A program made the position numbers and the translations under genes. Shown piece after piece: positions 1 to 37,125 of a stretch of DNA of 37,125 nt; positions within the stretch are counted from its first letter, which is position 1, and every line of letters begins with the position of its first letter. Where the stretch lies: positions 1 to 37,125 of the forward strand of contig JAILFA010000093.1 of the NCBI GenBank assembly GCA_024687125.1, given 5' to 3'. Below the pieces are notes generated by a model. That model searched no databases. It was not told where the DNA came from and saw only the letters and a list, made by a program, of their open reading frames with translations. The DNA is from Lachnospiraceae bacterium. GTDB lineage: Bacteria > Bacillota > Clostridia > Lachnospirales > Lachnospiraceae.

Positions 1-12
1 GGATCTGCCTCG

Positions 13-498
13 TTACGTTTTTGAATAAAACCTGCGCATCGGTTCCGCAAGACTTTCGATGCCTTCGTTGTCGATGCGCTTCAGGAGATGGTTGAGGTTC
101 AGCAGACTGGTCTTCAGCTGCCGGTCATCGATGAGTCCCCGGTCAAAGGCGTCGGCCAGTTCATCGAGATCGACGACCCGCAGGGTTCCGTCCGGACGGA
201 CGATGACATCTACCAGAAGGTCTGTTGTGATCAGACTCCCGTCCCGGATGCCGTCTCCGTAGTCCACGATATCGCAGTACCAGTAGAGCAGGGAATCATC
301 GCTGCGGCAGAACCGGCTGACCTTGCAGCCCTCCTGCAGGTAGTAGCAGGAGAATCCGCTGGAGAGATCGGGCTTCGGGTGGAGAGCTTTCCATTCGGTG
401 ATGATCAAACGGTCATCCATGAACAGGATCCGGTCGTCCCTGAGCTGTACACATTCATCGGGAATGATGCGTTTACGGTAGAGAATCGGATAGTCCAT
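13..498 (-). CDS. DUF402 domain protein
   Basis: A 161-residue soluble protein of the DUF402 (FomD-like) family. The diagnostic block is the late-middle stretch with WYCDIVDY, then TDLLVDVIV, RPDGT and VDLDELADA, an acid-rich surface that in characterised relatives binds a divalent metal and acts on nucleotide or phosphonate substrates; the substrate here is unknown. I start at 498 (MDYPILY) because GGAGG lies just upstream. The longer start at 534 has no ribosome site and sits inside a likely extended -10 (TGATAAAAT on the minus strand, 541-533), so it would not be transcribed. The gene is divergent from the large envelope gene at 555 and its downstream neighbour lies outside the window. Family assignment is firm, function open. 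Confidence 0.85.
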   Translation of the reverse strand: MDYPILYRKRIIPDECVQLRDDRILFMDDRLIITEWKALHPKPDLSSGFSCYYLQEGCKVSRFCRSDDSLLYWYCDIVDYGDGIRDGSLITTDLLVDVIVRPDGTLRVVDLDELADAFDRGLIDDRQLKTSLLNLNHLLKRIDNEGIESLAEPMRRFYSKT

Positions 499-532
499 CT
501 GTCCTCCCAGCTGTAAGAGAAATGTTTTTAAC

Positions 533-541
533 ATTTTATCA
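533..541 (-). promoter_or_regulatory. Extended -10 promoter for the DUF402 gene
   Basis: Read on the minus strand the sequence is TGATAAAAT, a TGn-extended -10. The expected start of transcription near 526 leaves a leader of about 28 nt that contains the GGAGG of the 498 start. No convincing -35 was found, which fits an extended -10. Inference from sequence only. Confidence 0.45.
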
Positions 542-554
542 CAGAATATAAAAG

Positions 555-3116
555 ATGCGCAGACTGTTTTTGAAAATACTTTATATCCTCGCTGTATTTT
601 TCCTCTTCCTGACGATCTTTTTCAGACTCGCGGGCGTGGAGGAAATGGACCAGACTTCGGCACTGGGAAGTGCGGGACTCCCGGTCGTGAAGCTTACGCT
701 TTCGGACGGGAGCGAGGCGGCGACCCTTCACGGTTATCTCGATGATATGAGCATACCGCTGATGCGCGGCACGATCCTGCCGGTCGCGGATGACAGAAAG
801 GTGCACCTCAGGATCGTGACCTACGGGGAACCGCTGGACAATGTCACCTACGAGGTCAGGGACATCACCGGTGAGCGCCTGATCGAGCAGGCGATGGTCA
901 CCGAACGGCGCGAGACACCGTACGGAGATATGGAGCTTTCCTTTACGCTCAAGGATCTGCTGGATGCCGGCGAGGAGTATTCGCTGGTGCTGAAGGCGCT
1001 CACTTCCCGGGGAACGGTGAATTATTACTCACGCATTCTGATCGCCGGTGATGAAGGGGAGGCGTTTTCCCGTGACGCGCTTTCCTTTGCCGCGGAGTTT
1101 CATGATATGACCTTTGACAAGGGCCGCAACAAGGAACTCATCACCTATCTGGAGTCCGATCGGACCGGTGACAATACCACATTTGCGCATGTCAATATCC
1201 ACTCGAGCCTCTCCCAGGTCACCTGGGGAGACCTCCCTGTCGATCATAATGAAACACATTCCATGCAGATCGATGACCTTAAGGACGATGTGATCATGCT
1301 GACCCTGCGGGGGGAGGTGATCCTGGTCTCCGATGAGGGCAGGCAGAACCCCTATGATATGACGGAGTATTTTCGGCTGCGCAGAGGAGAGAGCCGTCTG
1401 TATCTGCTGGACTATGACCGGACGATGCAGTACCGTTTTCTGGGTGACGCCTCGGATTTCGGGGCCGACAAGATCGGGCTGGGGATCGGTTCGGCGGATA
1501 TACCGTTCATGGAGAGTGAAAGCGGTGATGTCATCGTCTTTCAGGGAGGAGACCGGCTGTTCGAATACCGCAAAAAGACCGGCGAGCTGATCACGCTGTT
1601 TTCCTTTGAGGACAATGAAAACGGCGATGAACGGAGTACGTTCAGACAGCATGACTACCATGTCCTGGAAGCGTTTGATGACGGCAATGTGTCGTTTCTC
1701 GTTGCGGGCTATATGAACCGGGGTGAACATGAGGGACATGTCGGAGTCGCTTACTATCAGTATTCCGCGGATATCAAGCAGCTGACGGAGAGAGCGTTCC
1801 TTCCGTCGGCCGCCTCTCCGGAGATTCTCAGGGCATATGTGGACCGCATGGCTTACAGCGGGACCAGAGACGAGCTCTATCTGATGCTCGCGGACGACGT
1901 GATCATGGTCGATCCGGATACCGGAGGTGTGGAGACCGTGATCGAGAACGCGGCCAGCAGCCCCTATTTCCGCTCCAATTCCGGTGCGATCTTCGCCCGT
2001 TCCGAGGGCGCGGGAGGCCAGAGGATCACCATGGCGCAGTTCCGAAACGGAGAAATGGGAGAGATCGTTGCGCAGCCCGGGACGATGCTCCTTCCGCTCG
2101 GCTTCATGCAGGAGGATCTGGTATACGGCATAGTTTATGAGGAGGATGTCCGCCGTGACCAGACAGGAAGCTTTGTGTATCCGATGCGCAGGGTCCTGAT
2201 CCGCGATGCGGCCGGCAATCAGCTGGAAAACTATGAACGGGAAGGCGTCTTTGTCGTTTCCGCCGATATTGAGGGCAACCAGATCCGACTGAACCGTGTG
2301 ATCCTCGATGAAAACACAGGCTTTTACGAGGAGACGGAGGGCGATCAGATCGTCAATACGCTGGAAGCCAAATCCAGGATCAACCGTGTGATCACGGTCG
2401 TGACAGAGCCGTGGGAGAGAGTCGTGGAGATCGACCTGCGTGAGGAGGTGGACGTCTCCCGGCTCAAGCTGATCAACCCGCGCTTTGTCCAGCCGGAGGA
2501 AAACGCTCAGTTCGCGATGCCCGATCCCGAACCCAGAGGGACATATTTCTACGTCTACGGCGGAGCAAGTCAGATCCCGGAGATCCTGTCCGATGAAGCC
2601 GAGGCGGTCACGGCGGCGGTCATGTCCAGCGCTTCCGTAGTAGATAATCATGACCGGTATGTCTGGCAGAAAAGAGGGCTGTCGGCGCGCAATCAGATCA
2701 TGGCGATCACACACGCGGCAGCAGCCTCCGGACCGTATACAGGGGAGAATACTTCAGCTGAATGTCTGAAACTGATGCTGGATCACCGCGGCGTCAACCG
2801 GAATACCCAGGAGCTGCTGGACGAGGGGGCATCCTTTGCGGAGATCCTGAACATCTGTCTGCCGGAATGCCGGGCGCTGACGCTCACCGGCTGCGATCTC
2901 TCGGCGATGCTCTATTACGTGAATCAGGATATCCCGGTTTTGGTATCTCTCAGGGACAGCAACGCACTGCTGCTGATCGGATTCAATGAATCGGAACTGG
3001 TCCTGGTGGATCCCTCCAGAAGTCCGGAAGAGCGCGTGTACAAGATCACGCGCTCTCAGGGAAACAGACTGTTTGAACAGAGCGGAAACAGGTTTACGAC
3101 CTATTATTTCCGCTGA
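555..3116 (+). CDS. Membrane-anchored beta-propeller-like protein with a C39-like pseudopeptidase domain
   Basis: 853 residues, not recognised as a named family. Residues about 5-27 form an uncleaved signal anchor, so the bulk is extracytoplasmic. Residues about 60-170 resemble a beta-sandwich (MRGTILPVADDRKVHLRIVTYG). About 190-650 are short repeated beta-strand segments ending in phrases such as DVIMVDPDTGG and RLFEYRKKTGEL, which look like a propeller. The last 145 residues have the layout of a papain/C39_2 peptidase domain. Where the family has NDCGP..L.MIL this protein has ENTSAECLKLML, giving Thr at the Cys position, and the usual His before the GY/GF turn is Asn (SNALLLIGF). The Asp of VDP is kept. 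It is therefore probably a non-catalytic fold that binds peptide or glycan. There is no clear Shine-Dalgarno before 555; that start is kept because it gives a normal signal anchor. Confidence 0.7.
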   Translation: MRRLFLKILYILAVFFLFLTIFFRLAGVEEMDQTSALGSAGLPVVKLTLSDGSEAATLHGYLDDMSIPLMRGTILPVADDRKVHLRIVTYGEPLDNVTYEVRDITGERLIEQAMVTERRETPYGDMELSFTLKDLLDAGEEYSLVLKALTSRGTVNYYSRILIAGDEGEAFSRDALSFAAEFHDMTFDKGRNKELITYLESDRTGDNTTFAHVNIHSSLSQVTWGDLPVDHNETHSMQIDDLKDDVIMLTLRGEVILVSDEGRQNPYDMTEYFRLRRGESRLYLLDYDRTMQYRFLGDASDFGADKIGLGIGSADIPFMESESGDVIVFQGGDRLFEYRKKTGELITLFSFEDNENGDERSTFRQHDYHVLEAFDDGNVSFLVAGYMNRGEHEGHVGVAYYQYSADIKQLTERAFLPSAASPEILRAYVDRMAYSGTRDELYLMLADDVIMVDPDTGGVETVIENAASSPYFRSNSGAIFARSEGAGGQRITMAQFRNGEMGEIVAQPGTMLLPLGFMQEDLVYGIVYEEDVRRDQTGSFVYPMRRVLIRDAAGNQLENYEREGVFVVSADIEGNQIRLNRVILDENTGFYEETEGDQIVNTLEAKSRINRVITVVTEPWERVVEIDLREEVDVSRLKLINPRFVQPEENAQFAMPDPEPRGTYFYVYGGASQIPEILSDEAEAVTAAVMSSASVVDNHDRYVWQKRGLSARNQIMAITHAAAASGPYTGENTSAECLKLMLDHRGVNRNTQELLDEGASFAEILNICLPECRALTLTGCDLSAMLYYVNQDIPVLVSLRDSNALLLIGFNESELVLVDPSRSPEERVYKITRSQGNRLFEQSGNRFTTYYFR

Positions 3117-3132
3117 ACGATCAGAGCCGGCA

Positions 3133-4320
3133 TCACAGCTCGCCGGCCATATACCTTGAAACGAAGCTATTGATGCGTTCTACCGGGTTGAGCAGATCGC
3201 TGATCGAGGTATCGTGGTTGAGTGTATCGATCAGATAGGCGATATATTTGCTCATATCACAGCTGATATACCACTCTCTGGAGAGGAGTTCCGGTGACTG
3301 GTAGATCAGGTTCGTTGTCAGGATCCGGTCGATCGTTCCCTCTGCAAAGGCATCATCGAAGGGGGCAAGGCCCGCGGTGAAGAGTCCGAATGTGGAGAAG
3401 ACAAAGATCCGTGCGGCTTTGCGGCTTTTCAGCGCGCGGGCGACATCAAGGATACTTTCGCCGGACGAGATCATGTCGTCGATGATGATCACGTCCTTGC
3501 CCTCCACAGAGGCACCGAGGAATTCATGCGCGAGGATGGGGTTGCGCCCGTCGACGACCTGTGTATAGTCGCGCCGCTTGTAGAACATTCCGACGTCAAG
3601 TCCCAGAACGCTTCCAAGATACACGGCCCGGTTCATGCCGCCTTCATCCGGGCTGATGACCATCATGTGATCCGCGTCGATCTTCAGTCCCTGCACATTC
3701 AGGAGCAGTCCCTTAATGAACTGGTACGTGGTACGGACCGTCTCGAAGCCGTGGAGCGGAATGGCGTTCTGTACGCGGGGGTCGTGCGCTTCAAAGGTGA
3801 TGATGTTGTCTACCCCCATGTGTACCAGCTCCTGCAGAGCGATGGCGCAGTCCAGGGATTCCCGGGAGCTGCGTTTGTGCTGCCGGCTCTCGTAGAGGAA
3901 CGGCATGATCACCGTGATCCGCCGCGCCTTGCCGCCGACGGCTGCGATGATGCGCTTGAGATCCTGGTAGTGGTCATCCGGTGACATGTGGTTTTCCATG
4001 CCGAACAGCTTGTAGGTGAGGGAGTAGTTCGTGACATCAACGAGCAGATAGAGGTCATCGCCGCGCACGGACTGCTTGATCACGCCCTTGGCTTCACCGG
4101 TGCCGAATCTCGGCGTTTCCGCCGGGAGCAGATAGGAGGGGCGTTCATAACCGGTAAAGGCCAGGCTCCCCTTGTGCTCGTTTTCCCGTTCGGACCGCCA
4201 TCTGACAAGATACTTGTCAACCTGTTCCCCGAGCGTTTTGCAGCCGTTGAGGGCAATGATGCCCAGACTGCCGACGGGGATCGTCTCGAGATTGCGCTTT
4301 TCTTCTCTGTTTTTCGACAT
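3133..4320 (-). CDS. prs: Ribose-phosphate pyrophosphokinase (PRPP synthetase), long clostridial form
   Basis: Makes 5-phosphoribosyl-1-pyrophosphate from ribose-5-phosphate and ATP for nucleotide, His and Trp synthesis. Seen: the PRPP-binding loop VIIIDDMISSGES near residues 275-287, the catalytic flexible-loop region MPFLYESRQHKRSSRE near 140-155, and the central FEAHDPRVQNAIP segment. At 395 residues it is longer than the usual ~315 because of an N-terminal extension and extra C-terminal residues; this longer variant is known in Clostridia. The start has AGGAGG 9 nt upstream. It is the last gene of the murC-dnaD-dnaC-prs string on the minus strand, 50 nt after the dnaC-like gene, and converges on the envelope gene with a 16-nt gap. 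A second, standard-length prs may exist elsewhere in the genome. Confidence 0.9.
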   Translation of the reverse strand: MSKNREEKRNLETIPVGSLGIIALNGCKTLGEQVDKYLVRWRSERENEHKGSLAFTGYERPSYLLPAETPRFGTGEAKGVIKQSVRGDDLYLLVDVTNYSLTYKLFGMENHMSPDDHYQDLKRIIAAVGGKARRITVIMPFLYESRQHKRSSRESLDCAIALQELVHMGVDNIITFEAHDPRVQNAIPLHGFETVRTTYQFIKGLLLNVQGLKIDADHMMVISPDEGGMNRAVYLGSVLGLDVGMFYKRRDYTQVVDGRNPILAHEFLGASVEGKDVIIIDDMISSGESILDVARALKSRKAARIFVFSTFGLFTAGLAPFDDAFAEGTIDRILTTNLIYQSPELLSREWYISCDMSKYIAYLIDTLNHDTSISDLLNPVERINSFVSRYMAGEL

Positions 4321-4370
4321 GTGATCGTCTTCCTCCTGTGATCAATTCCTATGTATCTGATGCTGTCTTT

Positions 4371-5333
4371 TCAGGACAGGTATTCTCCGAGTCTTATATC
4401 GCTCCCTGTGAGTTTGAGGATCATGCTGCTGCTCACCAGCCTTGACATGATGCGCTCGGCGTAGATCCGCTGCAGGTCGTCAAGCCCGAGATTGGTGGAG
4501 ATGACCATCTTCCGTCCCCGGATCTGGCGCTCATTGAGCAGCGTGAACAGCTGCTCGACGGAAAAAGCATTGGTCAGCTCCGTCCCCAGATCGTCGATGA
4601 CGAGCAGGTCGCAGGTCATCAGATCCAGCTGCAGAGTATCCGGCTCGTCCTCGGAATCCCGTGCGAATTTCTGTCTGGCCAGAAGCTCAAAGAGAGAGAC
4701 GGCGCTGAAGTACAGCACCTTATAGCCGCGCCGGATCAGCTCTCCCGCGACACAGACAGAGAGGGTGGTCTTGCCGGTACCGACACTGCCCATAAAGAGC
4801 AGGTTCTTTCCGGCTTCGTCAAAATGCTCCGTGAAGTTCTTCGCCGCATCCCGTGCGCCGATAAAATGCGCGAGATCTTCGGGTGAAGAGCTGTAAGGCT
4901 GCTCGGAGATCGTATCAAACCGCATCTTCTGCGCCAGGGATTCCAGATGTGACTGCGCATAGAGGATCTGCGTCTCGCGCCTGCGGAAACAGGCACATTT
5001 CTGCCCATCCGAAAAGCCGGTATCCTGACATACCGGGCATTCATAGACATTTTCCAGGTAATCCGCCGGGAATCCGGCATCTGTCAGAAGTGCCGCGCGC
5101 TTGCGGCTGATCTCCTCAAATCTGCCGCGGAAATCCGCAGGAGCATCCGTTCCGGTCGAGAAACGCGACGAAAAGTCCCTGGCCGCCTGCGAGACGGCGT
5201 CGTCCAGCTCGGAAAACGCGGGGATCGCAGCGCGGATCTCAAGCAGCCGTTTTTCGCGGAGATGTCTGGCGCGCGTCCGCTTTTCCTCATACTCCCTGGC
5301 GATCTTGTCAAATTGTTCGTTGGTAAGTGGCAC
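4371..5333 (-). CDS. dnaC: DnaC/DnaI-type AAA+ helicase loader
   Basis: 320 residues. An N-terminal helical part is followed by a zinc-binding module (C99, C102, C113, C115 in CPVCQDTGF..CACF) as in DnaI, where it contacts the replicative helicase. The AAA+ domain has Walker A GSVGTGKT (182-189), Walker B LLVIDDLG (243-250), sensor-1 ISTN (278-281) and an arginine-finger region SRL near 297-299. In Firmicutes this protein loads the DnaB-type helicase with DnaD during initiation and restart. Its gene follows dnaD by 17 nt on the same strand, the expected primosome pair. Annotation pipelines usually call it an ATP-binding DnaA/DnaC-like protein; DnaI is the functional equivalent. Confidence 0.92.
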   Translation of the reverse strand: MPLTNEQFDKIAREYEEKRTRARHLREKRLLEIRAAIPAFSELDDAVSQAARDFSSRFSTGTDAPADFRGRFEEISRKRAALLTDAGFPADYLENVYECPVCQDTGFSDGQKCACFRRRETQILYAQSHLESLAQKMRFDTISEQPYSSSPEDLAHFIGARDAAKNFTEHFDEAGKNLLFMGSVGTGKTTLSVCVAGELIRRGYKVLYFSAVSLFELLARQKFARDSEDEPDTLQLDLMTCDLLVIDDLGTELTNAFSVEQLFTLLNERQIRGRKMVISTNLGLDDLQRIYAERIMSRLVSSSMILKLTGSDIRLGEYLS

Positions 5334-5350
5334 GGACCCTCCTGTATCGA

Positions 5351-6418
5351 TCAGTTGCGGATAAGCTTCTTTTCCAGGGAAGCATAATCGTAACTGCGCT
5401 CCTCCCTGAAGTTATGTATGCGCCCGTTCTGCGCTGCGTTCTGTGCAGGGGCACTGACCCGCGTGCGCGCTTTTTTCTGCTCTTCGTAGGCTTCGTCGAG
5501 GGCACGGATATCAGCCTTTTTGGTGACACCTGCCTCGTGCCATTTGGTGAGGATGCCGTCGCAGTACTCCAGACGCCTCTTCTGTGTGGCGAGGACAGTG
5601 CGCGAGCAGGCCTCACGGATAACATCGATAGAAAGACGGTATTCGGACATCCAGCGCTCGATAAAGGCAGCCTCCGTGGCTGTCGGCAGGTTGGAGAGTC
5701 CGAGCAGATCCATGACCTCGTAGATACGTTTGTCGTATTTGAAGGATCCCTGCTTTGCCTGCGAGGGTGTCTCGTAGCCGCTTTCCTGCCAGCGTACGGC
5801 GACACGTTCTATGTAGCGGAAATCCCGTTTGTCCCGCTCCACGCAGTACTGCAGAAGATAGTCGATGAGCTCGTCGGAAAACCGGAGCGTATCGTGGATA
5901 TAGAGAAGAGAATGGACATCCGCCTCACTCAGCGGCCGTTTGAGATATCTCTCCGCGATGAACATCAGCTGCGAGCAGTCTTCCGGTTCCGCGGCAGGCG
6001 CAGCATTCACAGGAGCAGCGGCGCGGCGCGGCTTGGAGGGAACCGGCTCCTCCGCGGGAGCGGGCGTCTCAGCGGCCGGAAGAGAGGCCACGTGGATCTC
6101 ATCATGTGCCCGGCCGGCGAGATCCTCCAGATGGATGCCGGTGAGTTTGCGCGATCTGTCGTACTCCATGGAAACGATCCCGCGCTTTTCCCAGAATTTC
6201 AGAGCCCGCGTGACATCTTTTTCCGTGAGATTAAAACGGTCGGCGAGATCCGAAAGGCTCGTCGGCAGATCGGCGCGCATCATACGCAGCAGATACAGAT
6301 AGATCTTGAGCTGCGCGTCATTGGCCTCACTCATATATTCATCGATAAAGATATTGGAGACAGCGGTAGTATCCGCCTCGACTCCGGATTCTCTGTTGAT
6401 CGAAACACGTCCCATCAT
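5351..6418 (-). CDS. dnaD: DnaD-domain primosome protein
   Basis: 355 residues. The N-terminal winged-helix DnaD_N-like domain (MGRVSINRES to about 100: TSLSDLADRFNLTEKDVTRALKFWEKRGIV) is followed by an Ala/Pro linker and two C-terminal DnaB_2/DnaD domains, each ending in the YxxxIxxxW signature (YIERVAVRW and YCDGILTKW). In Bacillus-type replication DnaD remodels origin DNA and recruits helicase with DnaI. The frame stays open upstream to 6622, but a TGCTATAAT promoter at 6458-6450 and a GGGGG site at 6434-6430 put the real start at the ATG-ATG pair 6418/6415. It leads a transcript with the helicase loader and prs. Two DnaB_2 domains rather than one is the usual clostridial form. Confidence 0.9.
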   Translation of the reverse strand: MMGRVSINRESGVEADTTAVSNIFIDEYMSEANDAQLKIYLYLLRMMRADLPTSLSDLADRFNLTEKDVTRALKFWEKRGIVSMEYDRSRKLTGIHLEDLAGRAHDEIHVASLPAAETPAPAEEPVPSKPRRAAAPVNAAPAAEPEDCSQLMFIAERYLKRPLSEADVHSLLYIHDTLRFSDELIDYLLQYCVERDKRDFRYIERVAVRWQESGYETPSQAKQGSFKYDKRIYEVMDLLGLSNLPTATEAAFIERWMSEYRLSIDVIREACSRTVLATQKRRLEYCDGILTKWHEAGVTKKADIRALDEAYEEQKKARTRVSAPAQNAAQNGRIHNFREERSYDYASLEKKLIRN

Positions 6419-6449
6419 AAAGCATGTAACCCCCGTAACAAGCATTTGG

Positions 6450-6458
6450 ATTATAGCA
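6450..6458 (-). promoter_or_regulatory. Extended -10 promoter of dnaD
   Basis: On the minus strand the sequence is TGCTATAAT, a perfect TGn-TATAAT. The predicted transcript starts near 6443 and carries the GGGGG ribosome site before the 6418 start. No good -35 was found, so activity should rest on the extended -10 or on factors bound at the repeats just upstream. Confidence 0.6.
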
Positions 6459-6525
6459 CAGGGATCCTGAAAATGGTAGAGGTAAAATGGCCGCGAGCCC
6501 AGTACTGGCGGGCACTCCAGATGTC

Positions 6526-6552
6526 TGTGGATATTGTGGATTCCGTGGAAAA
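6526..6552 (+). promoter_or_regulatory. Three contiguous DnaA-box-like 9-mers upstream of dnaD
   Basis: TGTGGATAT, TGTGGATTC and CGTGGAAAA follow one another with no gap. The DnaA-box consensus in this orientation is TGTGNATAA, so they match 8, 7 and 6-7 of 9. More degenerate copies lie nearby in both orientations (GGTGGAAGA minus at 6564-6556, GGTGGAAAT minus at 6593-6585, AGTGGAAAA at 6632-6640). Position upstream of the dnaD promoter suggests a regulatory site; binding is inferred. Confidence 0.4.
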
Positions 6553-6596
6553 GTTCTTCCACCGCCTGCATTTGGCGGATCGGATTTCCACCATCC

Positions 6597-6620
6597 GGGG
6601 AAGAAAAAATTTTCTTCCCC
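6597..6620. repeat. Perfect 11-bp inverted repeat between murC and dnaD
   Basis: GGGGAAGAAAA and TTTTCTTCCCC are separated by AA. As RNA it could fold into a stem soon after the murC stop, but no T tract follows on the minus strand, so it is a weak candidate for a terminator. A palindromic protein-binding site in the dnaD control region fits equally well. Confidence 0.6.
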
Positions 6621-6640
6621 ATTGTGGGAAAAGTGGAAAA

Positions 6641-8029
6641 TCAGGAGTCGGAGAGCATGGAGTATCCGATCCTGTCAATCGTACCGGCTCCCATGAATAT
6701 CAACAGGTCGTTTTCGCAACATTTTTTTTCAAGAAAGCTCTGGATCTCCGAAAATGACGGAAAATAATAACAGGGGTGCCCGAGATTCCGTATTTTTTCC
6801 TGCAGATCGCGGGAACTGATCCCCAGCGTGTCTGTTTCGCGCGCCGCGTAAATGTCCGCGAGGACCACCTCGTCCGCGAGTGTCAGCGCGTCCGCGAAAT
6901 CGTCCATCAGAGCCTTGGTGCGCGTATAGGTATGCGACTGAAACGCGCACCAGACGCGTGAAAAGCCAAGAGAGCGCGCAGCGGTCAGTGTCGCGCGGAT
7001 CTCCGACGGATGATGCGCGTAATCATCGACGATGGTGACGCCGCCTTTCACACCGAGCTTCTGGAAGCGGCGGGAGGCGCCGGTAAAGGAGGAGAGCGCC
7101 CGCGCGATGACGGCGTCATCGACTGCGAGCAGACGCGCGGCGGCGATGGCCGCCAGGGCATTGCGCACATTGTGGTCGCCGGGGACCTGCAGGGTGATCT
7201 CCAGGGAGGAGCCGTCTTTGGAGACCGCCCGGAACTTTGTCTCCATGCGGTCATGAACGATATCCTCGGCGAGCAGATCACTGTCCGGCGCAAAACCGGT
7301 CGTGATCACGTTTCTGCAGGGCAGGTCATCCGTGATCTCCCGCGGATCCGGGATCGTATCCCCGAGAATGACGGTTCCGTTTTCCGGGACGCGCGCGGCG
7401 AAACGCCGGAACGAGGAGCGGATGTCATCGAGATCCTTGAAGAAATCGAGATGATCCGCTTCAATGTTCAGGATGACGCCGATCCGCGGTGAAAGAGAGA
7501 GAAAGCTGTTGGTGTATTCGCAGGCCTCCGCGACGAAAACATCGGAGGAGCCGATCCGGACATTGCCTCCGATCGCCGGGAAGACGGCACCGACGGAGAG
7601 CGTCGGATCCGCGCCGGCTTCCGTGAGGATCTGCGAGAGCATGGCGGTCGTGGTGGTCTTGCCGTGGGTTCCCGCAACAGCGACGGAGCGGGCGTACTGC
7701 GCCATGATCTGTCCCAGAAGCTCGGCCCGTGTGAGCATCGGGATCCCGCAGCGCACGGCCTCGGCATATTCCTCGTTGTCCGGGTGGATCGCGGCGGTGT
7801 AGACGACCAGATCGATCGGTGAAAACCGGGTGATGTTATCGGCGAGCTGCGGAACAGCGACCTCGAAGCCGAGGGCTCTGAGCTCCTCTACCTGTTCTCC
7901 TTCCTCGCGGTCGGAGCCTGTGACGCGAAAACCGGCATTTTTCAGGATCCTCGCGAGACCGCTCATGGAGATGCCGCCGATCCCGATGAAATGGACGGAA
8001 ACCGGATGTGAAAAATCGATCGATACCAT
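6641..8029 (-). CDS. murC: UDP-N-acetylmuramate-L-alanine ligase
   Basis: 462 residues, the normal length. It adds L-Ala to UDP-MurNAc with ATP in the cytoplasm, the first peptide step of peptidoglycan synthesis. Seen: N-terminal Rossmann motif FIGIGGISMSG (14-24), Mur-ligase ATP loop GTHGKTTTT (120-128), ILNIEADHLDFF in the middle, and the C-terminal DDYAHHPSEI motif typical of MurC. The ATG follows AGGAGG by a few bases. It is divergent from glgC with a 136-bp control region, and is followed on the same strand by dnaD after a 222-bp gap with its own promoter. Other mur genes are not adjacent, so this is an isolated murC, common in clostridia. Confidence 0.97.
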   Translation of the reverse strand: MVSIDFSHPVSVHFIGIGGISMSGLARILKNAGFRVTGSDREEGEQVEELRALGFEVAVPQLADNITRFSPIDLVVYTAAIHPDNEEYAEAVRCGIPMLTRAELLGQIMAQYARSVAVAGTHGKTTTTAMLSQILTEAGADPTLSVGAVFPAIGGNVRIGSSDVFVAEACEYTNSFLSLSPRIGVILNIEADHLDFFKDLDDIRSSFRRFAARVPENGTVILGDTIPDPREITDDLPCRNVITTGFAPDSDLLAEDIVHDRMETKFRAVSKDGSSLEITLQVPGDHNVRNALAAIAAARLLAVDDAVIARALSSFTGASRRFQKLGVKGGVTIVDDYAHHPSEIRATLTAARSLGFSRVWCAFQSHTYTRTKALMDDFADALTLADEVVLADIYAARETDTLGISSRDLQEKIRNLGHPCYYFPSFSEIQSFLEKKCCENDLLIFMGAGTIDRIGYSMLSDS

Positions 8030-8096
8030 AGATACCTCCTCAGATCATAATCCTACTCTAATATAGTATCACTCCCACAAAACAACGCAATCAGTA

Positions 8097-8125
8097 TTCA
8101 CAAAAATCGCTGCCTATGATAAAAT
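8097..8125 (+). promoter_or_regulatory. Sigma-A-type promoter of the glgC operon
   Basis: TTCACA and TAAAAT with a 17-bp spacer lie 41 bp before the glgC start, in the murC-glgC divergent region. Each hexamer has one mismatch to consensus. AGGGGG at 8154-8159 serves as the ribosome site for the GTG start. Confidence 0.65.
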
Positions 8126-8165
8126 ACAACCATATGGCATCACCCGACTTTTCAGGGGGACAGAA

Positions 8166-9428
8166 GTGATCAAAAAGGAAATGATCGCCATGCTTTTGGC
8201 TGGCGGACAGGGGAGCAGACTCGGAGTACTGACGGCACGGATGGCCAAGCCGGCGGTTTCTTTTGGCGGTAAATACCGCATCATCGATTTCCCGTTGTCA
8301 AACTGCATCAATTCAGGTGTCGATACGGTGGGGGTCCTCACACAGTATCAGCCGCTCAGGCTGAACTCCCATATCGGCATCGGTATCCCTTGGGATCTGG
8401 ACCGCAATGTGGGCGGTGTTACCGTGCTGCCTCCCTACGAAAAGATGAAGGGGACGCAGTGGTATACGGGTACGGCCAACGCGATCTACCAGAACATGGA
8501 GTACATGCAGGATTATCATCCGGATTACGTGCTGATCCTGTCTGGAGACCACATCTACAAGATGGATTACGAGCAGATGCTCGATTTTCATAAAAAGAGC
8601 CACGCGGATGTGACAATCGCCGTCATGCCGGTTCCCTGGGAGGAGGCGCGGCGCTTCGGAATCATGATCACCGATGAGAACGGCCGGATCGTCGATTTTG
8701 AGGAAAAACCGGAAACACCCAGATCCAATCTCGCTTCCATGGGGATCTACATCTTTTCCATGGATGTCCTCAAGCGCGCGCTTACGGAGAACGCGAGCCA
8801 GTCCGGTCTGGATTTCGGAAAGCATGTCATCCCCTGGTGCAGGGACCGCGGCTGTCAGCTGTATGCCTGGCAGTTCGACGGCTACTGGAAGGATGTCGGA
8901 ACCCTGACTTCCTACTGGCAGGCCAATATGGAGCTGATCGACATCGTTCCGGAGTTCAATCTCTACGAGGAATACTGGAAGATCTACACGAACAACCGCC
9001 CGCAGCCGCCGCAGTATTTCGGGAGAGAGTCCGAGGTGGAGCGTTCTATCATCGGTGAGGGCTGTGAGATCTACGGCAGCGTTATCCATTCCATCATCGG
9101 ATGTGGTGTGACAGTCGGCGAGGGGACGGTGATCAGGGACTCGATCCTGATGAATGACGATGTGATCGGCTCGGGATGTACCCTTGAAAAGGTGATCGCG
9201 GCGGAGGGCGTGCAGATCGGCAATAATGTCCGCCTGGGCGCTTTTCCCGAAAAGGAGAACGAGACGGGACCGCAGATCTACCGCGATGAGCTTGTGACCA
9301 TCGGTGAGGAGAGCGTGATCCCCGACGGAGTGACCGTTGGGAAGAATGTGATGATCTATGGCAGGACGACGCCGGAGGATTACCCCGACGGGATCCTGGA
9401 CAGCGGAAGGACCCTGGTGAAATCATGA
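8166..9428 (+). CDS. glgC: Glucose-1-phosphate adenylyltransferase
   Basis: 420 residues. Converts glucose-1-phosphate and ATP to ADP-glucose for glycogen synthesis. Seen: nucleotidyltransferase motif [11 protein letters not shown] (9-19), K/R-rich loop, [10 protein letters not shown] (catalytic Asp), FEEKP, and a C-terminal left-handed beta-helix of hexapeptide-like repeats ([18 protein letters not shown]). The GTG at 8166 is chosen because AGGGGG precedes it by 6 nt; the in-frame ATGs lie deeper in the fold. It overlaps glgD by four bases (ATGA). The GlgC/GlgD pairing is typical of Firmicutes, where GlgC is catalytic and GlgD modulates it. Confidence 0.97.
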
Positions 9429-10543
9429 AGGCGATCGGGATCATTCTGGCCGGCGGCGGCAGCAATAAGATGCGGGAACTCTCCAAAAAGCGGGCGGTAT
9501 GTGCGATGCCGATCGCGGGCTTTTACCGCTCCATTGATTTCGCGCTCAGCAACATGTCCAATTCCCATATCCAGACGGTTGCCGTGTTCACGCAGTATCA
9601 CGCGGGGAGTCTGAACGAGCATCTCTCCAGTTCCAAGTGGTGGGATTTCGGCCGGAAACAGGGCGGGCTGTTCACTTTTACGCCGGCGATCACCTCGGAA
9701 AACGGCTTCTGGTACCGCGGAACGGCTGATGCGATCTCACAGAACCTCTGGTTCCTCAAGGAATGCCATGAGCCCTATGTGATCATCACTTCCGGCGACT
9801 GCGTATACAAGATGGACTACAACAGGGTGCTGGATTACCACATCGAGAAAAACGCGGATATCACTGTGGTCTGCAAGGACATCGATGACGACAAGGACGC
9901 GGAGCGCTACGGAATTCTCAAGATGGACGAGACGGGCCGGATCAACGAGTTTGAGGAAAAACCGGTCATCGCGCATTCGAACACGATCTCCTGCGGGATC
10001 TATGTGATCCGCAGACGGCAGCTCATCGAACTCATTGAGACCTGCGAGGCGGAGGGACGGTATGATTTCGTGCGGGACATCCTGATCCGCTACCGCGCGC
10101 AGAAAAAGATCTTCGGCTACAAGATGACCGATTACTGGAGCAACATCGCGACGGTCGACGATTACTTCCGCACGAATATGGATTTTCTGAAGCCCGAGAT
10201 CCGCACCTGGTTTTTCCGGACTTTCCCGGATATCTATACCAAGGTCGAGGACAAGCCGCCGGCCAAGTACAATGTCGGTGTCAAGGTCTCCAATTCCCTG
10301 GTCTCGAGCGGCTGTATCGTCAACGGGACGGTGGAGGACTCGGTGCTCTTCGGCGGGACATTTATCGGGAATAACTGCTATATCAAAAATTCCATCCTGC
10401 TGGGCGATGTCTATATCGGCGACAACACCTTCATAGAAAACTGCATTGTGGAGAGCAGATCGACGATCCAGGCCAACTCCTATTACAAGGGGGACAAGGG
10501 CGTCAGGATCGTCATTGAAAACAGCGAGAGGTTTGTACTTTAA
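9425..10543 (+). CDS. glgD: Glucose-1-phosphate adenylyltransferase regulatory subunit GlgD
   Basis: 372 residues, the usual GlgD size and shorter than GlgC. It keeps the nucleotidyltransferase fold ([21 protein letters not shown]), but where GlgC has GGQGSRL it has GGGSNKM, and the catalytic-site [10 protein letters not shown] reads [11 protein letters not shown] beta-helix tail ([19 protein letters not shown]) is present. These changes fit the family view that GlgD has little or no activity alone and raises GlgC activity in a heterocomplex. Translation is coupled to glgC by the four-base overlap. spoVG follows after 53 bp with no clear terminator. Confidence 0.95.
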
Positions 10544-10596
10544 AAACTGCATAGATTCAGCAAAGCAAAATCCTTAAGGGGGAAGGAGAAGGGGAG

Positions 10597-10893
10597 ATGA
10601 ACGTAACAGATGTAAGAGTGCGCAGGATCACGCAGGACGGAAAGATGCGGGCAGTGGTGTCCGTGACGTTCGACGGGGAGTTTGTTGTTCATGACATCAA
10701 GGTGATCGAAGGCGATAACGGCCTTTTCATCGCGATGCCGAGCAAGAAATCGACAGACGGTACCTACCGGGATGTGGCACATCCGATCAACAAGGAGATG
10801 CGCCAGGTTCTGCAGGACAGGATCCTGGAGAGCTATCAGCAGGCACTCCTGGAAATGCCGCCCCAGACAGAAGGGCAGGAGACAGCGGAGTAA
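10597..10893 (+). CDS. spoVG: SpoVG family RNA/DNA-binding regulator
   Basis: 98 residues. [11 protein letters not shown] at the start and the central [19 protein letters not shown] block are diagnostic for SpoVG, a small nucleic-acid-binding protein linked to septation, sporulation, virulence and general gene control in Firmicutes. A GGAGAAGGGGAG purine run gives the ribosome site. It sits between glgD and pth; adjacency to pth and mfd is shared with many Firmicutes, where spoVG precedes glmU/prs-pth-mfd. The C-terminus is a short charged tail. Presence alone does not show that the host sporulates. Confidence 0.96.
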
Positions 10894-10900
10894 GACAGAC

Positions 10901-11497
10901 ATGTTTATCATCGCGGGACTGGGCAATCCGGAAAACCGCTATCAGGCAACAAGACATAATACCGGATTTCTGGCGGTCGACAGGCTTTCCGAGAGGTTCG
11001 GCATCGAGGTCACCAGAGTGGAAGGTCACGCGCTGACCGGTACGGGGATGATCGAGGGGCGCAGGGTGATGCTCTGCAAGCCTCAGACCTACATGAACAG
11101 CAGCGGCACGGCCATTCAGGCTCTGACTTCCTATTACCGTGTCGATCCGGAGACCGAACTGCTCGTGATCGTTGATGATATCCATCTTCCCGTGGGGCTT
11201 CTGCGCCTCAGACCCTCGGGAAGCGCCGGAGGACATAACGGTCTCAAGGACATCATACAGATGCTCGGTTCGGATCGCTTTGCGCGCCTGCGTGTGGGCG
11301 TGGGAGAGGCAGGCCCTGCCGGGAGCCTCATTCCGCATGTGCTCGGCAATTTCCGGCGCGAGGAGTGGGAAGTGATGGACAGGGTCCTGGAGGATGCCGC
11401 GGACGCGGCAATCCTTGCGATCACGGACGGCATTTCAGCGGCGATGAACAGATACAACCGCAAAGCTTCGGCGGAGGATACCGGTGAAAGCGATTGA
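10901..11497 (+). CDS. pth: Peptidyl-tRNA hydrolase
   Basis: 198 residues. Releases tRNA from stalled peptidyl-tRNA. Seen: GLGNPENRYQATRHNTGF near the N-terminus with the catalytic His of TRHNTGF, KPQTYMNSSG, DDIHLPVG and RPSGSAGGHNGLKD, all in order and at normal spacing. The frame is open further upstream to 10772, overlapping spoVG, but homology begins at MFIIAGLGNP, so I take 10901, seven bases after the spoVG stop with GGAG ten bases ahead. It overlaps mfd by 14 bases, implying coupled translation. The C-terminus carries a short Ser/Glu tail. Confidence 0.97.
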   Translation: MFIIAGLGNPENRYQATRHNTGFLAVDRLSERFGIEVTRVEGHALTGTGMIEGRRVMLCKPQTYMNSSGTAIQALTSYYRVDPETELLVIVDDIHLPVGLLRLRPSGSAGGHNGLKDIIQMLGSDRFARLRVGVGEAGPAGSLIPHVLGNFRREEWEVMDRVLEDAADAAILAITDGISAAMNRYNRKASAEDTGESD

Positions 11498-14400
11498 CGC
11501 GGCACTGCTGGAGGTGCCGGCGTTCCGCTCTCTCGCGGACGCCTGGAAAACGAGCCGTGTCCCCATCGGACTGACAGGGATCGCTGAGGCTTCCAAGGGG
11601 GCCTTTATCAGCGCGCTCGGTTCCGAAAGCCGTTTCCGTCTGATCCTGACACACAATGAGCAGCGCATGCGGGAGCTCTGCGAAGCATACCGATTCTATG
11701 ACCGCAACACCTTTGCCTGGCCGTCCAAGGACGTGATCTTCTTTCAGGCGGATATCCACAGCAATGAGATCGAAACAGAGAGGATACGCTCCTTAAAGCG
11801 TCTGATCGACGGCCGGCCCATGACGGTCGTGGCGACAGCGGCATCCCTTCTGGTGCCGCAGATCCCGCTCGGGATCCTTAAGGACAGCCGCCTGTTCATC
11901 GACAGGAGAAATCCGATCTCCGAAGAGGCGGTATGCGAACATCTCCTCCGTACCGGCTATATCCGCGTGCCGGTGGTGGAGGGCCCCGGGCAGTTCGCGC
12001 GCCGGGGGGACATCGTGGATGTCTTTGACCTGACGCAGGACGATCCCTATCGTCTGGAATTCTGGGGCGATGAGATCACTTCGGTGCGAAGCTTTGATGT
12101 GCTGTCACAGCGCTCGCTCGAACGTCTGGAAACGCTGGTGATCTATCCCGCGACGGAGCTCGTGATCGATGAGGAGAGGCGCCGGCGCGGGATCGAAAGG
12201 ATCCGCGGGGAAGCCGCGGCCGCCGAAAAGAAGCTGAAGGAACAGTTTCTGACGAAAGAAGCGCACCGGCTTCGCACCGACGCGGACGCTTTCATCGAAG
12301 CGATGGAGGAGACACCGGGCAGTGTCAACGCCGATCCGTATTTTCACTATTTCTTTGACGAGGCGTCCAGTCTCATCGACTATTTCCCCGCCGGTGAAAG
12401 CGTTGTCTTTCTTGATGAACCGGTCCGGATCATCGCGCAGATCGGCGAGGTATACCGTGAGTACACGGAAAGCATGTCGCAGCGCATGCTCACGGGGCTC
12501 TGCCTCCCCGGCGAGGAAAGCCTTCTCTTTACGCCGCAGCAGGCGTATGACGCCGTGGAAGGCCGAAGAGCGCTTGTGATGTCCGCGCTCGAACCGCCGC
12601 GCGACATGGAAGCGTTTCGTACGGCGGACACCTTTCAGATCGCTACTGCAGGCATCGCGGCCTACAGCAACGATTTCCCCCGACTCGCGGAGGAGATCCG
12701 CAAGCGCTCGAGAAATCATGAAAAGGTCGTGTTGATCAGCGGTATCCGGTCCCGTGCCAAGCGTCTGGTCGAGGAGCTCAGAGAGTTCGACGTGATCTCT
12801 TTCTACAATGAGGATCCGATGCGGACGCTCGAACCTGGCGAGGTGATGCTGTACTACGGCCATCTGGCCCATGGGTTCTCGCTGCCGGAGGCGAAGTTTT
12901 CCCTGATCTCCGAATCGGATATCTTTACGCCGGAAAAGCAGAAGCGCCGCAAGAAGCACGGGACGTACCGCGGGGAAAAGATCGGAAGCTTTACGGAACT
13001 CAAGGTCGGCGACTATGTCGTCCACGAGGATCACGGACTCGGGATCTACCGCGGGATCGAAAAGATCGAGACCGATCATACGCTGCGCGACTACATCAAG
13101 GTGGAATACGGCGACGGCGGGATCCTGTATGTCCTTGCCACGGATGCCTCCGTGCTGCAGAAATACGCGGCGGGGTCGGACGGGGAGAACAAGCCGCGGG
13201 TCAGACTGAATCGCCTCGGCGGCTCGGAATGGTCTCATACCAAGGCCAGAGTCCGCTCGGCGGTGGATGAGATCGCGGAGGATCTGGTTCAGCTCTACGC
13301 GAAGCGGCAGGCGATCCGGGGACACGCCTTCGGAAAAGATACCGTGTGGCAGCGGGAATTTGAGGATGCCTTTCCGTTCACCGAGACGGCGGATCAGCTC
13401 GACGCGATCGCCGCGGTCAAGGAAGACATGGAGAGCGACCGGATCATGGACCGCCTGATCTGCGGCGACGTGGGCTTCGGTAAAACGGAGATCGCGATCC
13501 GGGCGGCCTTCAAAGCGGTGCAGGAGGGCCGGCAGGTCGCGGTCCTGGTTCCCACGACGATTTTGGCACAGCAGCATTACAATACCTTTGTCAAGCGCAT
13601 GCAGGAATATCCGGTGCATATCGAGCTCCTTTCGCGCTTTCGGACGAACGCGGAGCAGAAGCGCACGATCGAGGGTGTCAGGACCGGCGTGATCGATATC
13701 GTCATCGGGACGCACCGTCTGCTCTCCAAGGATGTGCAGTACAAGGATCTGGGACTTCTTGTCGTGGACGAGGAGCAGCGCTTCGGCGTCGCGCATAAGG
13801 AAAAGATCAAAAAACTCAAGGAGAGCGTGGATGTACTGACACTTACGGCTACGCCCATCCCGCGCACGCTCCATATGAGCCTTATAGGCATTCGGGATAT
13901 GAGCCTGCTGGAGGAGGCTCCCAACGACCGCCAGCCGATCCAGACCTTTGTGACGGAGTACCATGAGGAACTGGTCCGGGAGGCCGTTACGAGAGAACTT
14001 GCCAGAAAGGGCCAGGTGTACTATGTTTATAACAGGGTAAACCGCATCGAGGAGATCGCGTCACACCTCGCGGCACTCATCCCGAACGCGCGGATCGCCT
14101 GCGCCCACGGACAGATGCCCGAGCATGAACTGGAAAAGGTGATGTACGATTTCATCGACGGGACAGTGGATGTTCTGGTATCGACGACGATCATCGAGAC
14201 CGGACTGGACATTCCCAATGTCAATACGATGATCATCCACGATGCGGACAAGATGGGACTGTCGCAGCTGTATCAGCTGCGCGGGCGCGTCGGCAGATCG
14301 AACAAGACCGCTTACGCGTTCCTTCTGTACCAGCGGGACAAGATGCTCAAGGAGGTCGCCGAAAAAAGGCTTCTGGCCATCCGCGAGTTTACCGATCTGG

Positions 14401-15068
14401 GAAGCGGCTTCAAGATCGCCATGCGGGATCTGGAGATCCGCGGCGCCGGAAATCTGCTCGGCAAGAGTCAGTCCGGCCACATCGAGGAGATCGGGTACGA
14501 TCTCTACTGCAAGCTCCTGCAGAAGGCTGTGCAGGAAAAGACCGGGGCACAGGATCCCGGCGGGGTACCGGAGTTTTCGACCACGGTGGATCTCGCCGTT
14601 GACGCGTTCATCCCGGCCGAGTATATCCTCAATGAGGAGCAGAAACTCGAGATCTACAAGAGGATCGCCGCGGTAGAGACGCAGAGCGAAAAAGAGGACA
14701 TGCAGGAGGAACTTGTCGACCGCTTCGGTCCGCCGCCCGTCAGTACCATGCAGCTGATCCGGATCTCGCTCCTCAGAGCGCGTGCGCATACACTTTACAT
14801 CACACGGATCGCGGGCCGCCAGGGCAAGATCTCGGTGAAGATGAGGCGCGACGCGGATATCGATATCCGGGGGATCGCGCCGCTCATGGAGCAGTACACC
14901 GGGGCACTTGCCTTTTACGGGACGGGAACGCCGGAGTTCGTGCTGCGGTATCACGCGCCGGAGGGAAAAGACCCGGGCGCGGAGCTGCTTGACCGGACGG
15001 AACAGCTGATCGGCGCGATGGAGAATCACCTGCTGACCGACAGTGGGAAAAGGGAGGAAACAAGATGA
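11484..15068 (+). CDS. mfd: Transcription-repair coupling factor
   Basis: 1194 residues, full length. Displaces RNA polymerase stalled at DNA damage and recruits UvrA. Domains in order: UvrB-like N-terminal region (about 1-330, with the GPGQFARRGDIVDVF motif), linker, RNA-polymerase-interacting CarD-like domain (about 505-570, KVGDYVVHEDHGLGIYRGI), RecG-like translocase with Walker A GDVGFGKT (Lys667) and DEEQ box (762-765), helicase motif ITATPIPRT-like TLTATPIPRTL, motif VI QLRGRVGRS, then the C-terminal TRCF domain. GTG start with GGAGG upstream, inside the end of pth. It overlaps the next gene by four bases (ATGA). Confidence 0.98.
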   Translation: MKAIDAALLEVPAFRSLADAWKTSRVPIGLTGIAEASKGAFISALGSESRFRLILTHNEQRMRELCEAYRFYDRNTFAWPSKDVIFFQADIHSNEIETERIRSLKRLIDGRPMTVVATAASLLVPQIPLGILKDSRLFIDRRNPISEEAVCEHLLRTGYIRVPVVEGPGQFARRGDIVDVFDLTQDDPYRLEFWGDEITSVRSFDVLSQRSLERLETLVIYPATELVIDEERRRRGIERIRGEAAAAEKKLKEQFLTKEAHRLRTDADAFIEAMEETPGSVNADPYFHYFFDEASSLIDYFPAGESVVFLDEPVRIIAQIGEVYREYTESMSQRMLTGLCLPGEESLLFTPQQAYDAVEGRRALVMSALEPPRDMEAFRTADTFQIATAGIAAYSNDFPRLAEEIRKRSRNHEKVVLISGIRSRAKRLVEELREFDVISFYNEDPMRTLEPGEVMLYYGHLAHGFSLPEAKFSLISESDIFTPEKQKRRKKHGTYRGEKIGSFTELKVGDYVVHEDHGLGIYRGIEKIETDHTLRDYIKVEYGDGGILYVLATDASVLQKYAAGSDGENKPRVRLNRLGGSEWSHTKARVRSAVDEIAEDLVQLYAKRQAIRGHAFGKDTVWQREFEDAFPFTETADQLDAIAAVKEDMESDRIMDRLICGDVGFGKTEIAIRAAFKAVQEGRQVAVLVPTTILAQQHYNTFVKRMQEYPVHIELLSRFRTNAEQKRTIEGVRTGVIDIVIGTHRLLSKDVQYKDLGLLVVDEEQRFGVAHKEKIKKLKESVDVLTLTATPIPRTLHMSLIGIRDMSLLEEAPNDRQPIQTFVTEYHEELVREAVTRELARKGQVYYVYNRVNRIEEIASHLAALIPNARIACAHGQMPEHELEKVMYDFIDGTVDVLVSTTIIETGLDIPNVNTMIIHDADKMGLSQLYQLRGRVGRSNKTAYAFLLYQRDKMLKEVAEKRLLAIREFTDLGSGFKIAMRDLEIRGAGNLLGKSQSGHIEEIGYDLYCKLLQKAVQEKTGAQDPGGVPEFSTTVDLAVDAFIPAEYILNEEQKLEIYKRIAAVETQSEKEDMQEELVDRFGPPPVSTMQLIRISLLRARAHTLYITRIAGRQGKISVKMRRDADIDIRGIAPLMEQYTGALAFYGTGTPEFVLRYHAPEGKDPGAELLDRTEQLIGAMENHLLTDSGKREETR

Positions 15069-16252
15069 TCAACGAAACATATGAAGCAATGCTGGGCGCG
15101 AAGAACATCATCCGCGTGCTCTCAGAATTCGCGGCAAAGCGGGGCGAGGAGATCGGCTACGAAAACGTGTTTGACTACAGCCTCGGCAATCCTTCGGTAC
15201 CTGCTCCTCAGGCCTTTACGGATGAGATGATCCGGCTTCTTCAGAATGAGGACGCGGTCAAGCTCCATGGGTATTCGCCGACGCTGGGGCATCCTCTCTA
15301 CAAGGAAAAGATCGCCGAATCCCTGAACCGCCGGTTCGGGATGAACTATACCGCGAACCATATCTTTCCCACAACAGGTGCGGCCGGCGCCGTCGCACAC
15401 GCGGTCCGTGCAGTGACTAAACCCGGGGATAAGATACTCACCTTTGCCCCGTATTTCCCGGAATACAACCCGTACATCACCGGTGCCGGCGTTGAACTCG
15501 GTGTGGTGCCGGCGGACAGGGAGACCCTGCAGATCAATTTCGCGGCTTTTGAGGAGATGCTCGACGAGCGCACCGCGGCGGTGCTCATCAACACGCCGAA
15601 CAATCCTTCGGGCGTGCTGTATTCGGAGGAGACCCTGGAGAAGCTGGCGCAGATGCTCCGCGATGCTTCCGTGCGGTTCGGGCACAACGTGTTCCTGCTC
15701 TCGGACGAGCCCTACCGCGAGATCGTCTTCGACGGAAAGACAGCCCCGTATGTATCGAAGTTTTATGATCACACGCTTTCGTGCTACTCGTTTTCCAAGG
15801 CGCTCTCTCTGCCCGGGGAGCGGATCGGCTATGTGGCGGTGAATCCGGCCTGTGAAAAGGCCGACAAGATCGTGCCGATGTGCGGACAGATCTCGCGCGG
15901 ACTGGGACACAACTGCCCGCCGTCCATCATCCAGATCGCGGTCGCGTACACCTGTGATCTCACGAGCGATCTGTCAGTCTACGAGGTCAACCGCGATCTG
16001 ATCTATGACAAGCTTGTGGAACTCGGATACTCTGTCGTAAAGCCGGGCGGGACCTTCTACATCTTCCCGAAGTCGCTGGAGGATGACGCGGTCGTTTTCT
16101 GCGAAAAGGCCAGAAAATACGATCTGATTCTCGTCCCCGCGGACGGCTTCGGAGCACCGGGCTTCTTCCGCATGGCGTACTGCATCGATACGGACAAGGT
16201 AAAGCGTTCGCTCGCCGCACTTGAGAGGTTCACCAAAGAGGAGTACAGGTAA
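15065..16252 (+). CDS. Pyridoxal-phosphate aminotransferase, class I/II (aspartate-type)
   Basis: 395 residues, fold-type I. Seen: glycine-rich N-terminal FDYSLGNPSVPAP, NTPNNPSGVLYS, SDEPYREIVFDG (Asp and Tyr that contact PLP), Schiff-base Lys245 in SYSFSKALSLPGERIGY, and the FRMAYC substrate-carboxylate Arg region near the end. The family covers aspartate, aromatic and alanine aminotransferases and the exact substrate cannot be read from sequence. It is tied to mfd and uppP by one- to four-base overlaps, an arrangement that says co-expression rather than shared pathway. Cytoplasmic. Confidence 0.93.
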   Translation: MINETYEAMLGAKNIIRVLSEFAAKRGEEIGYENVFDYSLGNPSVPAPQAFTDEMIRLLQNEDAVKLHGYSPTLGHPLYKEKIAESLNRRFGMNYTANHIFPTTGAAGAVAHAVRAVTKPGDKILTFAPYFPEYNPYITGAGVELGVVPADRETLQINFAAFEEMLDERTAAVLINTPNNPSGVLYSEETLEKLAQMLRDASVRFGHNVFLLSDEPYREIVFDGKTAPYVSKFYDHTLSCYSFSKALSLPGERIGYVAVNPACEKADKIVPMCGQISRGLGHNCPPSIIQIAVAYTCDLTSDLSVYEVNRDLIYDKLVELGYSVVKPGGTFYIFPKSLEDDAVVFCEKARKYDLILVPADGFGAPGFFRMAYCIDTDKVKRSLAALERFTKEEYR

Positions 16253-17106
16253 TGCTGAATGTTTTAAAAGCGATCATCTACGGTATCGTCGAGGGGATCA
16301 CCGAGTGGCTGCCGATCAGCTCGACCGGCCACATGATCCTGCTGAACGCGTTTCTCAAGATGGAAGTGTCCGAGGAATTCTGGGACGTCTTTCTGGTCGT
16401 TATCCAGCTGGGGGCGATCCTCGCCGTGATCGTTCTGTATTTCTGGAGACTCTGGCCCTTCGGGATCCGGCGGGATCATAAAAAGAAACGCAGCGCCATT
16501 ACCGTAAAGCCCAAGATCATTGGTCTCTGGGTCCTGATCCTGATCGCGTGCCTGCCCGCGGCTGTCGTCGGGATCCTGTTTGACGACGCCATTGACGCGG
16601 TGTTTTACAATCCGATCTGTGTGGCCATTGCGCTGATCGTCTTCGGCGTCGCGTTTCTTGTCATCGAGATCAGAAACAGGGGCAGAAAGCCGTCGATCCG
16701 TCATCTCGAAGAGATCGATTTCAAATACGCGCTGATCATCGGGCTGTTTCAGCTGATCGCCGCGGTTTTTCCGGGAACCTCCCGGTCCGGCGCGACGATC
16801 CTCGGGGCGCTGCTCATCGGCGTCGAGCGCGGCATCGCGACAGAGTTCACGTTTTTCCTGGCAGTACCCGTGATGGCGGGAGCCAGTCTGCTCAAGGTCG
16901 TGAAGTTCCTTGCGCACGGAACGGCGTTTACCGGCGCGGAGATCAGTCTTCTTGCGGTCGGGATGATCGTCGCTTTTGCCGTATCGATCCTGGTGATCCG
17001 GCTGTTCATGAACTACATCAGAAAGCACGATTTCAAGCCTTTTGGCTGGTACCGTATCGTGCTCGGCACACTGGTACTGATCCTTTTTGCGGCAGGGGTG
17101 CTGTAA
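16252..17106 (+). CDS. uppP: Undecaprenyl-diphosphate phosphatase
   Basis: 284 residues, polytopic membrane protein of the UppP/BacA family. It dephosphorylates undecaprenyl diphosphate to recycle the lipid carrier for peptidoglycan and confers low-level bacitracin tolerance. Signature motifs are both present: EGITEWLPISSTGHM (residues 14-28) and PGTSRSGAT (about 178-186), which form the active site, with seven or eight hydrophobic segments. It shares one base with the aminotransferase stop (TAATG). A 123-bp gap with a new promoter follows, so it probably ends the glgC-uppP series, although I see no strong intrinsic terminator behind it. Confidence 0.96.
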   Translation: MLNVLKAIIYGIVEGITEWLPISSTGHMILLNAFLKMEVSEEFWDVFLVVIQLGAILAVIVLYFWRLWPFGIRRDHKKKRSAITVKPKIIGLWVLILIACLPAAVVGILFDDAIDAVFYNPICVAIALIVFGVAFLVIEIRNRGRKPSIRHLEEIDFKYALIIGLFQLIAAVFPGTSRSGATILGALLIGVERGIATEFTFFLAVPVMAGASLLKVVKFLAHGTAFTGAEISLLAVGMIVAFAVSILVIRLFMNYIRKHDFKPFGWYRIVLGTLVLILFAAGVL

Positions 17107-17127
17107 GCCTTATTTATCAACGGGAAG

Positions 17128-17156
17128 TTGACACGCAAAAAAAAGTGTACTATCTT
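17128..17156 (+). promoter_or_regulatory. Sigma-A promoter of the DUF6465 gene
   Basis: A consensus TTGACA and TATCTT are separated by 17 bp. The predicted leader of about 65 nt contains a small stem (GTAGA/TCTAC, 17180-17197) and a strong GGGAGGAGG ribosome site at 17215-17223. Strong signals at both levels suggest an abundant product. Confidence 0.75.
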
Positions 17157-17229
17157 TGTAGAAGAGTTGTTTAATATATGTAGATGATTTTTTCTACGAT
17201 TCGATCGGGAATCCGGGAGGAGGCACAGG

Positions 17230-17613
17230 ATGGAGAAGACAAAAAAAGCAGCGACAGCAAAGACGGCAAAGAACCCCGCGGCGGCCAAGACGGCTGCAAA
17301 GAAGCCCGCGGCAGCAGGGACAGCCGCAAAGAAACCCGCGGCAAAAAAGACGGCGGCTAAGAAGCCCGCGAAAAAGCGTTCCGTAGAGTCGACGATCAGC
17401 CTTGTCAAGAAGATCAATTTCGTCCTGCAGTGCAGCGCCAAGCCGGAAGGAATCTCCTACAACGAGCTTGTGAACAACGCCAAGAATGTCTGGCGCTATG
17501 ACATGGGCGGCAAAATCTCCGATATCAAGAATCTCGAGCTTTATGTCAAGACCGAGGAGAACAAGGTCTACTATGTCTTCAACGGAGACAAGAGCGGATC
17601 CTTCGATCTGTAA
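17230..17613 (+). CDS. Basic histone-H1-like DUF6465 family protein
   Basis: 127 residues in two parts. Residues 1-50 are almost only Lys, Ala, Pro and Thr, built from repeats of the type KTAAKKPAA, as in histone-H1-like tails that bind DNA or RNA through charge. Residues about 52-127 form a small domain (VLQCSAKPEGISYNELVNNAKNVWRYD, then LELYVKTEENKVYYVFNGDKSG) that matches my recollection of DUF6465, a family common in Lachnospiraceae with no known function. It has its own strong promoter and ribosome site and no operon partner. A nucleoid or RNA-associated role is an inference from the tail. Confidence 0.8.
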   Translation: MEKTKKAATAKTAKNPAAAKTAAKKPAAAGTAAKKPAAKKTAAKKPAKKRSVESTISLVKKINFVLQCSAKPEGISYNELVNNAKNVWRYDMGGKISDIKNLELYVKTEENKVYYVFNGDKSGSFDL

Positions 17614-17650
17614 TTAAGAGCGAATCGTTAATACTTTTTTAATATTCTTT

Positions 17651-17685
17651 ACGCCGTATCCTTGTTGACATCGAGGATACGGCGT
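17651..17685 (+). terminator. 12-bp inverted repeat between DUF6465 and hrcA (possible terminator)
   Basis: ACGCCGTATCCT and AGGATACGGCGT are perfect complements with an 11-nt loop, followed by GCTATTTTATG. It would end the upstream transcript, though the T tract is weak. The loop holds TTGACA, the -35 element of the hrcA promoter, so the element is shared between two units. Confidence 0.55.
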
Positions 17686-17693
17686 GCTATTTT
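17665..17693 (+). promoter_or_regulatory. Sigma-A promoter of the hrcA-dnaK operon
   Basis: TTGACA, a 17-bp spacer and TATTTT with a TG one base before the -10. The predicted start of transcription falls near 17700, just ahead of the CIRCE operator, the usual layout for HrcA control. Confidence 0.8.
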
Positions 17694-17707
17694 ATGTTCA
17701 GTGCATG

Positions 17708-17734
17708 TTAGCACTCAAAAGAGGTGAGTGCTAA
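17708..17734. promoter_or_regulatory. CIRCE operator (HrcA binding site)
   Basis: TTAGCACTC, nine bases, GAGTGCTAA: a perfect match to the CIRCE consensus. HrcA binds this inverted repeat and represses the operon; heat lowers active HrcA and derepresses it. It lies in the leader between the promoter and the hrcA ribosome site. Confidence 0.97.
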
Positions 17735-17758
17735 CACCCCAAACAAGAGGATGGGCAG

Positions 17759-18790
17759 ATGCTTCTGGATGAACGAAAGACGAAGATCCTGCATGCGATC
17801 GTGAAAAACTACCTGGCGACCGGGGAGCCGGTCGGTTCCAGGACGATCTCCAAGGATACGGATCTGAACCTCAGTTCCGCGACGATCCGCAATGAGATGG
17901 CGGATCTGGAAGAGATGGGGCTGATCCTGCAGCCGCACACTTCGGCCGGCCGCATTCCATCCGACAGGGGCTACAGGATCTATGTCGACGAGATGCTCCG
18001 GAGCAAGGAGCGCGAGGTTGACGAGATGAAGGAGCTCCTCCTGGAACGGGAGGAAAAGCTTGAGAAGATGCTCAAGCAGGTGGCAAGGCTTCTGGCCGTC
18101 AATACCAATTACGCGACCATGATCTCCGCGCCGGCCCTTAAGGGCAACCGCCTGAAGTTCATCCAGATCTCGCGCGTGGATACAGCGCACCTGCTGGCCA
18201 CCGTTGTGATGGAGGGCAATGTCATCAAGAACCGCATGATCGACGTTTCCGAGAATTCGGATGACGAGACGATCCTGAAGCTCAACATGCTCCTCAACAC
18301 GCGGCTGAACGGCCTGTGCGCCGACCAGATCACCCTCGGCATGATCGCCGCAATGAAAAAGGAAGCGGGAGAACACGGCGATGTGATCGCCAGGGTCGTG
18401 GACGCGGCGGCGGAGACCATCCGGGAGGATGACAACCTGGAGATCTACACGAGCGGCACGAACAACATTTTCCGTTATCCGGAGCTGGCCGACAAGGGCC
18501 GTGCATCTGCGCTGATCACGACGTTTGAGGAAAAGACGGAGCTCGAGAGCATCGCGCTGAAGTCCCTTTCACAGGCGGATCAGGCGGAAGGGATCCAGGT
18601 CTACATCGGCGAGGAGGCACCGGCGGCGAACATGCAGGACTGCAGCGTGGTGACCGCGACCTATGATCTCGGAGACGGGATGCGCGGTACGGTCGGTGTC
18701 ATCGGGCCCAAGCGTATGGACTATGACCGTGTGGTCGCCATCATGAAGAACGTGATGCGGCAGTTGGACGATCTGTATAAAAAGGAATAA
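17759..18790 (+). CDS. hrcA: Heat-inducible transcription repressor HrcA
   Basis: 343 residues, full length. The N-terminal winged helix (LDERKTKILHAIVKNYLATGEPVGSRTI) and the SSATIRNEMADLEEMGLI recognition helix are canonical, followed by the GAF-like and C-terminal domains ending RQLDDLYKKE. It represses its own operon through the CIRCE at 17708-17734 and needs GroE for folding in studied species. Start at 17759 has AGAGG eight bases ahead. grpE follows 24 bp downstream with its own AAGGAGG. No second CIRCE appears before grpE, dnaK or dnaJ. Confidence 0.97.
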   Translation: MLLDERKTKILHAIVKNYLATGEPVGSRTISKDTDLNLSSATIRNEMADLEEMGLILQPHTSAGRIPSDRGYRIYVDEMLRSKEREVDEMKELLLEREEKLEKMLKQVARLLAVNTNYATMISAPALKGNRLKFIQISRVDTAHLLATVVMEGNVIKNRMIDVSENSDDETILKLNMLLNTRLNGLCADQITLGMIAAMKKEAGEHGDVIARVVDAAAETIREDDNLEIYTSGTNNIFRYPELADKGRASALITTFEEKTELESIALKSLSQADQAEGIQVYIGEEAPAANMQDCSVVTATYDLGDGMRGTVGVIGPKRMDYDRVVAIMKNVMRQLDDLYKKE

Positions 18791-18814
18791 AAGGCCGTAA
18801 AGGAGGCAGAGATA

Positions 18815-19447
18815 ATGGCAAAGAAGGACAGCAGGATAAAAGACAGCGCCGGCAAAGAGGAGAAGAAGCCGCAGGGAGCGGCACAGGACGATAAGGCCGC
18901 GGATCCCGGAAAAGAACCCGAAGTAAAGGGTGGGGAAGCCGGAGAGGAAGCCGCCGCCGAGGCGGGTGAGAGCGCGGAAGAGCAGGGAGAGAAGGCTGAA
19001 GAGACGGATCCCGTAAAGGCTCAGATCGATGAGCTCAAGGACAAGGTTCTCAGACAGGCCGCGGAGTTTGACAACTTCCGCAAGCGCACGGAGCGGGAAA
19101 AATCTCAGATGTTTGACACCGGCGCGGCACATGTGATCGAAAAGATCCTGCCGGTGGTCGACAATTTCGAGCGGGGACTGGCGACGGCGCCGGATGCCGA
19201 TAAGGAGGGTTCCTTTGCCGAAGGGATGAACATGATCTACAAGCAGCTGACGAAAGCGCTCACGGATCTTGGCGTGACACCGATCGAGGCACTCGGGAAG
19301 GAATTTGACCCGGCCTTCCACAACGCGGTGATGCAGACGCCGGCGACGGATGAGTACCCGTCAGGCACCGTGGCACAGGAGCTGCAGAAGGGATATATGT
19401 ATCACGATACCGTGATCCGGCACAGCATGGTAGCGGTTTCGGAATAG
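18815..19447 (+). CDS. grpE: GrpE nucleotide-exchange factor
   Basis: 210 residues. The first about 65 are a charged, low-complexity Lys/Glu/Ala tail. A coiled coil (VKAQIDELKDKVLRQAAEFDNFRKRTEREK) and the C-terminal beta-wing domain with VTPIEALGKEFDPAFHNAVMQ and GYMYHDTVIRHSMVAV follow. GrpE opens the DnaK nucleotide site to release ADP. It sits second in the hrcA operon. The N-terminal tail is longer than in E. coli GrpE, as is common in Firmicutes. An 87-bp gap containing a stem-loop separates it from dnaK. Confidence 0.97.
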   Translation: MAKKDSRIKDSAGKEEKKPQGAAQDDKAADPGKEPEVKGGEAGEEAAAEAGESAEEQGEKAEETDPVKAQIDELKDKVLRQAAEFDNFRKRTEREKSQMFDTGAAHVIEKILPVVDNFERGLATAPDADKEGSFAEGMNMIYKQLTKALTDLGVTPIEALGKEFDPAFHNAVMQTPATDEYPSGTVAQELQKGYMYHDTVIRHSMVAVSE

Positions 19448-19485
19448 AAATACAGAACAGCACAACACAACACAGTACAGTATTC

Positions 19486-19513
19486 GCATTCCCCGCGCTT
19501 CGCGGCGGATGCA
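19486..19513 (+). other. Stem-loop between grpE and dnaK
   Basis: GCATTCCCCGCG pairs with CGCGGCGGATGC around a CTT loop, with one mismatch and one G-U pair. It ends a few bases before the dnaK ribosome site (GAGGAGG) and has no T tract, so it is more likely an mRNA-processing or stability element than a terminator. Confidence 0.5.
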
Positions 19514-19534
19514 TGAGAAGAGGAGGACAAGAAA

Positions 19535-21424
19535 ATGAGCAAGATCATCGGAATCGACCTGGGAACAACCAACAGCTGCGTGGCCGTTATGGAAGGCGGA
19601 AAGCCCACGGTCATCGCGAACGCAGAGGGTGCGCGGACTACACCGTCCATCGTCGCGTTCACCAAGACAGGTGAGCGCCTCGTAGGCGAGCCGGCAAAGC
19701 GTCAGGCGGTCACCAACGCGGACCGCACCATCGCTTCCATCAAGCGTGATATGGGTACGGATCACGGCCGCAATATCGACGACAAGAAATATTCGCCGCA
19801 GATGATCTCCGCGATGATCCTGCAGAAGCTCAAGGCTGACGCAGAACAGTATCTCGGAGAAAAGGTGAACGAGGCCGTTATCACGGTTCCCGCGTACTTC
19901 AATGACGCACAGCGTCAGGCCACCAAGGATGCCGGCAAGATCGCAGGCCTCGAGGTCAAGCGTATCATCAACGAGCCCACGGCGGCGGCGCTGGCATACG
20001 GCCTGGACAACGAAAAAGAGCAGAAGATCATGGTCTACGACCTCGGCGGCGGCACCTTTGATGTGTCCATCATCGAGATCGGCGACGGTGTCATTGAGGT
20101 TCTCGCGACGAACGGCGATACGCATCTGGGCGGCGATGACTTCGATAACCGTGTCATGAACTGGATGGTCGAGGAGTTCAAGAAAAAGGAAGGCGTGGAC
20201 CTTTCCAGCGACAAGATGGCCATGCAGCGTCTCAAGGAGGCTGCCGAGAAGGCCAAGAAGGAGCTCTCCTCCACGACGACGACCAACATCAACCTGCCTT
20301 TCATTACGGCGACGGCGGACGGCCCGAAGCACTTTGACATGGATCTGTCCCGCGCGAAGTTTGAGGAACTGATCAGCGATCTCGTCGAAAAGACGGCGAT
20401 CCCGGTACAGAACGCCATGAAGGACGCCGGCCTCTCCAATTCCGATCTCGGACAGGTACTGCTGGTCGGCGGTTCCACACGTGTTCCGTGTGTTGTGGAA
20501 AAGGTCAAGCAGCTCACCGGCAAGGAGCCTTCCAAGAGCCTGAACCCGGATGAGTGCGTCGCGATCGGCGCTTCCGTACAGGGCGGCAAGCTCGCGGGCG
20601 ATGAGGGCGCAGGCGATATCCTGCTGCTCGATGTCACGCCGCTGTCCCTGTCCATCGAGACGATGGGCGGTGTTGCGACCCGTCTGATCGAGCGCAACAC
20701 GACGATCCCGACCAAGAAGAGTCAGGTGTTCTCCACGGCCGCTGACAACCAGACCGCTGTGGACATCAACGTCCTGCAGGGTGAGCGTCAGTTCGCGAGA
20801 GACAACAAGTCCCTCGGACAGTTCCGTCTGGACGGTATCCCGCCGGCAATGCGCGGCGTACCGCAGATCGAGGTCACGTTTGACATCGACGCCAACGGTA
20901 TCGTCAATGTGTCCGCCAAGGATCTCGGCACCGGCAAGGAGCAGCACATTACGATCACGGCCGGCTCCAACATGAGTGACGCCGATATCGAGAAGGCGAT
21001 CAAGGAAGCGGCCGAGTTCGAGGCGCAGGACAAGAAGCGCAAGGAGGGCATCGATGCCCGCAACGAGGCTGACAGCTTTGTCTTCCAGACAGAGAAGGCC
21101 CTGAATGAAGTCGGCGACAAGATCGACGCTTCCGCCAAGGCGACGGTCGAGGATGACCTGAAGAGCCTCAAGGAAGTTTTGGAGCAGACCAAGGACCGCG
21201 AGCTTTCGGACGGCGAGATCGACGATATCAAGTCCAAGAAGGAAAAGCTCATGACCGATGCGCAGGCGCTGTTCGCCAAGGTCTATGAGAACGCGCAGGC
21301 TGCCGGCGGCGCCGGCCCGAACATGGGCGGCATGGGCCCGGATATGGGAGCCGCGAACGCTTCGGGTTCTTCGAACGACAGCGGAAACGATGATGTTGTT
21401 GACGGTGACTACAGAGAAGTGTAA
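19535..21424 (+). CDS. dnaK: Hsp70 chaperone DnaK
   Basis: 629 residues. ATPase domain with [13 protein letters not shown] at the N-terminus, [10 protein letters not shown] and the [11 protein letters not shown] motif. The substrate-binding beta domain contains [17 protein letters not shown], followed by a helical lid and a Gly/Met/Asn-rich disordered tail ending [11 protein letters not shown], close to the EEVD-like end of bacterial DnaK. Third gene of the CIRCE operon, AGGAGG site nine bases ahead, six bases before dnaJ. The ATP phosphate-binding loop and linker sequence are intact. Nothing unusual seen. Confidence 0.99.
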
Positions 21425-21430
21425 TAAACG

Positions 21431-22642
21431 ATGGCACAGGAGCAGAAAAGAGATTATTATGAGGTGCTTGGTGTAGCCAAGGGCGCATCCGAGGACGACA
21501 TCAAGAAGGCCTACCGTGTACTGGCAAAGAAGTATCACCCGGACATGAATCCGGGCGATGCTTCGGCGGCCGAAAAGTTCAAGGAGGCCTCGGAGGCCTA
21601 TGCCGTGCTGTCAGATCCCGAAAAGCGCAGGCAGTATGACCAGTTCGGTCATGCGGCCTTCGACGGTGCCGGCGGCTTCGGCGGCGGCGGATTTGACTTC
21701 TCCGGAGCGGATTTCGGAGATATCTTCGGAGACATCTTCGGCGATTTCTTCGGCGGCGGCAGACGATCCGGAGCATCCAGAAACGGCCCGGCCAAGGGGG
21801 CCAACATCCGCACCAGCGTACGCATCACCTTTATGGAGGCTGTGTTCGGTGTTGAAAAGGAGCTCGAGCTCACGCTCAAGGATCCCTGCCCCAAGTGCAA
21901 GGGCACCGGTGCCAAGCCGGGGACTACGCCGGAGACCTGTACGAAGTGCGGCGGCAAGGGCCAAGTGGTCTTCACGCAGCAGTCGTTCTTCGGAACGGTG
22001 CGCAATGTCCAGACCTGTCCGGAGTGCGGCGGCTCCGGCAAAATGATCAAGGCCAAGTGCGACAACTGCCGCGGAACCGGCTATGTCGCGAGCCGCAAGA
22101 AGATTCAGGTTTCGATCCCGGCCGGCATCGACAACGGACAGAGCGTTCGCATCCGCGACAAGGGCGAACCCGGCATCAACGGGGGGCCGCGCGGCGATCT
22201 GCTGGTCGAGGTGATCATTGCCGATCATCCGATCTTCCAGCGCGACGGCTACAATATCTACTCTGCCGTACCGATGTCCTATGCGGTTGCGGCTCTCGGC
22301 GGCACAGTGCTGATCGATACAGTTGACGGCAAGGTCGCTTTTGATGTCAAGGCCGGTACGCAGACCGACACGAGAGTGCGGCTGCGCGGCAAGGGTGTTC
22401 CTTCCCTGCGCGACCGCAATGTCCGGGGTGATCACTATGTGACGCTGATCGTTCAGGTGCCGGACAAGCTCTCCAAGGAAGCCAAAGACCTTCTGAAGCA
22501 GTTCGACGAGATGACCGGTAATTCCCTGAAGGCGGCGGAAAACGCCGGTGACGGAGGCGGCTTCGGAGATGGCGACGGAAACGGACCCGGCAGGCCGGGC
22601 GGCTCCGGAGGAAAGAAGAAAAAGAAAGGGTTCTTCGGGTAA
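21431..22642 (+). CDS. dnaJ: Co-chaperone DnaJ
   Basis: 403 residues. J-domain (residues about 7-70) with the HPD motif in KKYHPDMNP, a Gly/Phe-rich segment, and the zinc region with four CxxCxGxG repeats ([32 protein letters not shown]), followed by the C-terminal substrate-binding domains. It stimulates DnaK ATP hydrolysis and delivers substrates. The end is Gly-rich and finishes in a Lys cluster, [10 protein letters not shown] 26-bp segment starting at the last codons is duplicated in tandem just after the stop. Ribosome site is weak, suggesting coupling to dnaK translation. Confidence 0.98.
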
Positions 22643-22686
22643 CCAGGAAGAAAGAGATCCTCGGGTAACCCGGAAGAAAGAGTTCA
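22635..22686. repeat. Tandem 26-bp duplication across the dnaJ stop
   Basis: TCGGGTAACC followed by GGAAGAAAGAG appears at 22635-22660 and again at 22661-22686 with only a few differences. The first copy contains the dnaJ stop codon, the second is non-coding. Looks like replication slippage. Confidence 0.75.
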
Positions 22687-22692
22687 AGTACC

Positions 22693-22727
22693 CCGCCGGA
22701 TGGGCGTAGCGCATCCGGCGGTTTTTT
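22693..22727 (+). terminator. Intrinsic terminator of the hrcA-dnaJ operon
   Basis: A 10-bp stem, CCGCCGGATG/CATCCGGCGG, with a 9-nt loop is followed directly by TTTTTT. It is the clearest terminator in the window and ends the heat-shock operon. Confidence 0.95.
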
Positions 22728-22794
22728 ACTGTTTTATAGCTCTGTTGTTGAAGTGGTAAGCTTATTTTGGACACGGAGGGGGATTTTTGAAGCA

Positions 22795-23134
22795 ATCCCG
22801 ATAAATAGCAGGTTTGATTCACTTTCATCGGGGTAGAGAAAATGCCTCGAAATGGTGCTATCCCTATAAAAGAAGCCTAGATGTGATTTTTATCGGGGGC
22901 CTCGAAACAGTGTTATCCCTATAAAAGAAGTTTTTAGATGTTTTAATCGGGGCAGGGCAAAGGCCTCGCATTCTTGCTATCCCTATAAAAAGATGCTGCT
23001 TGCTCTTTTCATAGGGAAAAGTCCAGAGATCCGCAGAATTAGTAACCCGATAGAATCCAATTATTATAGTTTTTATCGGGATATGGTGCTGAATGCATCC
23101 CGATAAAACATGGAATAGAACTCGATTTATATGG
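22795..23134. repeat. Array of alternating inverted half-sites (CCCKATAAA / TTTATCGGG)
   Basis: Six CCCGATAAA- or CCCTATAAA-type half-sites start at 22795, 22860, 22915, 22979, 23045 and 23097. Each is followed about 20 nt later by the inverse form (TTTCATCGGGG 22823, TTTTTATCGGG 22887, TTTTAATCGGGG 22941, TTTTCATAGGG 23006, TTTTTATCGGG 23070, and a degraded one near 23123). Period is 52-66 bp. Intervening sequence is only loosely conserved (GGCCTCG recurs). Because orientations alternate, stems can form in either register. No coding signal was found. This fills most of the 744-bp gap between dnaJ and the GH3 gene. Confidence 0.8.
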
Positions 23135-23158
23135 AAAACCGGCTTCATAAGGCTCTTA

Positions 23159-23249
23159 GTCTCAAAGCCTGGTCTCCTGATTAAGTCTCCCAATCTTAGT
23201 TTCCATGCATTGTCTCCAAGCGCAGACGCCATGCTCAGTCTCCAAACAT
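23159..23249. repeat. 13-bp-period GTCTCC repeat
   Basis: GTCTCC or one- to two-base variants begin at 23159, 23172, 23185, 23199, 23212, 23225 (GACGCC) and 23238, a spacing of 13-14 bp over seven units. Only the hexamer is shared; the other seven bases vary. It lies just upstream of the GH3 promoter. Confidence 0.65.
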
Positions 23250-23271
23250 AGGCTTTAAGCGCCCGGGCTAT

Positions 23272-23301
23272 GTTGCGCAGCCGGTCAGGCGGATGTATAA
23301 T
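23272..23301 (+). promoter_or_regulatory. Promoter of the GH3 gene
   Basis: TTGCGC and a perfect TATAAT with an 18-bp spacer. It would give a leader of about 80 nt before the GTG start at 23387. The -35 match is moderate. Confidence 0.6.
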
Positions 23302-23386
23302 GATGAATCTGATAAGTCGATAAGTCAGGTCCGTTTTCCGGAAGGATCTCTGTCCGGAAATTCAACAGTAACAGTATGACAAAAGC

Positions 23387-24832
23387 GTGTTAAGTGAGCC
23401 GGTATCAGTGGACACATCAGGCGAAAGAAAACTGAAAAAGAGACGCCAGCTGCTGCTCCTGTCGGCTGCAGTTCTGCTGGCGGTCCTTGCAGCAGCGGGG
23501 ATCGGCGTGATGATCCGCAGGGATCAGCCTGCAGGTCAGACGCAGGAGCAGGAGGTCGCCACAGCGTCAACTTCCGCGGCAGCTGCGGAGCAGGAGAACA
23601 CAGCAACATCAGTTTCCGCGGCAGCAGCCGCGGAACAGGAATCTGAGCTGCAGGGGGAACTCATCTCTGCAGGGGAGACAGGGTTGCATGAAGAACCCGT
23701 CTCTGCCGAACAGGAGCCCGCTGCGGATGAGCCGGATGCTGCGGTCGGCGGTGCAGAACCCTTCGATATTGAAGATTATGTAGACAATGATGTAGAGCGT
23801 TACCTGGCTTCCATGTCGCTTGAGGACAGGGTCACGCAGCTCTTCTTTGTCACGCCCGAAGCGTTTACCGGCGTAGAAAAAGTGACCGCCGCGGGAGAAA
23901 AGACAAGAAGCGCCTTTGAGGCTTATCCGGTGGGAGGGATCATCTACCTTGATCCCAATCTGGTCTCGGAGGAGCAGACCAGGGAAATGCTTCAGAATAC
24001 GCAGCGGTATGCCGTCGACAGATGCGGTTTCCCTGTTTTTCTGGGGCTGGACGAAGAGGGCGGTCGTGTCGTACGTATCAGCGGCGACAGGGGCTTTTCG
24101 GCCCCGCGGGTCAGATCAGCAAAGCTGCTTGCAGTTGACGGTGAAGAGGCTGTTGCCGACGCGGGCGATACCATCGGCACCTATCTGAGCGATCTGGGCT
24201 TTAACCTGGATTTGGCACCCTGCGCCGATGTCCTGACCAATCCGGTCAATCAGGTGATCGGAGACCGTTCCTTCGGGAGCGATCCGCAGGAAGTGGCGGC
24301 GCTTTCGTGGAGCTATTCGGAGGGCCTGAAGGCGCACGGGATCCTTTCCTGCTATAAGCACTTTCCGGGGCATGGCGGCACTGCGGAGGATACGCATGAA
24401 GGGTATGCCTATTCTTACAAGACACTGGAGGAGATGTATGAGGCGGAACTGATCCCGTTCATCGACGGGAGTGAGCGGGGGATCGAGATGATCATGGCAT
24501 CACATATCTCCCTGCCGAACATCACGGGAAGTGATCTGCCGGCATCCCTGTCTGAGCAGCTGATCACGGACGTGCTGCGTGACGAGATCGGTTACCAGGG
24601 GATCGTGATCACGGATGCCCTCGGGATGGGCGCGGTCAGTGAGCATTATCGGCCCGGAGAATCTGCCGTCTTGGCGTTACGGGCGGGATGTGATATGCTT
24701 CTCATGGCATCTGATTTTCCCGAATCCCGGCAGGCGGTTCTGGATGCGGTGATGAACGGGGAACTGACAGAGGACAGGATCAATGAATCCGTACGGCGAA
24801 TCCTGCGGGTCAAGCTGAAGATGCAGTACTAA
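23387..24832 (+). CDS. Membrane-anchored glycoside hydrolase family 3, beta-N-acetylhexosaminidase type
   Basis: 481 residues. A Lys/Arg patch and transmembrane anchor at about 19-42 are followed by a Ala/Glu/Ser/Gln-rich wall-spanning linker (about 45-125) and a single GH3 TIM-barrel domain. NagZ-type motifs are present: GLDEEGGRV, KHFPGHGG at 324-331 with the His/Asp acid-base dyad in GHGGTAEDTH, and nucleophile Asp410 in ITDALGMGAV. This predicts hydrolysis of terminal GlcNAc from muropeptides outside the membrane. GTG at 23387 is taken; a second GTG at 23408 is possible and neither has a good ribosome site. A 30-bp gap leads to the redox operon, so the genes may be co-transcribed. Confidence 0.9.
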   Translation: MLSEPVSVDTSGERKLKKRRQLLLLSAAVLLAVLAAAGIGVMIRRDQPAGQTQEQEVATASTSAAAAEQENTATSVSAAAAAEQESELQGELISAGETGLHEEPVSAEQEPAADEPDAAVGGAEPFDIEDYVDNDVERYLASMSLEDRVTQLFFVTPEAFTGVEKVTAAGEKTRSAFEAYPVGGIIYLDPNLVSEEQTREMLQNTQRYAVDRCGFPVFLGLDEEGGRVVRISGDRGFSAPRVRSAKLLAVDGEEAVADAGDTIGTYLSDLGFNLDLAPCADVLTNPVNQVIGDRSFGSDPQEVAALSWSYSEGLKAHGILSCYKHFPGHGGTAEDTHEGYAYSYKTLEEMYEAELIPFIDGSERGIEMIMASHISLPNITGSDLPASLSEQLITDVLRDEIGYQGIVITDALGMGAVSEHYRPGESAVLALRAGCDMLLMASDFPESRQAVLDAVMNGELTEDRINESVRRILRVKLKMQY

Positions 24833-24862
24833 CATGGTTTTACGATCACGGGGGCAAATAAG

Positions 24863-26431
24863 ATGATATGTGAAAAATGCGGAAAAGAGATCCCGGAAGC
24901 TTCAAAGTTCTGCCTGGAATGCGGGAACCCGGTGGGATCCAATCCCCCCAAAAAGCGGCCCTGGCTGATCCCGGTTGTGATCATCTCCGTACTCCTTGTC
25001 GCCGGTCTCATTGTCGGCGGGATCCTCCTGTGGCAGAATGCGGGCAGCGGGACGGAAAAGGAAAAAAAGACGAGGAAAAAAGAAAAGAAGGAAGAGACCG
25101 TAGTGATCGATGAGCCTGCGGAAAACGGGCCGACCGCGGATGAAATGCTGTACGATTATGCCGCGGAACGGGAGTATCTCTGCAGCAGTGACGAAATATA
25201 CCACGGCCATTATGTGTGGGATTCTCCGGAGCGCGCCTTTACCCTTTATTCCACGGAAGGCAGACTCCCGCAGGGACCCATGGGCTTCCTGCTCGATGAT
25301 TTCGACCTTGACGGCCAGCGCGAGCTGCTGTTTGCGAACATCGATGATGAAGGTCTTCTTGAACTGGAAATGTACAAGGCGTCGGAAAACGGGGTAGAAC
25401 TCGCCGCCAGCATCAAAGACTTCGACGGCTCGACCTTTCCTGTTTCCGTGTGCGAAGAGTGCGAGTGCGCCTGCTTCACCTGGAGGGAGGATGATCGGAT
25501 CGTGATCGCTGTGGAGGAAAAGGGCTCGGCTGTTCTGTCGGCGGACGGCGTCTGGACAAGGCTGTGCACGCTTTCTTACCACGACGGTTCCTTTGCGCTC
25601 ATCGGTTCTTTTGACGAAGAAGGCTCTGATTTCGGCGGATATGAAGAAGAGATGGAGAAACAGGTCCGCGCGCTGGGCATACCGGCTACCATAGAGGAAA
25701 TCCTCAGTATCAGCGATCCGTTTTTCACCCTGCGCGAGAATGCAGATCTGTTCGTCGGTGTACGGTCAGCTGCGATAGAGGATATCTACACGGCGCTGAA
25801 TTCCGACTGGGAGGAATACTATGACTTCGGAGAAAAGCTGACTTCCTATGAAAACGCGAGCGATATCGTGATCAGCTCTCTGCCGGATGACCCGGTGTGG
25901 CACAGAACACCGCCCGTCTGGGAGGAGGAAGAGGATCCTGCGGCTCCCGCGGACCTCGAGGAATACAGAAAACGGCGCGAGGAACTCGCCAGTGAGTACG
26001 GCGAGGGCTGTCAGGTCGGACAGGTCCTGCCGGATTTCGTCTTTTACGATGAGATCGGAACACCGGTCCACATCAGCGACTTTCTCGGAAGAGCCGTCTA
26101 CATCAATTTCTTTACGACCTGGTGTCCGTACTGCTTTTATGAGATCCCGGACATGGAAGCTGCAGATGCCGCCTATTCCGCTGATGAAGCGGTCACGATC
26201 ATGATCGATCTGCAGGAGTCCGCGGCGGAAGTGGAGGCGTACGCGCAGGAATATGATATCGGTCTGCCGATCTACTATTTTAATGATTTCAGAGTGGGCA
26301 GCTACGAGATCACCGGGATCCCGGTCAGTATCGTGATCGACCGTTACGGACGGATCGTGGGCTTCAGGGAAGGTCAGTCGGATTACGCCTGGATGAGCAA
26401 AACGCTGGATGCCGCCGTAAAGAGCGAGTAA
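24863..26431 (+). CDS. Zinc-ribbon, transmembrane and TlpA-type thioredoxin fusion protein
   Basis: 522 residues with an unusual domain order. A short cytoplasmic zinc ribbon (C3, C6, C17, C20 in CEKCGKEI..FCLECGNPV), one transmembrane helix (about 34-57) and a Lys/Glu-rich stalk come first. A central extracytoplasmic domain of about 270 residues follows, with a calcium-binding-like DDFDLDGQREL segment near 144-155. The C-terminal TlpA/ResA thioredoxin domain (about 385-522) has active site WCPYC at 420-424 and a cis-Pro region GIPVSIVID. It should exchange disulfides outside the membrane. It heads an operon with a CXXC micropeptide and a 4Fe-4S membrane protein. GGGGG lies before the ATG. 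The central domain was not recognised. Confidence 0.87.
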   Translation: MICEKCGKEIPEASKFCLECGNPVGSNPPKKRPWLIPVVIISVLLVAGLIVGGILLWQNAGSGTEKEKKTRKKEKKEETVVIDEPAENGPTADEMLYDYAAEREYLCSSDEIYHGHYVWDSPERAFTLYSTEGRLPQGPMGFLLDDFDLDGQRELLFANIDDEGLLELEMYKASENGVELAASIKDFDGSTFPVSVCEECECACFTWREDDRIVIAVEEKGSAVLSADGVWTRLCTLSYHDGSFALIGSFDEEGSDFGGYEEEMEKQVRALGIPATIEEILSISDPFFTLRENADLFVGVRSAAIEDIYTALNSDWEEYYDFGEKLTSYENASDIVISSLPDDPVWHRTPPVWEEEEDPAAPADLEEYRKRREELASEYGEGCQVGQVLPDFVFYDEIGTPVHISDFLGRAVYINFFTTWCPYCFYEIPDMEAADAAYSADEAVTIMIDLQESAAEVEAYAQEYDIGLPIYYFNDFRVGSYEITGIPVSIVIDRYGRIVGFREGQSDYAWMSKTLDAAVKSE

Positions 26432-26438
26432 CGCCGCG

Positions 26439-26597
26439 ATGAAAGGATCACCCGCCGAAAACAGAATCCTTGCCGCGCGGATCATCTTCCTGCTTCTCGG
26501 CGCGTTCCTTACGGTATTCGGCTGCCTGAACGGCGGCTTTCGGGAAAACTGGATGAAGGCCTGCCTGATCTGTCTGGAGTGCATCGGTCTTGGATAG
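26439..26597 (+). CDS. CD1871A-type CXXC micropeptide
   Basis: A 52-residue membrane peptide, short enough to be missed by length cut-offs. It has one transmembrane helix (about 14-33, IIFLLLGAFLTVFGCLNGG) and ends with CLICLECIGLG, the ICLECIG tail that I associate with the CD1871A family of CXXC micropeptides from Clostridia. It begins eight bases after the stop of the TlpA fusion gene and overlaps the iron-sulfur gene by eight bases. Its Cys pair at the membrane surface makes it a plausible electron shuttle between the two larger partners. Family function is unknown; the role is inferred from context. Confidence 0.85.
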   Translation: MKGSPAENRILAARIIFLLLGAFLTVFGCLNGGFRENWMKACLICLECIGLG

Positions 26598-27405
26598 AAA
26601 GAGGAAGATCACGCAGGTCCTTGCGACACTTGCGTGCAATGCGCATCTGAAGGGCCTCTGGACCGGGGAACTGTTCCGCGGCAGATCCAAGGGGCTCTGT
26701 GTTCCGGGCCTGAACTGCTATTCCTGTCCGGCAGCTGTGGGCTCCTGTCCGCTCGGCGCTCTGCAGACAAGCCTTACAGCGCTGCGCCGCGGCATCAATA
26801 CGCTGACCGTCGGTCTCATCATGCTGTTCGGTATCGTCTTCGGGAGGATCGTCTGCGGATGGCTGTGTCCGTTCGGCCTGCTGCAGGAGCTGCTCTACAT
26901 GATCCCGTCTCCGAAAAGAAAATGGGCTTTTCGCTTTCTGCGGTGGCTCAAATACCTCATCCTGATCGTTTTTGTCATCGCTGTTCCCATCGCCACGGCT
27001 TTTTCCAGGGGAATCGGGATTCCCGCGTTCTGCAAGTATATCTGCCCGCAGGGAACGGTCGGCGGCGCGGCATTGGTCTGGACCAGCAGGAATCTGACGG
27101 AACTGATCGGCCTCCTGTACGGATGGAAGGTGGCGGTTCTGATCGCGGTCGCGGTGCTCAGTGTTTTTGTCTTCCGGCCGTTCTGCAGGGTGCTTTGCCC
27201 GCTCGGAGCCATTTACGGTCTTTTCAACAGGATTGCGCTCCTGCGGATCCGGCTGGATACCGAAAAATGCACCGGCTGCGGAAGCTGCGAGACAGTCTGT
27301 CCCGTGCAGCTGAAGCCTGTTCAGGAGCACAACAGCGCGGAATGTATCCGATGCGGAAAATGTTTGACAGCGTGCGGTACGGACGCTCTGAGATTTCTAA
27401 GATAA
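26590..27405 (+). CDS. NapH/MauN-like 4Fe-4S membrane protein
   Basis: 271 residues. Three or four transmembrane helices (about 70-88, 118-138, 178-197) are combined with Cys-rich membrane-edge motifs: CVPGLNCYSCPAAVGSCPLGA (37-57), RIVCGWLCPFG (87-96) and FCRVLCPLG (199-206). A C-terminal pair of 4Fe-4S ferredoxin motifs follows (C227, C230, C233, C237; C252, C255, C258, C262). Proteins of this kind carry electrons across or along the membrane. I take TTG at 26590, inside the micropeptide gene, with GGAG ten bases ahead; upstream there is no other in-frame start. The last nine bases overlap the end of the convergent kinase gene. The redox partner is probably the TlpA domain encoded upstream. 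Confidence 0.88.
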   Translation: MDRKRKITQVLATLACNAHLKGLWTGELFRGRSKGLCVPGLNCYSCPAAVGSCPLGALQTSLTALRRGINTLTVGLIMLFGIVFGRIVCGWLCPFGLLQELLYMIPSPKRKWAFRFLRWLKYLILIVFVIAVPIATAFSRGIGIPAFCKYICPQGTVGGAALVWTSRNLTELIGLLYGWKVAVLIAVAVLSVFVFRPFCRVLCPLGAIYGLFNRIALLRIRLDTEKCTGCGSCETVCPVQLKPVQEHNSAECIRCGKCLTACGTDALRFLR

Positions 27406-29934
27406 CAGTTTCCCGATCTCGCCGAAATCAAAGCATTCGAGCGCTTCTCTGAGATGATCCCAGCGTTCCTTATCCGATGCGGGTATCGCGTAGACGGTCA
27501 TGCCGTCAAAGACCTTCATCGCGGCGTCATAGTCCATTCCGGCGGCAGCCGTCCGCAGCTCTTTATAAGCCTGTTGCATTGTCTCCGCGTCGGCTTCCGG
27601 GAGTCCGTCTGCGTCAGGGCTGAGCGAGGCGAACAGCTCCGCGAGAGGGGCATGGTACTGCCGGAAGCTCTGCAGAAAATCATCGTGCAGCTCACGGATC
27701 CTGTCGAAGTCGCCGTGTTTTCCTGCATCCTCCAGCTGAAACGCCGTTTCGCCGAGGGCAGAAGCGCCGAGTGTTCTCAGAGAGCTCTTGATGGCATGGA
27801 TCCGGATCGTATAGTCGGAGATCTCTTCTGCTTTGAAGAAACGGTCCAGTGTTTCGGCGTTCTCGTTGATCGAATCGCAGAAGGATCTGAGAAGTGACAG
27901 ATAATCCTCCGGGCTTCCGGTATACCGCATCCCTGCCTTAAGGTCAAAGAATCCCTGCTCCTGCAGGAACAGCAGCTCCTCCGGAACGGGGAGATCCTCA
28001 CCCGCGGGTTCTCTTTCCCCGCCTGTCTCCGCGGGCGCTTTTTCGAGCAGTTCCTTCGGAAGATAGACCTGCATCATCTCCTCGAGCTTTTCCGGATCGA
28101 CGGGTTTGGCGAGATAATCATCAAACCCGGCGGCGATATACTGTTCTCTTGCGCCGGAGATGGCATTGGCTGTCAGACAGATGATCGGTGTCTCGAGATT
28201 GCAGGCATCGTCTTTGCCGCGGAGCTCATGAAGCGTTTCCGTACCGTCCTTGCCGGGCATCATCTGATCCAGGAAGATCAGATCAAATTTTCTGTCCGCG
28301 CAAAGCGCGAGGCACTCGTCACCGTTATCCGCCGTATCGACCTGTACCAGGGTCTTTTTGATCAGACTCTTGATGACCATGAGGTTCATCGGATTATCAT
28401 CCACAATGAGCACTCTGGCATGCGGGGCGATGAATTTTACCCTGTATTTCCTGCTCCTTCCGATATGGCTGTGACAGGAAGCCTCGTAATCGCCCATGGC
28501 ATCCCATTTCACCACCTTCTGCTTCAGTGTGAAGAAAAAGACGGAGCCTTCGCCATAGGTGCTCTCTACTTCGAGTTTTGAGTCCATTAGCTTCAGAAGG
28601 CTCATGGTGATGCTCATTCCCAGTCCCGTGCCCTCGATGTTCCGATTGCGGTTTTCCTCGATCCGTTCAAACTGCGAGAAGAGCTTGCCCATATCCTTTT
28701 CCTTGATGCCGATGCCGGTATCCCGGACAGAGACCCGGAGCAGGATACTGTCCGGATCATCCTCGATCCGCTCATAGCCGACGCGGAAGGTCACACTGCC
28801 TTTCTCCGTGTACTTCACGGCGTTGGTCAGGATGTTCGTGATGATCTGCTTGATGCGCACCTCGTCGCCGTTGAGCATGCCCGGGATCTGCTTGTCGATA
28901 TCCAAGGTCAGGACCAGTCCCTTTTCGTCGGCCCGGCTGCTGATCATATTGATCAGATCGCTGATCAGCGACGATACCTCGTAGTCTACCGGCAGGATCT
29001 CAATCTTACCCGCCTCGATCTTGGAGAAGTCCAGGATATCGTTGATCAGCCCCAGGAGCGTGCCGCTGGCGGTCTTGATGCCCTCCGAATACTCCATGAT
29101 ATCCGGGTCGCTGCATTCCCTCAGGATCATCTCGTTCATGCCGAGCACCGCGTTGATGGGGGTCCGGATCTCGTGTGACATATTGGCAAGGAAGCTGCTC
29201 TTAGCCCTGGAAGCATCCTCCGCGGCCTGTTTTGCTTCCCGGAGGGCATCTGTCTCTCTGAGCTTGATCTGCTGCTCCATGAGCAGTTCATCCGCTTCCA
29301 GCTGGGCAAATTCCGTGTAGTGAATGTACATCAGAGCAGCGCCGAGAGTAAAGGCGAGATAGCCGGTACGGTTGAGACCGCCCAGAAATTCCTGGCCCAT
29401 CATGCCTGTAAAGACCAGCAGAAGGATCGCGAACAGTGATCTGCGGTTCTGCCTGCTGAAGGATTTGCCGTAGATGATGAATTCCACCAGCAGGAAGAGC
29501 AGGACGATCAGGCAGAGTGCCACGTATCCGTCGTGAAGAATACCGTGATGATAGGTGTGCTGCTCGTCGATGACGATCATCCAGTCCGTAAACAGGCAGA
29601 TGATCTGGAAGACCGTATTGAATGCCAGAAGCCCGATGATGATCTTGCGCCAGATGTTTCGGATCTTCATCTGCTCGACAAAGAGTGCCTCCGCGAGCGG
29701 GGTAAAGATGTAATCGCAGCATTTCGCGATGCGGATGCACCAGACGGGGATGTTTTCCCGCCCGTTCATCCAGATGCCCGACCACTCCGATACGGCAGCC
29801 GCCGCGATCAGGGCATAGGTCATATAGAAGCGTCTCTTGTCATCTCCGGACAGACGGGCATTTTCCCTGACCAGGATACAGAGGACCACCAGTGCGAAAA
29901 GAATGATGACAGTGATAAAGGAATAGTAACTCAT
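27397..29934 (-). CDS. Hybrid sensor histidine kinase (HisKA-HATPase-REC-HPt)
   Basis: 845 residues. Six or seven transmembrane helices within 1-205 form a sensor with no known ligand domain. A short coiled coil (205-245) leads to HisKA with His254 in MSHEIRTP, then HATPase (355-475; N-box Asn371, DTGIGI, GTGLGM), a receiver domain (506-625) with phospho-acceptor Asp556, and an HPt domain (about 670-770) with His713 in HAIKSS. All phosphorelay residues are present, so it can pass phosphate His-Asp-His to a separate regulator, not encoded nearby. The start has no ribosome site, but a TGATATAAT lies so close that the transcript should begin at the ATG. A C-terminal helical region of about 75 residues is unassigned. 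Confidence 0.92.
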   Translation of the reverse strand: MSYYSFITVIILFALVVLCILVRENARLSGDDKRRFYMTYALIAAAAVSEWSGIWMNGRENIPVWCIRIAKCCDYIFTPLAEALFVEQMKIRNIWRKIIIGLLAFNTVFQIICLFTDWMIVIDEQHTYHHGILHDGYVALCLIVLLFLLVEFIIYGKSFSRQNRRSLFAILLLVFTGMMGQEFLGGLNRTGYLAFTLGAALMYIHYTEFAQLEADELLMEQQIKLRETDALREAKQAAEDASRAKSSFLANMSHEIRTPINAVLGMNEMILRECSDPDIMEYSEGIKTASGTLLGLINDILDFSKIEAGKIEILPVDYEVSSLISDLINMISSRADEKGLVLTLDIDKQIPGMLNGDEVRIKQIITNILTNAVKYTEKGSVTFRVGYERIEDDPDSILLRVSVRDTGIGIKEKDMGKLFSQFERIEENRNRNIEGTGLGMSITMSLLKLMDSKLEVESTYGEGSVFFFTLKQKVVKWDAMGDYEASCHSHIGRSRKYRVKFIAPHARVLIVDDNPMNLMVIKSLIKKTLVQVDTADNGDECLALCADRKFDLIFLDQMMPGKDGTETLHELRGKDDACNLETPIICLTANAISGAREQYIAAGFDDYLAKPVDPEKLEEMMQVYLPKELLEKAPAETGGEREPAGEDLPVPEELLFLQEQGFFDLKAGMRYTGSPEDYLSLLRSFCDSINENAETLDRFFKAEEISDYTIRIHAIKSSLRTLGASALGETAFQLEDAGKHGDFDRIRELHDDFLQSFRQYHAPLAELFASLSPDADGLPEADAETMQQAYKELRTAAAGMDYDAAMKVFDGMTVYAIPASDKERWDHLREALECFDFGEIGKLLS

Positions 29935-29940
29935 GACAGA

Positions 29941-29949
29941 ATTATATCA
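29941..29949 (-). promoter_or_regulatory. Extended -10 directly before the kinase start (leaderless)
   Basis: On the minus strand TGATATAAT ends six bases before the ATG at 29934, so transcription would begin at about the A of the start codon. No -35 match was found. Confidence 0.5.
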
Positions 29950-30007
29950 TAATCTGAACAATGCGCATATCCGTGTAAGATATTGCGAAAACCGTATGAA
30001 AACCTAC

Positions 30008-30036
30008 TTGATAATGCCATGAAGGAAATGTAAAAT
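30008..30036 (+). promoter_or_regulatory. Promoter of the envelope operon
   Basis: TTGATA and TAAAAT with a 17-bp spacer. The leader of about 34 nt contains GGGGG at 30065-30069, well placed for the ATG at 30077. A TGCTATATT at 30055-30063 is also seen but would remove that ribosome site. Confidence 0.65.
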
Positions 30037-30076
30037 AATTAAGTTTGAATGTAATGCTATATTAGGGGGTTAGGCA

Positions 30077-30931
30077 ATGGGAACAAAACAGGGCAGGATC
30101 GTTGTGCATCTTCTGGCCGCATTTCTGGCCGTATTCGCGTTTCTTGCGTGTACCAGGGATGTATCCGCCAGGAAGACCGATTATTCGCCGGTATTCAACG
30201 CCTCGTACTACGCGGAGCGGTATCCGGACCTCAAAGCGGCCTACGGCACGAACGCGAACAGACTGCTCACGCACTTTCTGACCTTTGGTATGAGCGAGGG
30301 ACGCCAGGCCAGTGAAGATTTCAATGTCGATGTCTACCGGAACAATTATCCCGATCTGCGTGCGGCGTTCGGCGAGGATAAAAAGCAGTACTACCTGCAT
30401 TATCTGAACTATGGCATCAAGGAGGGACGCAGCGGCAAAGGCACCGTGCAGGCCGCTTCGCAGGCAGGATGGCGCGGGATCCCGGGAACGGATCACCCCA
30501 GTTATGAGCAGGCGGCGGCAGTACTGGATTCTCTGGGATGGAATCTCGGATCTGCCTTTAACTGGAGCGCAAACCTGACCTATTACGGGCACGGCAAAGC
30601 GGATATGCCGGAGACCGGCGATCCCGGTACGAGATGGTTCGCCTCCTTCGGCTTCAACAATCACAAGGGCAACTGCTTCGTCATGGCGGCGACTTTTTAT
30701 GAATTCGCCAAGCTGTGCGGCTATGCGCCGAGACAGGTGGTGGGCTATGTTCCGAGCGCCCGCGGCGGCATTACCATCCATTCCTGGGTGGAGATCGACG
30801 AAGGCGGTCAGACCTATGTGTACGACCCGGATTTTCAGTACAACAAAAAGAACGCCGTGAGCGGTTTCAAACTGCAGTACGGCCAGAAGGGTACATGGAG
30901 ATACCAGGATTATCATCAGATGCATGAGTGA
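30077..30931 (+). CDS. Secreted transglutaminase-like protein with YYxxRYPDL repeats
   Basis: 284 residues. A signal peptide occupies about 1-32. Two copies of a roughly 40-residue repeat follow (FNASYYAERYPDLKAAYG and FNVDVYRNNYPDLRAAFG, each ending YG/FGM..EGR), a module found in surface proteins of gut clostridia and elsewhere. The transglutaminase/papain-like core has a full candidate triad: Cys200 (KGNCFVMAA), His235 (TIHSWVEI) and Asp250 (YVYDPDF). Such domains act as peptidases or cross-linkers at the cell wall; the substrate is not evident. First gene of an envelope operon, 22 bp ahead of a peptidase gene. FLAC near residue 24 could suggest a lipobox but the -3 residue does not fit. 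Confidence 0.88.
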   Translation: MGTKQGRIVVHLLAAFLAVFAFLACTRDVSARKTDYSPVFNASYYAERYPDLKAAYGTNANRLLTHFLTFGMSEGRQASEDFNVDVYRNNYPDLRAAFGEDKKQYYLHYLNYGIKEGRSGKGTVQAASQAGWRGIPGTDHPSYEQAAAVLDSLGWNLGSAFNWSANLTYYGHGKADMPETGDPGTRWFASFGFNNHKGNCFVMAATFYEFAKLCGYAPRQVVGYVPSARGGITIHSWVEIDEGGQTYVYDPDFQYNKKNAVSGFKLQYGQKGTWRYQDYHQMHE

Positions 30932-30953
30932 TCACGACTGAGGTTTCTTTTTC

Positions 30954-33503
30954 ATGCCTATCGTTTCCGAACAAGAAAGGCAAGCGCTCAGAAAATACGA
31001 AAAAAGACATGCTAGAAAGGGCAAGTCGCGGAGGGAACGATCCAGAGCAAGGGGACGCAGGACGTTTCTTGTCCTTTTATTGCTGACGATCCTCGGCGTT
31101 CTTTCGGCGGCGGCACTGATCATCTTTTTCCTGGACAAGCCCGCTGTGATGCCGGGTGATGCGGCTCTGGAAATCAGTCACGCGCAGGATGACGCGATCG
31201 AGTTCAAATGGACACCGGCGAACTTTACGAGCGGCTACCGGCTGGCAATCTATGATGCGGGGGAGGGCGGAGATGCAAAGAATCCGCTGATCGATCGCTT
31301 CTGCAAGAGTGCGGACTGCACGCTCAAGGCGGCGGAGCTCTTTTCGCTCGCGAAGAACCGGCCGATGCGCGTGGAGATCACGGCCCGGGACTTCTTCTTT
31401 TTCCTGAAGAGGCCGTCCGAGGACGGCAGGGAGGTGCCCCGGGAATCACAGGCGGAGTTTATCTGCTACCTGTGCGATCCGGAGATCAGGAACCAGCAGG
31501 GAAGCATCGACGTGGAGCACCAGAGCGTCACGGTCGGCTGGAGCGGCTGGGACGGCGACAGCTACGCGGTCTATCTTGCGTCCGCTGACGGAAACCGTGT
31601 CCTTCTTAAGGAACTGGGCGGATCCGGCGAAACCCTGGGAGAGCTTTCTCTCAAGGACTACGAGGTCAAGATCCCGTACGGAGCGGGCTGGGATTTTTCC
31701 ATTCCGCAGGATGACGGGCAGTATACCCTGGAGATCGAGGTCAAAAGGGACAACGGACAGGTTTCCTTTCCGGGGCATACGGAAGAAGTCGCGCAGCTGA
31801 CCCGTGCGGATCTGCTGAGCAGAGTCGTCACGGTGCAGTATGACAGGCTGGAGAACAACCGATACAGGCTTCGCTGGAATGACACCGGAAGCCTTGCCTA
31901 CCGGGTGGAGATCCAAAGGCCCGGCAGGGAGGATTTTGAAGAACTCGGTGTCGTCGGCGGCCGTCAGGAACTGACCTATGAGACAAAGGAGCACCTGAAG
32001 GCCTGTAAGGAGTATACCTTCCGCGTCACCGGGATCACCGACGGGGATGAGCTGGTCGGTGATCAGATCGACGCGAAGTTTTCGGATCCCTTTGAGGGCG
32101 CGGAGGAAACCGCGCAGACGGCTGAGATGAAGGTCACCCGGGCGGAGGATGACAATGTCGGCGAGGTCCGGGTCTTCACAGAGCCCAGCACCCTTTACGC
32201 CAGCATCTGGCCCACTAAAAAACTGGATCTGTACAAAGACACGGATAAAAAGGAGGTCACCGCCTCCGCGCAGCCCGGACAGTGCCTCTGCGTTCTGGAG
32301 GAGATCCGGGAAAAGAATCTTTTCCGGGTCCGCATCGGTGATCACGAAGGCTATATTGACAGCAATTACTGCATGATCAATCTGCCGGATTACCTCGGAG
32401 AGCTGTGTCAGTACGACATACCGAACAGCTACGCCTCGATCTACATGGTCAACGATTACTATATCCCGAACGTGACGGCGCAGGTGATCCCGGGATACGA
32501 GGATGTCCTGCTGGACGACGACACATTCCTGGTGCCCCTTTTGTATCCGGTGGCGATCCGCCTGCTGGATGCGGCACAGTCCTTATATGAAGACGGGTAC
32601 CGGATCGAGATCAACGACAGCTTCCGTCCGCACTGCGCGACGAGATACATCTACGATGAGACCAATAAAGTACTCTACTGGCAGCTGCCGGAAAACAAGT
32701 TCTGGCCGGAGCGCACAAGCTTTGCTCAATACTTGAGAAACGGACACGCACTCGGAGAACTGGATGACTCCGTCAGACCCGCGCAGGAGCTGGAGGAGCT
32801 GGCCAGGCTCGAGGCCGAGGAAGCCGGAGAGACATTGGAACAGGGGGAAGCTGCCGAGGGGCAGACCGGGCCGGACTGGCCGACAGAGGATCTGTCCGCG
32901 CAGGGTGAGGGCGTCGGTCAGACGACGGGCGACGGCCAGACAGCCGCAGTTGAAGGCGCAGGAGGTGCTTCTGCGGATGGCGCCACGGAAGGCGAGACGC
33001 CAGCGGAAGGCGAAGGGCCGCTCCTCGAGGATACGGAAGAGAACCGCAATACCTATTACTGGGAGATGACCTCGGGGAGTTACAAGCTGGGAAGCTTCCT
33101 GGCCGCAGCGGCATCGAGGCACAATCTCGGCGTGGCCATGGATATGACGATCGTAAGCCTTTCGGATCCGGCGCATCCGCTTGAGATGCAGACCCAGATG
33201 CACAACCTGAGTCATTATTCGGCCATGGGACACAACAACGCCAACGCCAATATCCTCAAGGAGTATCTGGAAAAGGCAGGATTCGCCATGATCAGCAGCG
33301 AGTGGTGGCACTTCCAGGACGATGACGCGACAAAGCTGCTCGGGCCGCCGATCCTGGAGAACGGCGTCTGTATCGAGGGCTGGAAAAAGGATGACACGGG
33401 GTGGAAATACCTGGATAAAAAGGGCAATGCGGTCAGGGATCAGAAGCTGTCGGTCGACGGAAAAGACTACGTGTTCGACAGCAGGGGATATACGGAAAGA
33501 TAG
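30954..33503 (+). CDS. Membrane-anchored M15 peptidase (VanX/DdpX type) with SH3 and wall-binding modules
   Basis: 849 residues. A basic cytoplasmic head and transmembrane helix (about 37-59) lead to three fibronectin-like beta domains (about 65-390) and an SH3-like domain (about 400-472, LDLYKDTDKKEV to GYIDSNY). The M15 catalytic region (about 480-800) has zinc ligands His723 and Asp730 in SRHNLGVAMD and His786 in EWWHF, catalytic Glu783, and Arg558 in FRPH. A choline-binding-type repeat (GWKKDDTGWKYLDKKGNAV) ends the protein. It should cleave D-Ala-containing peptides of the wall. A low-complexity Glu/Gly/Ala/Gln stretch (about 605-695) splits the catalytic region. GAGG lies ten bases before the ATG. 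Second gene of the envelope operon. Confidence 0.88.
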   Translation: MPIVSEQERQALRKYEKRHARKGKSRRERSRARGRRTFLVLLLLTILGVLSAAALIIFFLDKPAVMPGDAALEISHAQDDAIEFKWTPANFTSGYRLAIYDAGEGGDAKNPLIDRFCKSADCTLKAAELFSLAKNRPMRVEITARDFFFFLKRPSEDGREVPRESQAEFICYLCDPEIRNQQGSIDVEHQSVTVGWSGWDGDSYAVYLASADGNRVLLKELGGSGETLGELSLKDYEVKIPYGAGWDFSIPQDDGQYTLEIEVKRDNGQVSFPGHTEEVAQLTRADLLSRVVTVQYDRLENNRYRLRWNDTGSLAYRVEIQRPGREDFEELGVVGGRQELTYETKEHLKACKEYTFRVTGITDGDELVGDQIDAKFSDPFEGAEETAQTAEMKVTRAEDDNVGEVRVFTEPSTLYASIWPTKKLDLYKDTDKKEVTASAQPGQCLCVLEEIREKNLFRVRIGDHEGYIDSNYCMINLPDYLGELCQYDIPNSYASIYMVNDYYIPNVTAQVIPGYEDVLLDDDTFLVPLLYPVAIRLLDAAQSLYEDGYRIEINDSFRPHCATRYIYDETNKVLYWQLPENKFWPERTSFAQYLRNGHALGELDDSVRPAQELEELARLEAEEAGETLEQGEAAEGQTGPDWPTEDLSAQGEGVGQTTGDGQTAAVEGAGGASADGATEGETPAEGEGPLLEDTEENRNTYYWEMTSGSYKLGSFLAAAASRHNLGVAMDMTIVSLSDPAHPLEMQTQMHNLSHYSAMGHNNANANILKEYLEKAGFAMISSEWWHFQDDDATKLLGPPILENGVCIEGWKKDDTGWKYLDKKGNAVRDQKLSVDGKDYVFDSRGYTER

Positions 33504-33524
33504 TGCTTTACAGGGGGATCACAG

Positions 33525-34016
33525 GTGAGTGAACAGCAGATGAAACGAAGGACCATACTGATGGTCGGTATCGGCGCCGCGGCGCTCGTATGTCTTTTTG
33601 CTGTCGGGATGGCACATGAAAAGCTGCAGAGCAGCGCCGCTTACGAGGAAGCACCGGCCGTGATGGAGACCTATGAGATCAAAAGGACCACAACGGCCTC
33701 CGGCGATGAAGAGACGACAGACGTTAAAGAAGCGGATGTGAAGGAAGCGGATACGAAGGAAGAGGAGAAGCCCTCGGAGAAGAAGGAAGAAAAGGCGGAT
33801 CCGGCCGACATTATCAAGGAGGCGGAGAGCGCCCCTCCTGTACTCAGAGAGGAAAAGTCAAAGTACGAGGATGAGGCGGCAGCAGCCGCTGAGGCCGCGC
33901 AGGAAGCGGCTGAAAAGGCCAAAGAAGCCGAGGCGCAGAAAAAGAAGGCGCAGACGGCAAAGAAGAATGTGAATCAGGATGCAGGCTGTATCGGAGATGA
34001 CGCCCTTGTCTGGTGA
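33525..34016 (+). CDS. Small membrane-anchored Lys/Glu/Ala-rich protein
   Basis: 163 residues, family not recognised. One transmembrane helix (about 9-28, ILMVGIGAAALVCLFAVG) is followed by an entirely low-complexity, charged exterior: a Thr/Glu region, repeats of VKEADVKEADTKEEEK type, and a coiled-coil-like block EAAAAAEAAQEAAEKAKEAEAQKKKAQ. GTG start with GGGGG seven bases ahead. The end overlaps the acyltransferase gene. It could be a scaffold or spacer in the wall. Bias like this gives spurious similarity, so no function is offered. Confidence 0.75.
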   Translation: MSEQQMKRRTILMVGIGAAALVCLFAVGMAHEKLQSSAAYEEAPAVMETYEIKRTTTASGDEETTDVKEADVKEADTKEEEKPSEKKEEKADPADIIKEAESAPPVLREEKSKYEDEAAAAAEAAQEAAEKAKEAEAQKKKAQTAKKNVNQDAGCIGDDALVW

Positions 34017-35061
34017 GAAGAACAACTGGAATACATCGTTTTCCCTGCTGCGGGTGATCGCCTGTCTCGGCATCGTGCTCCTGCATACGGCAAATGTGTC
34101 GGAGCTCCTGTACCCGGAGGTGTCCGCACGAGTCTGTCCGGGACTTGCGATGGGTATCGTCTACAGTATGATGTGGGCGGTTCCCTGTTTTCTGATGATC
34201 TCCGGTGCGCTTCTGCTCGATCCGGACAGGGAGATCACGCCTGAACGGCTCCGTGACCGCTACATCCGGCGGATAGCGCTTGCGCTGCTGATCTGCTGCG
34301 TTCTGTTCTCTCTGATTGACACGCTGATGAACGGGGATGCGTTTTCGCTGCTGTTCATCGCGGACGGCGTCTACCGGCTGTTCACGGGCGGCAGCTGGGC
34401 GCACCTCTGGTATCTCTACCTGCTGCTCGGGCTCTACCTGCTGCTCCCGTTCTACCGTCTGATCACAAAGCACAGCAGTGACGGGCTTCTGAAATATCTT
34501 CTCGTTCTGTACGCCGTCTTTCTCTCGGTCCTCCCGGTGTTTGGCGCCTTCGGTATCGATATCGCTTTTACGATCCAGACAGCGGGGATCTATCCGTTCT
34601 ACTTTTTCGTGGGATACGCACTGAACTCCGGGAAGCTGGAGTTCAGCACACGGACACTGGCCGCGATGGCGATCGGCGGGACCGTGATCATCTGGGTAAT
34701 GTGCGCCCTTTCCGGCTGGCAGGAATTCCCAATGGGGGCGGAGTTTCAGGAGATCCTCGGCAGCTATGCTTCTCCTGCCGTGGCGCTGCAGAGCGTCGGT
34801 ATCTTCGGACTCGTCCGGAGGATCCCGCAGGAGAAGATCAAAGAGAAATGGGCCGAAAGCATTCGCTGGATCGACGCCTGCACCTTTGGCGCCTATCTGA
34901 TCCACATGGCCTTCTTAAGGCTCTTTCTGCGTTATCTGTCCTGGGATCTTTTCGCGATCGGCGAGTGGTCGATCTTTGTCTTCGCGGTGGGGACCTTTCT
35001 GCTGTCCCTGCTCATCACGCAGCTTCTCGGGGCGATCAAGCCTCTGCGGGCTGTTCTGTAG
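33979..35061 (+). CDS. Acyltransferase family 3 membrane protein
   Basis: 360 residues, ten or so transmembrane helices. The start FSLLRVIACLGIVLLHTANV carries the family R-x-x-A-C-x-x-V-L-L-H motif with the catalytic His, and a GGSWAHLWYLYLLLGLYLLLPF segment is typical of OatA/WecH-like O-acetyltransferases. Near the end, CTFGAYLIHMAFLR also fits. It probably transfers acetyl groups to a wall or surface sugar. The start is uncertain: ATG at 33979 or 33997, both inside the previous gene, neither with a well-spaced ribosome site; coupling is likely. Last gene of the envelope operon, followed within 20 bp by repeats. Confidence 0.9.
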   Translation: MQAVSEMTPLSGEKNNWNTSFSLLRVIACLGIVLLHTANVSELLYPEVSARVCPGLAMGIVYSMMWAVPCFLMISGALLLDPDREITPERLRDRYIRRIALALLICCVLFSLIDTLMNGDAFSLLFIADGVYRLFTGGSWAHLWYLYLLLGLYLLLPFYRLITKHSSDGLLKYLLVLYAVFLSVLPVFGAFGIDIAFTIQTAGIYPFYFFVGYALNSGKLEFSTRTLAAMAIGGTVIIWVMCALSGWQEFPMGAEFQEILGSYASPAVALQSVGIFGLVRRIPQEKIKEKWAESIRWIDACTFGAYLIHMAFLRLFLRYLSWDLFAIGEWSIFVFAVGTFLLSLLITQLLGAIKPLRAVL

Positions 35062-35080
35062 GACGGACGGGGGGTCGACG

Positions 35081-35160
35081 GGTTTTGGCTGGTTTTCGGC
35101 TGTTCTTGCCTGCTTTCGGCAATTCTCGGCGGTTTTCGCCAGCTTTCGGCAGTTCTAAAA
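35081..35160. repeat. 10-bp-period repeat after the acyltransferase gene
   Basis: Eight consecutive decamers starting every 10 bp from 35081 follow a GGTTTTCGGC-like pattern: GGTTTTGGCT, GGTTTTCGGC, TGTTCTTGCC, TGCTTTCGGC, AATTCTCGGC, GGTTTTCGCC, AGCTTTCGGC and a decayed AGTTCTAAAA. The period is close to one helical turn. It is non-coding and leads directly into the 86-bp array. Confidence 0.7.
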
Positions 35161-35178
35161 GGTTGACAGATTGACAAT

Positions 35179-35651
35179 GGTACATGAAAAGCGTAGCAGG
35201 CCGCGATTTCATGTACCGTAAAGGCCCAGTTTTGAATCCGCGTGGCAGGGAAATGAGTGGCGAGGGTACATGAAAAGCAGAGCAAGACACGGTTTCATGT
35301 ACCGTAAAGGCCTTGTTTTGTATCCGCGCAGCAGGAAAATGCGTGGCGTGGGTACATGAAAAGCAGAGCAAGCCGCGGTTTCATGTACCGTAAAGGCCTT
35401 GCTTTGTATCCGCGCAGCAGGAAAATGCGTGGCGTGGGTACATGAAAAGCAAAGCAGGACGCGATTTTATGTACCGTAAAGGCCCTGTTTTGGATCCGCG
35501 CGGCAGGAAAATGGGTGGTGAGGGTACATGAAAAGCAGAGCAAGCCGCGGTTTCGTGTACTGTAAAGGCTCTGTTTTGTGCCCGTGTGGCGAGGAAATGA
35601 GGGATGTGGGTACATGAAAAGCAAAGCAAGCCGCAGCTTCATGTACCGTAG
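35179..35651. repeat. Array of 86-bp hairpin repeats, five full copies and one partial
   Basis: Units begin at 35179, 35265, 35351, 35437, 35523 and 35609, an exact 86-bp period. Each starts GGTACATGAAA, then a 17-nt loop with GCCGCGG-like centre, then TTTCATGTACC, giving an 11-bp stem, followed by GTAAAGGCC and a less conserved half with CCGCG and GGAAAATG. The sixth copy stops after the hairpin. In units 2 and 3 the second half can also pair (CCGCGCA/TGCGTGG). As 86 is not a multiple of 3, the frames that cross it are not coding repeats. It lies between two convergent genes. Confidence 0.92.
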
Positions 35652-35660
35652 ATGAAATTT

Positions 35661-36485
35661 CTACATTGACGTGAGTTCTTCACAGAGGCGATTGATAATG
35701 GCGCTGTCCAGAGGATGATCGGCACTTTCAAAGGTGAAGATCACATCGCGCCCCGGGATATAGCCGTTTTTGATATAGGCGGCCTGCCTTCTCATAAAAC
35801 TGTCCAGATATGCCGGATCGCTCATCATTCCGTTGTGTTCGAGATATACCACACGATGTGAGTTTACAAGCAGGATCCGGAAATCCGGGTGTATCCGGCC
35901 AAAACCTTCCAGATATAGCGGATATTCATATTGGTAGGGGATGCCGAAACTGTGGAATCTGTTTGCCAGGATCAATTCCGACTTTGATCGCACATGCTCG
36001 CCGAGATCTGTGATGAATTCCGGCGCTGTTTCAGTGTCAGAAAAACTCTTATGCTCGTACTCCTCGGAAAGCCAGTTCTGCACAAACATTTCGTCTGTGA
36101 TCGCGCGCGGTGTCACGTAAGCTTTGCGCAGGTCGTTCATACCGCTGTAGATCTCATCAAGATGCTGTGATTTCATCTGCCGCAGAAGCGGTTCCAGGAA
36201 ATGGTACTCCTGAGAGGCGCATTCCAGGATCTTTTCATCATAGTCTTTCTGCGCGAGTCTGCTGATCAGATCTGCGTTTTTCTTACTGATGTAATCACCG
36301 AGGCGATCGCTCTTTGATCTGCGCCAGAAATACTGTGTGCGGCCATTGTTGTGACCTGCGCGCAGACGACCGTCCGGCGCCTGATAAAGCGCTTTCCGGG
36401 TTTCTGCGATCAGCCGCTTAAGTTGATCGCGGCGCGATTCCAGCATTGCCTGTAGGTTACGGGTTCCGTCTGTGATGGTGTACAT
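35661..36485 (-). CDS. PD-(D/E)XK nuclease-like protein
   Basis: 274 residues. The N-terminal half is helical and basic (MLESRRDQLKRLIAETRK; RRSKSDRLGDYISKKN). The C-terminal half has the nuclease core of a PD-(D/E)XK fold: Glu170 in RSKSE, Asp201 in HPDF and Glu216 in VYLEHNGMM, with LANRFHSFGIPYQYEYPL between as the usual alpha-beta connection. The lysine of the classical ExK is replaced (EHN), as in the related clostridial proteins with EHxG. AGGAGG lies seven bases before the ATG at 36485; an open frame upstream to 36647 has no support. The stop abuts the 86-bp array and six 17-bp repeats lie about 100 bp upstream. DNA cleavage is inferred; role unknown. Confidence 0.78.
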   Translation of the reverse strand: MYTITDGTRNLQAMLESRRDQLKRLIAETRKALYQAPDGRLRAGHNNGRTQYFWRRSKSDRLGDYISKKNADLISRLAQKDYDEKILECASQEYHFLEPLLRQMKSQHLDEIYSGMNDLRKAYVTPRAITDEMFVQNWLSEEYEHKSFSDTETAPEFITDLGEHVRSKSELILANRFHSFGIPYQYEYPLYLEGFGRIHPDFRILLVNSHRVVYLEHNGMMSDPAYLDSFMRRQAAYIKNGYIPGRDVIFTFESADHPLDSAIINRLCEELTSM

Positions 36486-36589
36486 GATCTGCCTCCTATA
36501 GATGAAATAGATGTGAAACATGAATAAGCATACAGGAAAGGATCCGACCGCAGATGCGGATGAGAAGGTCCTGAGATATGCAGAATAGT

Positions 36590-36691
36590 GATGCATACAG
36601 AGCCGAGATGCATACAGAGCAGTGACGTATACAGAGTCGAGATGCATACAGAGCAGTGATGCATTCAGAGTGTTGATGCGTTCAGAGTATC
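36590..36691. repeat. Six 17-bp tandem repeats upstream of the nuclease gene
   Basis: Units start at 36590, 36607, 36624, 36641, 36658 and 36675, consensus GATGCATACAGAGCAGT, with the first two thirds best conserved. A degenerate 15-bp copy may precede at 36575. The spacing is constant and the core ATGCAT is palindromic. They resemble iterons or serial operator sites and sit within the 455-bp gap 36486-36940, of which the rest shows no feature except the possible relic at 36703. Confidence 0.85.
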
Positions 36692-36702
36692 ATAAGACGT
36701 TA

Positions 36703-36816
36703 ATGGAAACAAATGAAAAAAGTATAAATATTTATTGCTCTGAGGGTATGCCTCAAGGGACGATTGCTCTGGGGACCGTATCAGTAGAATGCTTTGAGGT
36801 ACAGCTCCGAAGATGA
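36703..36816 (+). pseudogene. Possible relic of a DUF3800-type gene
   Basis: A 37-residue frame reading METNEKSINIYC, then SEGMPQGTIALGTVSV. The start resembles that of DUF3800 proteins (INIYCDES...LGAV), but the key Asp after Cys is Ser and the frame stops early. No ribosome site was seen. A chance resemblance is quite possible. Confidence 0.2.
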
Positions 36817-36940
36817 CGATTCTTCTTGTCAATACCTATTTCGACGTATAGAATGGTTTATCGGGTCAGATAGAGTTTTGATTGATGATCCATTCTTCCG
36901 GATCACAACACTAGTACATTGAAAAATTAATAGTTGATAG

Positions 36941-37125
36941 TTACACCGCAAGCGCTTCATTTTGTGAGATTTCATCCATCTTGTATTTCCAGTGATAGAT
37001 GACGGGTTCTTCATTTATCTCAGTGAAGTATTGATATATCCGGGCTTCCAGTTCTTCTTTAGAATCAACGCGGATTCCACGGAGCATCTGCTTTGTCATC
37101 TTGCTGAAGAAGCTTTCGATCATGT
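36941..37125 (-). CDS. IS630-type transposase, C-terminal part (runs off the window)
   Basis: The last 61 codons of a DDE transposase. MIESFFSKMTKQML, RGIRVDSKEELEARIYQYF and EINEEPVIYHWKYK are the typical end of IS630-family transposases. The partial codon before Met ends in AC, which allows Asn, giving the N-M-I-E motif whose Glu is the third catalytic acid. The gene enters from beyond 37125 in the minus direction and stops at 36941. The terminal inverted repeat of the element could not be placed, so whether it is complete is unknown. Its presence marks this end of the window as a mobile or accessory region. Confidence 0.82.
   Translation of the reverse strand, partial: MIESFFSKMTKQMLRGIRVDSKEELEARIYQYFTEINEEPVIYHWKYKMDEISQNEALAV

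Follow-up and report, generated by a model that had tools for sequence, protein, structure and literature searches.

A helically phased array of palindromes beside a predicted nuclease gene in a Lachnospiraceae genome is probably a binding array for that nuclease

The window analysed here, a stretch of 37,125 nucleotides, contains a tandem array of palindromes next to a gene for a predicted nuclease. We consider it probable that this is a helically phased, cognate DNA-binding array of the adjoining predicted nuclease. Below, G000 denotes the window's own genome and G015 a second genome of the same genus.

The array (35179..35650, plus strand) comprises five complete 86-bp units followed by the first 42 bp of a sixth. 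It occupies most of the gap between two convergent genes. The first encodes an Acyl_transf_3 acyltransferase (33979..35061, plus strand) and lies outside the proposed module. The second (35661..36485, minus strand) encodes a 274-aa predicted Vsr/TnsA-like PD-(D/E)XK nuclease; its stop codon is 10 bp from the array. Each unit is a 39-nt inverted repeat, with 11-bp arms (GGTACATGAAA/TTTCATGTACC) and a 17-nt centre, followed by a 47-bp linker. A preliminary description had reported six hairpins at exact 86-bp steps, and this was borne out letter by letter. Thus, hairpin 1 spans 35179..35217 and the same register recurs at 35265, 35351, 35437, 35523 and 35609 (all plus strand). The four substitutions reported in the 3' arms are also present (unit 4, column 32; unit 5, columns 33 and 39; unit 6, column 29). 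Pairwise identity between the five full units is 77-97%. The linker of unit 1 (35218..35264, plus strand) contains a partly conserved CCGCG..GG..AAA block that, in the alignment, is common to the G015 arrays. Allowing up to two mismatches, the window contains 18 occurrences of GGTACATGAAA where 5.9 are expected, and 0/100 shuffles reached 18. The 5' arm is invariant in all six hairpins (P 0.008, shuffling of variable columns); for both arms taken together, the lack of variation was non-significant (P 0.065, column shuffling). The window hairpins are matched by covariance models R1 and R2. No Rfam family reached its gathering score in the window, in agreement with the earlier remark that no known RNA family came to mind, and a tRNA search of the window found none. 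The earlier view that the array is not CRISPR also holds. CRISPR arrays have near-identical repeats split by unrelated spacers; here the linkers are repeated too, and fall within the 77-97% identity of the units.

The preliminary description had further proposed that the stems are selected as an RNA read from the plus strand, on the grounds that three of the four stem changes give G-U pairs on that strand. The count is literally true. However, a transition in a Watson-Crick pair always reads as G-T on one strand and as A-C on its complement; three or more of four are therefore expected by chance with a probability of 5/16. Across 42 hairpins of the same family, read on the same strand, 423 of 462 positions were Watson-Crick pairs, 20 were A-C, 9 were G-T and 10 were other combinations. 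Selection on a plus-strand RNA was therefore not borne out. Outside the window the counts were 19 A-C and 6 G-T. The one solo hairpin copy that G000 carries outside the window (C94:2750-2788) has two changes, both A-C on the equivalent strand. Selection for pairing itself was supported in the relatives: 93.5% of positions are paired, compared with 85.3% after shuffling, so stem changes do not break pairing as freely as they would if pairing were immaterial. Cells with double changes numbered 29 against 10.1 in shuffles, and the covariation score was also above shuffles; pairs changed on both sides showed no excess (4 against 3.8). RNAalifold detected no second conserved helix in the linker. 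Dyad symmetry that favours neither strand is at least as compatible with DNA recognition as with RNA.

Relatives of the window hairpin were sought with the covariance models, with at most 16 top-ranked candidates scored per genome in the family and 84 in the genus, a depth at which weak members may escape. G015 has arrays of the 39-nt hairpin on contigs C36, C65, C94, C97 (two arrays), C102, C34, C60 and C96. The step is 75 bp on C36 and 86 bp (once 85) on the other seven contigs. The arrays of C65 and C94 are each broken off by a contig end, and the two may be parts of a single array. C34 and C60 represent a single locus in two variants: next to the array they are 95-98% identical, but one has an 86-bp unit more than the other, which indicates that array copy number changes. 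Hence, the G015 arrays occupy at least seven places. Between the two species, the 86-bp units can be aligned end to end, with GGTAC arms and the linker block in common. Among 79 genomes of the genus, model R2 gave any match at E ≤ 0.2 in 10, and strong matches in G000 and G015 only. Besides the G000 array and solo copy, direct DNA search of the other 60 genomes returned two 17-bp matches only. Weak single matches elsewhere (R1 at E ≤ 1, R2 at E ≤ 0.2) were treated as chance or terminators. One locus with a weak model match, L028, sits in a 64-bp hairpin array of other letters. By eye, three G015 arrays (C97:7192-7660; C97:19451-19747, L136; C65:1-511, L112) are bordered on one side by a terminator-like hairpin or contig end and on the other by a gene start, and the genes that follow have signal-peptide-like, mutually similar N-termini. 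A different 54-bp hairpin family, GTAGCAGGC..GCCTGCTAC, is found near both ends of a 6-kb G015 contig (C10, L154; 128-447 and 5747-5946).

The protein encoded beside the window array has an N-terminal coiled coil of about 105 residues, and its structure was modelled with a pLDDT of 93.8. Residues E170, D201, E216 and H217 are invariant in 53 aligned rows; thus, the predicted fold carries conserved acidic residues, as PD-(D/E)XK enzymes of the Vsr/TnsA kind do. From the model, VIA-align and these residues, the unnamed 274-aa family looks like a Vsr/TnsA-type PD-(D/E)XK nuclease. A Pfam search with eight members gave no family at its cut-off. The genes are multicopy and were found in 82 of the 250 genomes sampled from the window's taxonomic family. 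Compared with the Vsr-like nucleases I-Bth0305I (a homing endonuclease), TnsA and Vsr, the window family adds the coiled coil, is linked to repeat arrays and is without a Pfam family. The PADLOC candidate PDC-S68 has a similar C-terminal domain (6e-24 over residues 158-271). Conversely, PDC-S68 models are about 1200 aa long and the window family is a 274-aa stand-alone protein. In IMG/VR, eight loci matched query residues 159-274 or less only. In the plasmid collection, four records covered at most 50% of the query and the full-length family was not found.

Association of repeats with the nuclease gene was surveyed at 88 loci. These are the best matches of 25 genus genomes, 30 copies from a four-genome census (every copy at E ≤ 1e-10), the best copy of each of 29 further genera, and all four G000 copies. 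Duplicates L095, L097, L103, L105 and L267 were left out of the TRF survey. TRF arrays with periods near 53, 64, 75, 85, 95 or 106 bp lie within 600 bp of the gene at 46 of the 88 loci: upstream at 43 and downstream at 5, including 2 with both. By sample, such arrays were found at 9/25 loci of the genus genomes, 13/30 of the census, 21/29 of the other genera and 3/4 of G000. The G000 background, 12 arrays with these periods in 1.12 Mb, predicts about 1.6% of loci.

TRF misses diverged arrays and the periods had been chosen beforehand. Hence, the survey was repeated by scanning every lag between 30 and 120 bp against shuffles, taking 500 bp as the upstream region. Repeats were detected in 60/84 upstream and 21/85 downstream regions (P 1e-9 for the contrast), in 19/277 G000 regions and in 11/117 control regions. 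The controls represent 39 loci, a non-random set of DNA, hairpin-model and acyltransferase matches; positives among them were 9/114 without L028, and 11/117 with L028 and a new random seed. On some side of the gene, 67 of the 88 nuclease loci were positive, 57 of them with a lag on the ladder of periods described below. In G000, three nuclease copies (C121, C127 and C141) adjoin arrays whose unit families differ from one another, and a diverged 62-bp repeat lies upstream of copy C11; thus, all four copies have an adjoining repeat. The window array is downstream of its nuclease, as at the 85-86-bp loci L240 and L268. Unlike the shorter classes, 84-86 bp arrays detected by TRF were mostly downstream (three of four: L268, L240 and the window). 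The case for a binding array is weaker for the window itself, because its array lies downstream and G015 has such arrays with no detected nuclease.

The repeat periods cluster near 53, 64, 75, 85 and 95 bp. This ladder was first noticed in 37 hairpin arrays that had been picked by inverted repeats rather than by period. After removal of three duplicates and collapse by genome and period, the 24 remaining arrays gave R 0.83 at 10.75 bp, and 0/5000 uniform draws did as well. For 26 other tandem arrays, of which many were open reading frames, R was 0.42. The lag scan gave 54 upstream lags between 45 and 110 bp, and 50 of these deviated by no more than 2 bp from a multiple of 10.65 (R 0.82 at 10.5). 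The phasing persisted without the common 53-bp class (lags 57-100, n=22, R 0.79). For the 42 nuclease loci with no TRF array, 17/39 testable upstream regions contained a hidden repeat. All 17 hidden upstream lags, counting one of 42, and 4/6 hidden downstream lags were on the ladder, with bins that span about half of the possible lags. The off-ladder lags among the 60 upstream positives were 34 (the window), 36 (twice), 37, 45, 48, 59 and 104. The three-base steps of 36, 45 and 48 may reflect coding repeats. Because helical-turn spacing is kept over many different unit sequences, it points to DNA rather than RNA.

Similarity of the nucleases tracks that of the units. For 43 loci, the correlation was r=0.20 (P=0.0005) with units read on the gene's strand and r=0.00 (P=0.51) on the opposite strand. 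The copies G000 C121 and G109 C16 come from different genera and have a common unit, ATGACCGCAAATCA..; their protein similarity ranks 17th of 903 pairs. Period was also mapped on a tree of 86 nuclease proteins, with fragments L251 and L255 left out and 46 rows labelled. Assignment to the 53-bp or longer periods required 6 changes against 14.6 when shuffled (0/500 as low). All period classes together required 13 changes against 17.0 (1/500 as low). The classes of 64 bp and longer, taken alone, showed no clustering. In the 1.12 Mb of G000 examined, the 53-bp family (C121, C125, C135 and C2) and the 65-bp family (C127, C9, C28 and C122) follow one pattern: a single array adjoins a nuclease and the other three lie elsewhere. 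By eye, unit arms in the 53- and 65-bp G000 arrays (L176, L164, L203, L222 and L230) are often of two half-site types, such as TGACCGC/TGACTCA and CCCTAT/CCCGAT, and the palindromes look asymmetric, conservedly so.

A cognate binding array would operate as follows. Each 86-bp unit would offer two inverted half-sites. Since units are spaced by whole helix turns, copies of the enzyme would share one DNA face, docking side by side. The bound nuclease might be repressed or positioned by its array, a form of autoregulation. Cuts in the repeats could then cause units to be gained and lost and similar arrays to spread elsewhere. We infer nuclease activity, unit binding, the effect of binding and cutting-driven spread alike for this predicted nuclease. 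The preliminary description had offered a processed repeat RNA, a multi-hairpin 3' end or a protein-binding array; the last is now favoured and the main claim, selection on a plus-strand RNA, falls away. That the units act as RNA, forming leader or trailer hairpins that are processed or bound by protein, seems rather unlikely. At 29 of the 88 loci an upstream array ends within 200 bp of the start codon, so that little space is left between them for a promoter. The sense-strand purine excess is 0.60 in both array and gene, compared with 0.56 in the 300 bp downstream, and the stems of the window's hairpin family covary. Conversely, an RNA with single-stranded linkers offers no obvious reason for whole-turn spacing, G-U pairs are no more frequent than A-C on the strand originally proposed, Rfam offers no match, and the window array lies past the nuclease stop codon. 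Binding by another protein, such as a nucleoid protein or a repressor that controls the nuclease and other genes, we regard as unlikely. Phasing and palindromes would suit any dimeric DNA-binding protein, and hairpin arrays of G000 and G015 also occur away from the nuclease. However, unit sequence varies by copy and tracks nuclease relationship, which a common host protein would not explain.

It is improbable that the arrays are a neutral satellite, produced by local duplication in permissive intergenic DNA and only incidentally adjacent to the nuclease. Such a satellite could account for the one-unit difference between the near-identical C34 and C60 loci of G015, and for the 12 arrays in 1.12 Mb of G000, but not for the upstream bias, the helical ladder or the co-variation with the nuclease. 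Tandem bidirectional terminators are a very improbable reading, even though the window array does lie between convergent genes. A pattern scan of named genomes returned 10 stretches, several of them GGTAC-capped hairpins with a T run. In four of seven checked loci, from distant taxa (L056, L062, L064 and L065), a single hairpin of the form GGTACxxGAAAAGC..GCTTTTCxxGTACC is directly beside a tRNA-Arg (CCG) gene. These were treated as convergent and unrelated to the window hairpin. A terminator scan of 34900-36700 gave four sites, none in the array, where the T run is inside the stem instead of following a GC-rich stem. Furthermore, arrays of the nuclease family are mostly upstream of the start codon.

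Intergenic palindromic repeats have long been puzzling; of the enzymes dedicated to them, the best known are the RAYTs, HUH transposases that have been proposed to spread REP palindromes. RAYT (TnpA-REP) enzymes and REP palindromes co-vary (PMC2817692). REP/BIME elements with RAYTs resemble the present arrays in three respects: extragenic palindromes lie beside the gene for a DNA-cutting enzyme (here a predicted one), like repeats occur elsewhere in the genome, and enzyme and repeat co-vary. The likeness does not extend to the enzyme, a predicted PD-(D/E)XK protein with no Pfam family and not a Y1 HUH tyrosine transposase. Nor does it extend to the flanks, since on-ladder TRF arrays are present on both sides at only 2/88 loci (within 600 bp) or 5/88 (within 1500 bp). 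REP sequences end in a GTAG tag (PMC3733652); the window arms end GGTAC...GTACC. A further difference from REP-RAYT is that the nuclease arrays are direct tandem repeats, spaced by whole turns and found mostly to one side of the gene.

In plasmid iterons and parC-type centromeres, direct repeats in helical phase immediately precede the gene whose product binds them. The nuclease arrays have direct repeats at whole helical turns as well; binding by the product of the adjoining gene is here a proposal for the predicted nuclease. In contrast to iterons and parC, the nuclease units are 53-95 bp long and contain palindromes, no initiator or ParR domain was found, and the full-length family did not appear in the plasmid collection. 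Our literature search, whose coverage was mostly without subscription journals, found no description of a nuclease-array system. The nuclease-array element departs from REP-RAYT in its enzyme, its flanks and its tag, and lacks the repeat/spacer layout of CRISPR; if binding were shown, it would in kind be a relative of REP-RAYT. More tentatively, it may be a new chromosomal element in which a filament of the coiled-coil Vsr/TnsA-like nuclease forms on one-face palindromes, with a period of 5 to 9 turns according to clade and with cutting and repair that expand and disperse the arrays. Such an element would be a PD-(D/E)XK counterpart of REP-RAYT, with the nuclease in a third of sampled genera of the family. 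An unrelated, unnamed protein family would then display the logic of REP-RAYT together with a physical signature, a repeat length quantised in helical turns. If true, this would give a function to a multicopy gene of many Lachnospiraceae and a cause for their repeat arrays, and possibly provide a spacing-sensitive DNA-binding enzyme.

Other features surround the array in the window. Homologs of the acyltransferase at E ≤ 1e-40 occur in 6 of the other 78 genus genomes; a link between acyltransferase and array was dropped when TRF found no hairpin array at loci L076-L081. Upstream of the nuclease start, 17/34-bp repeats resembling GATGCATACAGAGCAGT (36581..36689) are off the helical ladder. A T-rich 20/30-bp repeat, TTTTCGGC.., lies between the acyltransferase stop codon and the array (35091-35156). 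At the contig end, 36953-37123 on the minus strand resembles the C-terminal part of an IS630-type transposase (E 1e-4, below the curated cut-off).
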